Below, piece by piece: positions 1 to 64,000 of a stretch of 64,000 nt of DNA. The position numbers were made by a program, and so were the translations under genes. Numbering within the stretch: position 1 is the first letter of the stretch; the number at the start of each line of letters is the position of its first letter. This stretch comes from Rubrobacter xylanophilus. Its GTDB lineage: Bacteria; Actinomycetota; Rubrobacteria; Rubrobacterales; Rubrobacteraceae. Location of the stretch: assembly GCF_007164525.1 (NCBI RefSeq), contig NZ_AP019791.1, positions 1,971,501 to 2,035,500 on the forward strand, read 5' to 3'. The notes beneath the pieces are model-generated. The model saw only the letters and a program-made list of their open reading frames with translations, made no database searches and was not told the DNA's origin.

Positions 1-465
1 GCGCTGCTGGTGATGGCCTCCACGGTGCTCTTCGTCCGCAACCTGCAGCAAGGCTGGGCGATGCTGGCCTGGTTCGCCGCCTTCGGCCTCCTCATAGTCC
101 TCTCCAGCGTGCTCTCCGTCCCCGCCGAGGAGCGGAAGGCGGGAAGAGCCTTCCGCCGCGGGGACTACGCGGCCGCCGCCGACCTCTACCGCGAGCTGGT
201 CGAGAGACGCCCCCTGGCCCGCCACTACGCCTTTCTCGGGGCGGCGCTCGGGGCCGCCGGGCGGCTGGAGGAATCGGTCGAGGCCTCCACCGAGGCCATA
301 AACAGGGACCCCGAATACGGCCTGGCCTACTACAACCGGGCGCTGGTCCTCCGGCAGCTCCGGAAGAAGAGCCGGGCGAGGAAGGATCTGGAGCGGGCGC
401 TCGAGACCGACCTCCCCCGGCGCTTCAGGTCCGCCGTCCGCAGGCAGCTCGAAGAGCTGCGATGA
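1..465 (+). CDS. TPR-repeat membrane protein, N-terminus cut by window edge
   Basis: The reading frame is open to the window edge; the first start codons inside are GTG at 10 and ATG at 13, but the next gene encodes a paralogue with about 50 more N-terminal residues, so the true start probably lies outside the window. What is visible is a hydrophobic segment (roughly residues 15-40 of the visible part) followed by a charged AEER motif and two or three tetratricopeptide helices, with the TPR-type signature YYNRALVLRQL near the end. TPR units normally mediate protein-protein contacts; no enzymatic motif is seen. The stop overlaps the start of the next gene by ATGA, so the two are translationally coupled. 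Specific role unknown. Confidence 0.75.
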   Translation, partial: ALLVMASTVLFVRNLQQGWAMLAWFAAFGLLIVLSSVLSVPAEERKAGRAFRRGDYAAAADLYRELVERRPLARHYAFLGAALGAAGRLEESVEASTEAINRDPEYGLAYYNRALVLRQLRKKSRARKDLERALETDLPRRFRSAVRRQLEELR

Positions 466-1079
466 ACCTCCTGTACTCCACGCTCGCGGCCCTCGCCGTC
501 CTGGGGGCGTTCGTCGTCCTGATCTGGCGCCAGAACCGGGACCTGCTGCGGGCCCGGGCCCACCGGGACTTCTTCCTCCGCCTGATCCCGCCGCTCTCCA
601 CCGGCGTCTTCGTGGTGGGACTCCCGCTGGTGCTGCGGCTCGCCACCACGGAGAACTACGGCGCGGTGCTGCTGGTCTACCTGGGAGGCGCCGCCGCACT
701 GACGGCCATCATCTCCCGATCGGTGGCCCCCGAGGAGCGCCGGGCGGTCTCCGCCTTCCGCAAGGGAGACTACGAGCAGGCCGCGGCGATCTACGAAGAG
801 CTCATCTCCCGCCGGCCTCTGGCCCGCCACTACTCGGCGCTCGCCGCCTGCATGGACGCCGCGGGCAATCCCCACGCCGCACTGGAGGCCGCGGAGCACG
901 CCATAAAGCTGGACCCGAAGCTGGGCATCGCCTACTACAACCGGGCCTCGGCGCTGGCGGCCCTGGGCGAGAACCGGCGGGCCCGCTCGGACCTGGAGAT
1001 GGTCTTCCGCACGGACTCCAACCGCCGCCTGCGGCGCGCTGCCGAGGCGGCCCTGAGGAGCCTGGAGGAGAAGGGCTAG
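462..1079 (+). CDS. TPR-repeat membrane protein, paralogue of the preceding gene
   Basis: A 205-residue protein starting at ATG 462, which overlaps the preceding stop (ATGA). It has an N-terminal membrane helix (about residues 5-25), a second and third hydrophobic stretch (about 45-65 and 72-90), then an EERRAVSAFRKGDYEQAA segment and TPR-like helices ending in a YYNRASALAAL motif. This order matches the truncated upstream gene, so the pair looks like a tandem duplication of a membrane-anchored TPR protein with the repeat domain on one side of the membrane. No catalytic residues are evident. Function is unknown; a scaffold or assembly role is only a guess from the TPR fold. Confidence 0.8.
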   Translation: MNLLYSTLAALAVLGAFVVLIWRQNRDLLRARAHRDFFLRLIPPLSTGVFVVGLPLVLRLATTENYGAVLLVYLGGAAALTAIISRSVAPEERRAVSAFRKGDYEQAAAIYEELISRRPLARHYSALAACMDAAGNPHAALEAAEHAIKLDPKLGIAYYNRASALAALGENRRARSDLEMVFRTDSNRRLRRAAEAALRSLEEKG

Positions 1080-1255
1080 CGCCGGTGCCCGCGCTCCTCC
1101 CGGCGCTCCTCGTCCGCCGAGGAGGAGCGTTCTCGTTCTCTCTCGCTCCCGGCCTCCTCCTCGAAGGATTCGGGCTCGAAGGCCATCCGGTCCAGAAGCT
1201 CCCTGCGCCACCTGCGGCGGCGCTCCTGTTCGCGCAGCTCGATCCAGTCGATCAT
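1076..1255 (-). CDS. Small highly charged hypothetical protein
   Basis: A 59-residue frame starting at ATG 1255 (MIDWIELREQ), with AAGGGG about 12 nt upstream. It is very rich in Arg and Glu, likely helical or coiled coil, and resembles no family I recognise. It overlaps the end of the TPR gene on the other strand by 4 nt and follows the Rieske gene by 39 nt in the same direction. Its composition could arise by chance in GC-rich DNA, so the call is tentative. Confidence 0.35.
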   Translation of the reverse strand: MIDWIELREQERRRRWRRELLDRMAFEPESFEEEAGSERERERSSSADEERREERGHRR

Positions 1256-1294
1256 CGCTCTACACGCCCCTTTCACCCACGCTTGTGCCCCAGA

Positions 1295-2173
1295 TTATAT
1301 ACCCGCCGACCGGATCTCTATATCCTCCCCGCGCACCCGCACCTCGTATCGGGGCTGGGGGAAGACGGCCGGGCCGTCTATGACCTTTCCGGAGCACAGA
1401 TCGAAGCGCGAGCCGTGCAGCGGGCAGACCACGGTGTCTCCCTCCCGCCTCCCCTGGTCCAGCGCGCCGCCGAAGTGCCCGCAGACGGCGGAGATCGCAC
1501 AGATCTCCCCGTCCGACGAGCGCGCGAGGAGCACCTCCGCACCGTCGGCAGAGACCCGGCGCATCCCGCCGGCGGGCAGCTCCGAAGCCTTCAGCACGGG
1601 GACGAACTCCTCGGGTCCCTCTTGTCCCCGCAGGGCGTTGCGGTCGACCCGTAGCCCGTGGCCGTAGGAGAGCTCGCCGCCCAGGTGCGCCCCTACCCCG
1701 GCAAGGGTGTATCCGGCCAGAAAGGCGGCCCGCCCGGCGTTCCTGCGGCCCGCGGCCCGCAGCCCCAACGAGACGGCTGCGAGGGCCAGCCCGGCGGTGT
1801 TGAACAGCCCGTGGGCGGCCCCCATCCGCCGGGAGTGGCCCATGAGGTAGCGCCAGTCCGAGAGCCCGGCCACCGCCGCAGCGAGCCCGCCGAGCAGCCC
1901 GAAGGCCAGGCTGGCGTCGGCCGCGTTGCGCGCCGCCCGCCTCCCGGAGATGACGTCCAGCCCGTCGAAGACCAGCGTGGAGGTCCAGGCCCCCACGGGC
2001 ACGTCGGTGAGCACCGGGTGCAGCGGCACCTCCATCCACGTCCCGTCCAGGAGGTTGCGCACCGGCCTCCCCCCCGCCTCCACCGCCTCCCGCACCCGCG
2101 GCTGGACGGCGTCGGAGATGCCCTCGAGAAAGGGCATCGCCTCTACGATGCGCTCTCCGATGGTCTTTGCCAT
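1295..2173 (-). CDS. DUF2231 membrane domain fused to a Rieske [2Fe-2S] domain
   Basis: A 292-residue protein starting at ATG 2173 (MAKTIGERI); the frame continues upstream but without similarity, so this start is chosen. The N-terminal two thirds match the DUF2231 pattern (HPVLTDVPVGAWTS, several membrane helices between about residues 60 and 180). The C-terminal about 100 residues form a Rieske domain: C231-x-H233 and C250-x-x-H253 are the expected ligands of a [2Fe-2S] cluster. DUF2231-Rieske fusions are seen in actinobacteria and are presumed membrane-bound electron carriers; the partner is unknown. The gene lies 74 nt downstream of the glycosyltransferase on the same strand. Confidence 0.85.
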   Translation of the reverse strand: MAKTIGERIVEAMPFLEGISDAVQPRVREAVEAGGRPVRNLLDGTWMEVPLHPVLTDVPVGAWTSTLVFDGLDVISGRRAARNAADASLAFGLLGGLAAAVAGLSDWRYLMGHSRRMGAAHGLFNTAGLALAAVSLGLRAAGRRNAGRAAFLAGYTLAGVGAHLGGELSYGHGLRVDRNALRGQEGPEEFVPVLKASELPAGGMRRVSADGAEVLLARSSDGEICAISAVCGHFGGALDQGRREGDTVVCPLHGSRFDLCSGKVIDGPAVFPQPRYEVRVRGEDIEIRSAGI

Positions 2174-2247
2174 GTCCGGAAAACCCCTTCCCTCCGCGTA
2201 CCGATCCGGGTCATATATTCCACGACAGCCCGCGGAATAAGCCTCTC

Positions 2248-3399
2248 TCAGGGAGAGGAGGGGCGAGGAGGCAGGAGCGCCGCCCAGTGGAGGAGCAGGA
2301 TCAGGGCGTACAGGCTGAGCATGAGCGAGGCGAGGGCCGTCCCCTGCTGCCAGAGCAGCGGCCACTGCGGGGGGATGAGCTGCAGCGCGAGCAGGAGGGT
2401 GGCCACGGCCACCCTCCCACGGGCGAGGAGCAGGACGACCCCCGGCACGAGCAGCAGTAGGTAGTTGTGCCAGGCGATGGGCGAGGCGAGAAGGGCCGCG
2501 GCGACGAGCGCCCAGAACCCGGCCTCGGGATCCTGCCGCGCCCGGAGGGCTGTGAGGGCCACGAGCGCCACGCCGAGAAGCTGAGCCAGCGGGATCGCAC
2601 CCGGCAGCAGGGCGAGCGGCCGGGCGAAGCGGTTCTCGGTGAAGAGCCGGGCGGCGGTGGCCGGGAGCGAGGCGTTGTCCCAGAAGGGGCTCGCGGAGGA
2701 CTCGAGCAGGATGCGGATCCACTCGAAGGTAGCCCCGAAGCCGACCACGGCGGCGGCGACGAGGGTCGCCGCCGCGCCCGAGAGCAGGGCCGCCCCGAAA
2801 GCCCCCCACCTCCCGAGCACGAGCGGGAAAAGGAGCAGAGGCGCGAGCGAGGGCTTCACCGCGACCACCAGCCCCATGAGCACCCCGGAGACCCGGTCGT
2901 GCCCGCGGCGCCACGCCGCCCACGATGCGACCAGCCCCAGGGCGAGGAGCGGGTAGATCTGTCCGAGCGCCAGGGTCGCCAGGAGCGGGGAGGAGAGCAG
3001 CACCGCCCCGGCGACGGCCGCCGCCCGGCCACCCCCCAGCCGGGCTTCCCCCGCGCTCCAGGCCACGAAACCCACCGTCGCGGTCAGAGACACGAGCACG
3101 AACGTCCGGTAGGCCGTAAGCGGCTCCAGGAGCCCGAGGGGAGAGCTCAGCAGGATCCAGAGCGGCGGGTTCAGGTTCGTGAGGGTCGCCCCCGTGTCGT
3201 AGACGTCCTCGCCGCGCAGGAAAGCCTCCGCCGAGCGCCAGAAGGTCTCGAAATCCACGTGCACCCGCATGGAATCCGAGGAGATCCGCTCCAGGGTCAC
3301 CTCCCCGAAACGGACGTTCAGCCAGAAGGAGAGCGCCAGCACCCCGGCCGCCACGGCCGCGAGCAAAAGATCCAGCCCCCGGAGAACGCGCTTGTCCAT
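2248..3399 (-). CDS. GT87 (DUF2029)-family polyprenyl-linked mannosyltransferase-like protein
   Basis: A 383-residue, highly hydrophobic protein with about ten predicted membrane helices. Near the N-terminus an acidic loop (VDFETFWRSAEAFLRGEDVYD, around residues 47-68) matches the luminal catalytic-Asp region of GT87 glycosyltransferases, which use polyprenyl-phosphate sugars outside the membrane, such as the mannosyltransferase PimE. The LLALGLVASW-type segments after it are typical of the family. Donor and acceptor cannot be read from sequence. ATG start at 3399; tRNA-Ser lies upstream. Confidence 0.8.
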   Translation of the reverse strand: MDKRVLRGLDLLLAAVAAGVLALSFWLNVRFGEVTLERISSDSMRVHVDFETFWRSAEAFLRGEDVYDTGATLTNLNPPLWILLSSPLGLLEPLTAYRTFVLVSLTATVGFVAWSAGEARLGGGRAAAVAGAVLLSSPLLATLALGQIYPLLALGLVASWAAWRRGHDRVSGVLMGLVVAVKPSLAPLLLFPLVLGRWGAFGAALLSGAAATLVAAAVVGFGATFEWIRILLESSASPFWDNASLPATAARLFTENRFARPLALLPGAIPLAQLLGVALVALTALRARQDPEAGFWALVAAALLASPIAWHNYLLLLVPGVVLLLARGRVAVATLLLALQLIPPQWPLLWQQGTALASLMLSLYALILLLHWAALLPPRPSSP

Positions 3400-3473
3400 C
3401 TCCGGGGATCATACGACAAACGCGCGGGGCTATATATACGCCAGCACCCCGCGCACCCGGCCCTTCAGGGGAG

Positions 3474-3563
3474 CGGAGAGGGGGGGATTCGAACCCCCGA
3501 CGCCGGGGCTACCGGCGTAACGGTTTTCGAGACCGCCGCATTCGTCCGCTCTGCCACCTCTCC
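3474..3563 (-). tRNA. tRNA-Ser (anticodon CGA)
   Basis: The minus strand folds as a 90-nt class II tRNA. The acceptor stem GGAGAGG pairs with CCTCTCC, the anticodon stem GCGGT/ACCGT encloses the loop CTCGAAA (anticodon CGA, reading UCG), a long variable arm follows (GCCGG...CCGGC), and the T-loop is GTTCGAATC. The long variable arm and CGA anticodon identify serine. The 3' CCA is not encoded. Confidence 0.95.
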
Positions 3564-3673
3564 GCGCAGGAGTTTACCGCAAGGAAGGGCGACCGTCAGG
3601 CCGCCGGAGAGCCCCTCGAAAACCTTTCCCGGCGGCTTTAGAATCCCCTCTGCCGGGTAAACCCCCTTTCTTC

Positions 3674-4615
3674 ATGAGCGCAAAGGCACCAGAGGAGAAG
3701 AAGCAACACTGGTCCCCCAGGACGTACGCGCTGCTCTCCGTGGCGGCGGCGGTGGTGACGGTCGGGCTCAAGCTGGGGGCGTACTTCGTCACCGGCTCGG
3801 TGGGCCTGTTCTCCGACGCGGCAGAGTCGCTGGTGAACTTCGTTGCCGCCGCGGCGGCGCTCTGGGCCCTCACGGTGGCGGCCCGCCCTCCGGACGAGGA
3901 GCACGCCTACGGTCACGGCAAGGTCGAGTACTTCGCCAGCGGGCTGGAGAGCGCCCTGATCATCCTGGCCGCCGGATGGATCGGGCTCTCCGCCTGGGAG
4001 CGTCTGGTGAACCCCGAACCCCTTTCGTACGTCCCGGTGGGCCTTACGCTCTCGGCGGTGGCCGCGGGGATCAACGGGGCCGTGGCACTGGTGCTGCTGC
4101 GGGCAGGCCGCAGGCTGCGGTCCATCACCCTGGAGGCGGACGCCCGGCACCTGATGACCGACGTCTGGACCACCGCCGGCGTGATAGCCGGCGTGGCCGC
4201 CGCCCGGCTCACCGGCTGGCTGGCGCTGGACCCCCTCATCGCCCTGGCCGTGGCGGCGAACATCGTGTGGACCGGCGTGAGGCTCCTGCGGGAGACGGCG
4301 AGCGGGCTGCTGGACCGGGCCCTCCCGCCGGAGGACCAGGAGACCATCTCCAAGGTGCTCTCCCGCTACGAGAAGAGGGGGGTCCGCTTCCACGCCCTCA
4401 GGACCCGCGCCTCCGGCCAGCGGCGCTTCGTCTCCATGCACGTGCTGGTCCCCGGCCGCTGGACGGTGAAGGAGGGCCACGACCTGGCGGAGAGGATAGA
4501 GAAGGACCTGCGCGCCGCCCTCCCTGGCAGCACGGTCTTCATCCACATCGAGCCCTCCGAAGACCCGGCCTCCTTCGCGGATCAGGGCCTCGACCGCAGA
4601 CCCCACCCCGGGTAG
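3674..4615 (+). CDS. Cation diffusion facilitator (CDF) family metal efflux protein
   Basis: A 313-residue protein with six predicted membrane helices and a C-terminal cytoplasmic domain (about residues 220-300), the usual CDF layout. SDAAES in helix 2 (about residues 40-45), the loop motif [11 protein letters not shown], and HLMTD in helix 5 (about 157-161) carry the metal-site His/Asp residues of this family. CDF proteins exchange Zn2+, Fe2+ or Mn2+ for protons; the metal here is not resolved. It is a single gene, convergent with nrdJ, with a shared hairpin terminator between them. Confidence 0.93.
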
Positions 4616-4620
4616 AGAAG

Positions 4621-4656
4621 AAGGCGGAGCCCCGGGAAAGGGCTCCGCCTCTCCGC
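4621..4656. terminator. Bidirectional hairpin between CDF gene and nrdJ
   Basis: A perfect 10-bp stem, GGCGGAGCCC (4623-4632) with GGGCTCCGCC (4640-4649), closes a 7-nt loop in the 53-nt gap between two convergent genes. On the minus strand it is followed by a pyrimidine-rich tract (TTCTTCTCT). Confidence 0.7.
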
Positions 4657-4668
4657 CTTACCGGCGGC

Positions 4669-6924
4669 TCAGCCGCACTTCGAGTAGCCGCAGGAGTGGC
4701 AGACCACACAGCCCTCCTGGCGGGTCAGGCCGCTGCCGCAGTCCGGGCACGCCCCGATGATCGGCAGCTCCTCCCGGGCCTCGGCGGTGTCCTCCTCCAC
4801 CAGGTAGTGCTCGGCCATCGCCTTGGCCACGCCGTCGGGCACCGAGAGCACCGCGTTCGGCCCCACGCCCGCCGGGTGGCCGTCCTGGATGCCCTTGAGC
4901 TGGTGGGAGATCTCCGCCGGCGTCGCCCCGTGCTTGAGGGCGAGCGAGATCATGCGCCCCAGAGCATCCGAGAAGGCCGAGGCCGTCCCACCCGGCTTGC
5001 CCAGCACGATAAAGCACTCCCGGGGCCCGAACTCGTCGTCGTTCATCGTGACGTACAGCGGCCCGTGGCCGGTCCGGATCTTCTTGGTCACCCCGGTGAG
5101 GGTGCGGGGCCGGCCGTTGCGCGCCTCGGCCAGGGAGACGTGCCTGGGCTGCGGCTCGGGTTGCTTCGCGGTCTTGCCCGTGCTGAGAACCTGCTCCTCC
5201 CGGGAGCCGTCGCGGTAGACGGCTATCCCCTTACAACCCAACGAATACGCCAGCCGGTAGGCCCGCTCCACGTCCTCGACCGTGGCCTCGTTGGGCAGGT
5301 TTATCGTCTTGCTGATGCCCATGGAGGTGTGCTTCTGGAAGGCGGCCTGCATCCTGACGTGCCACTCCGGGCTGATGTCGTGGGAGGTGACCCACACCCG
5401 CTGCACGTCCTCGGGCACCTCCTCCAGGCCGCGCACGCTGCCCTGCTCGGCCACCTTCTTCATCAGCTCCTCGCTGTAGAAGCCCCGCTCCCTGGCCACC
5501 CGGACGAACTCGGGGTTCACGTCCGGCATCTCCATGTCGGCCTGCCGGCGCATGAAGGCGACCGCGTAAAGTGGCTCTATGCCCCCGGAGCAGCCGGCTA
5601 TGAGGGAGATGGTCCCCGTGGGGGCTATGGTGGTGACGGTGGCGTTGCGCACCCTGTCGCCGCGCGCCTCGTGGCGCGAGCCCTCGTAGTGGCCGAAGAC
5701 GCCCCGCTCGGCGGCGAGCCCCCGGCTGGCCTCCCAGGCCTCCTCGTCGATGAACCGCATCACCCGCTCGGCGAAGGCGAGCCCCTCCTCCGAGTCGTAC
5801 GGGATGCCCATCTTTATGAGGAGGTCCGCAAAACCCATCACCCCGAGCCCGATCCTCCGGTTCCCCTTGCTCATCTCCTCTATCTGGGGAAGCGGGTAGT
5901 TGTTCTGCTCGATGACGTTGTCCAGGAAGCGCACCGCGGTGCGGACCGTCTGGCGCAGCTCGTCCCAGTCGACGTCCCCCCGCTCCTCGTCGTAGAAGAG
6001 GGCCAGGTTGATCGAGCCGAGGTTGCACGAGTCGTACGGCGGCAGGTGCGCCTCGGAACAGGGGTTGGTGGACTCTATGGGGAACTGCGGCGTGGGGTTG
6101 TCGGCGTTGATCCGGTCTATGAAGACCACCCCCGGCTCACCGTTGAGCCACGCCCCGTAGGCGATCTTCTTGAAGAGCTCCCGCGCCCCGACCCGCTTGG
6201 TCACCTCGCCGTTGCGGGGGTTGACGAGCTCGAACTCTCCGTCCCGCTCCACCGCCTCCATGAAGGCGTCGGTCACCGCCACGGAGATGTTGAAGTTGGT
6301 GATCTGGTCGTTGTCGTTCTTGCAGGTGATGAACTCCTCGATGTCCGGGTGGTCCACCCGCAGGATGCCCATGTTGGCCCCCCGCCGGGTGCCGCCCTGC
6401 TTGATCTTGTCGGTGGAGGCGTCGTAGATGGCCATGAAGGACACCGGCCCCGAGGAGACCCCCATGGTGCTCCGGACGATGTCGTTCTTGGGCCGCAGCC
6501 GCGAGAAGGCGAAACCCGTCCCGCCGCCGCTCTTGTGGATGATGGCCTGGTGCTTGAGCGTGTCGTAGATGCCGTCTATGGAGTCCTCGACCGGCAACAC
6601 GAAGCACGCCGAGAGCTGCTGCAGCTCCCTCCCCGCGTTCATGAGGGTCGGCGAGTTGGGCATGAAGCGCCTCTCCAGCATCATCCGGAGAAAACGCCCC
6701 CGGTACTCCTCGTACAGCGCACGCCCCTCCTCGCCGGGCTTGAACTTGAGCTCCGCCTCCGCGATGTTGGCGGCCACCCGGCGGAACATGTCCACGGGCC
6801 GCTCCACCGGCTCGCCGCGGTCGTTCTTCTTGAGGTAGCGCTTCCTGAGAACGGCCAGCGCGTTCTCGGTGAGCTCTATGTCGGTCAGCTCCCTGTTCTC
6901 CCTGCGGGCTTCCATCTTCTCCAT
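4669..6924 (-). CDS. nrdJ: Adenosylcobalamin-dependent (class II) ribonucleotide reductase
   Basis: This 751-residue enzyme reduces ribonucleotides to deoxyribonucleotides using a B12-derived thiyl radical. The active-site pair C107 (in QQLSACFVLP) and the cysteine in IAGCSGGIEP, and the radical-site NPCSE motif (residues 287-291), are all present. A TSCPD-type domain (about residues 610-690) and a C-terminal zinc-ribbon tail with CxxC pairs (CPDCG and CHSCG) follow, as in B12-dependent reductases. No N-terminal ATP-cone is visible, so overall-activity allostery is probably lacking. nrdR lies 87 nt upstream and probably controls it. The ATG at 6924 is the first of two close candidates (6924, 6915). 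Confidence 0.96.
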   Translation of the reverse strand: MEKMEARRENRELTDIELTENALAVLRKRYLKKNDRGEPVERPVDMFRRVAANIAEAELKFKPGEEGRALYEEYRGRFLRMMLERRFMPNSPTLMNAGRELQQLSACFVLPVEDSIDGIYDTLKHQAIIHKSGGGTGFAFSRLRPKNDIVRSTMGVSSGPVSFMAIYDASTDKIKQGGTRRGANMGILRVDHPDIEEFITCKNDNDQITNFNISVAVTDAFMEAVERDGEFELVNPRNGEVTKRVGARELFKKIAYGAWLNGEPGVVFIDRINADNPTPQFPIESTNPCSEAHLPPYDSCNLGSINLALFYDEERGDVDWDELRQTVRTAVRFLDNVIEQNNYPLPQIEEMSKGNRRIGLGVMGFADLLIKMGIPYDSEEGLAFAERVMRFIDEEAWEASRGLAAERGVFGHYEGSRHEARGDRVRNATVTTIAPTGTISLIAGCSGGIEPLYAVAFMRRQADMEMPDVNPEFVRVARERGFYSEELMKKVAEQGSVRGLEEVPEDVQRVWVTSHDISPEWHVRMQAAFQKHTSMGISKTINLPNEATVEDVERAYRLAYSLGCKGIAVYRDGSREEQVLSTGKTAKQPEPQPRHVSLAEARNGRPRTLTGVTKKIRTGHGPLYVTMNDDEFGPRECFIVLGKPGGTASAFSDALGRMISLALKHGATPAEISHQLKGIQDGHPAGVGPNAVLSVPDGVAKAMAEHYLVEEDTAEAREELPIIGACPDCGSGLTRQEGCVVCHSCGYSKCG

Positions 6925-7011
6925 CCTCCCCTTAATTCTACTCCCGGCGGGTCTCTTCCCACCGGCTATTTGCCTGCTCCTCCCCAGAAGATCCCTGCGC
7001 GAGAGCCCCTC

Positions 7012-7485
7012 TCAACCCCCGCCGCCCTGCATCCCGGTCCCCCCAAGCCGGACCAGCTCGGATCTGAACTGGTCGACGTCCGTGTACTGCCGGTACACCG
7101 AGGCGAACCGCAGATAGGCGATCATGTCCAGCCTCCGGAGCCGGGAAAGCACCATGTCCCCGATCCTGCGCGAGGTCACCTCGTGCCGCCGCCGCTCCCG
7201 CAACTCAGCCTCTATCTGGTCCACGATGAAGTCTATCTGCTCAGCCGTGACCCGCTGCTTGGCACACGCCTTCTCCAGCCCCGCCCGCAGCTTCTCCCGG
7301 ACGAAGGGCTCCCGGCGCCCGTCGCGCTTCAAGACCATCAGCCGCAGCGGTTCCCTGCGCTCGTAGGTAGTGAACCGCTTGCCGCACGCAAGACACTCCC
7401 GACGACGCCTGATGGCATCCTTCGCCTCAGAGAGCCGGGAGTCTATGACCTTGGTGTCCTCGTGCTCACAGTACGGACACTGCAC
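7012..7485 (-). CDS. nrdR: Transcriptional repressor NrdR
   Basis: NrdR is the (d)ATP-responsive repressor of ribonucleotide reductase genes. The N-terminal zinc finger is complete (CPYC ... CLACGKRF), followed by the ATP-cone (KRDGRREPF) and the family C-terminus ([11 protein letters not shown]). I place the start at GTG 7485, giving M-Q-CPYC exactly as in most NrdR proteins, about 156 residues, with AGGGGG 9 nt upstream; a longer frame from ATG 7527 adds 14 residues not typical of the family. It sits directly upstream of nrdJ on the same strand. I could not find convincing paired NrdR boxes by eye. Confidence 0.95.
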
Positions 7486-7570
7486 CTCTACAACCCCCTG
7501 CCTCAACACCATATCTGGTATGCGCAAAACCTAGCACACCACATTTTCATATCGCAACATCGGTTAACTC

Positions 7571-7589
7571 AACTTAAACTTTAGGTAAA
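7571..7589 (+). repeat. 19-bp AGGTAAA motif, copy 1
   Basis: AACTTAAACTTTAGGTAAA. It shares 13 of 19 positions with the copy at 11900 and 15 of 19 with the minus-strand copy at 7784-7802. Location 86 nt upstream of the chosen nrdR start suggests an operator. Confidence 0.5.
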
Positions 7590-7605
7590 TACACCCACAA
7601 AAGCT

Positions 7606-7633
7606 GGTATCCGGCTTACAAAAGCCGGATACC
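7606..7633 (-). terminator. Perfect 12-bp hairpin, possible tadA operon terminator
   Basis: GGTATCCGGCTT pairs perfectly with AAGCCGGATACC across a 4-nt loop. On the minus strand it lies about 190 nt after the tadA stop and is followed by a short T-containing tract (AGCTTTTGTGG). It could be a terminator or an attenuator in the nrdR leader. Confidence 0.45.
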
Positions 7634-7645
7634 GCCGCCCCGCCG

Positions 7646-7676
7646 GGAGAAAAAATTTTTCGAAAATTTTTTCTCC
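7646..7676 (-). terminator. Perfect 14-bp AT-rich hairpin
   Basis: GGAGAAAAAATTTT pairs perfectly with AAAATTTTTTCTCC across a 3-nt loop (TCG). The run of A and T is striking in this genome and, being symmetric, gives a U-rich strand in either direction. It could be a terminator, a regulatory hairpin or a protein-binding palindrome. Confidence 0.45.
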
Positions 7677-7783
7677 TGACCCCACGATCAAGGGAAACCC
7701 CAGCAAAATGTACACCTTCAGGCTGAGGTAGATTCCGAACACTTTACCACTGCTTGAGTTTTCGAGGACAACGCCCAGGTGCC

Positions 7784-7802
7784 TTTACCTGAACTTCAAC
7801 TT
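7784..7802 (-). repeat. 19-bp AGGTAAA motif, copy 2
   Basis: On the minus strand it reads AAGTTGAAGTTCAGGTAAA, matching copy 1 at 15 of 19 positions. It lies just downstream of the tadA stop codon. Confidence 0.45.
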
Positions 7803-7819
7803 CAGAAAAAGCGAAGGGT

Positions 7820-8338
7820 TCAGGACTCCTTGAGGCGGCGTCCCCGGAAGAAGCCCCTGAGGAGGGCTGCGGCCTCTTCGGCGAGGAGGCCACTCCGGAC
7901 GGGGGCGGTATGGTTGAGGCGATGGTCGGAGAGGGTATCGTGGAGGGTTCCGGCGTAACCGGCCTTGGGGTCGGGGGTGGCGTAGACGAGCTGGGAGATC
8001 CGGGCGGCCCATGCCGCACCGGCGCACATGGGGCAGGGCTCCAGCGTGGAGTAGAGGGTACAGCCGGTCAGGCGCCAGCCGCCCAAAGCGCTGGCGGCCC
8101 GGCGGAGGGCCAGGAGTTCGGCGTGGGCGGTGGGGTCGCCGGTGGCCTCCCGTTCGTTGGAGGCGACGGCGAGGACTTCGCCACCGCGGGCCACGACGGC
8201 GCCCACCGGGACCTCGCCGCGGTCCGCAGCCTCTCCGGCGGCCTGCAGGGCGAGGCGCATCATGGCGAGGTCGAGATCCGGGTGTCGCTCCGTCGGGTAC
8301 ACGCCACCGATGATAGCAGGAGAGGCAGCGGCACCCAT
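7820..8338 (-). CDS. tadA: tRNA-specific adenosine deaminase
   Basis: TadA deaminates adenosine 34 to inosine in tRNA-Arg(ACG). The 172-residue protein carries the zinc and catalytic signature H72-A-E74 and P-C102-P-M-C105, with the VPVGAVV segment before it. I start at ATG 8338, which overlaps the arsN2 stop (TGATG), so tadA is translationally coupled to the arsenic operon; this adds about 15 residues before the usual start region. Being the last cistron of an ars operon is unusual for a housekeeping tRNA-editing gene, which may also have its own promoter. Confidence 0.93.
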   Translation of the reverse strand: MGAAASPAIIGGVYPTERHPDLDLAMMRLALQAAGEAADRGEVPVGAVVARGGEVLAVASNEREATGDPTAHAELLALRRAASALGGWRLTGCTLYSTLEPCPMCAGAAWAARISQLVYATPDPKAGYAGTLHDTLSDHRLNHTAPVRSGLLAEEAAALLRGFFRGRRLKES

Positions 8339-8772
8339 CAGAGGCGCAGGGCCATTACCCGGGCGCTTGCGGGGCAGGCCGAGACGAACTCGACGGACTC
8401 GCGCACCGGCGAGGGCACCTCCCCGCGCGAGACGGGCTCGAACCCCAGGCGCGAGAACAAGCCGTCTGCGGTCTCGGTGAGCAGGTACACCTCCCGGACG
8501 CCGAGGCGGCGGGCGAGGGACAGGGCCGCCTCCGACAGGCGCAGGCCGAGCCCCTCGCCGCGGTGGCCGCGCTCGACGGCGACGGAGCGCAGGAGCGCGG
8601 CGGGGGGGTACATCTCCAGCGCCGCGCACCCGACCATGCGCGCCCCCGAACGGGCGACCAGAGCGGTCTCCAGATGATCCTCCAGGCCCTCCTGCGGCAG
8701 CCCGCAACTCCGGAGGAGGGCCAGTATCTCCGGGAGGTCTCCGCCTCCGGCGCGCTCGATGGAGACGCTCAC
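8338..8772 (-). CDS. arsN2: Arsenic-resistance N-acetyltransferase, ArsN2 type
   Basis: A 144-residue GNAT-fold protein starting at GTG 8772, which overlaps the arsC stop (GTGA). The family-typical pattern is clear: DLPEILALLRSCGLP near the N-terminus, the acetyl-CoA loop RSVAVERGHRGEGLG (about residues 64-78), YLLTETADGLFSRLGF, and the C-terminal SVEFVSACPASA. These are hallmarks of the ArsN2 group, which occurs in ars operons; ArsN-type enzymes acetylate organoarsenicals or arsenic-containing amino acids, but the substrate of ArsN2 is not settled. Fourth gene in arsM-arsR-arsC-arsN2-tadA. Confidence 0.9.
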   Translation of the reverse strand: MSVSIERAGGGDLPEILALLRSCGLPQEGLEDHLETALVARSGARMVGCAALEMYPPAALLRSVAVERGHRGEGLGLRLSEAALSLARRLGVREVYLLTETADGLFSRLGFEPVSRGEVPSPVRESVEFVSACPASARVMALRL

Positions 8773-9203
8773 GGGCCGCCTCCCAGAAGCTCCGCCTCGA
8801 TGCGGGCCCGGATCTCGTCGCGCACCTCCCGGAACACCGCGAGGCGCTCCTCCTCGTCTCCCTGGGCCTGCGACGGGTCCGCAAAAGACCAGTGCAGCCG
8901 CTCCCTGGCGCCGGGGAAGGCCGGGCACGCCTCGTTCGCGGCGTCGCAGACCGTGATCACGTAGTCGAAGGGCTCCCCGAGGTAGCGGTCGAGCGTCTTG
9001 GACTCCTGCCCCGAGATGTCCATGCCGAGCTCGGCCATCACCGCCACCGCCTCGGGCCTGACCCGCGTGGCCTCCGTTCCGGCGCTGTGCGCTTCGAACC
9101 GGTCCCCGCCCAGGTGCCGGAGCAGCCCCTCGGCCATCTGGGAGCGGGCCGAGTTGTGGGTGCACAGGAAGAGCACCCGTACCTTACCGTCCATCACCAT
9201 CAC
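8769..9203 (-). CDS. arsC: Arsenate reductase, thioredoxin-coupled (low-molecular-weight phosphatase type)
   Basis: ArsC reduces arsenate to arsenite in the cytoplasm. The P-loop C14-T-H-N-S-A-R20 (CX5R) binds arsenate, and the cysteine pair C86 and C93 (VCDAANEAC) matches the resolving cysteines of the thioredoxin-dependent class. Three in-frame ATG codons (9203, 9200, 9194) are possible starts; all overlap the end of arsR (stop at 9184). Length (about 141-144 residues) is normal. Confidence 0.95.
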   Translation of the reverse strand: MMVMDGKVRVLFLCTHNSARSQMAEGLLRHLGGDRFEAHSAGTEATRVRPEAVAVMAELGMDISGQESKTLDRYLGEPFDYVITVCDAANEACPAFPGARERLHWSFADPSQAQGDEEERLAVFREVRDEIRARIEAELLGGGP

Positions 9204-9534
9204 CTCCGCGCTGCCCTAGGAGCGCCTGGGAGGCCTCGGAGAGCAGCCCGGCGAGGGCCTCCCGCTCCAGCGAGTAGAAGCTCCACTTTCCGCGCCGCTC
9301 CTCGCTTACCAGCCCGGCCTCCCTGAGCCTGCCCAGATGGTAGGAGATGCGCGACTGTCCCGCGCCGAAGCGCTCCACGAACTCGCAGACACAGATCCCG
9401 CGCGAGCTCTGCTCGTCGGCGAGCATGAGCAGCATCCGGGCCCTCACGGGGTCGCAGAGCGCCCGGCCGAGGGACACGAGGATCTCCTCCCCCGTTGCAG
9501 AACCGCGCCCCCGCACAGCGCCGCTACGCGCCAT
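9184..9534 (-). CDS. arsR: ArsR-family arsenite-responsive repressor
   Basis: A 116-residue winged-helix repressor starting at ATG 9534, overlapping the arsM stop by 11 nt. The metalloid site C48-V-C50 sits in the recognition-helix region (GICVCEFVERF), as in As(III)-binding ArsR proteins of the E. coli type, and the HTH segment QSRISYHLGRLREAGLV follows. It presumably represses the operon from the inverted repeat at 10342-10357. Being second rather than first in the operon is a less common order. Confidence 0.93.
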   Translation of the reverse strand: MARSGAVRGRGSATGEEILVSLGRALCDPVRARMLLMLADEQSSRGICVCEFVERFGAGQSRISYHLGRLREAGLVSEERRGKWSFYSLEREALAGLLSEASQALLGQRGGDGDGR

Positions 9535-10294
9535 CCCGCCCCCCGGCGGGCTTGCGGGCCCGGATGAAGGCGCTGGCGACCGGGGGCAGTTCGGAGGCCC
9601 CACAACAGTCTCCCCTGCCCGCGAAACGGTGGGTGATCTCGACGGAGACCCCCTCGAAACCGGCCGCCGCGAGCAACCGCCGGTACTCCCCGGCCTCCAA
9701 CGCCCCGGCCACGCACCCGGCCCACAACCCGGGGTCGTGACGCAGACCCGCCGGAAGGGGTGGCGAGCCGTCGGGGAAGACCACGTCGTAGACGGCGAGC
9801 CGGCCACCGGGCCGGAGCACCCTGAACGTCTCGGCGAACACCCGCGCCTTGTCGGTGGAGAGGTTTATGACGCAGTTGCTCATCACCACGTCCACGCTCG
9901 CGTCCGGCAGGGGGACGTCTTCTATCTCCCCCTTGAGGAACTCGACGTTCTCCGCACCCGCCTCCGCAGCATTCCTGCGAGCGAGCTCCAGCATCTCGCT
10001 GGTCATGTCGAGCCCGTAAACCATCCCGCCCGGAGACACCCGCCGGGCGGAGAGCAGGGCATCCAGCCCCCCGCCGCTTCCGAGATCCAACACCACCTCC
10101 CCCGGCACAAGCCCCGCCAGTGCCACCGGGTTGCCGCACCCGAGCGAGGCCAGCCCGGCCTCCCGGGGAACCTCCCCCCGCTCGGCGGCGGAGTAATGAG
10201 CCTCCGTCACCCCACCGCAGCACGAACTCCCGCCCACCGCGCGGGCCGCAGCCGCGTAACGGAGCCGCACCTCATCCCTCAGACCACGCCCCAT
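9524..10294 (-). CDS. arsM: Arsenite S-adenosylmethionine methyltransferase
   Basis: ArsM methylates As(III) to volatile or less retained methyl species. The protein (256 residues from ATG 10294, which has GAGGAGG about 10 nt upstream) shows the SAM-binding motif DLGSGGG (70-76) and the conserved cysteines of the family: C25/C26 (GSSCCGG), C53 (LGCGNP), C141 (SNCVINL) and C194 (WAGCVAG). It is the first gene of the operon. No ArsB or Acr3 pump is in the window, so methylation may be a main detoxification route at this locus. Confidence 0.95.
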   Translation of the reverse strand: MGRGLRDEVRLRYAAAARAVGGSSCCGGVTEAHYSAAERGEVPREAGLASLGCGNPVALAGLVPGEVVLDLGSGGGLDALLSARRVSPGGMVYGLDMTSEMLELARRNAAEAGAENVEFLKGEIEDVPLPDASVDVVMSNCVINLSTDKARVFAETFRVLRPGGRLAVYDVVFPDGSPPLPAGLRHDPGLWAGCVAGALEAGEYRRLLAAAGFEGVSVEITHRFAGRGDCCGASELPPVASAFIRARKPAGGRDGA

Positions 10295-10334
10295 GCGATG
10301 CCGTCCTCCTCTCGCATCAACCAAATTCGATGCG

Positions 10335-10364
10335 AGTTTACATCAAATCGTTTTGATATAGCAA
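10335..10364 (-). promoter_or_regulatory. ars operon promoter with ArsR-type operator
   Basis: On the minus strand TTGCTA (10359-10364) and TAAACT (10335-10340) are spaced by 18 nt as a sigma-70-like promoter. Between them lies ATCAA-N6-TTGAT (10342-10357), the classical ArsR inverted repeat. A second inverted pair, GCATC/GATGC, lies just downstream near 10313-10332. Confidence 0.7.
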
Positions 10365-10373
10365 CCGGCGGGG

Positions 10374-11798
10374 TCAGGCACCGGGGAGGAGGTTAAAGAC
10401 GCTCAGGATTGTGTAGACGCCCAGCAGGGCGATGGCGATGCTGCTCACGACGAGGAGGGCGTTGAAAGCGGCACCGCCGTAGAGGCGGCGGTCTATCTCG
10501 GTACGGCGCAGGTACCAGACGCAGACCACCACGGCGAGCAGGAAGACGCCGGTCATGACGCCGCCTATCTGGACCATGATCACCGGGGACTGGACGAAGA
10601 GGTAGGCCGCGCCCCAGACTATCGGGAGGATCACGGTGAAGGCCCGGACGTAGCGCAGGCGGGTGGTCGCATTCTGCCAGTCCAGCAGACCCACCGTCGC
10701 CAGCAGGTTCGTGAACATCCGGGACCAGCTCGGGATCGCGGCCCACAACGTGGAGCCCAGTACGGCGATCGCCCCGATCAGGAAGCCGATGCTTATCCAC
10801 TCACCCAAAGTGTCGGTGTACATCCGGGAGAGGGTCGTGATCATCTCGTTCCCCTCCGGGACGAGACCCTGAGGGTTCAGCACCGCCGCCCCCATGATGA
10901 AGAACGCCAGCGTCCCGAAAGTGTAGATGACCCAGGAGAGGAAGGCGTCCTTGTACATCACGTTGATCCAGCCCCGCGCTCTGCGGGCCCACTCCTCGCT
11001 GCCGTCGTTCGGCCCGACCCAGCGGGCGTAGCCCTTCTCCACGCACCAGTAGGTGTAGAAGGTGATCTCATCGGCCCCCACCCCGGTTATGCCGAACATC
11101 GCTATGGCGGCTCCCAGGGCTCCGGCCGGGATCTGGAAGCCCAGACCGCTGGCCAGATCACCGGCCCCGTAGCCGAACGGGGTGAAGGGCAGTCCGAACG
11201 CTATGGCGATCGTGACGAAGGTAAAGACCCCGACCAGCAGCACCGCCCCACGCTCTATGAGCCCGTAGCGGTTGGAGTACAGGAGCGCTATGCTCCCCCC
11301 GGCGACCAGAACGGTCCAGATGAGGATGGACCTGAACCCCAGAGGATCCCCGCCGATGGGGAACAGCACGCTGAAGGCCACCGCCACCCCGCCGACGATC
11401 CCCCCGATCTGGAGCACCTTCGAGAGGGCCATGACGACCCACAGCACGTTGACCCACCCTATGGGCCCGAACCGCGGCGGCACCTTGTTGTAGCCGGTCA
11501 GCGCGGGCTGCCCGGTGGAGATGGTCCAGCGGGCCAGCTCTATCTGCACCGCGACCTTGACGAGGGTGCTCACGATGACGATCCACAGGATCGCAAACCC
11601 CGCCTGCGCCCCCAGCGTGGTCGTCGCGATGAGCTCCCCCGATCCCACGATGGAGGCGCTCAGGATCAAACCCGGCCCGAAGTACCGCAGGCTCTCGATC
11701 CAACCCTCGGGAGGCTCCTTTATCCCCTCCGGCGTGAGATGGTACGGGTCGTCCGCAATTCCTCCAGGCCTCGCCGTCCCAACCTCACCCGTCGCCAT
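10374..11798 (-). CDS. Divergent Nramp-superfamily metal transporter
   Basis: A 474-residue membrane protein with about eleven predicted helices and overall Nramp-like layout. In canonical Nramp proteins helix 1 carries DPGN and helix 6 carries MPH; here the matching segments read VGSGELIATT (helix 1) and MFGITGVGADEI (helix 6), so the usual Mn2+/Fe2+ ligands are absent. Such divergent members exist in several phyla, and substrate (Mg2+, other ions or none of these) cannot be assigned. It is upstream of the ars operon on the same strand but separated from it by the ars promoter. Confidence 0.85.
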   Translation of the reverse strand: MATGEVGTARPGGIADDPYHLTPEGIKEPPEGWIESLRYFGPGLILSASIVGSGELIATTTLGAQAGFAILWIVIVSTLVKVAVQIELARWTISTGQPALTGYNKVPPRFGPIGWVNVLWVVMALSKVLQIGGIVGGVAVAFSVLFPIGGDPLGFRSILIWTVLVAGGSIALLYSNRYGLIERGAVLLVGVFTFVTIAIAFGLPFTPFGYGAGDLASGLGFQIPAGALGAAIAMFGITGVGADEITFYTYWCVEKGYARWVGPNDGSEEWARRARGWINVMYKDAFLSWVIYTFGTLAFFIMGAAVLNPQGLVPEGNEMITTLSRMYTDTLGEWISIGFLIGAIAVLGSTLWAAIPSWSRMFTNLLATVGLLDWQNATTRLRYVRAFTVILPIVWGAAYLFVQSPVIMVQIGGVMTGVFLLAVVVCVWYLRRTEIDRRLYGGAAFNALLVVSSIAIALLGVYTILSVFNLLPGA

Positions 11799-11899
11799 TA
11801 CCCCCTCCTTCCCGCTCCAGGCTCCCCAACCTCAAGCCCCCACAACCTAACACATCCCTCACCCCCGGCGAAAGACATCTTTACCACCGGCTGATGGTC

Positions 11900-11918
11900 A
11901 ACCTGAAGCATAGGTAAA
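11900..11918 (+). repeat. 19-bp AGGTAAA motif, copy 3
   Basis: AACCTGAAGCATAGGTAAA lies 102 nt upstream of the Nramp-like start codon (gene on the minus strand). It matches the two copies in the nrdR-tadA gap at 13 of 19 positions each, including the full AGGTAAA. Confidence 0.5.
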
Positions 11919-11951
11919 CCTTCTACCGGAAGCGGAAGTTCATCCCTCCCT

Positions 11952-13187
<1,236 letters not shown>

Positions 13188-13200
13188 CATACCTCCCGTC

Positions 13201-13596
13201 TCATCTGCGAACGATGTGTCCCTCCCGAACCAGCGCCGAGACCGCACGCCCGAGCTGATCCTCCTTCACCAGGACGTAGTCGGTCTCATAGGTGGATAGG
13301 ACGAAGACCCCGACCCCGGAGAGCGGCCCGAGGAGGGAGGAGAGGATCCCCGTCTGACCGAAGTCCAGGGGTCCCTCCACCTTGAGCACCCGCCATCCGC
13401 CCTCCCGCCGGATCCCGTCGGGAACGAGGTCTTCGGGACAGACGACGGAGAGCTCCTCAGGGCTGCGGGTCACGGAGAAGAACGGGGCCTCGACGGCCCA
13501 GGCGGGCACCTCCTCCTCCGGGCCCAGCCGGCACACGGCGAGCCGCCAGCCGGGCACCGAGAGCTCCAGGGGCGTGCCCGGGGCCTCACCGGACAT
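13201..13596 (-). CDS. ACT-domain protein (CASTOR/ACT_7-like)
   Basis: A 131-residue protein starting at ATG 13596. It looks like two short ACT-type halves: an N-terminal half with PAWAVEAPFFSVTRSPEELSVVCPE (the start of this pattern is typical of ACT_7 proteins) and a C-terminal half with GILSSLLGPLSGVGVFVLSTYETDYVLV. These motifs match bacterial relatives of the CASTOR arginine sensors and of aspartokinase ACT modules. ACT domains bind amino acids. Its place between argR and argG, 11 nt after argR and about 14 nt before argG, suggests sensing of arginine or a pathway intermediate; that role is inferred, not shown. Confidence 0.8.
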   Translation of the reverse strand: MSGEAPGTPLELSVPGWRLAVCRLGPEEEVPAWAVEAPFFSVTRSPEELSVVCPEDLVPDGIRREGGWRVLKVEGPLDFGQTGILSSLLGPLSGVGVFVLSTYETDYVLVKEDQLGRAVSALVREGHIVRR

Positions 13597-13607
13597 CTTC
13601 CGTCCCG

Positions 13608-14087
13608 CTACTCCGCGCTCCCCGCCGGCCGGGTCTTCGCCCGGCACACGTCGGCGATGAGGGCAGCCACCTCCTCGGCGGCGGCGCTGTCCGGGGTCAC
13701 GGCCAGCACGGTGTCCTGACCGGCGATGGTCCCCACTATCTTCAGGCCCTTCACCCGATCCAGGACGCTGGAGACCGCTCCGGCGGTACCGTCGCGGGTG
13801 TGGATGACGACGATGTTCTGCGCCGGGGTGAGCCCCAACACGAAGCTGGGGAGCACCTCGATGCTTGCGGAGCCCGGCTCGTGCGGCAGCGCCAAATACC
13901 GGTTGCCCACCTTCAGCACGCCGAGCTCCGCGAGATCCCGGCTCACCGTCGCCTGGGCCACCTCCACGCCCTCCTCGGCCAGAGCCCGCACCACGTCCTG
14001 CTGGGTCCCCAGGTCCCGCTCGGAGATCAGACGGAGTATCAGGTTCTGCCTGGTGGTCTTGTCTACCGGCGCGCTCGCCATGGCCAT
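13608..14087 (-). CDS. argR: Arginine repressor ArgR
   Basis: A 159-residue ArgR protein, the arginine-dependent hexameric regulator of arginine genes. The winged-helix part has TQQDVVRALAEEGVEVAQATVSRDL (SRDL is the recognition-helix signature), and the C-terminal arginine-binding oligomerisation part has GTIAGQDTVL, close to the usual GTIAGDDT motif. ATG at 14087 or 14081 would serve. It follows argC by 10 nt. Confidence 0.95.
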   Translation of the reverse strand: MAMASAPVDKTTRQNLILRLISERDLGTQQDVVRALAEEGVEVAQATVSRDLAELGVLKVGNRYLALPHEPGSASIEVLPSFVLGLTPAQNIVVIHTRDGTAGAVSSVLDRVKGLKIVGTIAGQDTVLAVTPDSAAAEEVAALIADVCRAKTRPAGSAE

Positions 14088-14097
14088 TCCACACCCC

Positions 14098-15120
14098 CTA
14101 CCTGAGATGCTCGAGCCCGAGATCCTCCGGATACCCGAGCGCGAGGTTCATGTTCTGCACGGCCTCCCCGGCGGCCCCCTTGAGCAGGTTGTCCACCGCC
14201 GCGAAGAGCAGCAGCTTCCCGGCCCGCCGGTCCACCGCCGCCGAGAGCCGGGCCCGGTTGGTGTTGGCCACGTGCGAGATGTGCGGCACCTCCTCCCGGG
14301 CCTCGACGAAGCACCATCCCGCATAGTCCTCGCGATACCAGCCGAGCACCTCCTCCGGCCCCGGTATCTCCCCTGCCTCCACGACGATCGTCTCCAGCTC
14401 GCCCCGGCTTATGGGCAAGAGGTGCGGCACGAAGGTCACCGGCGGCGCCTCCCCGAGACGCTGGAGCATGATCTCTATCTCCGGCGTGTGGCGGTGCCGG
14501 GGCTCGCCCCCCGTAACCCCGTACGGAGAGACGCTCTCGTTGACGCTCACGAAGTGTGTCCTGGGGCTGGGCTTCGCGCCCGCCCCACTGACCCCGGAGA
14601 GCGCGTTGATGGTCACGGAACGCACCCCTCCACCCATCCGCCGGATCACCGGCGCGAGCGCCAGGATGGCCGCCGTGGGATAGCAGCCGGGATTGGCCAC
14701 GAGCCTCCCCCCCGGAGCCCCGAAGACCTCCGGCAGCCCGTAGTGGGCCTCCCCGAGCAGCTCGGGAGCCGGATGCTCCCCGTACCACTCCCGGTATACC
14801 CGCGCGTCCGGAAGCCGGAAGTCCGCCGAGAGGTCCACCACCAGCCGTACCCCCGCCTCCAGCAGCCCCCGCACCGCCTCCGCGCTCTCCCCGTGCCCGT
14901 AGGCCACGAAGGCCACGTCCAGCCCGGAAGCGTCCACCTCCGCCGGGTCCAGATACTCCCCCCCGGCAGCGACCTGCGGGTACACCTCACGGATCCTCCG
15001 CCCCGCATGCCCCCGAGAGGCCACCGCAAGGCTGCCCACCTCCGGATGCCCCCCGAGCAGCCGTACCAGCTCCACGCCCACGTACCCGCCGCCGCCATAG
15101 ATCCCTACGCTCAGTCCCAT
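14098..15120 (-). CDS. argC: N-acetyl-gamma-glutamyl-phosphate reductase
   Basis: ArgC reduces N-acetylglutamyl phosphate to the semialdehyde using NADPH. The 340-residue protein opens with the dinucleotide fold GIYGGGGYVGVELVRLL and has the catalytic C146 in NPGCYPTA, with the DLSADFRL motif at about 96-103. ATG 15120 is chosen because the fold begins right after it. The likely promoter at 15128-15156 puts the transcript start within a few bases of the ATG, so the mRNA may be leaderless. It diverges from argJ. Confidence 0.96.
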   Translation of the reverse strand: MGLSVGIYGGGGYVGVELVRLLGGHPEVGSLAVASRGHAGRRIREVYPQVAAGGEYLDPAEVDASGLDVAFVAYGHGESAEAVRGLLEAGVRLVVDLSADFRLPDARVYREWYGEHPAPELLGEAHYGLPEVFGAPGGRLVANPGCYPTAAILALAPVIRRMGGGVRSVTINALSGVSGAGAKPSPRTHFVSVNESVSPYGVTGGEPRHRHTPEIEIMLQRLGEAPPVTFVPHLLPISRGELETIVVEAGEIPGPEEVLGWYREDYAGWCFVEAREEVPHISHVANTNRARLSAAVDRRAGKLLLFAAVDNLLKGAAGEAVQNMNLALGYPEDLGLEHLR

Positions 15121-15127
15121 GGCCGGT

Positions 15128-15156
15128 ATTAAACCAGCCTCTGGATAGATATTCAA
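15128..15156 (-). promoter_or_regulatory. argC promoter, probably leaderless
   Basis: On the minus strand TTGAAT (15151-15156) and TTTAAT (15128-15133) are 17 nt apart, placing the predicted transcript start at about 15121, next to the ATG at 15120. An ATTCA/TGCAT pair on the plus strand (15151-15155, 15162-15166) resembles ArgR half-sites. Confidence 0.6.
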
Positions 15157-15173
15157 ATTTCTGCATAAAATCG

Positions 15174-15202
15174 TTGACTGTCCGGCTTCCGGATGCGACA
15201 AT
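15174..15202 (+). promoter_or_regulatory. argJ promoter, nearly leaderless
   Basis: TTGACT (15174-15179) and GACAAT (15197-15202) are 17 nt apart. A start about 7 nt downstream would be within 4 nt of the argJ ATG at 15213. TGAAT at the start codon itself resembles an ArgR half-site. Confidence 0.6.
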
Positions 15203-15212
15203 ACGGCTCCCG

Positions 15213-16436
15213 ATGAATAAATATCCGGAAATCGGAATAACGGAGCTCTCCGGCGGGGCTCTGGCGCCGGAGGGCTTCGTGGCGGGGGCTGCGGCGTGTG
15301 GGATCCGGGAGGAGGGGCGGTTGGATCTGGGCCTGCTCCTCTCGGAGCGTCCGGCGGTGGCTGCGGCGGTGTTCACCTGCAACCGGGTCAAGGGGGCGCC
15401 GGTGGTGGTGAGTCGGGAGGCCGTCGGGCGCGGGCGGGTGCGGGCCGTGGTGGCCAACAGCGGCAACGCCAACGCCGCCACCGGCCGGCGCGGGCTCGAG
15501 GACGCCCGGGCGATGCAGCGGCTCGCGGCCCGGGAGCTGGGACTCCGGCCGGAGGAGGTGGCGGTCGCCTCCACCGGCGTCATCGGGGAGCGGCTGCCCA
15601 TGGAGCGGGTGGAGGCCGGCATCCGGCGGGCGGCGGCCGGGCTCGGACGGGACGGCTCGGGTTTCGCGGCGGCCATCCTCACCACCGACACCCGGATCAA
15701 GCAGGCCGCGGTGCGGGTGGAGGTGGAGGGAGCGGAGTTCACCGTCGGCGGGACCGCCAAGGGGAGCGGCATGATCCACCCGAACATGGGCACCATGCTG
15801 GCCTTCCTCACCACCGACGCCGCGCTGGAGGGGGAAACGTTGCGGGGGGCCCTGAGCCGGGCGGTCGACCGCACCTTCAACCGGATCACCGTGGACGGCG
15901 ACACCTCCCCCAGCGACATGGCCCTCCTCATCGCCAACGGGGCGGCGGGCGGCGGCGTTCTGAGGCCGGGCTCCCCGGGACACGCAGCCTTCGAGGAAGC
16001 GCTCGAGGAGGTCGCCCGCAGGCTGGCCCGCGAGATAGCGCGCGACGGGGAGGGAGCCACGAAGCTCCTCGAGGTCGTCGTCGAGGGAGCCCCGAGCGAG
16101 GAGGATGCCGCCCGGCTGGCCAGGAGCGTGGCCGGGAGCAACCTCGTCAAGGCCGCCGTGGCGGGGGAGGACGCCAACTGGGGCCGGGTGCTCACCGCGC
16201 TGGGCTACTCCGGGGCGGGCTTCGATCCGGAGGGTGTGGAGATCCACTTCGGCCCCGTACTCGTCTTCGCGGGCGGGGAGCCGGTCGAGCACGACATCTC
16301 CGCGGCCAACGCCGCGCTCGGCGGGGAGGAGGTCGGGATCCGCATCCGGCTCTCCGGGGGGAGCGCTGCGGCCGCGGCCTGGGGCTGCGATCTCACCAGC
16401 CGGTACGTCGAGATCAACGGGAGCTACCGCACGTGA
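15213..16436 (+). CDS. argJ: Bifunctional ornithine acetyltransferase / N-acetylglutamate synthase
   Basis: ArgJ transfers the acetyl group from acetylornithine to glutamate, recycling it. The 407-residue precursor cleaves itself before a threonine; here the site is MGTMLAF (about residues 196-202), preceded by the family motif KGSGMIHPN. A Gly replaces the usual Ala before the nucleophile. VANSGNANAATG and VDGDTSPSDM are further ArgJ signatures. Start at ATG 15213; a longer frame upstream would run through the promoter. The stop overlaps argB (GTGA). Confidence 0.96.
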   Translation: MNKYPEIGITELSGGALAPEGFVAGAAACGIREEGRLDLGLLLSERPAVAAAVFTCNRVKGAPVVVSREAVGRGRVRAVVANSGNANAATGRRGLEDARAMQRLAARELGLRPEEVAVASTGVIGERLPMERVEAGIRRAAAGLGRDGSGFAAAILTTDTRIKQAAVRVEVEGAEFTVGGTAKGSGMIHPNMGTMLAFLTTDAALEGETLRGALSRAVDRTFNRITVDGDTSPSDMALLIANGAAGGGVLRPGSPGHAAFEEALEEVARRLAREIARDGEGATKLLEVVVEGAPSEEDAARLARSVAGSNLVKAAVAGEDANWGRVLTALGYSGAGFDPEGVEIHFGPVLVFAGGEPVEHDISAANAALGGEEVGIRIRLSGGSAAAAAWGCDLTSRYVEINGSYRT

Positions 16437-17191
16437 GGCCCGTCGTCGTGAAGGTCGGCGGGGCGAGCGTGGCCGGGGGCGCCCTGGAGGATCTTCCGGG
16501 CATGCTCTCCGGCGGGACCCGCATCGTCCTCGTGCACGGGGGCGGCAAGCAGCTCAGCCGGATGCTCGACACGCTCGGCATCCCCACGCGCTTCCACGAG
16601 GGCCTGCGCATCACCGACGAGCGGACCCTCGAGGTCGCCGAGATGGTCTTCGCCGGAAGCGTCAACAAGGAGCTGGTGCGGGGACTTCTGGCGCTCGGGG
16701 TTCCCGCGGCGGGCATCTCCGGCACCGACGGGCCCGTGCTGCGGGTCGAGCCGCTCCCCGGGCTGGGGCGCGTGGGCCGGATCGTGGGGGTGGAGGACCG
16801 GCTGCTGGAGGCGCTGTGGAACGGCGGGTTCGTACCGGTGGTGGCGCCGCTCGGGCTCGGCCCGGAAGGGGCGTACAACGTCAACGCCGACGACGCGGCC
16901 GCCGCGCTCGCCGTCGCCCTCGGGGCGCGGGGACTCCTGCTGCTCACCGACGTGGACGGCCTCCTGCGGGACGGCGAGCCGGTACCCGCGCTCACTCCCG
17001 GGGAGTGCGAGCGCTACGTGAGGAGCGGGATCGCCTCCGGCGGCATGGCCCCCAAGCTGCGGGCCGCCGCCCAAGCCGCCCACGGCGGGGTGCCGGCCAG
17101 GATCATCAACGGCGGCCGGAGAGGCGCCCTGGCCGGGGCGCTGGCCGGCGAGCAGGTGGGAACCCTCATACAGGAAGGAGCCTTCACATGA
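16433..17191 (+). CDS. argB: Acetylglutamate kinase
   Basis: ArgB phosphorylates N-acetylglutamate. It starts at GTG 16433, overlapping the argJ stop, and has 252 residues: VVVKVGGAS, the VLVHGGGKQLS loop, and VNADDAAAALA and TDVDGLL of the amino-acid kinase fold. The N-terminal helix typical of arginine-inhibited hexameric kinases is missing, so it resembles the short E. coli type; feedback control may then rest on other enzymes or on ArgR. Confidence 0.95.
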   Translation: MRPVVVKVGGASVAGGALEDLPGMLSGGTRIVLVHGGGKQLSRMLDTLGIPTRFHEGLRITDERTLEVAEMVFAGSVNKELVRGLLALGVPAAGISGTDGPVLRVEPLPGLGRVGRIVGVEDRLLEALWNGGFVPVVAPLGLGPEGAYNVNADDAAAALAVALGARGLLLLTDVDGLLRDGEPVPALTPGECERYVRSGIASGGMAPKLRAAAQAAHGGVPARIINGGRRGALAGALAGEQVGTLIQEGAFT

Positions 17192-18381
17192 CATCCGTGA
17201 TGGAGACCTACAAACGGCTGGGCATAGCCCCGGTGGAGGGGCGGGGGAGCTGGCTCATCGACGAGCGGGGCGACCGCTACCTGGACTTCATCGCCGGGAT
17301 CGCCACCAACTCTTTGGGCCACGGCCACCCGGCGCTGGTGGAGGCCGTAAAGGAGCAGGCGGAGAAGCTCATCCACTGCTCCAACCTCTACCGGGTGCCG
17401 CTGCAGGAGGAGGTGGCCCGGATGCTCACCGAGGCCACGGACTTCGACCGGGTCTTCTTCTGCAACTCCGGCACCGAGAGCGTGGAGGCGGCCATAAAGC
17501 TCGCCCGGCGCCACGCCTACCGCACCGCCGGGCCGGAGAAGCACGAGATCCTGACCTTCACCGGCTCCTTCCACGGCCGCACCTACGGCGGCCTCACCGC
17601 CACCGCCCAGCCGGCCCTGCACGAGGGGTTCGCTCCGATGGTCGGCGGGTTCGTCCACGCTCCCTACGGTGACCTGGAGGCGGCGCGCTCCATGGTCGGG
17701 CCGCGGACGGCCGCGGTGCTCGTCGAGCCCATCCAGGGCGAGAGCGGGGTGAACGAGCCCCCGGAGGGCTTCCTCGCGGGCTTGCGGGAGCTCTGCGACG
17801 AACACGAGGCCCTGCTGATCTTCGACGAGGTGCAGACCGGCGTGGGCCGCACCGGACACCTCTACGCCTACCAGGGGGTGGGCGTCGTCCCCGACGTGGT
17901 GACCAGCGCCAAGGGCCTCGGCGGCGGGGTCCCGGTCGGGGCGGTGCTGGCCAGGGAGGAGCACGCCGCCGCCCTAACCCCGGGGAGCCACGGCTCCACT
18001 TTCGGCGGCAACCCGCTCGCCATGGCCGCCGCCCGGGCCGTCCTCGGGGTGGTACGGGAACCCTCCTTCCTGGAGGAGGTGCGGACGAAGGGTGCGATCC
18101 TCAAGAACGGCCTGCGGGAGCTCGCCGCTCGCGTCCCCGGAGCGCAGGTACGCGGCCGGGGGCTGCTCCTGGGGCTGGAGCTCGGCCCGGAGCTGGCTCC
18201 GGAGGTCTTCCGGCGCTGCCTGCGGGAGAAGGTGCTCGTCAACCTCGTCGGCGGGAAGACCCTCAGGATGGCCCCGCCGCTCACCGTGAGCCGGACGGAG
18301 GTGAGGTACGCCCTGTGTACCTTTCGAGGCGGCGTTGAAGCCCTGATGGAGGCCGCGCCGGCCGAGGCGGTGGTCGCGTGA
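17188..18381 (+). CDS. argD: Acetylornithine aminotransferase
   Basis: A 397-residue class III PLP aminotransferase that converts acetylglutamate semialdehyde to acetylornithine. ATG 17188 overlaps the argB stop (ATGA) with GGAAGGAG upstream. Motifs are NSGTESVEAAIKLAR, TGSFHGRTYGGLTAT, IFDEVQTGVGRTG and the lysine in TSAKGLGGG that forms the Schiff base. It is in order between argB and argF. Confidence 0.95.
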   Translation: MTSVMETYKRLGIAPVEGRGSWLIDERGDRYLDFIAGIATNSLGHGHPALVEAVKEQAEKLIHCSNLYRVPLQEEVARMLTEATDFDRVFFCNSGTESVEAAIKLARRHAYRTAGPEKHEILTFTGSFHGRTYGGLTATAQPALHEGFAPMVGGFVHAPYGDLEAARSMVGPRTAAVLVEPIQGESGVNEPPEGFLAGLRELCDEHEALLIFDEVQTGVGRTGHLYAYQGVGVVPDVVTSAKGLGGGVPVGAVLAREEHAAALTPGSHGSTFGGNPLAMAAARAVLGVVREPSFLEEVRTKGAILKNGLRELAARVPGAQVRGRGLLLGLELGPELAPEVFRRCLREKVLVNLVGGKTLRMAPPLTVSRTEVRYALCTFRGGVEALMEAAPAEAVVA

Positions 18382-19331
18382 TCCCCCAGATCGACGACAC
18401 CCCGCCTCCCCCCTCCCCCCTGGCCGGGCGCGACTGCCTGACGCTGGCGGAGTTCAGTCCGCAGGAGGTGCGCCTGATCCTGGATGAGGCGGTGAAGATA
18501 AAGGGCCTGCAGAAGGCCCGCATCCCCTACCGCCCCCTGCGCGGCAGGACGCTCGCGATGGTCTTCCAGAAGCCCTCCAACCGCACGCGGGTATCCTTCG
18601 AGGTGGGGATGTACCAGCTCGGCGGCCATGCCCTCTCCCTCTCCCCGCAGGAGATCCAGATGGGCAAGCGGGAGAGCCCCTCGGACACCGGAAAGGTGCT
18701 CACCCGCTATATAGACGCCATCATGGTGCGCACCTTCGACCACGCGGAGCTGGAGGAGCTGGCCGCGGCCGCCGAAGTCCCTGTCATAAACGGCCTGACC
18801 GACACCCACCACCCCTGCCAGGCACTCGCCGACCTGCTGACCGTCCGGGAACAGTTCGGCCGGGTGGAAGGAACGAAGATCGCCTACATCGGTGACGGCA
18901 ACAACGTCGCCCACTCCCTGGCCATCGGCTGCGCCCTGACCGGAGCGAAGCTCTCCATCGCCCATCCGGAGGGCCACGGGCCGGACGAGGACGTGATCCG
19001 GCTCTCCTCAGAGCTCGGAGAGCCCCCGAAACTCACCCAGGATCCAGAGGAAGCGGTCGCCGAAGCCCAGGTGGTCTACACCGACGTGTGGGCCTCGATG
19101 GGCCAGGAAGCCGAGGCCGAGGAGCGCAGGAGAAAGTTCGCCCCCTACCAGGTGGACGAACGGCTCATGTCCCTCGCCGCCGACGACGCCATCTTCCTGC
19201 ACTGCCTCCCGGCCCACCGCGGCGAGGAGGTGACCGCAGACGTCATAGACGGCCCGAGAAGCCGCGTCTTCGACCAGGCCGAAAACCGTCTTCACGCCCA
19301 GAAGGCGCTGCTGTATCTGCTCCTGAGCTAG
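18378..19331 (+). CDS. argF: Ornithine carbamoyltransferase
   Basis: ArgF makes citrulline from ornithine and carbamoyl phosphate. The 317-residue protein starts at GTG 18378, overlapping the argD stop. The carbamoyl-phosphate loop reads KPSNRTRVSFE rather than the common STRTR, HPCQALAD and DGNNVAHS are intact, and the ornithine/catalytic motif HCLPAHRGEEV is present near residue 270. It closes argJ-argB-argD-argF and converges on a small gene. Confidence 0.95.
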   Translation: MIPQIDDTPPPPSPLAGRDCLTLAEFSPQEVRLILDEAVKIKGLQKARIPYRPLRGRTLAMVFQKPSNRTRVSFEVGMYQLGGHALSLSPQEIQMGKRESPSDTGKVLTRYIDAIMVRTFDHAELEELAAAAEVPVINGLTDTHHPCQALADLLTVREQFGRVEGTKIAYIGDGNNVAHSLAIGCALTGAKLSIAHPEGHGPDEDVIRLSSELGEPPKLTQDPEEAVAEAQVVYTDVWASMGQEAEAEERRRKFAPYQVDERLMSLAADDAIFLHCLPAHRGEEVTADVIDGPRSRVFDQAENRLHAQKALLYLLLS

Positions 19332-19340
19332 AAGCTCCCC

Positions 19341-19538
19341 TCAGGCCGCAGCCTCCCCGGAGTCCACCCTGCGGACGTAGACGTCGCAGGACTCGGGCCT
19401 GAGCTCCCAGTAGTTGAGAACCAGATACTCGCCCCCGCCGTCGAGCGAAATCCTCGCTCCTTCCTCCGGAAGCGCCTCGGCGAACGCCCGCCCCACGACA
19501 CCACCGGTCTCACCGTCTATGTAGTGAACCGCCACCAT
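19341..19538 (-). CDS. Small hypothetical protein
   Basis: A 65-residue protein starting at ATG 19538, with AAGGAG 9 nt upstream and a good promoter at 19584-19612. It begins MVAVHYIDGETGG and has an acidic, beta-strand-like pattern with LVLNYWELRPE. I do not recognise a family. The separate promoter and ribosome-binding site make it likely to be a real, individually transcribed gene. It converges on argF with a 9-nt gap. Confidence 0.65.
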   Translation of the reverse strand: MVAVHYIDGETGGVVGRAFAEALPEEGARISLDGGGEYLVLNYWELRPESCDVYVRRVDSGEAAA

Positions 19539-19583
19539 GAGAGAAGCTCCTTTCTCACCGCTACCGCCTGCCGTGGCCCAGAA

Positions 19584-19612
19584 ATCTAAAACACGCAAGC
19601 TCATAGAGCCAA
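19584..19612 (-). promoter_or_regulatory. Promoter of the 65-residue gene
   Basis: On the minus strand TTGGCT (19607-19612) and TTAGAT (19584-19589) are separated by exactly 17 nt. The start codon follows about 45 nt downstream. Confidence 0.55.
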
Positions 19613-19644
19613 TTTTTTGTTTTTATGTTTCCGATAGATGCGAG

Positions 19645-20898
19645 CTATGGTAGGGGATTCCGAGACGGCCGGCCTCGGGCGAGGCCGGCGAGCGCCTGCA
19701 GGAGGCGCTGCACCTCTTCACGGGTGTTGTAGGGGGCGAGTCCGACCCGGACGAAGCCCCCGCTCTGCTGGAGCCCGAGTCTCCCGGCGAGGGTGGAGGC
19801 GTAGAAGTCCCCGTCGGCGGCGAAGATCCCTTCCCGGGCCAGCCGGGCGCACACTTCGCGTGGGGTATGGTTCTCCATCCGGAAGGCGAAGGTAGGGGTC
19901 TTCGGGGTCTCCTCGGGGGCGGCGTAGAGGGTGAGGCCGGGGAGCTCGCGCAGGCCGGCGCGCAGCTCCGCGGCGAGGGAGGCCTCGTGCTCCTCGATCG
20001 CGGCCATCCCGGAGAGAACCCTCTCGCGCAGGCTCCCGCCGCTGCCGAGCGAGGCGACGAAGTCTATGGCTCCCTTGACCCCGGCGATCCCCTCGTGGTT
20101 CTGGGTGCCCGTCTCCAGTTTGTCGGGGATGGCATCGGGGGCGGGCTCGACCTTGTACGGCGCGAGGCGTTCGAAGAGGGGCCGCCTCACCGCGTCGATC
20201 CCCACGTGCGGCCCGAAGAACTTGTACGCCGAGCAGGAGATGATGTCCGCCCCGAGCGCGTCGCGGTCGATCGGGATGTGCGGCGCGGCGTGCACCGCGT
20301 CCACCGCGACGACGGCCCCGACCTCGTGCGCCCGGCGGGAGATCTCCGCCACGTCGTTCACCGTGCCCACCGCGTTCGAGGCGAGACCGACGGCGACGAG
20401 GCGGGTTCCCTCGTTTATCTTCTCCTCCAGGTCGGAGAGGTCGAGGGTGAGGGTCTCGGTGTCCACCCGGATCCAACGTGTCTTTACTCCCTTATCCGAA
20501 GCGGCGAGGAGCCAGGGGTCGACGTTGGCGCGGTGGTCGAGCTCGGTGACGACGATCTCGTCGCCCTCTCCCCACTCCCTCGCCAGCGCCCGCGAGAGGG
20601 CGAAGGTGAGCGTGGTCATGTTCGGACCGAAGGCGACCTCCTCCGCCTCCGCGCCGAGCAGCGCCGCCACCGAAGAGCGTGCCTCGCGGATGATCTCCTC
20701 GGTCTCGACGCTCGTGGCGAAGGCTCCGTGCAGGTTCGCCCCGCCGCGCTCCATGTAGCCTGATACCGCCTCTATCGCGCTCCTTGCGACTTGCGAGCCG
20801 CCGGGCCCGTCCAGGTAGACCGCGGGACGCCCGCCCACGGTGCGCCCGAGCGCCGGGAATTCCTTCCGAACCGCCTCCACGTCGAAAGCTTTCTGCAT
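19645..20898 (-). CDS. Cysteine desulfurase-like PLP enzyme (SufS/CsdA-related)
   Basis: A 417-residue class V aminotransferase-fold protein with ATG start at 20898. The PLP lysine lies in SCSAYKFFGPHVG, preceded by VDAVHAAPHIPID. The sequence belongs to the cysteine-desulfurase-like group whose members have not all been shown to release sulfur. No sufBCD genes are nearby. It lies 37 nt after menE on the same strand, so it may be co-transcribed with the menaquinone operon, though a functional link is not evident. Confidence 0.88.
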   Translation of the reverse strand: MQKAFDVEAVRKEFPALGRTVGGRPAVYLDGPGGSQVARSAIEAVSGYMERGGANLHGAFATSVETEEIIREARSSVAALLGAEAEEVAFGPNMTTLTFALSRALAREWGEGDEIVVTELDHRANVDPWLLAASDKGVKTRWIRVDTETLTLDLSDLEEKINEGTRLVAVGLASNAVGTVNDVAEISRRAHEVGAVVAVDAVHAAPHIPIDRDALGADIISCSAYKFFGPHVGIDAVRRPLFERLAPYKVEPAPDAIPDKLETGTQNHEGIAGVKGAIDFVASLGSGGSLRERVLSGMAAIEEHEASLAAELRAGLRELPGLTLYAAPEETPKTPTFAFRMENHTPREVCARLAREGIFAADGDFYASTLAGRLGLQQSGGFVRVGLAPYNTREEVQRLLQALAGLARGRPSRNPLP

Positions 20899-20935
20899 GG
20901 GATCCCCCTTCCTCCCGGTCTCGGTCCGGAGTCTA

Positions 20936-22372
20936 TCAGCGGCCCGCGCGGAGCTCCCGGGCGAGCCTGCGGAAGAGGCCGCGGTCCACCTTCATACCCT
21001 CGGGGAGGCCGGAGGGCCAGGGGTAGAAGGCATCGGGGACCTTGAAGCCGGGGAGGACCTCGCGGAGAGCGCGGGAGAGTTCCCCAGCAGAAGGCGGCCT
21101 GACGCCGCGGACGAAGGCGACGGGCCGCTCGCCGAACTCCTCGTCGGGGACCGGGACGACGAGGGCCTGCTCTATGCCGGCCATCCGGCAGAGGGCGTCT
21201 TCTATCTCCTCGGGCTGGACGTTCTCACCGCCGGAGACGAAGCGGTTGTCCATCCGGCCGCTCACGTGCAGGTAGCCCCTCTCGTCGAGGTGCCCGAGGT
21301 CGCGGGTGTGGAACCAGCCCTCTGCGTCGAGCGGGCGCTCCACCCCGCCGTCCTTCAGGTAGCCGGCGAAGAGCGTCCCGCCGCGCACCAGGATCTCTCC
21401 CTCCCCGGAGATCGCGAGCTCGCGGTGGGGCAGGACCCTCCCGGAGCTCGAGAGCTCCTCGCGCGAGGCCCCGGGCGGGGTGGAGGTGACCTGAGAAGCC
21501 ATCTCGGTGAGGCCGTAGCTGGTGTGGACCGGGATGCCCCTGCGGACGGACTCGGAGATGAGGGACGGGGGCATCGCGCTCGCCCCGAGCAAAACGGCCC
21601 TGAGACCGCCGAGCGCGGCGCTGTCCTCGCGCAGGAGGCGCAGGAGCTGGGTGGAGACGAGCGAGGCGTGGGTCACGCCGAGGCGCGAGATCTCCCGCCC
21701 CAGCGGGGCCCTCTCCTCCGGCAGCGCGATCGTGGCCCCGGAGAGGAGGCACTTGAAGAGGATCGAGATACCCCCTACGTGGTAGAGCGGGAGCGAGAGC
21801 ATCCAGCGGTCGCCGGGGGCGAGCGTGATGTTCTCGTTCGAGCCTGCGGCGTTGAGGTAGTGGTTGGCGCAGGTGTGCAGGGCGGCCTTGGGCTCGCCGG
21901 TGCTCCCGGAGGTGAAGACGACGGTCGCGGGCCGGTCGAGCTCCACCTCCAGAGGTGTGGGAGCGTACGCCGCGCCGCTCTCCACCAGCAGATCTTCCGG
22001 GCGCAGCCGCACCACGTCCTCGAGCCCCCGCAGCAGCCCCGCGTCGTCGGAGATCACGGCCCCGCACCCGGCGCGTCGCAGGGCGTCCCGCACGCCCGGG
22101 AGCGGCAGGCGGGTGCTCACCGGACATGCGACCCCTCCGGCGCGCATCACCCCGAGCATCAGGACGACGTACCGCCAGCCCCGCCTCATGTGTAGAGCGA
22201 CGCGGGAGCCGTCCCCGAGCCTCTTCCTCTCGAGCTCGCGGGAGACCGCCGAGACGAGGCGGTCGAGCTCCCGGTAGGTGAGCCGGACGCCGTCCCCCTC
22301 GACGGCGGGGACCTCCGGCAGCTCGCGCGAGCGCTCGCGCAGCGGACAGGGGACGGTGCGTCCCCCCCTCAC
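20936..22372 (-). CDS. menE: o-Succinylbenzoate-CoA ligase
   Basis: MenE is an acyl-adenylating enzyme that activates o-succinylbenzoate for the ring-closing MenB step. It has 478 residues from GTG 22372, overlapping the menC stop (GTGA). The AMP-binding motifs VVFTSGSTGEPKA, SYGLTEMASQ, DLGHLDERGYLHVSGRMDN and the C-terminal ENVQPEEIED are intact. Last of the men genes. Confidence 0.95.
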   Translation of the reverse strand: MRGGRTVPCPLRERSRELPEVPAVEGDGVRLTYRELDRLVSAVSRELERKRLGDGSRVALHMRRGWRYVVLMLGVMRAGGVACPVSTRLPLPGVRDALRRAGCGAVISDDAGLLRGLEDVVRLRPEDLLVESGAAYAPTPLEVELDRPATVVFTSGSTGEPKAALHTCANHYLNAAGSNENITLAPGDRWMLSLPLYHVGGISILFKCLLSGATIALPEERAPLGREISRLGVTHASLVSTQLLRLLREDSAALGGLRAVLLGASAMPPSLISESVRRGIPVHTSYGLTEMASQVTSTPPGASREELSSSGRVLPHRELAISGEGEILVRGGTLFAGYLKDGGVERPLDAEGWFHTRDLGHLDERGYLHVSGRMDNRFVSGGENVQPEEIEDALCRMAGIEQALVVPVPDEEFGERPVAFVRGVRPPSAGELSRALREVLPGFKVPDAFYPWPSGLPEGMKVDRGLFRRLARELRAGR

Positions 22373-23394
22373 GCCGCGACCTCCTCCAGCGGGTCCACCC
22401 GGACGGCGTGCTCCTCCCCTAAAAGCGCCGCGACATCGACCCGCGGCCCCGCGAGCGGGAGCGGGTCTTCGAGGACGTCCTCCCCGAGGGCGCGGTAGGT
22501 GTCGAGCCCGGCGGGGACCTCCCCGAGGGCGGCGGCGAGCGTGAGGAGGCCCAAAGTGCCGATCCCGCTCTCGTAGGAGGAGCTCGCGACCGCGACCGCC
22601 CCGATGCGGCGCGCCTCCCGCGCGAAGGCGAGCGAGCGCGAGAGCCCGCCGAGGAGCGTGGGCTTTAGGACCACGGCCCGCACGTGGCGGCAGCGGGCGA
22701 GGTCCTCCGGTTCGATCTCGCGGAGGGTCTCGTCGAGCGCGAGGGGGACCCCGGTCTCCTCTGCAAGAAGCGGGAGATCACCCGCTTCGAAGAGCGGCTC
22801 CTCCAGGTACTCGATCGGCACCCCGCGGACGGCGCGGCAGAAGCGGAGAGCCTCGCCGAAACTCCAGGCCCGGTTCGCATCCAGCCGCAGCTGCACTCCG
22901 CCGAGCAGGGCCGAGAGCTCCCCGACGAGCGCGGCCTCCTCTTCGGGGTCCGCCCGCCCGACCTTGAGCTTCACGGCCGCGTAGCCCGCCTCGCGCATCC
23001 CCTCCGCCCCGGAGAGCACCGCCTCGAGCGGGCCCTCCAGAAGACCGCAGAGGCGCACCTCCTCCGCCGGGTGCGGCGAGAGGAGCGCGTGGAGCGGCCT
23101 GCCGGAGGAGGAGGATTCGAGGTTCAGGCGGGCCAGCTCGAAGGCGAAGCGGGCGGAGGAGCAGGCGTGTGCGGGATCCCCGCCCGCGGCGAGGGCGCGC
23201 AGATCGCGCGCCGCCTCCTCCAGGGTCTCGCGCGAGAAGCCCGGCAGGGGGGCCGCCTCACCCCAGCCGCAGGCGCCGTCTTCCTCCAGCCGGATCAGGA
23301 GGCCCTCCCGCACCGGGAGGCTCTTTCCGCCGGGGGCCGGCGGGCCCGCGAGCGGCAGGCGGTAGCGGTAGAGCCTGTAGCCCAGGAGCCTCAG
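22369..23394 (-). CDS. menC: o-Succinylbenzoate synthase, probable CTG start
   Basis: MenC, an enolase-superfamily enzyme, dehydrates SHCHC to o-succinylbenzoate. All key residues are visible: VKLKVG (KxK), RLDANRAWS (metal Asp), IEYLEEPL (metal Glu), ALDETL (metal Asp) and VLKPTLLGG (Lys). The N-terminal capping domain ([17 protein letters not shown]) begins immediately after the menB stop, and no ATG, GTG or TTG occurs in frame there. The only near start is CTG 23394, overlapping the menB TGA as CTGA. A GTG further inside would remove conserved residues. 341 residues with the CTG start. Confidence 0.92.
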
Positions 23395-24242
23395 GGGCGG
23401 CGGGGGAACTTCGAGAAGTCCGGCCTGCGCTTCTCCTTGAACGCGTCGCGGCCCTCCTGTGCCTCCTCCGTGCCGTAGAAGAGGAGGTTCGCGTCGTGGG
23501 CGAGCTGCTGGATCCCGGCGAACCCGTCCTCGTGGGCGTGGAAGCTCGCCTTGAGCATCCGCAGCGCAAACGGGGACTTCTCCAGCATCTCCCGGCACCA
23601 GCGGACCGTCTCCTCCTCCAGGCGCTCCAGCGGCACCACCGCGTTCACCAGACCCATCTCCAGCGCCTCCCGGGCCGTGTACCGGCGGCAGAGGAACCAG
23701 ATCTCCTTGGCCTTCTTCGGCCCGACGAGCTGGGTCAGGACCGAGGCCCCGTAACCGCCGTCGAAGGAGCCGACCCGCGGCCCGACCTGACCGAAGATCG
23801 CGTTCTCCGCGGCGATCGTCAGGTCGCAGAGCACGTGCAGCACGTGCCCCCCGCCGATGGCGTAGCCCGCGACCATCGCCACGATCGGCTTGGGGCAGCG
23901 GCGCATCTGGACGTGGAAGTCCGTCACGTGGAAGCGCCCCACCGAGGCCCCGCCCGGCGTGCGCTGGGGATTCTCCGGGTCCTCCAGGTAGCCGGTGTCG
24001 CCACGCACCTTCTGGTCCCCGCCGGAGCAGAAGGCGTCGGGGCCCTCGCCGGTGAGGATGATCACCCCGATCTCCGTGTCCTCCCTGGCGTCGTCCAGCG
24101 CCCGCGACATCTCGATGACCGTCAGCGGCCGGAAGGCGTTGCGGACCTCGGGGCGGTTTATGGTGATCTTGGCGATCCCCTCGGCCTTGTGGTACTTGAT
24201 GTCCGTGAACTCTCCCGCCTCTTTCCACTCTATAGCAGCCAT
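23391..24242 (-). CDS. menB: 1,4-Dihydroxy-2-naphthoyl-CoA synthase
   Basis: MenB cyclises o-succinylbenzoyl-CoA. The 283-residue crotonase-fold protein shows the family motifs [32 protein letters not shown] and [12 protein letters not shown], the last carrying the Asp/Gly/Tyr residues that set MenB apart from other crotonases. ATG at 24242; menH ends 4 nt upstream, and the menB stop is shared with the menC start. Confidence 0.97.
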
Positions 24243-24246
24243 GACC

Positions 24247-25047
24247 CTATTCTAGACCTCCTTCTTCGAGGAATCCGCACAGCAGCCGCGCGTAAGCCCC
24301 GGGCTGCTCCAGGCGCACGTTGTGCCCGGCCCCGGGGACCACCACCGCCCGCAACGGGGGGGCGAGCCGCTCCATCTCCCGCGCGAGCGCGGCGAACTTC
24401 CGGTCCAGCTCCCCGGCCACCGCGAGCGCGGGCATCCCGAGGGCCGGGAGCGCCCGCCACAGCGAAACCTGACGCCCGGTCCCCATCCCCCGCAGGGCGC
24501 GGGCCAGCTCCTCCGGGTCGTTGCGGAGCCTGCTCCGCACGAGCCCCCCGATGAGCCCCTCACGCCGCGAGAGGGAGGCGAAGAGCGGCTGACGGTACCA
24601 GCGCTGCAGAAAGCCCTCGAGGTCGCCGCGCTCCAGCTCGCGGGCCCGCTCCTCGTCGGCCCGGCGGCGGGCCTCCCTCTCCGCCGGATCCTCGAGCCCC
24701 GGGGTGGCGGACTCCAGAAACAGCGCGGAGAACCGCCCCGGATGCCGCAGGGCCAGGTAGAGCGCCAGCCGTCCGCCCATCGAGTATCCGCAGAGCATAC
24801 AGCGCCCGACCCCGAGCCCGTCCAGCAGCCCGAGCACCTCCCGCGCCGCACCCTCGAGCGTGTAGCACTCCCGCGGCAACCCGAGCGAGGCCCCGTGTCC
24901 CGGCAGGTCCACCGCGATGGTCCGGAAGCGGCCTCCGAGGCGCAGGGCCGTCTCCTGCCAGTCCTTCGAGGAGCCGAGAAAGCCGTGCAGGAAGAGCACG
25001 GCCGGGAGCCCTCGCTCTTTGCTATCGGAGCAGGCGAGCCGACTCAG
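24247..25047 (-). CDS. menH: MenH-like SHCHC synthase (alpha/beta hydrolase), probable CTG start
   Basis: An alpha/beta hydrolase in the men operon, most likely 2-succinyl-6-hydroxy-2,4-cyclohexadiene-1-carboxylate synthase. It has the oxyanion segment [10 protein letters not shown], the nucleophile in [11 protein letters not shown] and the catalytic His in [10 protein letters not shown]. The first standard start is GTG 24999, at the first beta strand, which would drop [14 protein letters not shown], a segment that looks like the usual N-terminal strand of this fold. In-frame upstream codons include no ATG, GTG or TTG, but CTG 25047 lies one base after the preceding stop with GGGGGTGG in Shine-Dalgarno position. 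Confidence 0.88.
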
Positions 25048-25048
25048 C

Positions 25049-25669
25049 CTACCACCCCCGCCGGTGCATCGCTCGCATCACCAGCAGGTCGGCCACCACG
25101 AGAAGCGCCCAGGAGTACATCGCGGCGCTCACGCTGAAGAAAGAGATGGCGATGGAGAGCAGGAAGACCGCAGGCATCGCGAGCCCCCGGACGCGGTGAG
25201 CCCGGATCGTGGCCCCGCTCAGGTCGCCGGCCACCAACCGGCGATCCGCCGTGGCGTACCACCACACCGTGGTCAGGAGGAGTCTCGCCACCGCCAGGCT
25301 TCCGGCATAGATCACCACCGCCAGCCGGTGGTCGCCGTACTCTCCCAGAAGGGAGGTCGGAAACGGCAGGAAGGCGATGCACATCAAGAACAGCGCATTC
25401 AGCCATATGAGGGTGCGGTCGTAACCTCTTATGTGAGAGAAGATGCCGTGATGGCCCATCCAGTACATGGTGATGACCAGGAAACTGAGAACATAGCTCA
25501 GGTACTTGGGCCACAGGCTGGCGAGCTCCTGCGGGAGCCGTTGCGCCACGAGTCCCTCCGGCATCTCCGGCAACCTGATGTCCAGCACCAGCAAGGTGAT
25601 GGCGATGGCGAAGACTGCATCGCTGAAGAAGACGATGCGTTCGAGCCCGATGCCGTTCTCTTTCTCCAC
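25049..25669 (-). CDS. TMEM175-family (DUF1211) potassium channel-like protein
   Basis: A 206-residue membrane protein with six predicted helices. The helix-1 signature RIVFFSDAVFAIAITLL contains the (R/K)xxxFSD motif that defines TMEM175-type K+ channels; bacterial members assemble as tetramers. ATG at 25669. It sits between menD and menH in the menaquinone operon, a placement with no obvious metabolic logic. Confidence 0.9.
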   Translation of the reverse strand: MEKENGIGLERIVFFSDAVFAIAITLLVLDIRLPEMPEGLVAQRLPQELASLWPKYLSYVLSFLVITMYWMGHHGIFSHIRGYDRTLIWLNALFLMCIAFLPFPTSLLGEYGDHRLAVVIYAGSLAVARLLLTTVWWYATADRRLVAGDLSGATIRAHRVRGLAMPAVFLLSIAISFFSVSAAMYSWALLVVADLLVMRAMHRRGW

Positions 25670-25720
25670 CGGCCCCCTCTTTCCGCCGCACCTCCAGTGT
25701 ATCCCAGAGCGCCCCCGACC

Positions 25721-27448
25721 TCATTCGCTGACCCTCCGGACGAGCTCCCGGTGCAGCTCGAGGTTCTTTCGCCGGTCGGCCACCACCTCGACGAGGTGCG
25801 GTCCGCCCTCCGCGCAGGCCCGCCGGTAGGCCCCGGCTAACTCCTCCAGCGTCCGCGGCCGGGAGTACCCGAACCCGAACATCTGTGCCGCCGGCCGGAA
25901 GCCCAGACCGTGCGGGGTGCCGAAGTAGGGCTCGAAGATCCCCCCGTGCTCCGCCACGGGCAGGAAGTGGAAGATCCCGCCCCCGTCGTTGTTGAGGACG
26001 ACCACCACAGCGGAGAGGTCCCGCAGCATGGCGAGCGAGTTCAGGTCGTGCAGGAGCGCGAGGTCCCCGACGATCAGCGTGACCGGACGCCCGGCGCCGT
26101 GGGAGAAGCCGGCGGCGGTGGCCACGGTGCCGTCTATCCCGCTCGCCCCCCGGTTGGCCGCCACGGGAACGGGCGCCCCCTCCGGGTCGGCGAAGGTGTC
26201 GAGGTCCCGCACCGGCATGCTGCTCGCCACCACCAGCGCGTGCTCCTCCGGGACGAGTCGCGAGAGCAGCCGCGCCACCGCAGGCTCGGAGAGCTCCTCC
26301 CGACCCCTGAGCGCGCCGTCGAGCCGCCGCCCGGCTTCCTCGGAGGCCCGCCGCCACTCCCCGCTCCAGCCGGACCGGCTCCTACCGACCCGCCCGACGA
26401 GGGCAGCGCAGAGTTCCGCGACGTCGGCCTCCAGCCGGTGGGTGACGCGGTGGTCCGGGTCCGATCGGAAGGGATGCTCCGCGACGACGACGTACGCCGC
26501 CGGGCGGGAGCCGGTGAGAAACCGCTGCAGCCGCTTGGAGACTGGCACGTCGCCCACCCGGATCACGACCTCCGGCGCGTGCTCCTCCGCGAAGCGCTCC
26601 CCGGCCAGCAGCAGGTCGTAGTAGGGGGCCGCCGCCCCCGTGCGGTTGCCGAGGCGCACCTGAGAGCAGACGTCCGGGAGGAGCGGCCATCCCGAAGCCT
26701 CCGCGAGCCGCGCGGCGGCCTCCCCCTGCTTCCGGGAGCGCAGCCTCCCCGCGACGATGACACCCCGCTCCACGCCGCGCAGGGCGGACGAGAGCTCCTC
26801 CAAATCGGCCGCGTCGGGCGTGGGGGACGTCCGGGCGTAGCGGGTGTGGGGGGCGTCCCTCTCCCGGAGCTCCGGGGGAATCTCCGGGCTCGGAGCACCG
26901 GGCTCCGGCAGGAAAGGCTCACGGAACATCAGGTTCAGGTGCACCGGCCCGGCCGGGAAGCGGCGCGCCCGGTAGACGGCCTGGTCCACGGTGGTGAGCA
27001 CCGCGGCCGGGTCCGGCACCGGATCCGGCGGGGGCACGTCGAAGCTCCAGCGGACGTAGCCCCCGAAGATCCCCGGCTGCTCGATGGTCTGGTTCGCCCC
27101 GGTCTGGCGCAGCTCCGGCGGGCGGTCGGCGGTGAGCAGGAGCATGGGAACACAGTCGGTCGCGGCCTCAACGACCGCCGGAAGCCCGTTGGCAACAGCG
27201 GTGCCGGAGGTGGTGACCCAGGCCGCGGGTCGCCCCGTGGCCCGGGCGTACCCCAGGGCGCAGAAGGCGGTCCCCCGCTCGTCGTAGTGGACGAGGGTGC
27301 GGGCCTCCGGGTGCTCCGCGATGGCGGCGACGAGCGGGGTGGAGCGCGACCCCGGGGCCACACAGAAGAAGTCCACCCCGCAGCGGAGGAGCTCCTCGAC
27401 GAGGAGGCGCCCCCAGAAGCGGTTAGCCCGAGGCGTCCCGTCCCTCAA
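25721..27448 (-). CDS. menD: 2-Succinyl-5-enolpyruvyl-6-hydroxy-3-cyclohexene-1-carboxylate synthase
   Basis: MenD is a ThDP enzyme that adds a 2-oxoglutarate-derived unit to isochorismate. The 575-residue protein begins at TTG 27448 inside the end of menF and has NRFWGRLLVEELL, the APGSRSTPL motif, and the ThDP-binding GDLALLHDLNSLAM ... NNDGGGIF. The catalytic-type Glu lies in HYDERGTAF. Second gene of the operon. Confidence 0.95.
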   Translation of the reverse strand: MRDGTPRANRFWGRLLVEELLRCGVDFFCVAPGSRSTPLVAAIAEHPEARTLVHYDERGTAFCALGYARATGRPAAWVTTSGTAVANGLPAVVEAATDCVPMLLLTADRPPELRQTGANQTIEQPGIFGGYVRWSFDVPPPDPVPDPAAVLTTVDQAVYRARRFPAGPVHLNLMFREPFLPEPGAPSPEIPPELRERDAPHTRYARTSPTPDAADLEELSSALRGVERGVIVAGRLRSRKQGEAAARLAEASGWPLLPDVCSQVRLGNRTGAAAPYYDLLLAGERFAEEHAPEVVIRVGDVPVSKRLQRFLTGSRPAAYVVVAEHPFRSDPDHRVTHRLEADVAELCAALVGRVGRSRSGWSGEWRRASEEAGRRLDGALRGREELSEPAVARLLSRLVPEEHALVVASSMPVRDLDTFADPEGAPVPVAANRGASGIDGTVATAAGFSHGAGRPVTLIVGDLALLHDLNSLAMLRDLSAVVVVLNNDGGGIFHFLPVAEHGGIFEPYFGTPHGLGFRPAAQMFGFGYSRPRTLEELAGAYRRACAEGGPHLVEVVADRRKNLELHRELVRRVSE

Positions 27449-28844
27449 GCCCGAGTATCCCGGCGAAGTCGGAGATCTTCTGCTCTATCTCGGCCCACTC
27501 CTCCTCGGGGTCGGAGCCCCGCACGATGCCGGCACCCGAGAAGAGCGCCAGTCTGCTCCCCCGCACCAGCCCGGAGCGGATGCCCACGGCGAACTCCGCG
27601 CCCCCGGCCCCGATCCAGCCGACCGGCCCGGCGTACCACCCCCGGTCGAAGGGCTCGGAGGAGCGGATCTCGGCGAGCGCGGCCTCCCGAGGATATCCGC
27701 CGACGGCCGGGGTGGGATGCAGGGCTTCCAGGAGGTCCGCGTCGGTGACCCCCGGATGCAGTATGCCGCGCAACCGAGCGACCAGGTGCCGCCGGGTGGC
27801 GAGCCTCATCTCGGAGACGTCCCCATCGACCCTGAGCGACTCGCAGAGGGAACCCAGCTCCTCGCGGATGCTCCGGAGCACGTAGGCGTGCTCTTCCCGG
27901 TCCTTCTCGCTGCCGAGCAACTCCCCCCCGAGGGCCCGGTCGTCGGCCTCGGAACCCCCGCGGGGCCGGGTCCCGGCGACGGCCTCGCTGGTGACGCTGC
28001 GGCCCTCGCGACGGTAGAGGCGTTCGGGGGAAGCCCCGAGAAAGGCCACCCCCTCCTCCGGCTCGAGGTAGAAGTGGAAGCAGCCCGGGGTGACGTCCCG
28101 GAGCGCCCGGGCCAGCGCCGGGGCGTCGAGCGGTCCCTCAAAGTCGAAATCGACCCGGCGGGCGAGGACGACCTTGCCCATGCGCCCCTCCCGGAACGCA
28201 CCGAGCGCCCGCCCGACGCCGGACCTCCATCCGGAGAGCCTGGGGGTGTCGAGCCGCCGCAGCGGAGCGGGGAAGGCGGACGGCCCAACCTCTTCCGAGG
28301 GGAAAGGAAGCGCCTCGAGCCACGCGAGGATCTCATCCTGGCGCCCGACGTCCCGGGGCAGCACGAGGTTGCAGGCGAGCTCCCGCATCTCCTCCCGGAC
28401 CCGCAACTCGAAGCGCGGAAGCACGAAACGGTAGGCCCCGAAGGGTGCCCACCCGGAATCCGACTCCCGGGCGGCGTCGAAGCGGGCCCCGCCGTAGTAG
28501 CGGGTGCCGCCGTCCCCGGCGAGCAGGAGCCCTTGCCGCTTGCGGAGCGCCGCCGGGTACTCGCCGGGCCCGCCGGCGAGCACATCGGCCTCCCCGGCGG
28601 CCGCGACCTCGAACCCTCCGCCGCGCGCCGACCAGTACATCCGGCAGCCGGGACGCTGGGCGGCGAGCCATAGCAGAGGGTCCACCTCGCCGACCGGCAC
28701 GGAGAGACGCACCACCCGTTCCTCGGCGCCACCCTCCTCGAGCCGGACACCGGAGAGGGCGCGGCTGACCTCCCCGGCGAGACGCCACCGGGCGTTGCCC
28801 GGACGCGCCTCCCGCCGGAGCACGCCGCACCTTCTAGAAGCCAA
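27423..28844 (-). CDS. menF: Isochorismate synthase
   Basis: A 473-residue chorismate-utilising enzyme that feeds the menaquinone pathway. C-terminal half motifs are GKVVLARR, FLGASPERL, SEAVAGTRPRG, the metal-binding SEKDREEH, and HPTPAVGGYPREAAL with WYAGPVGWI. Start at TTG 28844 has AAGGGG 7 nt upstream; GTG 28823 is an alternative. It overlaps menD by 26 nt and heads the operon. Confidence 0.93.
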   Translation of the reverse strand: MASRRCGVLRREARPGNARWRLAGEVSRALSGVRLEEGGAEERVVRLSVPVGEVDPLLWLAAQRPGCRMYWSARGGGFEVAAAGEADVLAGGPGEYPAALRKRQGLLLAGDGGTRYYGGARFDAARESDSGWAPFGAYRFVLPRFELRVREEMRELACNLVLPRDVGRQDEILAWLEALPFPSEEVGPSAFPAPLRRLDTPRLSGWRSGVGRALGAFREGRMGKVVLARRVDFDFEGPLDAPALARALRDVTPGCFHFYLEPEEGVAFLGASPERLYRREGRSVTSEAVAGTRPRGGSEADDRALGGELLGSEKDREEHAYVLRSIREELGSLCESLRVDGDVSEMRLATRRHLVARLRGILHPGVTDADLLEALHPTPAVGGYPREAALAEIRSSEPFDRGWYAGPVGWIGAGGAEFAVGIRSGLVRGSRLALFSGAGIVRGSDPEEEWAEIEQKISDFAGILGLEGRDASG

Positions 28845-28907
28845 GATCCAACCCCTTCATGCCAAGCGTAGTGTAGCAAGCCGTAGCGAGCACCATGGCG
28901 TTCGCGC

Positions 28908-30353
28908 TCACAATCCGCGCAGCCGGGGATAGAGTTCCCTGAAGCGCCGGTAGGCCTCCTCGTAGCGCCCGGCCTCCCCTCCGGGCTCCACCACGCCCTC
29001 CGGCCGGGGAACGGGAAGTTCCTCCGGTCCCCGGTAGTATCCGAGCGCGAGCCCGGCCAGCAGCGCCGCCCCGCGGGCCGAGGCCACGGAAGCGGCGGAG
29101 TCCGGCAGGATCAGGAGCGGCCTTCCCAACGCGCCGGCGAGCATCCGCCGCCAGCTCTCCCCGAGGCTCCCGCCCCCGGCGAGCCTGAGCTCTGGGGCCT
29201 GGATCCCTGCCTCCTCGAGCGCCCCGAGGGCCTCGCGCACGGCGAAGGCGACGCCCTCCAGAGCGGCCCGGAGGAGGTGTCCCCTTCCGCACCCCAGACC
29301 AAGTCCCACCCAGGCACCGCGGGCATGGGGGTCGAGGTGGGGCGTCCGCTCGCCGCTCACGTACGGGAGGAAGACGACGCCGCCGGAACCGGGCGGGACG
29401 GCGGCGGCCTCGGCGTGGAGGACCTCCCAGGAGACCCCGAGCACCTCCCTGACCCATTCGAGCGCGAGCCCGGCGTTCTGCACGGCGGCCATGGCGTAGT
29501 AGCGGCCGGGAAAGACGGCGCGGTAGAGATGGGTGCGCAGGGAGGGATCGGGGACGAAGTCGCGGCGCGGGGAGATAATCTGGGCTCCGGTGCCGACGGT
29601 GAGCTGGACCTCCCCCTCTCCGAGCAGACCGGTCCCGAGCATGGCACACGCGGTGTCGGCACCGCCGCAGACGACGGGAAGCCCTTCGGGGAGCCCGAGG
29701 TGGCGGGCGGCCCCGGGAAGGAGCTCTCCACAGACGACGCCGGAGTAGAGCAGCGGGGGCAGCAGCTCTTCCCGCAGCCCGAGCTCCCGAACGACCTCCC
29801 GGGACCAGCGGTCGGCGGCGAGGTCGTAGAGCAGGGTGGCCGAGGCGTCGGAGGGCTCGGAAGCGACCTCCCCGATGAGGCGCGTCCGGAGCCAGTCTTT
29901 GGGCTGCAGCGCCCACCGGGCGGCGGCGTAGAGGGCCGGCTCGTGCTCCCGGAGCCACAGGAGGGTGGGCCCGGCCATCCCGGCCGCCGGGGGATTGGCG
30001 AGCGCCCGCCGGAGGTCCTGTGGCAGGCGGCGGTAGGCGTCGAGCACGCCGGCGGAGCGGGTATCGGCCCAGAGGATGGCGGGCCACAGTGGCGTCCCGT
30101 CCTCTCCGGCAAGGACGACGCCGTGCATCTGACCGGAGAGCCCGAGCGCGACCACCTCTTCTGCACGCCCCCGCACGGCCTCCCGACAGGCCGCGCCCGC
30201 CGCCCGCCACCACTCCCCGGGATCCGACTCCGCCCAGCCGGGACGCGGAGAGCGCACGCCGCACGCCGCAAAGCCCGCACCCGCGACGGCGCCGCCCTCC
30301 TCCACAAGCAGGGCCTTCACGGAACCGGTCCCGAGATCCAGGCCCAGCAGCAC
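28908..30353 (-). CDS. xylB: Xylulokinase (FGGY family)
   Basis: A 481-residue FGGY carbohydrate kinase with GLDLGTGSVKALLV at the N-terminus, the SGQMHGVVL motif (xylulose-binding M-H-G) near residue 75, GADTACAMLGTG, and YVSGERTPHLDPHARG. These point to D-xylulose phosphorylation to the 5-phosphate. No xylA or sugar transporter is adjacent; the gene appears to be alone, ending just before the menF promoter region. ATG at 30353. Confidence 0.9.
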   Translation of the reverse strand: MLLGLDLGTGSVKALLVEEGGAVAGAGFAACGVRSPRPGWAESDPGEWWRAAGAACREAVRGRAEEVVALGLSGQMHGVVLAGEDGTPLWPAILWADTRSAGVLDAYRRLPQDLRRALANPPAAGMAGPTLLWLREHEPALYAAARWALQPKDWLRTRLIGEVASEPSDASATLLYDLAADRWSREVVRELGLREELLPPLLYSGVVCGELLPGAARHLGLPEGLPVVCGGADTACAMLGTGLLGEGEVQLTVGTGAQIISPRRDFVPDPSLRTHLYRAVFPGRYYAMAAVQNAGLALEWVREVLGVSWEVLHAEAAAVPPGSGGVVFLPYVSGERTPHLDPHARGAWVGLGLGCGRGHLLRAALEGVAFAVREALGALEEAGIQAPELRLAGGGSLGESWRRMLAGALGRPLLILPDSAASVASARGAALLAGLALGYYRGPEELPVPRPEGVVEPGGEAGRYEEAYRRFRELYPRLRGL

Positions 30354-30373
30354 CGCTAGCGAAGAGACGAAGA

Positions 30374-30396
30374 GGGCCGGGGATTCTCCCCGGCCC
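30374..30396 (-). terminator. Terminator downstream of the sortase gene
   Basis: GGGCCGGGGA pairs perfectly with TCCCCGGCCC across a 3-nt loop. On the minus strand it is followed by TCTTCGTCTCTTC, a moderately U-rich tail. It lies between the sortase stop and the xylB start. Confidence 0.7.
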
Positions 30397-30434
30397 CGAA
30401 ACGCGGCGAAGATCGCCCGCCCACTCTATCCAAC

Positions 30435-31079
30435 TTACGCCTGCTTCACGTCCTGCAGCTCGCCCTGCACCAGAATCCTCCGGGAGTAGTCCGGGAGTGT
30501 GCAGGCCTGCAGGGTAACTATGTTCTTGCCAGGGATGGGGTTGAGGACGTGAAGGTCGGTCGGATCTACCACGAGCGTCCGGAAGACCTCGTAGGTATAG
30601 GTGGTGCCGTTGGCGTCCCGGAGGATGATCTCGTCGCCCTTCTCGAGCTTGTCTATGTCGTAGAAGGCCAGGTAGCTGTCGGTGCCGGAGTAGCCGAGCC
30701 GGTGGCCGGCGATGTACACGTTGGCCTCCCGCTCCCAGGGGAAGCCGGTGTAGAGCAGGTGTATGGCCACGTTGTCCCGGAGCAGAGCCTCGTCGTCGCC
30801 CCGCCCGGTGGGGATGCGAGCGTTCTTGACCCGCTCCATCTTGGGAACGGTGAGCCGCAACACGGTGTTCTCGGGAGCCTCGGCTATGGTCTTCTCACCC
30901 CCGGACGCTCCCTCCCGCCCCTTCTCGGGAGCCACCTGCTGCTGCTCGGCCTCGCGAGACATCTGCTTGTCGTCGTCACCACCGGAGGTCTGCCCCGTCA
31001 GGGAGCCGCAGGCGGAAAGCCCCGCCAGCACCAGCAGCACCCCCAGGATCAAAGCCAGCCGCCTCAGACGCAATCTCAT
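30435..31079 (-). CDS. Class E sortase with lipoprotein signal
   Basis: A 214-residue sortase. The catalytic triad is visible: H126 in AGHRLGY, C193 in VTLQACTLPDYSRR, and the following Arg (R200 or R201). The N-terminus (RLRRLALILGVLLVLAGLSAC) ends in a lipobox L-S-A-C24, so the enzyme may be lipid-anchored rather than held by a plain membrane helix. The start ATG 31079 has GGAGAGG upstream; a longer frame lacks a signal. Class E sortases recognise LAxTG-type signals; no substrate with a clear sorting motif is adjacent. Confidence 0.92.
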   Translation of the reverse strand: MRLRLRRLALILGVLLVLAGLSACGSLTGQTSGGDDDKQMSREAEQQQVAPEKGREGASGGEKTIAEAPENTVLRLTVPKMERVKNARIPTGRGDDEALLRDNVAIHLLYTGFPWEREANVYIAGHRLGYSGTDSYLAFYDIDKLEKGDEIILRDANGTTYTYEVFRTLVVDPTDLHVLNPIPGKNIVTLQACTLPDYSRRILVQGELQDVKQA

Positions 31080-31149
31080 CACCTCTCCAGAGAAACACAA
31101 CACCACACCACCCGGTGCACCGCAAGAACTCTTACCATCCAAAAGTAAC

Positions 31150-31160
31150 GTAACGGTTAC
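31150..31160. promoter_or_regulatory. GTAAC-type palindrome in the sortase/phasin-like divergent region
   Basis: GTAACGGTTAC is a 5-1-5 palindrome, preceded by an overlapping GTAACG (31145-31150) and followed by a further GTTAC near 31179. The clustering in a 223-nt divergent intergenic region suggests an operator, but its owner is unknown. Confidence 0.4.
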
Positions 31161-31235
31161 ATCCAGGCCATAGACCCGTTACACGGCCGGAGCGTATGGT
31201 AATCACAGGAAGACCCCCTGTAAACCCCCAGACAC

Positions 31236-31263
31236 TTGACAACCCGAAATATATATGTAAACT
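31236..31263 (+). promoter_or_regulatory. Strong promoter of the phasin-like gene
   Basis: A consensus TTGACA (31236-31241) and TAAACT (31258-31263) are 16 nt apart in an AT-rich stretch. GGAGG and the GTG start follow about 40 nt later. Confidence 0.65.
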
Positions 31264-31302
31264 GCATATAGCTGTATAAAGCAGAGACGGAGGTAAGAGA
31301 GC

Positions 31303-31812
31303 GTGATCGACGCAAAGCGGGTGAACGGGACCGCTGGCAGGCTGGCCGAGGAGGCCAAGGGCGCATACGGGCTCGTGCTGGACCATTTCGTGGGTCTACA
31401 GGAGCGCAACGTGCGGTTTGCGCAGGGTTTCGTGGAGGAGTCGGCGCGTGAGGTTCGGGAGCAGGCCGAGCTCAACCGGGAGTTGGTGGAGGAGCTGGTC
31501 CGGCGGGCCGAGGGGCAGCGGGATCTCTTCCAGAGGCTTCTGGAGGATTCCGTCCGGTCCTACATGGATCTGCTGTATGCTCCGCTGGCGTACTACCGGC
31601 AGGGTCTTCGGCTCGTCGAGGGCGCTGTCGAGGGTTCCGACGGGCTGCCCATCGAGGACTACGACGAGCTGAACGTCGCGGAGATCTCCCGCAGGATAGA
31701 GGGGCTCGGGGCCGCCGAGATCCGGCAGTTGCGCGAGCACGAGCGGCGGAACAAGAACCGCGAGACCCTCATCGACCTCTTCGACCGGAAGCTGAGGGCC
31801 ACCTCGGCCTGA
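31303..31812 (+). CDS. Phasin-like helical protein of unknown function
   Basis: A 169-residue, almost entirely helical, acidic protein from GTG 31303 with GGAGG upstream. Residues about 10-100 form amphipathic helices (RFAQGFVEESAREVREQAEL) resembling granule-associated phasins or apolipoprotein-like coils; the C-terminus (about 125-165) has a SAP/HeH-like motif, ISRRIEGLGAAEIRQLREHE followed by NKNRETLI. It is a single gene with a near-consensus promoter and a strong terminator, so it is probably abundant. Binding to polyhydroxyalkanoate granules is possible but no pha gene is in view. Confidence 0.8.
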   Translation: MIDAKRVNGTAGRLAEEAKGAYGLVLDHFVGLQERNVRFAQGFVEESAREVREQAELNRELVEELVRRAEGQRDLFQRLLEDSVRSYMDLLYAPLAYYRQGLRLVEGAVEGSDGLPIEDYDELNVAEISRRIEGLGAAEIRQLREHERRNKNRETLIDLFDRKLRATSA

Positions 31813-31836
31813 GCGCGGGGTACATCCATCGCGACC

Positions 31837-31872
31837 AAAAGGGGCTCTCCGGGACGGGGAGCCCCTTTTCCC
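31837..31872 (+). terminator. Rho-independent terminator of the phasin-like gene
   Basis: AAAAGGGGCTCTCC (31837-31850) pairs with GGGGAGCCCCTTTT (31856-31869) with one G-T pair, closing a 5-nt loop and ending in a T-run. It is the clearest intrinsic terminator in the window. Confidence 0.9.
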
Positions 31873-31964
31873 ATCGAAGAAGGGTTTCCATCCGGGCCGC
31901 CGCTGGCGCATACTGTTGGGTCGTGAGGAAGTGTCGGCCGACGGACAAGGAGATTTAGAAAGCT

Positions 31965-32513
31965 TTGAACACGGCGACGATGACCCGGGTGGCGCTCATG
32001 GCGGCGGTGACGGCGGTCGCCGCCCAGATAACCATACCCCTCCCCTTCTCCCCGGTACCGTTCACCATGCAGGTGCTGGCGGTGTTGCTCTCCGGGATGC
32101 TGCTCGGCATCCGCAACGGGGCGCTCTCCCAGCTCGTCTACGTGCTGGTGGGGGCAGCCGGGGCGCCGGTCTTTGCGGGTTTCTCCGGGGGGCTCGGCGT
32201 GATCTTCGGTCCCACCGGTGGGTACCTGCTCTCCTACCCGATCGCCGCCGCGCTCGCGGGTCTCGCTGCCGGTACGATCACCCGGGCCTCCCGCAGGCGG
32301 GCGCTCGCCGCGGGCTTCGCGTGGGGCTGTCTGGGGCTCGCGGCGATCTACGCCGTCGGGGCGACGTGGCTCGCGGCGGTGGCGGGCCTTCCCCCTGCGG
32401 CGGCGCTCGCCCAGGGGGTGCTGCCCTTCGTGCCGCTGGACCTCGTCAAGACCGGGCTTGCGGCGGCGGTGGCCACCGCCGCCGCACCGGTGATCGCACC
32501 CTCGAGGGTCTAG
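31965..32513 (+). CDS. bioY: Biotin transporter substrate-binding component
   Basis: BioY is the membrane S-component that captures biotin for an ECF transporter or works alone. The 182-residue protein has six hydrophobic segments and the family motifs IPLPFSPVPFTMQVLAVLLSG, GAAGAPVFAGFSGGLG and FGPTGGYLLSYP, and ends with FVPLDLVKTGLA. TTG 31965 has AAGGAGA 12 nt upstream; ATG 31980 is less well placed. No bioMN genes are adjacent. Confidence 0.92.
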   Translation: MNTATMTRVALMAAVTAVAAQITIPLPFSPVPFTMQVLAVLLSGMLLGIRNGALSQLVYVLVGAAGAPVFAGFSGGLGVIFGPTGGYLLSYPIAAALAGLAAGTITRASRRRALAAGFAWGCLGLAAIYAVGATWLAAVAGLPPAAALAQGVLPFVPLDLVKTGLAAAVATAAAPVIAPSRV

Positions 32514-32516
32514 GCT

Positions 32517-32891
32517 ATGAAGAACGCGGCAACCCCCGGAGCCGGCCGGTACGAGGAGAAGTCCTGGGCGGTGATGCTCCTGGTGTGCGTGCTCGCGCCG
32601 GCGGCGTGGTTCGCGGGCCTCACGGGAGTCGGGTGGCAGGAGATGCTCTCCGAGGGGGCGCTGGCCGCCGGGATGGGGCTCTTCGGCGCGGCGATCACGC
32701 TGAGCGCCTTCCGGCGGGGGGAGAGGTGGGCCTGGTTCGTGCTGTGGTACTACCCGGCCTTCCTCACCGCCCACATACTCGCCTCCGGGAGCGGCATCCC
32801 CGGGATGCCGCTCCTTCTGCTCTCCATGCTGGGGCTGCTGCTCCCCGTGCGGCGGTTTTTCGGGGGCCGTTCCAAGCGGCGGGTGGCGTAG
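32517..32891 (+). CDS. Hypothetical membrane protein
   Basis: A 124-residue protein with three or four predicted membrane helices, starting at ATG 32517, 3 nt after bioY, so likely co-transcribed. Segments GLFGAAITLSAFRRGERWAWFVLWYYPAF and a basic C-terminus (RRFFGGRSKRR) are visible. The pattern resembles small DoxX- or DUF-type membrane proteins but I cannot assign a family. It converges on gabT. Confidence 0.75.
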   Translation: MKNAATPGAGRYEEKSWAVMLLVCVLAPAAWFAGLTGVGWQEMLSEGALAAGMGLFGAAITLSAFRRGERWAWFVLWYYPAFLTAHILASGSGIPGMPLLLLSMLGLLLPVRRFFGGRSKRRVA

Positions 32892-32901
32892 AGAGCAAAG
32901 G

Positions 32902-34218
32902 TCAGGCGGCCACCGCGTCCACCGCCCGGGAGAGGATGGCGAGCCCCTCCTCCAGCTCGGCGTCGGAGATCACGAGCGGCATCAGCGTGCGGATCACGTT
33001 CCCGTAGGCCCCGGCGGTCAGCAGCATCAGGCCCTCCCGCAGGGCGTGCTCCACGACGCCCTTGGTCCGCGCCGGGTCGGGGGTCTTGCTCCGGGCGTCG
33101 GTCACCAGCTCCATCGCCGCCATGGCCCCCAGCCCCCGCACGTCGCCCACGAAGTCCGGGTGACGGCGCTGGATCTCGCGCAGCTCCCCCATCACCCGCT
33201 CGCCGACGCGCACCGAGCGTTCCAGCAGGTTCTCCTCCTCGAAGGCCCGGATCACGGCCAGCGCGGCGGCGCAGGCCGCCGGGTTGCCGCCGTAGGTGGT
33301 GCCCAGGCCCCCGACATGGACGGAGTCCATGATCTCCGCCCTTCCCGTCACCCCGGCGATGGGCATCCCGCCGCCCAGGCTCTTGGCCGTGGTCACGATA
33401 TCCGGCTCCACCCCGGCGTGCTCGATGGCGAACATCTTCCCCGTCCGGCCGAAGCCCGTCTGAACCTCGTCGACCACCATCACCGCCCCGTTCTCCGTGC
33501 ACCACTCCCGCAGGCGACGCAGGTCCTCCGGCGGGAACGGGATGAAGCCGCCCTCGCCCAGCACCGGCTCGACGATGACCGCCGCCACGCTCTCGACGTC
33601 CACGCTCACCAGCGAGCGCCGGAAGGCGTCGAACCAGCTCTCCCCCTCCGGCATCCGGTAGGCGTAGGGGGCGGGGACCCGGTAGACCTCCGGCACGAAC
33701 GGCCCGAAGCCCCTGCGGTAGGGGTCGGCCTTGCCCGTCAGGCTCATCCCCAACATCGTCCGACCGTGGAAGGCGTTCTCGAAGGCCAGGATCGCCGGGC
33801 GGCGGGTGTAGGAGCGGGAGATCTTGATCGCGTTCTCCACCGCCTCGGCCCCGGAGTTGACGAAGATGCTCCGCTTCTCGAAGTCCCCCGGGACCAGCTC
33901 GTTGAGCTTCTCGGCGAGCTCCAGGTAGGGCTCGTACTGGCTTACGTAGTAGCAGGCGTGGCTCAGCCGCCCCACCTGCTCCCGGACGGCCTCCACCACC
34001 TTCGGGTGGGTGTGCCCGGCGTTGAGGACCCCGATGCCGCCCCCGAAGTCTATGAACGTGTTGCCGTCCACGTCGGTGACCAGCGCCCCGTGGGCCTCGG
34101 CGACCCATATCGGCAGCGCCGTCCCCAGCCCCGCCGAGACCGCCCTGCGACGCCGCTCGGTGAGCGCCCGGCTCCTCGGCCCCGGTATCTCCGTCCTGAT
34201 CCTCGCAGCTCTCAGCAT
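32902..34218 (-). CDS. gabT: 4-Aminobutyrate aminotransferase
   Basis: A 438-residue class III aminotransferase that moves the amino group of GABA to 2-oxoglutarate, giving succinate semialdehyde. It has VNSGAEAVENAIKISR, FENAFHGRTMLGMSLTGK, VVDEVQTGFGRTGKMFA, and the PLP lysine in TTAKSLGGGMPIAG. The EPVLGEGGFIPFP motif is typical of GabT. It is third after gabD and an APC permease on the minus strand, a complete GABA uptake and degradation unit. Confidence 0.93.
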   Translation of the reverse strand: MLRAARIRTEIPGPRSRALTERRRRAVSAGLGTALPIWVAEAHGALVTDVDGNTFIDFGGGIGVLNAGHTHPKVVEAVREQVGRLSHACYYVSQYEPYLELAEKLNELVPGDFEKRSIFVNSGAEAVENAIKISRSYTRRPAILAFENAFHGRTMLGMSLTGKADPYRRGFGPFVPEVYRVPAPYAYRMPEGESWFDAFRRSLVSVDVESVAAVIVEPVLGEGGFIPFPPEDLRRLREWCTENGAVMVVDEVQTGFGRTGKMFAIEHAGVEPDIVTTAKSLGGGMPIAGVTGRAEIMDSVHVGGLGTTYGGNPAACAAALAVIRAFEEENLLERSVRVGERVMGELREIQRRHPDFVGDVRGLGAMAAMELVTDARSKTPDPARTKGVVEHALREGLMLLTAGAYGNVIRTLMPLVISDAELEEGLAILSRAVDAVAA

Positions 34219-34331
34219 CTCGCGCTCCTCTTACTCAACGCTTCCGCGGTTTTCCAGTATACCGGTGGTCAGGACCCGGCATCGTACTCGGGTACCCGCA
34301 TCCGGACGACGAAGACCAGCCCCGCCAGCGT

Positions 34332-35636
34332 TCACAGACCGACGATGATCCACTCCGGAACTCGAAGCCCCGCCGGCATCCCCGGCAGGTACTGAACTGC
34401 AACGCCCAAACTCAACAACACGGCGATCACGCCTATGGCCGGCCCCCGCCCGGCCCGGAAAGGCCGCTCCATCCCGGGCTCCCTGCGACGCAGAACGAGA
34501 AACGAGACCGCCACGAGCAGGTAGGCCACGACTATCCCCAGCCCTCCGGCGTTGACCAGCCAGACCAGGGCACTCTCACCGAAGAGAGGCGCGACCACGG
34601 AGAGAGCACCCACCAGCAGGACGGCGTTCGCCGGGGTCCGGTAGCGAGGATGCAGGCGTCCCAGCCACCCCGGCAGCATCCCGGACTCCGCCATGGCGTA
34701 AAGGATCCGGCTGGCGCCGACCATGAACCCGTTCCAGCTCGTGAGTATCCCCGCTATGCCGCCCAGGATCAAAATGTTGGAGAAGAGCCCGCTCCCGAAG
34801 AGATCGCCCATGGCATCCGCGGTGGCGAGCTCGGCATTCGCCAGCTGAGACGGGTCCATGGCGGAAGAGACGCCCGCGATGATCAGGATGTACCACCCCG
34901 CAGCCATGAGGACCGAGACCACGAGCAGCAAGCCTATCTGCCGGTAGGGCAGGTTCACCTCCTCGGCCGACTGCGGGATGACGTCGAACCCGACGAACAG
35001 GAAGGGCGTCATGATCAGCACCGAAAGCACCCCGGCCACTCCGCCGCTGAACAGCGGCCGGAAGTTCTCCGCCTCACCTCCCACGAAAACCCCCGTAAGA
35101 AGCAACACCCCTACCGCGAACAGAAACAACACCGAGGCCATCTGGAAGACGGCCGAGGGTCTTATCCCCACGTAGTTGAGCAGGGTGATGACCACCGCCC
35201 CGATCACACCCACCGCCACCCAGCTCGCATACACTTCGTATCCCGCCACTTCCCACAAGAACCCGGCCCTGTACCCGGGGAAGAGGTACTGCACGGTCGT
35301 CGGCAAGGCAACAGCCTCGAAGGCGACCACCGAAACGTAGCCGAGGGCTATGGCCCAGGACGCGACGAACGCCCACCTCGCTCCGAGAGCCCGCCAGGCG
35401 TAGTTGTGCTCGCCGCCGACCCTCGGCATGGCCGAAACCAGTTCAGCATAGGTCAGACCGACGAAGACCACCAGTACTCCCCCAAGGAGGAAGGCGAGTA
35501 TCGCTCCCAGGCTCCCCGCCTCCCGCAACCAGGTGCCAGTGAGGACTACCCACCCGAAACCGATCATGGCACCGAACGCCAGGGCGATCACGTCGCGCCG
35601 CCCGAGCACCCGTACGAAGCTCTCCCGCTCGTTCAT
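34332..35636 (-). CDS. APC-superfamily amino acid/GABA permease, C-terminus cut by an in-frame TGA
   Basis: A 434-residue APC permease with about eleven helices; FGAMIGFGWVVLTGTWL in helix 1 and the PRVGGEHNYAWRALG loop are family features. Its place between gabD and gabT points to GABA as substrate. The reading frame ends with EWIIVGL-TGA in the middle of what should be the last helix; read on in the same frame it continues TLAGLVFVVRMRVPEYDAGS to a second TGA at 34269-34271. A single change of TGG (Trp) to TGA explains this. The truncated protein would lack part of helix 12 and may be impaired. Confidence 0.88.
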   Translation of the reverse strand: MNERESFVRVLGRRDVIALAFGAMIGFGWVVLTGTWLREAGSLGAILAFLLGGVLVVFVGLTYAELVSAMPRVGGEHNYAWRALGARWAFVASWAIALGYVSVVAFEAVALPTTVQYLFPGYRAGFLWEVAGYEVYASWVAVGVIGAVVITLLNYVGIRPSAVFQMASVLFLFAVGVLLLTGVFVGGEAENFRPLFSGGVAGVLSVLIMTPFLFVGFDVIPQSAEEVNLPYRQIGLLLVVSVLMAAGWYILIIAGVSSAMDPSQLANAELATADAMGDLFGSGLFSNILILGGIAGILTSWNGFMVGASRILYAMAESGMLPGWLGRLHPRYRTPANAVLLVGALSVVAPLFGESALVWLVNAGGLGIVVAYLLVAVSFLVLRRREPGMERPFRAGRGPAIGVIAVLLSLGVAVQYLPGMPAGLRVPEWIIVGL

Positions 35637-35668
35637 GCTTCTCCCCCCTTCACCGCTCGCCTACCGGC

Positions 35669-37117
35669 TCAGGAAGAACTACCCAACCCTCCCAAAGATA
35701 CGTACTTGACGTCAAGGTACTCCTCTATGCCCCAGTGTCCCCCTTCTCTCCCGAAGCCGCTCTCCTTGAGGCCCCCGAAGGGCGCCTGCGCGGTGGAGGG
35801 CAGCCCGTCGTTGGCCCCGAGTATCCCGTACTGGAGCTTCTCGGCGAGCCTCATGACCCTCCCAACGTCCCGGGTGTAGTAGTAGCCGGCGAGCCCGTAG
35901 GCCGTGGCGTTGGCCCGCTCTATCACCTCCTCCTCGCTCTCGAAGGACGCGAGCGCCGCCACCGGACCGAAGGTCTCCTCCCTGAAGACGAGCATGCTCT
36001 CGTCGGCCCCCGCGAGCACGGTGGGCGCGAAGAAGTAGCCCCCTTCCCCGGAGAGCCTCTCGCCCCCGAGCAGGACCTTCGCCCCTCTCCGCCTCGCATC
36101 CTCCACGTGCCGCTCGACTTTCTCCACGGCCTCGGGCCCGATGAGCGGCCCGACCTCGACGCCCTCCTCGAGCCCGTCGCCGACCTTCATCGCGGCCATC
36201 CTCTCGGTAAGCCTGCGCGCGAACTCCTCCATCACCCCCCGCTGCACGAAGATGCGGTTGGCGCACACGCAGGTCTGGCCCATGTTGCGCATCTTGGAGA
36301 CCAGAGCCCCCTCCACAGCCGCATCGAGGTCGGCGTCCTCGAAGACGATGAAGGGAGCATGCCCCCCGAGCTCTAAAGAGAGCCGCTTCATGGTCCCGGC
36401 CGCCTGCCGCATCAGGAGCTTCCCGACCTCCGTGGAGCCGGTGAACGAGAGCTTGCGCACCCTGCGGTCCTCCATCACAGGACGCATCATCTCCCCAGGG
36501 TCGGTCCCCACGACGACCGAGAGCAGACCCCGGGGAAGCCCGGCCTCCTCGAAGATGCGGGCCAGCTCCAGCGCAGAGAGCGGGGTGAGCTCCGAGGGCT
36601 TTATGACCATCGCGCAGCCGGCGGCCAGGGCGGGGGCGAGCTTGCGCGTGATCATGGCCGCCGGGAAGTTCCACGGCGTGATCGCCGCCGCCACCCCAAC
36701 GGGACGCTTTAGCACGAGTATGCGCTTGTCCCTGAAGCTCGCGGGTACACTCTCCCCGTAGACGCGCTTGCCCTCCTCGGCAAACCACTCCACGAACGAG
36801 GCGGCATAAGCGATCTCACCCCGGCTCTCAGAGAGCGGCTTGCCCTGCTCGAGCGTCATCACCCGCGCCAGATGCTCGGCCCTCTCCCGCATGAGCCCCG
36901 CCGCCCGCCACAATACAGAGGCCCGCTCGTAGGCCGTGGCCTCCTCCCAGCCCCGCTGGACCGCAACGGCAGCCTCCACCGCCCGCCGCATCTCCTCAGC
37001 CCCCCCGTCCGGCAGAACGGCAACCACCCGCCCGCTCGCCGGGTTCTCCACCTCGAAGGTGCGGCCCGTGGACGCCTCCCCCATCCACTCGCCACCCACA
37101 TAGAGCTCCTCGATCAT
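35669..37117 (-). CDS. gabD: NAD(P)-dependent succinate-semialdehyde dehydrogenase
   Basis: A 482-residue aldehyde dehydrogenase with TPWNFPAAMITRKLAPALAAG, the SFTGSTEVGK cofactor loop, catalytic Glu in LELGGHAPFIVF and catalytic Cys in NMGQTCVCANR, where the VCANR ending is characteristic of succinate-semialdehyde dehydrogenases. ATG 37117 gives the standard N-terminus (LYVGGEW) with GGAG about 9 nt upstream; a TTG at 37132 would add five residues. It is first in gabD-permease-gabT. Confidence 0.92.
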   Translation of the reverse strand: MIEELYVGGEWMGEASTGRTFEVENPASGRVVAVLPDGGAEEMRRAVEAAVAVQRGWEEATAYERASVLWRAAGLMRERAEHLARVMTLEQGKPLSESRGEIAYAASFVEWFAEEGKRVYGESVPASFRDKRILVLKRPVGVAAAITPWNFPAAMITRKLAPALAAGCAMVIKPSELTPLSALELARIFEEAGLPRGLLSVVVGTDPGEMMRPVMEDRRVRKLSFTGSTEVGKLLMRQAAGTMKRLSLELGGHAPFIVFEDADLDAAVEGALVSKMRNMGQTCVCANRIFVQRGVMEEFARRLTERMAAMKVGDGLEEGVEVGPLIGPEAVEKVERHVEDARRRGAKVLLGGERLSGEGGYFFAPTVLAGADESMLVFREETFGPVAALASFESEEEVIERANATAYGLAGYYYTRDVGRVMRLAEKLQYGILGANDGLPSTAQAPFGGLKESGFGREGGHWGIEEYLDVKYVSLGGLGSSS

Positions 37118-37230
37118 CCGAACCGTCTCCAAAAGCTCCCCTCCACAAAACGTAACCCGATATTACTGTCAAATTGAGGTTTTCCAGTATAGCTGTATTT
37201 CAGGTGGCCCGTCGGGGCGGGGGTTTGGGG

Positions 37231-38628
37231 TCAGGGGTTGTGTTCCGGTTCTTCCCCGGCCGTCTGCGGGCGCGTCAGGAGGCTCACGCCCACGAAGACG
37301 AGGAGGCTCGAGAGCATACCGACGTAGATGGGGGAGTTGGCGAGCAGGCCCTGCCAGAGCATGAGCGCGACGACCACGGCGCTGCTCACCAGCATGGAGA
37401 CCAGCGCCCCGGCCCCCGTCGCGCGCCGCCAGAAGAGCGCCCCGATGATGGGCACGAAGAGCGCTCCGGTGAGCAGGTTGTACGCGACGGTGAGCGCGGC
37501 CACGACGTTCTGGACGGCGAGCGAGATGGCGAGCACGGCTACGCCGACGACGAGGGTGAAGACGCGGCTCTCACCGAGGTCGCTGCGGCCCTCGCGGGCG
37601 ATGATCCCGGCGTAGACGTCGTTGGCGAGGATCGTCGAGGAGGCAAGGAGCCCCGCGCTCGCCGTGGACATGACCGCCGCGAGCGCGGCGGCGAGCACGA
37701 GGCCGAGGAGCCCCGCGGGCAGCACCTCGCTCGCCACGCGGGCGAAGGCGTTGTCCGTGACCTGGAGGTCCGGGACGAGGGCCCGGGCCGCCGTCCCGAT
37801 GAGGGCGCCCGCGAGCCCGTAGAGCAGGCAGTAGAGTCCGGCTGTGAGGCCGCCCCAGCGGGCCACGGGCGCGCTGCGGGCGGTGAAGACCCGCTGCCAG
37901 ATGTCCTGCCCGATCATGAGCCCGAAGAAGAACAGCAGGAAGTAGGTGAAGATCGTGCCCCATCCGATGGAGGCGAGGTCGAAGTAGGAGGCCGGAAGCT
38001 CCGCGCGCATCCCCGAGAGGCCGCCGGCGCGCGTAACGGCGAGGGGCAGGAGGGCGAAGAAGATACCCACGGTCATCACGCAGAACTGCAGGAAGTCCGT
38101 GAGGGTGATCGACCACATCCCGCCCGCGACCGAGTAGGCGACCACGACGCCTCCGGCGACCAGGATAGCGACCGCCGGCGGCAGGCCGAGGACGACGTCG
38201 AAGACCGTGCCGATGGCGATGGTCGAGGTCACGGCGATCATCAGGGCGTAGGAGGCGACGATGATCGCGGAGATCAGGCGCGCCGAGGGCCCGTAGCGCA
38301 GCCCCAGCATCTCCGAGACGGTGTAGACCCCGAGCCTGCTGAGGCGGGTGGAGAGCAAGAGCCCCAGCGCGATGATGCCGAGCCCGATCATGAAGACGAG
38401 CCACATCCCCGAGACGCCGTTCTCGTAGCCGAGGGCCACCGTGCCGATCGTCGAGGCCCCGCCGAGCACCACCGCGCTCAAAGTCCCGATGTACAGCAGC
38501 GGCCCCAGCCTCCGTCCGGCCACCAGGTAGTCGTCGGCGCTGCGGGCGCGCCGGAGCCCCCAGTACCCCGCCGCGATCATGACGGCGAAGTAGAGCCCGA
38601 TGGCCAGGTAGTCGAGGGCGCTAACCAA
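37231..38628 (-). CDS. Sodium:solute symporter (SSS) family transporter
   Basis: A 465-residue membrane protein with about 13 helices. GLRRARSADDYLVAGRRLGP, LGGASTIGTVALGYENGVSGMWL and AAVMSTASAGLLASSTILANDVY are SSS-family motifs, the last carrying the conserved sodium-site serines. Start at TTG 38628 overlaps the speB stop by 8 nt. It is the last gene of a four-gene operon; the solute may be the amine or acid product of the two hydrolases upstream. Confidence 0.9.
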   Translation of the reverse strand: MVSALDYLAIGLYFAVMIAAGYWGLRRARSADDYLVAGRRLGPLLYIGTLSAVVLGGASTIGTVALGYENGVSGMWLVFMIGLGIIALGLLLSTRLSRLGVYTVSEMLGLRYGPSARLISAIIVASYALMIAVTSTIAIGTVFDVVLGLPPAVAILVAGGVVVAYSVAGGMWSITLTDFLQFCVMTVGIFFALLPLAVTRAGGLSGMRAELPASYFDLASIGWGTIFTYFLLFFFGLMIGQDIWQRVFTARSAPVARWGGLTAGLYCLLYGLAGALIGTAARALVPDLQVTDNAFARVASEVLPAGLLGLVLAAALAAVMSTASAGLLASSTILANDVYAGIIAREGRSDLGESRVFTLVVGVAVLAISLAVQNVVAALTVAYNLLTGALFVPIIGALFWRRATGAGALVSMLVSSAVVVALMLWQGLLANSPIYVGMLSSLLVFVGVSLLTRPQTAGEEPEHNP

Positions 38629-39574
38629 GGCTCTTCTTCCTCAGAGCGTGAAGGCTCAGGAGCTCGTGGGCGATGTTCGCCGCGAGGAGCGCCGTGATCT
38701 GGCCCGGCGAATCGTAGGCCGGGGCCACCTCGACCACGTCGCAGCCCACGATCTCGAGCCCCGCAAGCCCCCGCACGAGCTCCTGCGCCTCCCTGCTCGT
38801 AAAGCCCCCGATCTCCGGCGTCCCTGTCCCCGGCGCGTACGCCGGGTCCACGAAGTCCACGTCGAAGGAGACGTACGCCTTCGCCTCCCCCACCCGCTCG
38901 CGGATGCGCTCTATGACCGCCGGGATGCCGAGCTCCCTCACCTCGTCGGTCGGCACGAGGTCGAAGCCCATCTCGCGGGCGTCCTCCCAGTCGCGCTCGT
39001 CGTAGATCGAGCCGCGCATCCCCACCTGAACCGAGCGCGAGGGATCGAGCAACCCCTCCTCGACCGCCCGCCTGAACGGCGTCCCGTGCGTGTGCCTCAC
39101 CCCGAAGTAGGCGTCCCAGGTGTCCGGATGCGAGTCGAACTGCACCAGCGCCAGCGGCCCGTGCGCTCTGGCCGCCGCCCGGAGCTCCGGCAGCGCGATG
39201 GAGTGGTCGCCGCCGAGCACCACCGGGAAGACTCCGGCCTCGTGCAGGGGGGCGAGCCCTTCTTCGATGCGCGCGTAGCTCTCCTCGATGTAGCCGGGGA
39301 CGACCGGCACGTCGCCGTAGTCTATGACCGAGAGGTAGTCGAAGATGGTCACGCCGAGGGAGGGGTTGTGGCGCCTCAAGAGGTGCGAGACGCTCCTTAT
39401 CGCCTCGGGGCCGAAGCGCGCCCCGACGCGGAAGGTGGCCCCCGTGTCGAAGGGCGCGCCGACGACGGCGGCGTCGGCGTTGTCGAGGTCCCTGGTGTGG
39501 GGCAGGCGCATGAAGGTGCGCACCCCCGAGAAGCGCGGGGTTTCGAAAGAGTCCGCCGGTTCGTAGCGGGTCAT
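38621..39574 (-). CDS. speB: Agmatinase / ureohydrolase family protein
   Basis: A 317-residue ureohydrolase starting at ATG 39574 with AAGGAGG 6 nt upstream. The bimetal ligands are H124 (GGDHSI), D147, H149 and D151 (FDSHPDTWD, where Ser replaces the usual Ala), D238 and D240 (SFDVDFVDP). YFGVRHTHGTPFRRAVEEGLL closely follows actinobacterial agmatinases. Agmatine to putrescine plus urea is the leading call, but guanidinobutyrate, guanidinopropionate or guanidine hydrolysis cannot be excluded, particularly given the PucR and NCS1 neighbours. Confidence 0.9.
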   Translation of the reverse strand: MTRYEPADSFETPRFSGVRTFMRLPHTRDLDNADAAVVGAPFDTGATFRVGARFGPEAIRSVSHLLRRHNPSLGVTIFDYLSVIDYGDVPVVPGYIEESYARIEEGLAPLHEAGVFPVVLGGDHSIALPELRAAARAHGPLALVQFDSHPDTWDAYFGVRHTHGTPFRRAVEEGLLDPSRSVQVGMRGSIYDERDWEDAREMGFDLVPTDEVRELGIPAVIERIRERVGEAKAYVSFDVDFVDPAYAPGTGTPEIGGFTSREAQELVRGLAGLEIVGCDVVEVAPAYDSPGQITALLAANIAHELLSLHALRKKSLG

Positions 39575-39603
39575 GTCCGTCCTCCTTCCCGCAGGGTCGT
39601 ACA

Positions 39604-40278
39604 TCAGGATTCGGGCGTCAGCTCCAGGGCCACGGCCCGCACCGGGGCGCCGTCGGCTTCGCCGAGCCTGAGCGGCAGCAGGCTGAGGAGGGGATCCGGG
39701 AACTCCAACGCCCCCAGGTTCGCGAGGTTCTCCGCGATCACGCCGCCCGCCCCCAGTATGATCCGGTGCACGGGGTAGCCCTCCGGGTGCGGGCCTTCCG
39801 CGACCGTCTCGTCCACGCTGAGGGCGTCTATGGCGACCGTCCTCACCCCGGCCTCGATCAGCATCCGCGCCGCCCCGGGGTCCAGGAAAGGGTGGTCGTA
39901 GTAGAGCGGGGTGCCGTAATGCTCCTCCCAGCCGGTGCGGACCACCGCTATGACGCCTCCGGAGAACCGGGCCCGATAGGGCCTCAGGTCTCCGGCGGTT
40001 ATGCGCTCGCGCGGCCCCTTGCCGCGGACGTCCAGCACGGCGGCGGGACCGACGAAGAGGCCGGGGTCCAGCTCGTCCACGCTCGGCCCGCCCGCGATGA
40101 AGTGGTAAGGCGCGTCCACGTGGGTGCCCGAGTGTGAGCCCATGCGGATCCCGAGCACGTTCACCCCTTCCTCTTCGAGGGTCGCCGCGGGCTCGAAACG
40201 GACCTCGGGATCCCCCGGGTAGACCTGCATACCGGGCTCCACCCGCCGGGAGAGGTCCACGACGCGCCCGATCCTCAC
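39604..40278 (-). CDS. Cyclase-family (KynB-like) metal-dependent hydrolase
   Basis: A 224-residue protein from GTG 40278, overlapping the permease stop (GTGA). The metal motif SHSGTHVDAPYHF near residue 45-57 defines the cyclase/kynurenine-formamidase/isatin-hydrolase family, whose members open amide or lactam bonds. YPVHRIILGAGGVIAENL and AIDALSVDET are further family features. No tryptophan-catabolic genes are nearby, so kynurenine formamidase activity is not implied; an amide or ureide linked to the agmatinase-like enzyme is more consistent with the operon. Confidence 0.85.
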   Translation of the reverse strand: MRIGRVVDLSRRVEPGMQVYPGDPEVRFEPAATLEEEGVNVLGIRMGSHSGTHVDAPYHFIAGGPSVDELDPGLFVGPAAVLDVRGKGPRERITAGDLRPYRARFSGGVIAVVRTGWEEHYGTPLYYDHPFLDPGAARMLIEAGVRTVAIDALSVDETVAEGPHPEGYPVHRIILGAGGVIAENLANLGALEFPDPLLSLLPLRLGEADGAPVRAVALELTPES

Positions 40279-41615
40279 TTCTCCGATCCTCCGCCGAGCC
40301 GGTTCGCCGCCAGGCGGACGGCCGAGTAGAGGACGAAGGTCGCCACGAAGCCCGGCACCGTCGCCCCGAAGGGCGGCGGAGAGATCTGGGTCCAGTAGAA
40401 CACGAGCGCGGCCCCGGCCGCGTAGGCCGCCCAGGCGGCCACGCTGTAGCCGCCGGTGTACCAGTAGGCACCCCGTTGCTTGTCGAGCATCGCCTCCGGA
40501 TCGTAGCTGCCGCGCTTGAACACGAAGTAGTCGGCGAGCATGATCGCGAAAACCGGGACGAAGAAGGTCCCGATGAGCAGCAGAAAGTCCAGAAAGCGGT
40601 CCAGGATGCCCTGCCACGTCGCGCCGAGGATGGAGATCACCCCGATGATCAGGGCCGTCCTCGGAAAGCTGGCCCGCGGCCGCAGGTCCAGGTATGACAT
40701 GGTCATACCGTACACCACGAGCGTGTTGGTCGCCATCACGGAGAGGAAGACCACCACGGCGGCGGGCAGCCCGAAGTTCTCGACCAGAACGCGGGGATCG
40801 AAGCCCTGCCGCTCCCCGCCGGAGAGCAGGGCGTAGGCCGCGGCGGTGACGCCGAGGCTCATGGAGATGGAGGTGGAGGCCGTGTAGCCTACCACGGTGC
40901 CGAAGATGCCCCCCAACTGCGAGCGGGCGTTGCGGTTGAAGTCCGCGGCGAGAACGGTCCACGAGATGGCGGTGGCCACGACCACGTCGAAGGCGATGGC
41001 GAGGGTCATCCCGGTCTGCGGGTCGCCCGGTATGGCGGCGAAGCGGGCGAACCCGTAGGAGGAGAAGGCCCGGTAGAAGACGTAGGCGGCTAGCAGGAGC
41101 ATGACCGCGGCCATGAGGGGCTCCACCCGCTCTATGCCGCGATGCCCGAAGAGCGCCAGCAAGACTACAACGCTCTGGCAAAGCACGGTGAAGAGCACCA
41201 CATTGGAGAAGCCGGTGAACGACGCCACGGCGTAGTCCACGGCTATCCCGGCGAGCAACGCCTGCACCCAGCTCCAGCCCATGAGCACGACCAGGTTGAG
41301 CACCCCGGGCAGCTTCCCGCCCCGCACCCCGAAGGCCCCGCGGGTGAGGACCATCGTGGGCAGCCCGGTCCTGGTCCCCATGCAGCCGACCAGGGCGAGC
41401 ACCAGCACGCCGACGAGGGTCCCCGCGAGGATCACGGCGAGCGCCCCCATGTAGGGCACCCCCGGCACGAAGAGGGTGCCGGTGAGCAGCGTGGTCACCA
41501 CCATGTTGGCCGCGAGCCAGAGCATGACCGTGCGGCCGAAGCCCATCGTCCGCTCGGCGCCGGCCTCCTGCTCCACGGAATCGTGCCCCAGCTTCGAGAT
41601 CACCCGCTGCAACAT
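40275..41615 (-). CDS. NCS1-family permease (purine/cytosine/allantoin/hydantoin type)
   Basis: A 446-residue membrane protein with twelve predicted helices. RTMGFGRTVMLWLAANM, the LPTMVLTRGAFGVRGGKLP loop, and VLAADFNRNARS are NCS1 hallmarks; these proteins import nucleobases and related heterocycles with Na+ or H+. First gene of the operon and divergent from pucR, which supports a nitrogen-rich ring or ureide as inducer and substrate. ATG 41615. Confidence 0.9.
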   Translation of the reverse strand: MLQRVISKLGHDSVEQEAGAERTMGFGRTVMLWLAANMVVTTLLTGTLFVPGVPYMGALAVILAGTLVGVLVLALVGCMGTRTGLPTMVLTRGAFGVRGGKLPGVLNLVVLMGWSWVQALLAGIAVDYAVASFTGFSNVVLFTVLCQSVVVLLALFGHRGIERVEPLMAAVMLLLAAYVFYRAFSSYGFARFAAIPGDPQTGMTLAIAFDVVVATAISWTVLAADFNRNARSQLGGIFGTVVGYTASTSISMSLGVTAAAYALLSGGERQGFDPRVLVENFGLPAAVVVFLSVMATNTLVVYGMTMSYLDLRPRASFPRTALIIGVISILGATWQGILDRFLDFLLLIGTFFVPVFAIMLADYFVFKRGSYDPEAMLDKQRGAYWYTGGYSVAAWAAYAAGAALVFYWTQISPPPFGATVPGFVATFVLYSAVRLAANRLGGGSEK

Positions 41616-41727
41616 GCCTCTCCTCCCGCCGGACTACCGGGGGATTCTAGGCGCGCGGGCACGCCCGCCGTCAACGGAGAAAGACACCGCATGGCGGATC
41701 GTCTGTTGTAGGATCATACGATGAGAG

Positions 41728-43167
41728 ATGGAGCCTGAGACCCCCATTACCCTGAGGGACTTCGTGGAGGACGGGGAGCTCGGCCTGGAGGTCGTCGTCG
41801 GCGGGGATCTTCTGGGCCGGCCGGTGAGCTGGGTCCACGTCACGGAGCTCCTGGACCCTGCTCCGTACATGACGGGCGGGGAGCTGATCCTCTCGGCGGG
41901 CGTCTGGAGCGCCCGGGGCGGGCGCAGCGACGTCTTCGTCGGGGGCCTGGTACGCGGCGGGGCGGTGGCCCTGGGATGGGGGCTGCTCTACGGGGACGAG
42001 GGAGTGCCGGAGAACGTCGTCCGGGCCTGCCGGTCCGCCGGGCTGCCGCTGCTCGCGGTGCCGGTGCGCACCCCGTTCATAGCGGTGGGGCGGTGGTTCT
42101 TCGAGCGGCTGCAGGAACGCCGGGAGGCGGCCCTGAGGGAGACGGCCGCCCGGAGCGAGCGTCTGGTCCGGGCGATCTCTGCGCTGCCGGGAGGGGTGCG
42201 GGGGATCCTGCAGGAGCTGCGCGGAATGCTGAGCCGGGAGGTCCGCTTCACGGAAACCGCGGGGACCGCCGATCCCGGGTGGAGCTCTTTTCCCGTGGAT
42301 GCCGGGGGCTCGCGGCGGGGAAGCCTCCTGGTGGAGGGGGCGGAGCTCTCAACCCGGGATCTCACCACCATCCACCAGGCACTGCCGCTGCTGGGCTTCG
42401 TAATATCCTACGAGCGCGAGCTGCGGGAGGCGGAGCTCCGGCTGGCCGGGGAGCTCATCGAGGCGGTGCTCTCCCGCCGCAGCCGCTTCGCCGCCGGGAG
42501 GCTCGGCGCCTACGGCCTGGACCCGGAGGGGGCCTTCTTCGGGGCCGCGGTCCTGGGGGAGGGCGCGGGTACGGAGGCGGCGCGCCGGGCGCTCGCGGCG
42601 GCCGGCCTGCGGGCGGTGGCCGCCTCCTGGCGCGGCTCGGTGTACGCCGCCGTCCAGCCGGAGGATGGAACATCCCCGGAGGCGGCCGCCCGGGCGCTCG
42701 CGGCGGCGTTCGGGAGCGGGGCGGCGGTGGGCGTCGGTGGCCGGGGGGTGGGCGTGGAGGGGCTGCGGCGCAGCCTGATCCAGGCGCGGCAGGCCGCGGG
42801 CCTGGCCCGGATGCAGCGACCCCCGGAGGGCTACGTGGTCTACGAGCGCGCCGAATCCCACGCGCTGCTGCTCGCCCTGCAGGACGAGGAAGTCCTGGCC
42901 GCCTTCCGCGACGCGCTGCTCGGCCCCCTGGAGGCGTACGACGCCGCCCACGGCACCGCCCTGCTCGAGACCCTGAAGGAGTTTCTTGCCTCGGGCGGCC
43001 GCTGGCAGGAGACGGCCCACAGGCTGCACATCCACGTCAACACCCTCCGCCACCGGCTCGCCCGCTGCGAGGAGCTCACAGGGAGGTCCCTCTCCTCGAT
43101 GGACGACCGGGTGGACCTCTACCTGGCCCTGCGGACCAGGGAGGGCGTCCGGGGAGCGGAGCCCTAG
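41728..43167 (+). CDS. PucR-family transcriptional regulator
   Basis: A 479-residue regulator with an N-terminal PucR-type sensory domain (LGRPVSWVHVTELLDPAPYMTGGELIL, about residues 29-56), a middle GGDEF-like domain and a C-terminal helix-turn-helix (WQETAHRLHIHVNTLRHRL, about 425-445). PucR proteins activate purine or other nitrogen-compound catabolism. It diverges, across 112 nt, from the NCS1-cyclase-ureohydrolase-SSS operon, its likely target. Its stop overlaps the ald stop (CTAG). Confidence 0.92.
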   Translation: MEPETPITLRDFVEDGELGLEVVVGGDLLGRPVSWVHVTELLDPAPYMTGGELILSAGVWSARGGRSDVFVGGLVRGGAVALGWGLLYGDEGVPENVVRACRSAGLPLLAVPVRTPFIAVGRWFFERLQERREAALRETAARSERLVRAISALPGGVRGILQELRGMLSREVRFTETAGTADPGWSSFPVDAGGSRRGSLLVEGAELSTRDLTTIHQALPLLGFVISYERELREAELRLAGELIEAVLSRRSRFAAGRLGAYGLDPEGAFFGAAVLGEGAGTEAARRALAAAGLRAVAASWRGSVYAAVQPEDGTSPEAAARALAAAFGSGAAVGVGGRGVGVEGLRRSLIQARQAAGLARMQRPPEGYVVYERAESHALLLALQDEEVLAAFRDALLGPLEAYDAAHGTALLETLKEFLASGGRWQETAHRLHIHVNTLRHRLARCEELTGRSLSSMDDRVDLYLALRTREGVRGAEP

Positions 43168-44282
43168 AGCACCTCGTCGGGGCTGGTGTAGGGCAGATCG
43201 TGGGCCTCGGCCACCGGCTCGGAGAGGAGCCTGCCCGAGAGCGTGCTGAGGCCCTTCTTCAGCGCCTCGTCCTCCCGCGCGGCTCCCTCTATGCCCTTCT
43301 CGGCGATCTTGAGGAGGTAGGGCAGCGTGGCGCTGGTCAGCGCCAGCGTGGAGGTCCTGGCCACCGCCCCGGGGATGTTGGCCACGCAGTAGTGGATGAC
43401 CCCCTCCTCCACGTAGGTGGGATCGGAGTGGGTCGTGGGCCTCGCGGTCTCCACGCATCCTCCCTGGTCTATGGCCACATCGACTATCACGCTGCCCGGC
43501 CGCATGCTGGCCACCATCTCCCGACTTACGAGCTTGGGCGCCTTGGCCCCCGGCACCAGAACCGCCCCTATGACCACGTCGGATTCGCGCACGTACTGGG
43601 CCATCCTGGCCCGGTTGGGGATGACCAGGTCCACCCTCCCCCCGAAGATGTCCGACAGATAGGCCAGCCGCTTGGGGTTTATGTCCATCACCCTCACTAT
43701 GGCCCGCATCCCCACCGCTATCTTGGCCGCCTCCGTCCCCACAACCCCCCCGCCGATGATGGTCACCTTGGCGGCAGGAGTCCCCGGAACGCCCCCCAGC
43801 AAAAGCCCCGCTCCTCCCTGCGGGCTCTCCAGGCAGTGGGCCGCCGCCTGCACGCTCATCCTCCCCGCAACCTCGCTCATCGGAGCGAGCAGCGGCAGCG
43901 AACCGTCCGCCAGCTCCACCGTCTCGTAGGCGATGGAGCCTATCTTCCTCTCCAGCAGGAACTCGGTGAGCCGCCTGTCCGCCGCCAGGTGCAGATAGGT
44001 GAACAGCTGCTGGCCCTCCCGGTAGAGCTCGTACTCCTCGGGGATGGGCTCCTTTACCTTCACGATCAGGTCCGCAGCCTCATAGACCTCGCGGGCGCTC
44101 CCCACCACCCGCGCCCCCGCCCGCTCGTACTCCTCGTCCGCAAAGCCGCTTATCCTGCCCGCCCCAGACTCGACGACCACCTCGTGCCCGTGGTGGACCA
44201 GCTCCACCACCCCGTCCGGCTGCAGGCTGACCCGCCCCTCCCTGTCCTTTATCTCCCTGGGAACTCCCACCACCCTGGGCAT
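43164..44282 (-). CDS. ald: Alanine dehydrogenase
   Basis: A 372-residue NAD-dependent enzyme interconverting alanine and pyruvate plus ammonium. VGVPREIKDREGRVSLQP opens the protein, LLLGGVPGTPAAKVTIIGGGVVG is the NAD-binding fold, and VKVKEPIPEEY, THSDPTYVEEGVIHYCVANIPGAVARTST fit the family (the catalytic Lys and His/Asp residues are in these segments). ATG 44282 with AAGGAGG 9 nt upstream. If the nearby aminotransferase uses pyruvate as acceptor, Ald would recycle the alanine formed. Confidence 0.95.
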   Translation of the reverse strand: MPRVVGVPREIKDREGRVSLQPDGVVELVHHGHEVVVESGAGRISGFADEEYERAGARVVGSAREVYEAADLIVKVKEPIPEEYELYREGQQLFTYLHLAADRRLTEFLLERKIGSIAYETVELADGSLPLLAPMSEVAGRMSVQAAAHCLESPQGGAGLLLGGVPGTPAAKVTIIGGGVVGTEAAKIAVGMRAIVRVMDINPKRLAYLSDIFGGRVDLVIPNRARMAQYVRESDVVIGAVLVPGAKAPKLVSREMVASMRPGSVIVDVAIDQGGCVETARPTTHSDPTYVEEGVIHYCVANIPGAVARTSTLALTSATLPYLLKIAEKGIEGAAREDEALKKGLSTLSGRLLSEPVAEAHDLPYTSPDEVL

Positions 44283-44449
44283 CTCTGCTCTCCTCCTTAC
44301 TGCAAAATCGGCGTGCAGAAACGTCATGCCCCTTATAACAGGGCTACAGTAAGCATACAAGAACGACAGGAATACTGGTACGATGTCCGTGGACGTTGTA
44401 ACCCGCGGAGGAACGAGACGAGCGTGGACGGGAGCTTCGGGGGAAGCAG

Positions 44450-45262
44450 GTGAGAAGCGGCAACGAAGGCATAGGCTTTTCCATCGGCGAGGTGGCTCAG
44501 GCGCTGGGGGTTGCGCCGCAGACGCTCAGGCTCTGGGAGAGGGAGCAGCTGGTGAGGCCGCACCGCACGGAGCGCGGCTACCGGGTCTACACGGAGGAGG
44601 ACGTGGAGCGCCTGCGGCAGGTGAAGCGCCTGAGGAAGGCCGAGGGGCTGAACTTCGCCGCCATCCGCAAGCAGCTGGGGCCACCCCCGGACAGGAACGG
44701 GGAGCGCCCCCCGGAGGGCCGGGAGCCGGGCGTACCGGGCGAGCGGCTGCGGCGGCTGCGGATGAAGGCCCGCAAGACGCTCAAGGAGGTGGCGGAGGCC
44801 ACGGGCCTCTCCATCTCCTTCATCTCGGCGCTGGAGCGCGGGGGCTCCGGGGCCTCGGTGGCCTCGCTGCGGCGGCTGGCCGAGGCCTACGGGGTAACGA
44901 TGCGCGAGCTCTTCGGGACAGACCTGGAGCAGAACTCCCCGCTGGTACGGGCCCACGAGCGGCCGGTGATGGAGTGGGACAACGGCGTGCGTTTCGAGGA
45001 GATGGCCCCCGGCAAGAAGGCGATGGATCCCTCCTACGTCCGGGTTCCGGCCGGGGCGGGCAGCGAGGGCTTCTACTCCCACGATGGAGAGGAGTTCGTC
45101 TACGTGATCTCGGGGACCATGTACGTGGAGCTGAAGGACCAGGGCACCTACGCCGTCGGCCCGGGAGACACCCTGTACTTCTACTCCACCACGCCACACC
45201 GCTGGTGGGCCGGGGACGAACCCGTGGAGGCGGTCTACGTGAACACCCCGCCGACCTTCTGA
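44450..45262 (+). CDS. MerR-XRE-cupin three-domain transcriptional regulator
   Basis: A 270-residue protein with three modules: a MerR-type winged helix (IGEVAQALGVAPQTLRLWERE, about residues 11-75), an XRE-type helix-turn-helix (LKEVAEATGLSISFISALERG, about 110-165), and a cupin sensor (about 180-268; GEEFVYVISGTMYVEL ... PGDTLYFYSTTPHRWW). XRE-cupin proteins include PuuR, the putrescine-utilisation repressor, so control of the adjoining polyamine genes is plausible. The added MerR domain is unusual. GTG 44450; divergent from ald and 6 nt before the S9 peptidase. Confidence 0.9.
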   Translation: MRSGNEGIGFSIGEVAQALGVAPQTLRLWEREQLVRPHRTERGYRVYTEEDVERLRQVKRLRKAEGLNFAAIRKQLGPPPDRNGERPPEGREPGVPGERLRRLRMKARKTLKEVAEATGLSISFISALERGGSGASVASLRRLAEAYGVTMRELFGTDLEQNSPLVRAHERPVMEWDNGVRFEEMAPGKKAMDPSYVRVPAGAGSEGFYSHDGEEFVYVISGTMYVELKDQGTYAVGPGDTLYFYSTTPHRWWAGDEPVEAVYVNTPPTF

Positions 45263-45268
45263 TCCGGT

Positions 45269-47068
45269 TTGGCCGAAGACTTCCTGGAGGAGCTGCTCTC
45301 CGTCCCGGGGCTCTCGCAGCCGCTCGTCTCCCCGAACGGAACCCGGGTGGCGTGGAGCTGGTCGCGGCTGGGCCCGGCGGCGGACGTCTTCGTTGCCCCC
45401 CTCGACGGCTCGCGGCCGCCGCTTCGCCTGACGGAGACCCCGGAGGACACCTTCCCGGTCTCCTGGACGCCGGACGGGGAGGGGCTGGTGGTGCGCCAGG
45501 ACGCCGCGGGCGACGAGCGGGCCCGGCTGTTTCTGGTACGGCGCCCGGGCGTGATGGAGCCGCTCACAGACCCGCAACCGAACTTCTACCTCCGCGGCGG
45601 CCAGCTGCACCCCAACGGCCGCTGGCTGGTCTACGGGGCGAACCTGGACCCAGATACCGGAGAAGAAGCCGAGCCGACGGTCGTCTACCGCCACGACCTG
45701 ACGACCGGGGAGCTGCGTGCGCTGGCGCTGCCGGAGCGGGGGGGCTTCTGCTCCCCGGAGCTCAACCGCCGCGGGGACCGCGTGCTCTACCAGCGCCACG
45801 ACGAACACCCGGCCGGGCAGCAGATCTGGGTGGTGGACATCGAGGGCACCGAGGACCGGAAGGTCCTGGACTTCGGCCCCTCCTCAAAGGTGGAGGCCAC
45901 CTGGCTCCCGGACGGGCACGGGATCCTCTTCACCGCCGAGACCGGCGGGATCCGTAGGCCGGGCATCCTGCAGAACGCCGGGCGTATCCGGTGGCTGGGC
46001 GGCGGAGAAGCCGTGGAGCGGGCCCTCGCGGCCCCCGACGGTACGGCGGTGCTGCTGGAGGCCGCGGGCGGCAGGACCCGCGCGCGGATCCTCGATCCCT
46101 CCTCCGGAAGAGGGGAAACCATCGAGACGAACCCGGGGAGCTTCGTCCCGCTCGCGCGGGCGCGAGGGGGCTGGGCCGGCATCCACCGGGAGGCCCGGAC
46201 CCCGGCGGACCTCGTGCTGCTGGACCCGCGCGGCGAGATGCACAGCCTCACCCGCCTGTGGGAACGGACGTCCCTCCGCCCGGAGCGGCTGGTCCCGGCC
46301 GAGGACCTCTCCTGGAGATCGGTGGACGGCCTCACCGTGCACGGCTGGCTCTACCGGACCCCGCGCGAGGCCAAGGGCGCCGTCGTTCTCGTCCACGGCG
46401 GCCCCACCAGCCGCAGCGAGGACCGCTTCGACCCCCTGGTGCAGTACCTCCTCTCCCGGGGCTTCAACGTCCTGTGCCCCAACTACCGGGGCAGCACCGG
46501 CTACGGGCTCGCCTTCCAGGAGAAGATAAAGGAGGACGGCTGGGGCGGCCGCGAGCAGGAGGACATCCGCACCGGGATAGAAGCCCTGATCTCGGCCGGC
46601 CTCGCCACTCCCGGACGCATCGGGATCACCGGCACCTCCTACGGCGGCTACTCCGCCTGGTGCGCCATAACCCGCTACCCGCCCGAGCTCGTCGCCGCCG
46701 CAGCCCCCGTCTGCGGTATGACCGACCTCACCCTCGATTACCGCACCACCCGCCCGGACCTCAGACCCTACAGCGAGGAGATGCTCGGCGGCCCCCCGGA
46801 GAAGATCCCCCACCGCTACCGGGAACGCTCCCCCATAAACTTCGTCGGCAACATCCGCGGCCGGCTGCTCGTCGTGCAGGGCATGCGTGACCCCAACGTC
46901 AGCCCGGAGAACCTGCGCGCCGTGCTCCGGGAGCTCGAACACCACCGTATCCCCCACGAGCTCCTCACCTTCGAAGACGAGGGCCACGGCATCCTCCGCC
47001 CGAAAAACCAGCGTACCCTCTACCGCAGGCTCGCCGATTTCTTCGAGAGGGCCTTCGACGATGCTTGA
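45269..47068 (+). CDS. S9-family prolyl oligopeptidase-type peptidase
   Basis: A 599-residue serine peptidase with an N-terminal beta-propeller (about residues 10-330) and a C-terminal alpha/beta hydrolase domain. The triad is S457 (GTSYGGYS), D541 (QGMRDPNVSPEN) and H573 (DEGHGI). The length and lack of a signal peptide suggest a cytoplasmic acylaminoacyl- or dipeptidyl-type S9C enzyme. TTG 45269 lies 6 nt after the MerR-cupin stop, so the two form a transcription unit. Confidence 0.92.
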   Translation: MAEDFLEELLSVPGLSQPLVSPNGTRVAWSWSRLGPAADVFVAPLDGSRPPLRLTETPEDTFPVSWTPDGEGLVVRQDAAGDERARLFLVRRPGVMEPLTDPQPNFYLRGGQLHPNGRWLVYGANLDPDTGEEAEPTVVYRHDLTTGELRALALPERGGFCSPELNRRGDRVLYQRHDEHPAGQQIWVVDIEGTEDRKVLDFGPSSKVEATWLPDGHGILFTAETGGIRRPGILQNAGRIRWLGGGEAVERALAAPDGTAVLLEAAGGRTRARILDPSSGRGETIETNPGSFVPLARARGGWAGIHREARTPADLVLLDPRGEMHSLTRLWERTSLRPERLVPAEDLSWRSVDGLTVHGWLYRTPREAKGAVVLVHGGPTSRSEDRFDPLVQYLLSRGFNVLCPNYRGSTGYGLAFQEKIKEDGWGGREQEDIRTGIEALISAGLATPGRIGITGTSYGGYSAWCAITRYPPELVAAAAPVCGMTDLTLDYRTTRPDLRPYSEEMLGGPPEKIPHRYRERSPINFVGNIRGRLLVVQGMRDPNVSPENLRAVLRELEHHRIPHELLTFEDEGHGILRPKNQRTLYRRLADFFERAFDDA

Positions 47069-47136
47069 TCCCTTTTCAGTAATCATTTAGCATTGGTGCA
47101 AAAGAGTACATCGGGGCCGCCCGGAGGAGGTAACAC

Positions 47137-48501
47137 ATGGATGTAATGAGGGGTCTTGGGGAAGGCGGGAGTCGCACTCCTCTTCCCGGGGTGGAGAACC
47201 TCATGCTGCACTTCACGCCCTTCTCGGAGGACTGGGGGAAGTTACCGGTCATCGTCTCCGGCGAGGGGTGTTACGTGACCGATGCGGAGGGCAACCGCTA
47301 CATAGACGGGCTTGCCGGGCTGTTCACCACGCAGGTCGGGCACGGGAGGAGCGAGCTTGCGGAGGCCGCCTCCCGGCAGATGCGGGAGCTCGGGTTCTTT
47401 CCCAACTGGAGCTTCCAGCATCCGAGGAGCCTGGAGCTCGCCGCGCGGCTCGCCGGGCTGGCCCCTGGGGATCTCTCGACCTCCTTCTTCGTCTCCTCGG
47501 GCTCCGAGGCGGTGGAGACCGTCATCAAGCTCGCCAGGCAGTACCACAAGGCCAACGGCGAACCGACCCGCTACAAGGTCATCTCGCGCAGGATAGCCTA
47601 CCACGGCACCACGCTGGGGGCGCTCTCCGTGACCGGTCTTCCGGCCTTCAAGGGCCCCTTCGAGCCCTTGCTGCAGGGGTTCATGCACGTACCCAACACC
47701 CAGCAGGACCCCGAGGGGGCTGCGGACGCCATCGAGGAGGCCATAGAGTTCGGTCCTCCGGAGACCGTAGCGGCGGTGGTGCTCGAGCCCGTGCAGAACG
47801 CCGGCGGGTGTCTGGTACCGCCCGAGGGCTACTGGCAGCGGGTGCGTGAGATCTGCGACCGCTACGGGGTTCTGCTAGTCTCCGACGCGGTCATCTGCGC
47901 CTTCGGGCGTCTGGGCGAGTGGTTCGGCATCGAGCGCTTCGGGGTGGTGCCGGACATGACCAGCTTCGCCAAGGGCATAACCAGCGGATATCTGCCCATG
48001 GGCGGGGTCGTCGTCAGCGAGAAGGTCCGCGACACTTTGCGGAAGAACGCCCCCATGTTCTTCCACGGCTCCACCTTCGGCGGGCATCCGGTCTCCGCGG
48101 CGGTGGCGCTTGAGAACCTGGCGATCATCGAGCGGGAGGGACTGCTGGAGAACGTGCGTAACCTCGAAGGCCACTTCCAGAGCGAGCTGCGGCGGATGGC
48201 CGAGGGACATCCCATAGTAAAGGACGTGCGGGGCATGGGCTTCTTCTGGGCCGTGGAGGTGAGGCCCGAGAGGGCCGACGGGACACCGCTCGCCGGCGAC
48301 GAGTACGAGCGGTACTTCAAGGGCGTGGTCTCCAGGAAGCTCCTGGAGGGCGGGCTCATCTGCCGCTTCGACGACAAGGACGAGCCCGTCATCCAGTACT
48401 CGCCGGCGCTCGTGGCGGACAGGGAAGTCATCTCGAGGATCGCCGAGATCACCGACGAGGCCCTCACCGAGCTCGAGCGCGAACTCGGGTACCGCTCCTG
48501 A
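47137..48501 (+). CDS. Class III aminotransferase, putrescine/beta-alanine:pyruvate type (SpuC-like)
   Basis: A 454-residue PLP enzyme with GGAGGAGG before ATG 47137. NSGTESVE-like segment reads FVSSGSEAVETVIKLARQYH, followed by SRRIAYHGTTLGALSVTG, VSDAVICAFGRLGEWFG and the PLP lysine in SFAKGITSGYLPMGG; these are typical of omega-amine:pyruvate transaminases. Directly upstream of potABCD-type genes and an aminoaldehyde dehydrogenase, it probably transaminates putrescine to 4-aminobutanal. Confidence 0.9.
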   Translation: MDVMRGLGEGGSRTPLPGVENLMLHFTPFSEDWGKLPVIVSGEGCYVTDAEGNRYIDGLAGLFTTQVGHGRSELAEAASRQMRELGFFPNWSFQHPRSLELAARLAGLAPGDLSTSFFVSSGSEAVETVIKLARQYHKANGEPTRYKVISRRIAYHGTTLGALSVTGLPAFKGPFEPLLQGFMHVPNTQQDPEGAADAIEEAIEFGPPETVAAVVLEPVQNAGGCLVPPEGYWQRVREICDRYGVLLVSDAVICAFGRLGEWFGIERFGVVPDMTSFAKGITSGYLPMGGVVVSEKVRDTLRKNAPMFFHGSTFGGHPVSAAVALENLAIIEREGLLENVRNLEGHFQSELRRMAEGHPIVKDVRGMGFFWAVEVRPERADGTPLAGDEYERYFKGVVSRKLLEGGLICRFDDKDEPVIQYSPALVADREVISRIAEITDEALTELERELGYRS

Positions 48502-48571
48502 GGGGTCGCGGGCCTCACGGAGTGAAGATATCCTTGGGAGCGGAGGGGGAGCCGAAGGAAGCAGGAGAGGG

Positions 48572-49708
48572 GTGATGGAGAGGCAGAACACTGCGGAGAG
48601 GGGGCGCGGGACGCGGGAAGAGGGCCAGCCCGTTGCCGTCCGGCTTCAGAACGTCACCAAGCGGTTCGGGGAGTTCGTGGCGGTGGAGGGGCTCTCCCTC
48701 GACATCCGAGAGGGAGAGTTCTTCTCGCTGCTCGGGCCCAGCGGGTGCGGCAAGACCACCACGCTCAGGATGATCGCCGGTTTCGAGGAGCCCACGGAGG
48801 GAGAGGTCCTGGTCGGCGGCCGCTCCATGCGGGGGGTACCGCCGTACAGGCGCCCGGTCAACACCGTCTTCCAGTCCTACGCCCTCTTCCCCCACCTCGA
48901 CGTCTTCGAGAACGTGGCCTTCGGGCTCCGGCGGGCCGGGGTACCGAAGGACGAGATCTCCCGGCGGGTCAGCGAGGCCTGTGCGCTGGTCAAGCTCAGC
49001 GGGTTCGAGCGGCGCAAGCCCGCCCGGCTCTCCGGCGGTCAGCAGCAGCGGGTGGCCCTCGCCCGGGCGCTCGTCAACCGCCCCAAGGTGCTCCTGCTCG
49101 ACGAGCCCCTGGGTGCGCTGGACCTCAAGCTGCGCAAGGAGATGCAGCTCGAGCTCAAGAACCTCCAGCACGAGGTCGGCATCACCTTCATCTACGTTAC
49201 CCACGACCAGGAAGAGGCGCTCACCATGAGCGACCGAATCGCCGTCATGAACGAAGGCCGGGTGCAGCAGGTGGCCGACCCGACCACCCTCTACGAGCTG
49301 CCGGCCAACCGCTTCGTGGCGGACTTCATCGGGCAGACCAACATCCTGGAGGGGACCGTAGAAGCGGTCGAGGGCGCGCGGGCCACCCTCAGGACCCCGG
49401 GCGGGCTGCGCCTGGAGGCCGTCTCGACCAACGGCTTCAGGCCGGGCCCCGGCGAGCGGGTGGAGGCTGCCGTCCGGCCGGAGAAGCTGCGGATAGGAGA
49501 GGCGGGGGACAACGTGGTCGAGGCCGAGATCGCGGAGGTCGTCTACCTGGGGTCCAGCACTCAGTACATCCTCGAGAGCCCTGCCGGCGGGCGGCTCGTC
49601 GTCCACCGGCAGAACGACCGGGAGGCCGCCCCGCTGCGGTCCGGAGAAACGGTGTCCGTCGCATGGGACGCCAGGCACTGCCTGATACTCGGAGGTCGGC
49701 GCGGATGA
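48572..49708 (+). CDS. potA: Polyamine ABC transporter ATP-binding protein
   Basis: A 378-residue ATPase with Walker A GPSGCGKTTTL, signature RLSGGQQQRVALARAL, Walker B VLLLDEPLGALD, the H-loop THDQEEALTMSD, and a C-terminal TOBE-type domain (about residues 290-375) found in PotA-like proteins. GTG 48572 or ATG 48575 is the start. Its stop overlaps potD (ATGA). It powers uptake of spermidine or putrescine through PotBC. Confidence 0.95.
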   Translation: MMERQNTAERGRGTREEGQPVAVRLQNVTKRFGEFVAVEGLSLDIREGEFFSLLGPSGCGKTTTLRMIAGFEEPTEGEVLVGGRSMRGVPPYRRPVNTVFQSYALFPHLDVFENVAFGLRRAGVPKDEISRRVSEACALVKLSGFERRKPARLSGGQQQRVALARALVNRPKVLLLDEPLGALDLKLRKEMQLELKNLQHEVGITFIYVTHDQEEALTMSDRIAVMNEGRVQQVADPTTLYELPANRFVADFIGQTNILEGTVEAVEGARATLRTPGGLRLEAVSTNGFRPGPGERVEAAVRPEKLRIGEAGDNVVEAEIAEVVYLGSSTQYILESPAGGRLVVHRQNDREAAPLRSGETVSVAWDARHCLILGGRRG

Positions 49709-50796
49709 AGGGAAGAAGCTACAGCCGGGGGGAGTTCCTCCGGGTGCTGGTGGGGGCCGGGGTCGTGCTCCCGGCGCTCGGTGGCTGCACGATGAGCACT
49801 ACGCCCCAGCAGAGCCAGGACAGCGGTTCCGGAGAGCGGGAGCTCAACCTCTACAACTGGTCGGACTACGTGGCCGAGAGGACCATCCCGCGCTTCGAGA
49901 AGCGGTTCGGGGTCAGGGTCACCCAGGACTTCTACGCCTCCAACGAGGAGCTCCTCGCAAAGCTCCAGGCCGGGGGTACCGGCTACGACGTCATCGTCCC
50001 CAGCGACTACATGGTCGAGATCATGGCCAAGAGCGAGGTCATCCAGCCACTCGACCGCGAGAAGATCCCCAACTTCAAGAACGTCGGGGAGAACTTCCGG
50101 GGGCTCCCCTACGACCCGGACAACCGCTACAGCATCCCCTACCAGTGGGGGACCACCGGCATCCTCTACAACCGCAAGGAGATCGGCGAGATCGACAGCT
50201 GGGACGCCATGTGGAACCCGGAGTTCAGGGGTAAGATCGGGATGCTCAACGACGTCCGGGAGACCATCGGGGCGGCGCTGATGCGCCTCGGGTACTCCAT
50301 AAACTCCACCGACCCCGACGAGCTGGCCGAGGCCGAGGAGTCGCTCAAGGAGCAGAAGCCGCTCCTGAGGGGCTACTTCGCCTCCACCGAGAACCGGCCC
50401 GCCGTGCAGAACGGGGACCTGCTGCTCGGGCACGTCTTCTCGGGGGACGCGTTCCTGGCGATGGTGGAGAACGAAGATCTGAGCTACGCCATCCCCAAGC
50501 CCGGGGCGACCCGCTGGACCGACAACATGGCCATCCCGGTCGGCGCCCCGCACGTGGATCTCGCCCACGAGTTCATCAACTACATCCTCGACCCCGAGGT
50601 GGGGGCCGAGCTCTCCAACTACACCTACTACAACACCCCCAACGACGCCGCCCTCCCGAAGATAGACGCGGAGCTCAAGCGGCTCCCGGGATACACCCCT
50701 TCGCAGGAGGTCTTCGACCGGCTGCAGGTCATAGAGGACGTGGGGGAGGCCACCCGGCGCTACGAGCGCATCTTCACCGAGGTAAAGAGCGCCTGA
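49705..50796 (+). CDS. potD: Polyamine-binding lipoprotein
   Basis: A 363-residue extracytoplasmic binding protein. The N-terminus RGEFLRVLVGAGVVLPALGGC gives a lipobox ending at C28; a partial Tat-like SRGEF motif lacks the second Arg. NLYNWSDYVAE after the linker and YNRKEIGEIDSWDAMWNPEFRGKI are diagnostic of PotD/PotF proteins. Aspartates and aromatics in PYQWGTTGILYN and GDAFLAMVENEDLSYAIPKPG match the polyamine-binding cleft. Confidence 0.95.
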   Translation: MKGRSYSRGEFLRVLVGAGVVLPALGGCTMSTTPQQSQDSGSGERELNLYNWSDYVAERTIPRFEKRFGVRVTQDFYASNEELLAKLQAGGTGYDVIVPSDYMVEIMAKSEVIQPLDREKIPNFKNVGENFRGLPYDPDNRYSIPYQWGTTGILYNRKEIGEIDSWDAMWNPEFRGKIGMLNDVRETIGAALMRLGYSINSTDPDELAEAEESLKEQKPLLRGYFASTENRPAVQNGDLLLGHVFSGDAFLAMVENEDLSYAIPKPGATRWTDNMAIPVGAPHVDLAHEFINYILDPEVGAELSNYTYYNTPNDAALPKIDAELKRLPGYTPSQEVFDRLQVIEDVGEATRRYERIFTEVKSA

Positions 50797-50797
50797 G

Positions 50798-51664
50798 ATG
50801 AGAGAAGAGAAGAGAGGCGGGTGGTCGCTGGGGCTCGCCGGCCTGCTCGCGCCGGCGGCCCTGTGGCTCGGGCTCTTCTTCCTCGCTCCGCTGCTCCTCA
50901 TCCTCGCCTACTCCTTCGGGACCAGCGGGGTCTACGGGGGGATCACGCTCGGCTTCAACCCGGCGAACTACCTCAAGGTCTTCGACCCGCTCTACCTGGA
51001 GATAGTCGTTCGCACCCTCGTCATCGCGGTCGCCAACACGCTGCTGTGCCTGCTCATCGGCTATCCTCTGGCCTACTTCATAGCCTTCCGGGGCGGCCGG
51101 TGGAAAAGCACCCTCATCCTGCTCGTCATGATCCCCTTCTGGACCAGCCTGCTGCTCCGGGCCTACGCCTGGGTCGTCATCCTCAGCGGCAACGGGCTCG
51201 CCAACCGGCTGCTGCAGTTCCTCGGGCTGACCGACGAGCCGCTGAACCTGATCTTCACGACCAAGGCCGTGATGATGGGGATGGTCTACTCGTATCTGCC
51301 GTTCATGATCCTGCCGCTGTACGCCGCGCTGGAGAAGTTCGACGTGCGGCTCAAGGAGGCGGCCCACGACCTCGGGGCCGGTCGGTGGAGCACCTTCTGG
51401 CGGGTCACCTTCCCCCTGAGCATGCCCGGCGTCATCGCTGGTTCCATCCTGGTCTTCATCCCCTCGGCCGGGGAGTTCGTCATCCCCAACCTCCTCGGCG
51501 GGGCGCGAACCGTGATGATGGGCAACCTTATCCAGCAGCAGTTCCTCAACGCCCGCGACTGGGCCTTCGGGAGCGCGCTGGCGGTGATGCTGGCGGCCCT
51601 GCTGCTGGCGGCGATCCTGTTCTACGTGCGCCGGGTGGGCGCCGAGAAGCTGGAGGGGGTGTAG
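50798..51664 (+). CDS. potB: Polyamine ABC transporter permease PotB
   Basis: A 288-residue permease with six predicted helices and the cytoplasmic EAA loop (KEAAHDLGAGRWSTFWRVTFPLSMPGV, about residues 185-211) that docks the ATPase. ATG 50798 is one base after the potD stop. VYGGITLGFNPANYLKVFDPLYL before helix 2 is typical of PotB. Confidence 0.95.
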   Translation: MREEKRGGWSLGLAGLLAPAALWLGLFFLAPLLLILAYSFGTSGVYGGITLGFNPANYLKVFDPLYLEIVVRTLVIAVANTLLCLLIGYPLAYFIAFRGGRWKSTLILLVMIPFWTSLLLRAYAWVVILSGNGLANRLLQFLGLTDEPLNLIFTTKAVMMGMVYSYLPFMILPLYAALEKFDVRLKEAAHDLGAGRWSTFWRVTFPLSMPGVIAGSILVFIPSAGEFVIPNLLGGARTVMMGNLIQQQFLNARDWAFGSALAVMLAALLLAAILFYVRRVGAEKLEGV

Positions 51665-51665
51665 G

Positions 51666-52469
51666 GTGGGCGGCTTCGTGCACAAGGGCCTGAGCCGGAT
51701 CCCCGACCGGGCCCTGCTGCTGTTCTCCGGGCTTGTCTACCTCTTCCTGTACGCCCCGATAGCCGTGCTCGTCTTCTTCTCGTTCAACGAGAGCCGGAGC
51801 ACCCAGGTCTGGAGCGGCTTCTCGCTGCGCTGGTACGGGGAGCTGCTGCGCGACCGCTCGGTGCTCGACGCCTTCTACAACTCCCTGATCGTGGGGGTGA
51901 CGGCCACGGCCATCTCCACCGTCATCGGGACGCTGGCGGCGCTCGCGCTGGCCCGCCACACCTTCCGGGGCAAGTCGCTCGCCGACTCGGTGGTCTACGC
52001 GGCCACGGTGATGCCGGAGATAGTGGTGGGCGTGAGTTTGCTGGCGTTCTTCGTGGCCGTGCAGTTCGCCCTGGGGCTCACCACCATCATCATCGCCCAC
52101 GTGGCGTTCACCATCTCCTTCGTCACCATCGTGGTCCGCGCCCGGCTCTCGGGGATGGACCGCTCGGTGGAGGAGGCGGCGATGGACCTCGGAGCCAACC
52201 CCGTGCAGACCTTCCTGCGGGTGACGCTCCCGATGATCCTCCCCGGCGTCATGGCCGGAGCGCTCCTGGCCTTCACCCTCTCCTTCGACGACTTCGTCAT
52301 AACCTTCTTCGTCAGCGGGGTGGGCTCGAGCACGCTGCCCCTGAAGATCTACTCCATGATCAAGTTCGGCGTCAGCCCCGTGATAAACGCCCTCTCGACG
52401 GTGGTCCTGGCCGCCACCCTGGTCTTCATCCTGGCCGGCGGCCGGATCTTCTCCCGGGGGGAGGAGTGA
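51666..52469 (+). CDS. potC: Polyamine ABC transporter permease PotC
   Basis: A 267-residue permease with six helices. SFNESRSTQVWSGFSLRWYGELL after helix 1 and the EAA loop EEAAMDLGANPVQTFLRVTLPMILPGV are PotC features, and SFDDFVITFFVSGVGSSTLPLKIYSM is the usual helix 5-6 region. GTG 51666 is 1 nt after the potB stop. Confidence 0.95.
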   Translation: MGGFVHKGLSRIPDRALLLFSGLVYLFLYAPIAVLVFFSFNESRSTQVWSGFSLRWYGELLRDRSVLDAFYNSLIVGVTATAISTVIGTLAALALARHTFRGKSLADSVVYAATVMPEIVVGVSLLAFFVAVQFALGLTTIIIAHVAFTISFVTIVVRARLSGMDRSVEEAAMDLGANPVQTFLRVTLPMILPGVMAGALLAFTLSFDDFVITFFVSGVGSSTLPLKIYSMIKFGVSPVINALSTVVLAATLVFILAGGRIFSRGEE

Positions 52470-53185
52470 GCCTTCCCGCCCACCGGATGGCCGAGCGCCT
52501 GGCCCCCGGGGTCTACCGGGTGGACACCCTCCGTCTCCGCAACGCGATCAGCGTGCTCCTGATCGAGGAGGAGGACGGCTGGACGCTGGTGGATACCGGC
52601 GTGGCCTCGAGCGTGCCCCGGATAGGGGAGGTCCTCTCGGCGCTGGGGCCGGGATTCGACGGGCTGCGGAGGGTCTTCCTCACCCACCAGCACACCGACC
52701 ACACCGGCGGCCTGAAGGGCATCCTGGAGCGGGCGCCGGAGGCCGAGGTATGGGCGCCGGAACACGAGGCGGAGGTCATCTCCGGGCGGCGCGCCTACGA
52801 CCCGCAGAGCGGCCGGCTGCTGCGGCTGATGTCCCGCAGCGCGAGGCCGCCGGGGATCAGGGTGGACCGGGTTCTGCGCGCAGGCGAAACCGTCGCGGGC
52901 TTCCGGCTCATAGCCACCCCCGGACACACCCTGGGTCACGTCTCGCTGCTGCGCGACGCCGATGGGCTGCTGTTCACCGCCGACGCCTTCGGCTGCATGC
53001 CGCGCAGGCTCCGGGTCGGGGTGCGCAGGGCCTTCTGCACGGACCCGCCGCTGGCCAGACGCTCGGCGCAGAGGCTGCTCGAAGAGGACTTCGCGGTGGC
53101 GGCGATGAGCCACGGACCGGGCCTCAGGGGCGCAAGGGCCCGGGAGCGGCTCGCCAGGGCGCTCCAGGAGTGCGACTACGCGTAA
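52466..53185 (+). CDS. Metallo-beta-lactamase-fold hydrolase
   Basis: A 239-residue protein starting at GTG 52466 within the potC stop. TLVDTGVAS, the zinc motif THQHTDHTGG (about residues 73-82), and TPGHTLGHVSL and TADAFG complete the MBL ligand set. Such proteins hydrolyse thioesters, lactones or phosphoesters; the substrate is unknown. Its position between potC and the aminoaldehyde dehydrogenase suggests action on a polyamine-derived compound, for instance an acylated or cyclic amine, but this is inference. Confidence 0.88.
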   Translation: MSLPAHRMAERLAPGVYRVDTLRLRNAISVLLIEEEDGWTLVDTGVASSVPRIGEVLSALGPGFDGLRRVFLTHQHTDHTGGLKGILERAPEAEVWAPEHEAEVISGRRAYDPQSGRLLRLMSRSARPPGIRVDRVLRAGETVAGFRLIATPGHTLGHVSLLRDADGLLFTADAFGCMPRRLRVGVRRAFCTDPPLARRSAQRLLEEDFAVAAMSHGPGLRGARARERLARALQECDYA

Positions 53186-53215
53186 AATTTCGAGAGACAA
53201 GGAGGTAGGAGAGCT

Positions 53216-54658
53216 TTGGAGACCGGGGTGAAGAGCCTCAAGAACTTCATCGGCGGGCGCTTCGTAGAGCCCGCCTCCGGGGAGCTCTACGACGTCGTGA
53301 ACCCCTCGACCGGCGAGGTCTTCGCCCGCGCGCCGATGTCCGGCGAGGAGGACGTCGACCGCGCCTTCCGGGCCGCGGAGAAGGCCTTCGAGGAGTGGCG
53401 GGAGACCACCCCCTCGGAGCGGCAGCGCGCCCTCCTGCGGATCGCCGACAGGATCGAGGAGCGGGCCGAGGAGCTGGTGCGGGCCGAGTGCGAGAACACC
53501 GGCAAGCCCTACGCCCTCACGCTGGAGGAGGAGATCTCCCCGATGGCCGACCAGATCCGGTTCTTCGCCGGAGCGGCCCGCTGCCTGGAGGGGAAGTCCG
53601 CCGGGGAATACATGCGTGGGATGACCTCCTACATCCGGCGCGAGCCGGTGGGGGTCTGCGCCCAGGTCACCCCCTGGAACTACCCGATGATGATGGCCGT
53701 CTGGAAGTTCGCCCCGGCCATCGCCGCCGGCAACACCGTGGTGATAAAGCCCTCGGACACCACCCCGGTGAGCACGCTGCTGCTCGCGGAGATCGCCGCG
53801 GAGTTCCTCCCCGAGGGGGTCTTCAACGTGGTCTGCGGCGACCGGGACACCGGCAGGCTGCTGGTGCGGCACGAGGTTCCGCAGATGGTCGCGATCACCG
53901 GCTCGGTGCGCGCCGGGATGGAGGTGGCCGAAGCGGCCGCCAGAGACCTCAAACGAGTGCACCTGGAGCTGGGCGGCAAGGCGCCGGTGATCGTCTTCGA
54001 CGACGCCGATGTGGAGCAGGCGGCGGAGGAGATCGCCGGGGCGGGGTACTTCAACGCCGGGCAGGACTGCACCGCGGCGACTCGCGTGCTCGCCTCGCCG
54101 CGTATCCACGACGACTTCGTCGCCGCCCTCACCGAGCAGGCCAGGAACACCCGGACGGGTCCGCCGGACGACGAGGAGGCCTACTACGGCCCCCTCAACA
54201 ACGAGAACCAGCTGCGGCGGGTCGGCGGCATCATAGAGCGGCTGCCGGACCACGCCGAGGTGGTGACCGGCGGCGGGCGGGTCGGGGAGAAGGGCTACTT
54301 CTACGCCCCCACGGTCGTCTCGGGCCTCAGGCAGGACGACGAGGCCTCCCAGACGGAGATCTTCGGCCCCGTCATCACCGTGCAGCCGTTCAGCGACGAG
54401 GACGAGGCCGTCCGCTGGGCCAACGGGGTGAAGTACGGGCTGGCCTCCTCGGTGTGGACCCGCAACCACGGCCGTGCGATGCGGGTGAGCCGGGCTCTGG
54501 ACTTCGGGTGCGTGTGGATCAACACGCACATCCCGCTGGTCGCCGAGATGCCCCACGGCGGCTTCAAGCACTCGGGCTACGGCAAGGACCTCTCGATGTA
54601 CGGCCTCGAGGACTACACCCGCATAAAGCACGTGATGAGCAACATCGAAGAGCAGTAA
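53216..54658 (+). CDS. Aminoaldehyde dehydrogenase (4-aminobutanal type, PatD/KauB-like)
   Basis: A 480-residue aldehyde dehydrogenase from TTG 53216 with AAGGAGG upstream. Catalytic residues are the Glu in LELGGKAPVIVF and the Cys in NAGQDCTAATRV; GQDCTAATR is shared by 4-aminobutyraldehyde dehydrogenases. TPWNYPMMMAVWKFAPAIAAG and the C-terminal HIPLVAEMPHGGFKHSGYGKD also fit that group. It would oxidise the product of the SpuC-like aminotransferase to GABA, the substrate of gabT. Confidence 0.92.
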   Translation: METGVKSLKNFIGGRFVEPASGELYDVVNPSTGEVFARAPMSGEEDVDRAFRAAEKAFEEWRETTPSERQRALLRIADRIEERAEELVRAECENTGKPYALTLEEEISPMADQIRFFAGAARCLEGKSAGEYMRGMTSYIRREPVGVCAQVTPWNYPMMMAVWKFAPAIAAGNTVVIKPSDTTPVSTLLLAEIAAEFLPEGVFNVVCGDRDTGRLLVRHEVPQMVAITGSVRAGMEVAEAAARDLKRVHLELGGKAPVIVFDDADVEQAAEEIAGAGYFNAGQDCTAATRVLASPRIHDDFVAALTEQARNTRTGPPDDEEAYYGPLNNENQLRRVGGIIERLPDHAEVVTGGGRVGEKGYFYAPTVVSGLRQDDEASQTEIFGPVITVQPFSDEDEAVRWANGVKYGLASSVWTRNHGRAMRVSRALDFGCVWINTHIPLVAEMPHGGFKHSGYGKDLSMYGLEDYTRIKHVMSNIEEQ

Positions 54659-54662
54659 TGCA

Positions 54663-54700
54663 AAGCCGGACCGGCGGGGGATCTACCGCCGGTCCGGCTT
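54663..54700 (+). terminator. Hairpin terminator after the pot-aldehyde dehydrogenase operon
   Basis: AAGCCGGACCGGCGG pairs perfectly with CCGCCGGTCCGGCTT over 15 bp with an 8-nt loop. There is no long T-run, so it may serve both convergent genes as a GC-rich terminator. Confidence 0.75.
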
Positions 54701-54717
54701 GAAGATGCCTGCTACTA

Positions 54718-55974
54718 CTACTGTTTCACCAAATCTTTCCCGGGGCCGCCAGAGACCTTGTCTCTCCCGGAGCCCCCGTAAAGCGCATCTTTGCCGGGAC
54801 CTCCCCGGAGAACGTCCCTCCCGGGTCCTCCGTAGAGCTCGTCCGACCCAGGTCCACCCATAAGCCGGTCGTCGCCCTTGCCGCCCTCGAGGACGTCGTG
54901 GCCAGAGCCGCCGACGAGAACGTTCCTGCCATTGCCACCGCGGAGGATGTCATTTCCCGCTCCTCCGAAGATCACGTCGTTACCGCCGAGCCCGTGGATG
55001 ACGTCATTGCCGCCGAGGCCACAGATCACGTCCCGAGCCGGCGTCCCGCGCAGGATGTCGGGGAACCGGGTGCCAACTATGGTGCATTTGGGCTTGGGCT
55101 TGGGTTTCGGCTTGGGCTTGGGCTTGGGCTTCGGCTTGGGCTCGGGTTCGGGCTTGGGCTCGGTCTCTACGACGACCCTGGCGCCGCCGAGTGCAGCCGG
55201 CTCTCCGAACCCGGGCTCGCCCGAATCGTCCTGGGTGGCCAGCACACTCAAAAAGTCCGGGAATTCCAGGAAAGTCGCGTGCCAGCAGCAGACGTCCAGG
55301 GCATCGGTTATCCCGATCTGACTTCCCGCGTTCGTCGGGGCGATGTTGTCATAGCCGAGATCGGTACGCACGCGGAAGTCTCCAAGGCCCCTTATGTAGG
55401 CGTACGGGCCGGGATCGTCGAAGCCACTGTGAAACCCCAGAAGTCCGCCGCCCCCGTTGACGAACCGGGCGATGTCGCTCCGGCGTCCGACCAACGCCCG
55501 CGCTTCGTCCTGCGTCAGGAACCCGGTGTCGCCACTCTCCGCTTCGGTCTCGTCCGTCACGACGGCGAGCATCTTGAAAGGACGAAGGCCCTTCGATGAG
55601 ATCTGGGAAGCACCGTTTACGTAGGTGATCGGCACGCCGATGTCCGTACCGAGCTGGTTCCAAAACTCCGTCACGCAGTCCGGCTCGGAAGGATCCTTGC
55701 CGCCGCCGATCACGAGTATCCCCGAGCCTGACTTCTTCACGTCGGCCAGTATGTTCTCCACGACGTCCTCGTAGACGTCGATGGGTCCGTGCCCTCCGGG
55801 ACCGCAATCCTCCGCATCGACGCCCATGAGCACGACCGGCCCGCCCTGACTCTGCGAGGCGGCACCGGATCGCTCCGGCCAGGATGTCATCAACAGCGCG
55901 ACCGCGACGAGCAGGGCCGCGGTCGTGGTTGCCAACCGCTTGAACGTCGGTGCTCTGACGAGGTTCACCCTCAC
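54718..55974 (-). CDS. Exported protein with RTX calcium-binding repeats
   Basis: A 418-residue secreted protein. Residues 1-40 look like a signal peptide (basic start, LLVAVALLMTSW, cleavage near GAAS). The middle (about 45-270) has a VVLMGVDAEDCGPGGHGP start, GGGGLLGFHSG and paired cysteines, reminiscent of ThuA-like or glutaminase-like folds but unassigned. Residues 273-296 are a Lys-Pro/Glu-Pro linker, and 303-415 contain about ten glycine-rich nonapeptides (GGNDVIHGL, GGAGNDILR, GGPGRDVLR) that bind calcium. ATG 55974. The conserved leader element lies about 90 nt upstream. Confidence 0.9.
   Translation of the reverse strand: MRVNLVRAPTFKRLATTTAALLVAVALLMTSWPERSGAASQSQGGPVVLMGVDAEDCGPGGHGPIDVYEDVVENILADVKKSGSGILVIGGGKDPSEPDCVTEFWNQLGTDIGVPITYVNGASQISSKGLRPFKMLAVVTDETEAESGDTGFLTQDEARALVGRRSDIARFVNGGGGLLGFHSGFDDPGPYAYIRGLGDFRVRTDLGYDNIAPTNAGSQIGITDALDVCCWHATFLEFPDFLSVLATQDDSGEPGFGEPAALGGARVVVETEPKPEPEPKPKPKPKPKPKPKPKPKCTIVGTRFPDILRGTPARDVICGLGGNDVIHGLGGNDVIFGGAGNDILRGGNGRNVLVGGSGHDVLEGGKGDDRLMGGPGSDELYGGPGRDVLRGGPGKDALYGGSGRDKVSGGPGKDLVKQ
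55084..55160 (-). repeat. Hexanucleotide tandem repeat encoding a Lys-Pro linker
   Basis: About twelve imperfect copies of a 6-nt unit (AAGCCC with GAACCC or GAGCCC variants on the coding strand) encode alternating Lys-Pro and Glu-Pro. Such tracts can change length by slippage and give a stiff, extended spacer between the N-terminal domain and the RTX repeats. Confidence 0.85.
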
Positions 55975-56061
55975 CTCTCCTCACTCCTTTCTCTCTTTCC
56001 GAAGCATCGCCCTACGAGGGATCGAACGCCGTACGCAAACCGTAGATCGGGACCGTGAAGA

Positions 56062-56145
56062 GCACACCGTCAGAACTGCCCATTCCGGGATACCCGTTTC
56101 CGTGGGAAGCGTCCGGCAGGACAGCGGCTGCGTCGCCGGATCACC
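56062..56145 (-). promoter_or_regulatory. Conserved leader element, copy 1 (upstream of the RTX gene)
   Basis: On the minus strand a TCCGGC/GCCGGA stem is followed by a block shared with the element at 57742-57830: GGGTA, then CCCGG, then an identical 13-mer ATGGGCAGTTCTG (56071-56083) and CGGTG. About 43 columns align with roughly five substitutions and one 1-nt gap. It ends about 88 nt before the RTX gene start. I cannot match it to a known riboswitch class. Confidence 0.55.
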
Positions 56146-56150
56146 CGGCC

Positions 56151-56711
56151 TCATCGTTCGAGGCATCCGAGCAGGGCGTTCATCCGCTCCGGGTCGAGGA
56201 ACAGACCCCGCTCGTCCACTATGAGCGGCCACCGCCTTCCAGCCACACGCACGGACCGCCACGGCGCCTCCACCGAGAGCATAAGCTCCTCATCGCGGGG
56301 TGCCACGAAGCGTCCCTCGTACAGTTCGCTCCTAAGGATCTCGGAGACGTCGAACACATCCTCTCGGGTTCCCAAGAAACGAACGGTGCGCACGTAGAGG
56401 CGGTTGACGCGCTCGTCGAGGTCTATCGCCGCTACGTAGAGTCGCCCGTAGAGCCACATCCCGAAGGCGAAAGAGAGGCCCACCAGTGCCACCCCGCCGC
56501 CGAAGGCCAGACGCGCCGGCAGCGGGGCCAGCTCTCCGCCGTCGACCGGGCGGAGGCCGTAGGTCTGGACCAAATCGAGCCCTATCCATACGGCCCCCGC
56601 CGCGCAGACCAGCGACAGGAGCATCAGGAAGCGCACCTTGAGCAGTTGCCTGCCGGCCCGGTAGAGGGGGACGGTGGCTCCGGTCGGTGCTCTGTGCCGT
56701 CTGCTCCTCAT
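56151..56711 (-). CDS. Hypothetical membrane protein
   Basis: A 186-residue protein with a basic N-terminus, two membrane helices (about residues 26-48 and 68-88) and a soluble C-terminal part containing YVAAIDLDERVNRLYVRTVRFLGTRE, which resembles a small beta-rich PH-like domain. I do not recognise the family. It follows the C1q-like gene by 10 nt on the same strand, so the two probably share a transcript. ATG 56711. Confidence 0.75.
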   Translation of the reverse strand: MRSRRHRAPTGATVPLYRAGRQLLKVRFLMLLSLVCAAGAVWIGLDLVQTYGLRPVDGGELAPLPARLAFGGGVALVGLSFAFGMWLYGRLYVAAIDLDERVNRLYVRTVRFLGTREDVFDVSEILRSELYEGRFVAPRDEELMLSVEAPWRSVRVAGRRWPLIVDERGLFLDPERMNALLGCLER

Positions 56712-56721
56712 AGCGTGCTCC

Positions 56722-57681
56722 CTAACCCGGCGAGAGCGGTGCGATCCAGGTCATCTCGAAGTGCCTGGTGGCACCCGACACCGTGAGGCTGGAATCCGGG
56801 CCACTGTTCTGCTGGACGACGACCTCTACGTATTCACCTTTCCACAGGAAAACATGGGTGGAGATCGGGAGAAAGGTGCCAACATCGGGCGCAGCAGAGA
56901 TCTGGCTCGTGGCTATTGGGACGGCGCCGTTCTTCATCAACGTTATAGCGCGCCACCCCGTATTATTGGACGAGAAGCTGACTTGGGCGCTTATCAGGTA
57001 GACGCCGCTCACCGGGGCGGTCATGCGTGTCGGGTTCGTCGAGACCCAGAGATCCCCCACGTCGTATTCCGTTCCCCCGAAGGGTATGGTCACCTGATCC
57101 AGAGACTGCACGGTCATGTTGTCCCCGAAGCGCGCTCTCGCGGTGGGTATCGTGCCGAAGTGGTCCGTACCCACAGCTCCGGGGACGATCTCGGAAGAGC
57201 CAACCGAGCCGTTAGCAAGCTCCGCACTCCGCACCGCACCGTCAGCTATGTGCTCTGAGCCGACCGCTCCCTCGGCTATGGAAGGGTCGGGGTAGGTCCC
57301 GCTCAAAGCGCCTCCGGCGGCAGCCCCCTTCTCTAAAAACGCCTCAGCATGCTTGCCGTCCACCTTGTCCGCGTTCAGGCGGGCTACCCTCGCCGTGGAG
57401 TTGACCCTCATGGGGGGCTTCCCGGACTGTACCCGCAGATCCAACGCCGTCCCGGAACCCCGGTTGATGATCCTCAGCATCGGTCCGTTGACCTGACCTA
57501 CCAGCTTGCTGAGCTTGTTCACCACGTTGTTCTGCCCGAGATGAAAGGGCGCTCCCACCCCCCTCCCAGCCAGAGCATCGGTGGTCATGCCGACCGTGAC
57601 GGCCAAAACAAGGGCGAAGGAGACCCACAGGCCCATCTTCCTCCACCCCCTCCTCGGTTCTCCGGACGACCAGCGCCTCAC
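56722..57681 (-). CDS. Exported C1q/TNF-like jelly-roll protein
   Basis: A 319-residue protein from GTG 57681 with GGAGGAGG upstream. Residues about 14-40 form a signal peptide (MGLWVSFALVLAVTVG, cleavage near DALAG). A repetitive stretch follows (ADGAVRSAELANGSVGSSEIVPGAVG, near 170-215), common in actinobacterial surface proteins. The C-terminal about 130 residues match the C1q/TNF-like pattern: YDVGDLWVSTNPTRMTAPVSGVYLISAQVSF and LWKGEYVEVVVQQNSG. Such domains trimerise and bind ligands at the cell surface. The conserved leader element lies about 60 nt upstream. Confidence 0.88.
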   Translation of the reverse strand: MRRWSSGEPRRGWRKMGLWVSFALVLAVTVGMTTDALAGRGVGAPFHLGQNNVVNKLSKLVGQVNGPMLRIINRGSGTALDLRVQSGKPPMRVNSTARVARLNADKVDGKHAEAFLEKGAAAGGALSGTYPDPSIAEGAVGSEHIADGAVRSAELANGSVGSSEIVPGAVGTDHFGTIPTARARFGDNMTVQSLDQVTIPFGGTEYDVGDLWVSTNPTRMTAPVSGVYLISAQVSFSSNNTGWRAITLMKNGAVPIATSQISAAPDVGTFLPISTHVFLWKGEYVEVVVQQNSGPDSSLTVSGATRHFEMTWIAPLSPG

Positions 57682-57741
57682 CAAAGCCTCCTCTCCTCCT
57701 CTTGCACTCCAGGAGAACACTGTGCTCCCCCGGAGACAGGT

Positions 57742-57830
57742 GCGCACCGGCAGAACTGCCCATCCCGGGTACCCCTTTCCCTGGAAAGGGACGAGACGGG
57801 CAGCGCCGGTGCAGACACCGGCGCCTCGGC
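57742..57830 (-). promoter_or_regulatory. Conserved leader element, copy 2 (upstream of the C1q-like gene)
   Basis: On the minus strand a strong 9-bp hairpin (GCGCCGGTG with CACCGGCGC) is followed by the block shared with copy 1, including the identical 13-mer ATGGGCAGTTCTG (57751-57763). The stem sequences of the two copies differ while both can pair, as expected if structure is conserved. It ends about 60 nt before the start codon of the C1q-like gene. Confidence 0.55.
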
Positions 57831-57898
57831 CCCGGTCAACTCTCCACTCCCTCGGAATATGCGCCTGAGCAGGTAGAGGTTTCATGAGGCGCACATCG

Positions 57899-58137
57899 AT
57901 GCCCACAACGGACGATCTGGAGAAGGCGCTGGAGGCCTACAGGAGAGACCAGGATATCCCGCCGGGGCCGGTGGACGTGATGCAGGCGGCCTTGAGAGAG
58001 TGCCTGGACGGGCGAGGTTGCCCACCGCCTCCGCCGGACCGGCCGCGGCGCAAGCCCGGAGGGGTGCCAGGGGGCGGCGGGTGCGGATCGAAGGCCCGGA
58101 CAACCTCGGGGCGGCGGTCATGGAGGACCGCCGCTGA
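57899..58137 (+). pseudogene. Degraded antitoxin (ribbon-helix-helix type) of a VapBC-like pair
   Basis: From ATG 57899 the frame reads TTDDLEKALEAYRRDQDIPP and VMQAALRECLDGRG, typical of short RHH-type antitoxins paired with PIN toxins. Near 58075 the sequence shifts frame: VRIEGPDNLGAAVMEDRR then continues in another frame to TGA 58135-58137. The open frame in phase with the start runs on into unrelated sequence. At least one frameshift is therefore inferred, and the antitoxin is probably non-functional. Confidence 0.7.
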
Positions 58138-58156
58138 GGCACACCCTTCATCGTCC

Positions 58157-58570
58157 TTGATCCTGTACCTCGACCAGCACCCTGTTGAAGCTCTACGCCG
58201 AGGAAGAGGGTGCGGAGACCGTCGAACGAGCCGTGGAGGAAGCGGAGTTCGTAGCGACATCGCCTACACGGAGGCTCGAGCGGCGCTCGCCCGCAAGAGG
58301 CGGTGGCTCTTCTCCGAAGAGGAACACCGGGAAGCCGTCGAGACGCTGTAGGAAGACTGAGAGACCTTCGAGAAGCCGGAGGTGACCGAAGAGCTTGCCC
58401 GTGAAGCCGGAGAGCTGGCGGAGGAGCACGCCCTGCGGGGCTTCGACGCCATGCACCTGGCCTCCGTCTTGCTGGGGCGCGACGTATGGTTGCGGCAGGG
58501 GGAAGTCCTCTCCCTGGCCTTCGACTCCAACTTCACGAAAACGGCCGGGGAGACCATCCAGGTATACCAA
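58157..58570 (+). pseudogene. Decayed PIN-domain (VapC-like) toxin gene
   Basis: PIN-domain fragments lie in three frames in the right order: LILYLD, then a shift to STLLKLYAEEEGAETVERAVEE, then a shift near 58255 to DIAYTEARAALARKRR with HREAVETL followed by in-frame TAG and TGA (the latter where Trp is expected in ED-x-ETFEK), then TEELAREAGELAEEHALRGFDAMHLASVLL. The HALRGFDAMHLAS motif is diagnostic of VapC toxins. Two shifts and two nonsense codons mean it is a dead gene. Its 3' end is not sharply defined. Confidence 0.8.
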
Positions 58571-58624
58571 ACCGGCAGGTGGGGGTTCGATCTCCACGTT
58601 TCTCCCACCTCCCGTCGGCCGAGC

Positions 58625-60988
58625 TCAGAGCAGGCCATGTTCGGCGGCGAAGCGGGCGGCCGCGGCGCGGGAACTGGTGCCGAGCTTGCGGTATACGGAA
58701 TTCAGGTGCCCGTTCACGGTGCGGGGGCTGATGAAAAGCTCGCCTGCGATCTGCTCGTTGGTCAGGCCGCGGGCCACCAGCCCCAACACCTCGACCTCCC
58801 GACGCGTAAGCCCGGCGAAACGGTCCTCCCCCGGCCGCTCTTCCTTCAGCGCGTACTCGATGACCTCTTCCAGGGACATCGCCCGGCCCTCCGCCCACGT
58901 CGCCGACCAGGCTATCTCGCCGAGCCGGGATCTCGCCCCGGCCACGAGACGCTCGTAGTCGTAGTGACACCGCAGGAAGAACGCCAGGCGGAGCCCGGTC
59001 TCCTCTCGCAGCGCCTCCGACGCTCCCCACAGGCGCGCCGCCCGGGCGGGCCGTCCTCGCGCGGCGGCTATCCCCGCCAGGCCCAGCAGGCTGTAGACGA
59101 GGCCCATCTTGTCCCTCACCTTCGCCAGCCGGCGCGTCATCTCCCCGAAGCGCGCCGCCGCCTGTTCGTAGTCGCCCATCCGGAACGCGGTGACGCCCAG
59201 GAAGTTCTCGGACAGGGAGACGCCCAACGAATCCCCGATCTCCCGGCTGAGGGCCAGGCTCCTCTCGAAGAGCGACATCGCTTCCTCGAGGTCGCCCCTG
59301 TCCAGCGCGACCATCCCCAGGAAGACGTGCAGCCGGGCGTTCACCTCCCGATCGGGGGGCTCTTCGCGTGCCGCGTCTATCTCTTCACGCAGTGCCTCCA
59401 GGTACTCTTCTTCTCCGGCGTGCAGCACGGCGCAGGCCAGGTGGATGGTGGAGTTCGCAACGCCCTTCCTGTCGCCGAGCTTCTCGAAGAGGGAACGGCT
59501 CTCCTCGAGCAGGGCCACCGTCTCCCGGCCGTCCTGGCGCAGCGAGATCCAACCGGCCTCGTTGAGCGCCTTCGCCCGCACGGCCTCCGGCACCGCGTCG
59601 CCCCCCGCAAGTCCCTTCTCCAGCCACCGGCGCCCCTCGCTCAGGTCGTGCGCGCTCCAGAAGCGGCCCAAAGCCCCCGCCAGCCGCAAACCGAGCTCCG
59701 TGGAGCCCCCTCCATCCAGCGCCCAGGAGAGCGCGGCCCGCAGGTTGCCGTGCTCTTTCTCCAGCCGGTCCAGCCACACATCCTGCCGCGCTCCCGCGAG
59801 CTCGGGCTCCGCCTCCTCGGCCAGCCGCAGGTAATATCCGGCGTGCCGCTCCCGGATGCGCCCGGCCCCTCCACTCGCCTCCAGCTTCTCCCGCGCGTAT
59901 TGGCGAACCGGCTCCAGCATCCGGTACCGCGGGCCATCTTCGTCCCCGGCCTCCACCAGGGACTTCTCCACGAGACGGGCGAGGAGGTCCAGAACGTCTT
60001 CCTCCTCGATCCCTTCGCCCGCGCCCACGGCCTCGGCCGCCTCCAGCGAGAACCTGCCCGCGAAGACCGAGAGACGCTCGAACAGCCTCCGCTCCGGCCC
60101 GGCGAGCAGCGCGTAGCTCCAGTCCAGCGCCGCGCGCAGCGTCCTATGCCTCGGGGGAGCCGTACGGCCGCCTGCGGTGAGCAGCCCGAGGGCGTCTTCG
60201 AGGCGGGCCGAGATCTGCTCCAGCGCCAGCACCTTGATGCGAGCCGTCGCCAGCTCGATGGCCAGCGGGATGCCCTCCAGCTTGCGGCAGATCTCCGCCA
60301 CCACCCCGGCATTCCCGGCCGTCAGGCAGAACGCGGGCGACCGGTGATGAGCCCGTTCCACGAAGAGCCGCACCGCTTCGTACCCGAGCATCTGTTCGAC
60401 GTTCTCCGACGTCCGCGTAGGCTCGGGCACCGAGAGCGGCGGGACCACCAGCCCAACCTCGCCCGCCACGCCTAAAACCTCGCGGCTGGTGGCGAGGATG
60501 CGCAGGCCCGGGCAACTCACCAGCAGCCTCTCCGCAAGCCGGGCACACGCCTCGACCAGGTGCTCGCAGTTGTCCAGCACCAGCAGCAGCTTCCCGGACC
60601 GGAGGTGGCCCGAGAGCGCCTCGACCACCGGGCAATCCGCCCCTTCTCGCACGCCCAGGACCGAAGCCACCGCCTGCGGCACCAGCTCGGGGTCTGCAAG
60701 CGAAGCCAGCTCCACCAGCCACACCCCATCCGGATATGACCCCCTGAGGCCGTGGGCCGCTTCCAGAGCAAGCCGCGTCTTGCCGCAGCCTCCCGGTCCG
60801 GTGAGCGTCAGGAGGCGGTTCGTCTCTAGCAGCTCGCTTATCTCGGCCAGTTCCCGCTCGCGCCCGACGAAGCCGGTGAGAGGGACGGGCAGGTTGTGAG
60901 GCGGTCGCTTCTGAGGCCGCGGCGAGAGGATCTCTACCCGCGAACCTTCTCCGTTAGCCCTGCGAGATATGTAACCTGTGTCCGTCAT
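58625..60988 (-). CDS. Large LuxR-family regulator with AAA/NB-ARC-like ATPase and TPR domains
   Basis: A 787-residue signal-transduction protein. Residues 38-300 form an NTPase (Walker A GPGGCGKT at 64-71, Walker B LLLVLDNCEH, DWSYALL), then a helical TPR-like region (about 390-690; GDYEQAAARFGEM, GDLEEAMSLFERSL), then a LuxR-type helix-turn-helix (about 720-787; LTRREVEVLGLVARGLTNEQIAGELFIS). The layout matches the MalT/AfsR-like STAND regulators that respond to an unknown inducer. No kinase or transporter is adjacent, so the target is unknown. ATG 60988. Confidence 0.93.
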   Translation of the reverse strand: MTDTGYISRRANGEGSRVEILSPRPQKRPPHNLPVPLTGFVGRERELAEISELLETNRLLTLTGPGGCGKTRLALEAAHGLRGSYPDGVWLVELASLADPELVPQAVASVLGVREGADCPVVEALSGHLRSGKLLLVLDNCEHLVEACARLAERLLVSCPGLRILATSREVLGVAGEVGLVVPPLSVPEPTRTSENVEQMLGYEAVRLFVERAHHRSPAFCLTAGNAGVVAEICRKLEGIPLAIELATARIKVLALEQISARLEDALGLLTAGGRTAPPRHRTLRAALDWSYALLAGPERRLFERLSVFAGRFSLEAAEAVGAGEGIEEEDVLDLLARLVEKSLVEAGDEDGPRYRMLEPVRQYAREKLEASGGAGRIRERHAGYYLRLAEEAEPELAGARQDVWLDRLEKEHGNLRAALSWALDGGGSTELGLRLAGALGRFWSAHDLSEGRRWLEKGLAGGDAVPEAVRAKALNEAGWISLRQDGRETVALLEESRSLFEKLGDRKGVANSTIHLACAVLHAGEEEYLEALREEIDAAREEPPDREVNARLHVFLGMVALDRGDLEEAMSLFERSLALSREIGDSLGVSLSENFLGVTAFRMGDYEQAAARFGEMTRRLAKVRDKMGLVYSLLGLAGIAAARGRPARAARLWGASEALREETGLRLAFFLRCHYDYERLVAGARSRLGEIAWSATWAEGRAMSLEEVIEYALKEERPGEDRFAGLTRREVEVLGLVARGLTNEQIAGELFISPRTVNGHLNSVYRKLGTSSRAAAARFAAEHGLL

Positions 60989-61165
60989 CTGCCTTCTCGC
61001 TCCGGAACCTGGCCCGGCCGGCGATGCTGGAGGCCCGACCTCCCCGTCCGGCGCCTCGGACGACGGGCTTATGTTACTAATAAAACATTACAACACACCT
61101 TCGCAACCGGGAGCAAGTGGCGACGAATGCCAGGTTACGCGGAGTAGGACCCTCTCCGAGGGTCG

Positions 61166-62176
61166 TTATATCCGGACCACCACCTTGCCAAAGTGCCGGC
61201 CGCTCTGCAGGTATTCGTACGCCTCCCTCGCCTCCTCGAACGGGAAAACTCGGTCGACGACCGGGCGCAGACGGGCGCTCTCGACGTCCTTCAGCATCGC
61301 CTCGAAGTGGCGCAGGCTACCGACGTAGACGGAGTCGACCCGGATGCCGCGGTCGTTTTTGGCGGCCTCCTCGAGGTCGGCGCGCTCGCCGCCGAGCAGC
61401 CCGACCAGCGTGATGTGCCCGCCCTCGCGCACGGCGCGCAGGGATCTGGGGAGGGTCTTCGCCCCTCCCACCTCCAGGATGTGGTCTACGCCGCGGCCGC
61501 CGGTGAGCTCGCGGGCGCGCAGGTCCCAGTCGGGGGTCTTCTCGTAGTTGATCGCTTCGTCCGCCCCGAGCCGCTTCCCGCGCTCCAGCTTCTCGTCGCT
61601 GCTGGAGGTCAGGATCACCCTCGCGCCGGCCATCTTCGCGAACTGCAGCGCGAAGATGCTCACGCCGCCCGTACCCATGGCGAGCACGGTCTCGCCCGGC
61701 CCGAGGTTTCCGAGCACGCGGAGCCCGACCCAAGCCGTGACCCCGGCGCAGGGGAGGGTCGACGCCTCCTCGAACGAGAGATGGTCCGGGATCTTCACAA
61801 CCCCCGTCTCCTCGAACACCACGTACTCGGCGAGCACCCCGTCGACGGCGCCGCCGAGCGCCGAAGCCGCCTTCTCCTCGTCCAGCGGACCGTCCACCCA
61901 GCGCTGGAAGAAGGCCCCGGCGACCCGGTCCCCGACATTGAACCGGCTCACGGCCGGCCCGACCTCGACGACCTCCCCCGCCCCGTCCGAGAGCGGGACC
62001 AGCGGCAGCTTCACCGGCCCCCTGCCGTAGCGCCCCCGGGCTACGAGGAGGTCGCGGTAGTTGAGGCTGGCGGCCCTCATCCGGACGAGCACCTGCCCCG
62101 GCCCGGGACGCGGCTCCGGACGCTCGGTGAGCGCGAGGCTCTCCAGCCCGCGGCCGCGCAACTCGTACACGCGCAT
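61166..62176 (-). CDS. MDR-superfamily oxidoreductase lacking the catalytic zinc site (quinone-oxidoreductase-like)
   Basis: A 336-residue medium-chain dehydrogenase with an NAD(P)-binding segment (LAMGTGGVSIFALQFAKMAGARVI). The positions of the catalytic zinc ligands are replaced: SLNYRDLLVARGRYG instead of a C-x-H-D-type motif, as in quinone oxidoreductase and related NADPH enzymes. The four structural-zinc cysteines are also missing. The cofactor loop GTGGVSIFA and HFGKVVVRI end are typical. ATG 62176. No obvious operon partners; the substrate is unknown. Confidence 0.88.
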   Translation of the reverse strand: MRVYELRGRGLESLALTERPEPRPGPGQVLVRMRAASLNYRDLLVARGRYGRGPVKLPLVPLSDGAGEVVEVGPAVSRFNVGDRVAGAFFQRWVDGPLDEEKAASALGGAVDGVLAEYVVFEETGVVKIPDHLSFEEASTLPCAGVTAWVGLRVLGNLGPGETVLAMGTGGVSIFALQFAKMAGARVILTSSSDEKLERGKRLGADEAINYEKTPDWDLRARELTGGRGVDHILEVGGAKTLPRSLRAVREGGHITLVGLLGGERADLEEAAKNDRGIRVDSVYVGSLRHFEAMLKDVESARLRPVVDRVFPFEEAREAYEYLQSGRHFGKVVVRI

Positions 62177-62300
62177 CTACGAGATCCTCCTCCCCGTCGA
62201 AACGTCTTTCCGTAGGACCAACCGCGGCACGCTACAGGTTAGCGGCACCCGCGGCAACCCCTCAAGCTCCGCCCGGAGGCCAGAGTAAGACGACCACCCC

Positions 62301-62331
62301 CGGAGCCCGGCGCGCAGGGCGCGGGGCTCCG
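62301..62331 (-). terminator. Terminator downstream of purEK
   Basis: CGGAGCCC (62301-62308) pairs with GGGCTCCG (62324-62331), with inner GCGC pairing. It lies just after the purK stop on the minus strand; there is no clear T-run. Confidence 0.55.
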
Positions 62332-62337
62332 TTTCGG

Positions 62338-63498
62338 TCAGGCGGCGCCTCCCTGGGCCTCCCAAAGACCGATCCTCTCGATCCACCGGAGGGCGGCCCC
62401 GGTGTCGGGGGCAAGCAGCGTCACGTGGCCCATCTTGCGCCCCGGTTTGGCCTCCGCCTTGCCGTAGATGTGCACCTTCGGCACCACGCCGCCGCTGGCC
62501 GCAAGCCGCCCCGCCGAGAGCAGCCGAATCAGCGGCTCCAGATGCTGGCCGAGCACGTTCACCATCACGGCCGGGGTGAGGAGGGTCGTCGGGGCGAGCG
62601 GCAGGCCGCAGACGGCCCGGAGGTGCTGCTCGAACTGCGAGGTGGTGCAGGCCTCTATGGTGTAGTGGCCGGAGTTGTGGGGGCGGGGGGCGAGCTCGTT
62701 GACGTAGAGCTCATCCCCGCCGGCCCAGAACATCTCCACGGCGACGAGCCCCACCACGCCGAGCGCCTCGGCGACGCGCACCGCCATCCGGCGGGCCTCC
62801 TCCTGAACCTCCTCCGGGATACGAGCGGGGACGATGGAGAGGTGGAGGATGTTCTGCGCGTGGACGTTCTCGGCGGGCGGGAAGGTCGCTACCTCCCCCT
62901 CCGGCGTGCGGGCCGCGATGACGGAGAGCTCCTTCCGGAAACGGATGAAGCGCTCCAGCACCAGCTCGGCCCCGGAGAGCTCGGAGAAGGCATTCCGGGC
63001 CTCGGACTCCGAGCGGATGACGCGCTGGCCCTTGCCGTCGTAGCCGCCCGTGGCGGTCTTGAGCACGCAGGGGGTTCCGAGCCTGCCGAGGGCCGCCCGG
63101 AGGTCTTCCTCGCTCCGCACCGGCTCGTAGGGGGCGACCGGGACCCCGGCCCCCTCCACCGCCCGCTTCTCGCGCAGGCGGTGCTGGGTGGTGTAGAGCA
63201 ACCGGCTGCCCTGGGGGACATACGCCTCTCGCTCCAGCATCTGCGCAACACCGGCGTCCACGTTCTCGAACTCGTAGGTGATCACGTCCGAGACCGCCGC
63301 CAGCTTCCGCGCGGCCTCGCGGTCGCCGTAGGGAGCCACGATCTGGCCTCCCGAGACCTGTCCGGCCGGGGCGTCGGGGGTGGGGTCGAGCACCACGAAG
63401 CGGTAGCCCATGTGGCCTCCGGCGAGCGCCAGCATGCGCCCGAGCTGGCCGCCGCCCAGCACGCCGATCGTGCTCCCGGGGAGAATGGTGCGGCTCAC
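62338..63498 (-). CDS. purK: 5-(Carboxyamino)imidazole ribonucleotide synthase
   Basis: PurK is an ATP-grasp enzyme that adds bicarbonate to AIR in purine synthesis. The 386-residue protein begins [16 protein letters not shown] and has the ATP-grasp segments [43 protein letters not shown] and the family C-terminus. GTG 63498 overlaps the purE stop (GTGA). Confidence 0.95.
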
Positions 63499-63980
63499 GA
63501 GAGCTCGCCCCCCTCAAGCACCTCCCGGCGCACCCGCTCCCGGCGCTCCTCAAGCCTGCGCCGGAGCTCCGGATCGCGGATGGCGAGGATCTGAGCCGCA
63601 AGGAGACCTGCGTTGACCGCCCCGGCGCGGCCGATGGCCACCGTGGCAACCGGCACCCCGCCCGGCATCTGGACGATCGAGAGCAGCGAGTCCAGACCAT
63701 TCAGGCTGGAGGACTTCACCGGCACCCCGATCACCGGCAGCACCGTCTTGGAGGCGACCATCCCGGGCAGGTGCGCCGCCCCGCCGGCCCCGGCGATGAT
63801 CACCTCGAGCCCCCGCCGGGCGGCGCCGGCGGCGTACTCGAACATGAAGTCCGGGGTGCGGTGGGCCGAGACGACCCGCTTCTCGTAGGGGACGCCGAGC
63901 TCGTCGAGCACCCCGCAGGCGTGCCTCATCGTCTCCCAGTCCGACGCGCTGCCCATGATCACGCCTACCCGGGCGGCCAA
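63495..63980 (-). CDS. purE: 5-(Carboxyamino)imidazole ribonucleotide mutase
   Basis: PurE moves the carboxyl group of N5-CAIR to give CAIR. The class I signature [13 protein letters not shown] and [13 protein letters not shown], and [14 protein letters not shown] with [27 protein letters not shown], are intact. TTG 63980 is chosen because AAGGAGG lies 5 nt upstream, whereas GTG 63986 would overlap that sequence. 161 residues, close to the family length. Confidence 0.95.
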
Positions 63981-64000
63981 CTGCACCTCCTTCCACGAAA

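What the first reader, a model, noticed from the sequence alone, without database searches (positions are those of the whole stretch)
13201..14087. CASTOR-like ACT protein encoded between argR and argG
The 131-residue gene lies between the arginine repressor and argininosuccinate synthase, with gaps of 11 and about 14 nt. Its two-half ACT pattern resembles the ACT_7/CASTOR group, which in animals contains the cytosolic arginine sensors of mTORC1. A bacterial homologue inside an arginine operon would be an attractive ligand-binding regulator, for example acting on ArgG or on the arginine kinase step, especially as ArgB here lacks the N-terminal helix linked to arginine feedback.
Basis: partly seen in the sequence, partly recalled or inferred. 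Interest (0 to 1): 0.6.

Follow-up and report, generated by a model that had tools for sequence, protein, structure and literature searches.

The report
CASTOR-like ACT protein in arginine operon
A small bacterial protein related to the animal arginine sensor CASTOR1 sits, kept by selection, inside the arginine-making gene cluster of this bacterium and most of its relatives, is often joined to an acetyltransferase there, and in a second bacterial lineage also sits among arginine genes, so it is probably an arginine-pathway sensor, although its ligand and target are untested.

Summary
Window 13201-13596 (-) is a 131-residue gene between argR and argG in an argC-argR-ACT-argG operon divergent from argJBDF. 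It is a two-module ACT protein (PF21631 + PF13840/ACT_7). Its only PDB relatives by profile are Atu0741 and CASTOR1/CASTOR2; an AlphaFold model (pLDDT 92) matches the same proteins best. The arginine link is real but limited: 24 of 34 family genomes with a readable argR-argG slot keep the gene there, and 29 of 30 fetched loci of a divergent group in another actinobacterial order have it next to argJ, mostly between argC and argJ. In 12 family genomes it stands beside, or is fused in either order to, a GNAT acetyltransferase. Elsewhere the link is absent (0 of 75 loci outside Rubrobacteraceae). CASTOR1's guanidinium-contacting Asp304 is conserved (Asp106), but in all 124 sequences compared, so it does not prove arginine as ligand. 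The idea that it replaces ArgB feedback is not supported: Rubrobacteraceae ArgB lacks the N-helix with or without the gene, and the other lineage has both helix and gene. Best reading: an arginine-pathway amino-acid sensor acting by allosteric contact, partner unknown in this genome. Function untested.

The parts
13201..13596 (-). ACT gene, 131 aa; N-module PF21631 (aa 20-60), C-module ACT_7 PF13840 (aa 65-122); motif STYETDY with Asp106 aligned to CASTOR1 Asp304
13608..14087 (-). argR, arginine repressor, 159 aa
   Evidence: Pfam Arg_repressor and Arg_repressor_C
11952..13190 (-). argG, argininosuccinate synthase (start 13190 or 13187)
   Evidence: TIGR00032 539 bits
14098..15120 (-). argC, N-acetyl-gamma-glutamyl-phosphate reductase, first gene of the operon
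   Evidence: TIGR01850 318 bits
15150..15167 (.). ArgR-operator-like palindrome TATTCAAATTTCTGCATA in the argC/argJ divergent region; TATTCA(n6)TGnATA is kept in 15 of 15 loci
   Evidence: position; ArgR binding itself is inferred
15174..15202 (+). promoter-like TTGACT-17-GACAAT for argJ, conserved in the family
15213..16436 (+). argJ, first gene of the divergent argJBDF operon
   Evidence: ORF; identified by translation, gene order and homology in relatives
16433..17191 (+). argB, acetylglutamate kinase without an N-terminal helix before the KxGG motif

Best explanation
The gene encodes a small stand-alone amino-acid-binding regulatory protein of the Atu0741/CASTOR-like ACT_7 family that has been recruited to arginine biosynthesis. 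It is made with ArgC, ArgR and ArgG from a divergent promoter region that carries an ArgR-type palindrome, so its level should fall when arginine is plentiful (inferred). It probably dimerises and binds arginine, or a basic intermediate such as ornithine, between two ACT_7 modules, where CASTOR1 holds arginine with Asp304 (here Asp106; inferred). Ligand binding changes its contact with a partner protein (inferred). In many relatives the partner is a GNAT acetyltransferase encoded beside it or fused to it; this genome has no GNAT in that slot, so here it would act in trans on another protein, most simply an enzyme of the acetylated half of the pathway. Shown: family, gene order, conservation, fusions. 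Inferred: ligand, dimer, regulation, target.
For: Profile search of the PDB with 68 family members finds at E<=1e-5 only Atu0741 and CASTOR1/CASTOR2, each CASTOR matched by two stretches. AlphaFold model pLDDT 91.8; best Foldseek hits Atu0741 (TM 0.86) and arginine-bound CASTOR1 (TM 0.75). 24 of 34 genomes of the class with a readable argR-argG slot have the gene there. A second, divergent group in another actinobacterial order has it next to argJ in 29 of 30 fetched loci. Fusion to GNAT in 8 genomes of 5 genera, in both domain orders. Asp106 and the STxxTD motif are invariant in 124 sequences. Purifying selection. Conserved ArgR-like palindrome.
Against: The motif is equally invariant in relatives with no arginine gene nearby, so the ligand could be another amino acid. 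Outside Rubrobacteraceae the 75 best-matching loci show no arginine linkage. Ten genomes of the class lack the gene in the slot, and six of these have neither ACT nor GNAT there. The slot also takes in a metallo-hydrolase gene, so it may simply attract genes. This genome has only weak, generic matches to the slot GNAT.
Confidence: 0.55

Rival explanations
1. The ACT protein is the regulatory half of an arginine-controlled acetyl-transfer system: with the GNAT it makes an arginine-inhibited N-acetylglutamate synthase, and in ACT-only genomes it controls ArgJ or an unlinked synthase. (A sharper version of the best explanation.)
For: Fusion to GNAT in either order within the arg operon; in the second lineage the gene abuts argJ, the other acetyl-input enzyme.
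Against: The GNAT resembles RimI and generic GNATs, and no N-acetylglutamate synthase appears among its PDB or NCBIfam hits; four genomes have the GNAT without the ACT; only weak matches in this genome.
Confidence: 0.2
2. The GNAT-ACT form is a protein lysine acetyltransferase controlled by an amino acid, as in the AAPatA/MaKat enzymes; the lone ACT protein is a remnant or a free regulatory subunit.
For: ACT-GNAT protein acetyltransferases that respond to Cys or Asn exist in actinobacteria (PMC6434083).
Against: Those carry an ACT with a DxPGxL motif, not the ACT_7 pair; the operon setting points to arginine. The lone ACT gene is under purifying selection, so it is no dead remnant.
Confidence: 0.15
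3. The protein replaces lost arginine feedback on ArgB.
For: Rubrobacteraceae ArgB lacks the N-helix.
Against: ArgB lacks it also in all five ACT-less loci where its start was read, and in the second lineage ArgB keeps the helix although the ACT gene is present.
Confidence: 0.07
4. A family member with a general amino-acid-related role, placed in the arg operon by chance and kept by descent.
For: The family has varied neighbours elsewhere; the slot gathers accessory genes.
Against: Kept in place across about ten genera at about 50% identity, and a second placement among arginine genes in another order.
Confidence: 0.15

Closest known systems
Atu0741 (PDB 1zhv), A9CJY8-like family, PF21631 + PF13840
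   Same: Same size, same two modules, TM 0.86, 37% identity
   Different: Atu0741 is deposited as a hypothetical protein without known function; its own gene context was not tested here
CASTOR1/CASTOR2 (GATS-like), cytosolic arginine sensors of mTORC1
   Same: Homologous; each CASTOR half matches one bacterial unit; Asp304, Thr300 and Gly279 equivalents conserved
   Different: CASTOR is a double-length protein that binds GATOR2; the bacterial protein is one unit, and the residues at Phe303 (Thr105) and Ser111 (Gly96) differ
AAPatA/MaKat ACT-GNAT protein acetyltransferases (PMC6434083)
   Same: ACT and GNAT in one chain, in actinobacteria; resembles the fused relatives
   Different: ACT of another type with DxPGxL motif, Cys or Asn ligands, not described there as arginine-operon genes
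Aspartokinase ACT domains (3s1t, 2dtj)
   Same: Similar paired-ACT fold (TM about 0.64)
   Different: No profile match at E<=1e-5; part of a kinase, not stand-alone

Membership tests
A9CJY8/Atu0741-like ACT_7 family | PF21631 N-module above cut-off | tested here: met
   60 bits against 27
A9CJY8/Atu0741-like ACT_7 family | PF13840 ACT_7 C-module above cut-off | tested here: met
   61.6 bits against 27
A9CJY8/Atu0741-like ACT_7 family | Fold of 1zhv | tested here: met
   TM 0.86, E 6.9e-14
CASTOR arginine sensors | Two ACT pairs in one chain | tested here: not met
   131 aa, one pair; the relation is homology, not membership
CASTOR arginine sensors | Asp that contacts the guanidinium group (Asp304) | tested here: met
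   Asp106 aligned to Asp304 by sequence, 124 of 124 rows
CASTOR arginine sensors | Ser111 contact to the alpha-amino group | tested here: not met
   Gly96 here; Ser in 8 of 21 Rubrobacteraceae rows
CASTOR arginine sensors | Binds arginine | not testable with these tools
   no binding assay
AAPatA ACT-GNAT acetyltransferases | GNAT domain in the same chain | tested here: not met
   window protein is ACT only; met in 8 relatives
AAPatA ACT-GNAT acetyltransferases | ACT domain with DxPGxL motif | tested here: not met
   no DxPGxL in the window protein; GPLDFGQTGIL in the C-module

The most novel reading that the evidence does not exclude
Single-unit CASTOR-like proteins are arginine sensors in bacterial arginine operons, acting on an acetyltransferase by contact or fusion; animal CASTOR1 would then have kept an arginine-sensing role already present in bacteria.
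Probability: 0.25. Interest if true: 0.75.

Novelty: new variant of a known kind. Interest (0 to 1): 0.5.

Why it matters
Atu0741-type proteins are spread over many bacterial phyla and some archaea and have no assigned function in the sources read here, yet they are the nearest relatives of the mTORC1 arginine sensor among solved structures. Placement in arginine operons of two lineages, and a fusion partner, make their ligand and target testable with simple assays and bear on where CASTOR's arginine sensing came from.

Tried and rejected
ArgB-helix compensation: no correlation. GNAT as a known N-acetylglutamate synthase: no such hit. Pocket residues that set both arginine-linked groups apart from the rest: none clear. 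One origin or two for the arginine-linked groups: the second-lineage rows form a supported group (97) and lie apart, but a single clade is not rejected (AU p 0.195), and 123 columns are few. Paper searches for an ACT gene in arg operons, or in Rubrobacter, found nothing on point; the library lacks most subscription papers, so absence there is weak evidence.

Full report
What is there. The window lies at 1,971,501-2,035,500 of a 3.02 Mb single-contig genome. On the minus strand the order is argC (14098-15120), argR (13608-14087), ACT gene (13201-13596), argG (11952-13190), with gaps of 10-13 nt; argJ, argB, argD and argF run the other way from 15213. The ACT gene is a true coding gene: against the sister species G015 dN is 0.09 and dS 0.46, with third positions most changed; it evolves faster than ArgR (dN 0.01) or ArgG (0.05).

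Family. Pfam gives A9CJY8-like_N on residues 20-60 and ACT_7 on 65-122, both far over cut-off. NCBIfam has no match. Single-sequence search of the PDB finds Atu0741 (1zhv, E 7.5e-26) and then CASTOR1 (E about 1e-16). A profile of 68 members finds, at E<=1e-5, only Atu0741, CASTOR1 and CASTOR2, with two matched stretches in each CASTOR. The AlphaFold model has pLDDT 91.8 and pTM 0.83; Foldseek ranks 1zhv first (TM 0.86) and arginine-bound CASTOR1 next (TM 0.75), with aspartokinase ACT domains further down.

Context in the class. Of 40 genomes held, 26 have a match. In 24 genomes it lies in the argR-argG slot (in G001 split over two contigs, in G018 with argR beyond the contig end). Ten genomes with a readable slot lack it there. 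L022, L025 and L029 are copies away from the arginine genes; G039 has one copy in the slot and one elsewhere. In 12 of the 24 genomes a GNAT acetyltransferase is in the slot too: fused GNAT-ACT in G032, G030, G004, G029 and G005, fused ACT-GNAT in G022, G006 and G010, separate in G008, G033, G036 and G011 (open frames; Pfam). Four ACT-less genomes have the GNAT alone and six have neither. So ACT and GNAT are not strictly paired, but fusion in both orders speaks for a working contact. A metallo-hydrolase gene also enters the slot in several genomes, so the slot does attract genes.

Second lineage. A phylum-wide search turned up L136, with the ACT gene between argC and argJ. A search of that genome's order found 40 of 248 genomes with a match; of the 30 loci fetched (the best matches), 29 have argJ beside the ACT gene, and 28 of these also show argC on the other side (L171 ends before it). 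Ten weaker matches were not fetched. Where read, the wider operon is argC-ACT-argJ-argB-argD-argF-argR. The arginine-linked rows form a supported group (97) apart from the Rubrobacteraceae rows, but a single arginine-linked clade is not rejected (AU p 0.195). Genera and order there bear only codes.

The rest of the family. Of the 80 best loci in the species-level collection, 5 are Rubrobacteraceae or share their gene order, and all 5 have arginine genes; of the other 75, from Chloroflexota, Bacillota, Acidobacteriota, Planctomycetota, Pseudomonadota, Methanosarcina and others, none has ArgG, ArgR, ArgC, ArgJ, ArgB or ArgF in the DNA held (up to 5 kb a side), and one has a distant ArgD-like aminotransferase (28% identity), which is not specific. 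Their neighbours are mixed. Other actinobacterial families with a PF21631 match also showed no arginine genes in the loci fetched. In these data arginine linkage is thus a property of two actinobacterial groups, not of the family.

Ligand. CASTOR1 holds the guanidinium group with Asp304 and the backbone carbonyls of Gly274, Thr300, Phe301 and Phe303, and the amino group with Ser111 and Val112 (PMC5187391). By alignment these are Asp106, Asp78, Thr102, Tyr103, Thr105, Gly96 and Val97. Asp106 and Thr102 are invariant in 124 sequences, arginine-linked or not. This fits a basic ligand but cannot single out arginine. No dimer model could be made here.

Regulation. Fifteen argC-argJ intergenic regions share TATTCA(n6)TGnATA, an ArgR-type palindrome, and a TTGAC-17-GACAAT-like promoter for argJ. 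Control of the ACT operon by ArgR is inferred from this and from gene order.

ArgB. That such helices go with arginine sensitivity is established knowledge, not tested here.

Verdict. Real, conserved and correctly assigned; the arginine-pathway role is likely, the ligand plausible, the target open. It is a known kind of protein in a setting that I did not find described.

Noticed in passing
L005, L006, L007, L009, L010, L015, L020, L024: GNAT acetyltransferase fused to the ACT_7 unit, in either order, inside the arginine operon.
   Followed up: partly
L018 1884-2654, and in L008, L011, L012, L014, L015, L016: A metallo-beta-lactamase-fold hydrolase (PF12706) gene also sits in the argR-argG slot, before or after the ACT gene.
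   Followed up: partly
L027 1504-1865: In G036 the ACT match is broken into two pieces (query 13-84 and 95-131): a damaged gene or an assembly error.
   Followed up: no
L002 (G000:C1:2196541-2196729): The only other ACT_7 match of this genome lies in a 450-aa frame, probably an aspartokinase.
   Followed up: no
window 8338-10396: Arsenic-type cluster: arsenate-reductase-like gene, ArsR-like regulator, ArsM-like methyltransferase and a GNAT; read from the translations only.
   Followed up: no
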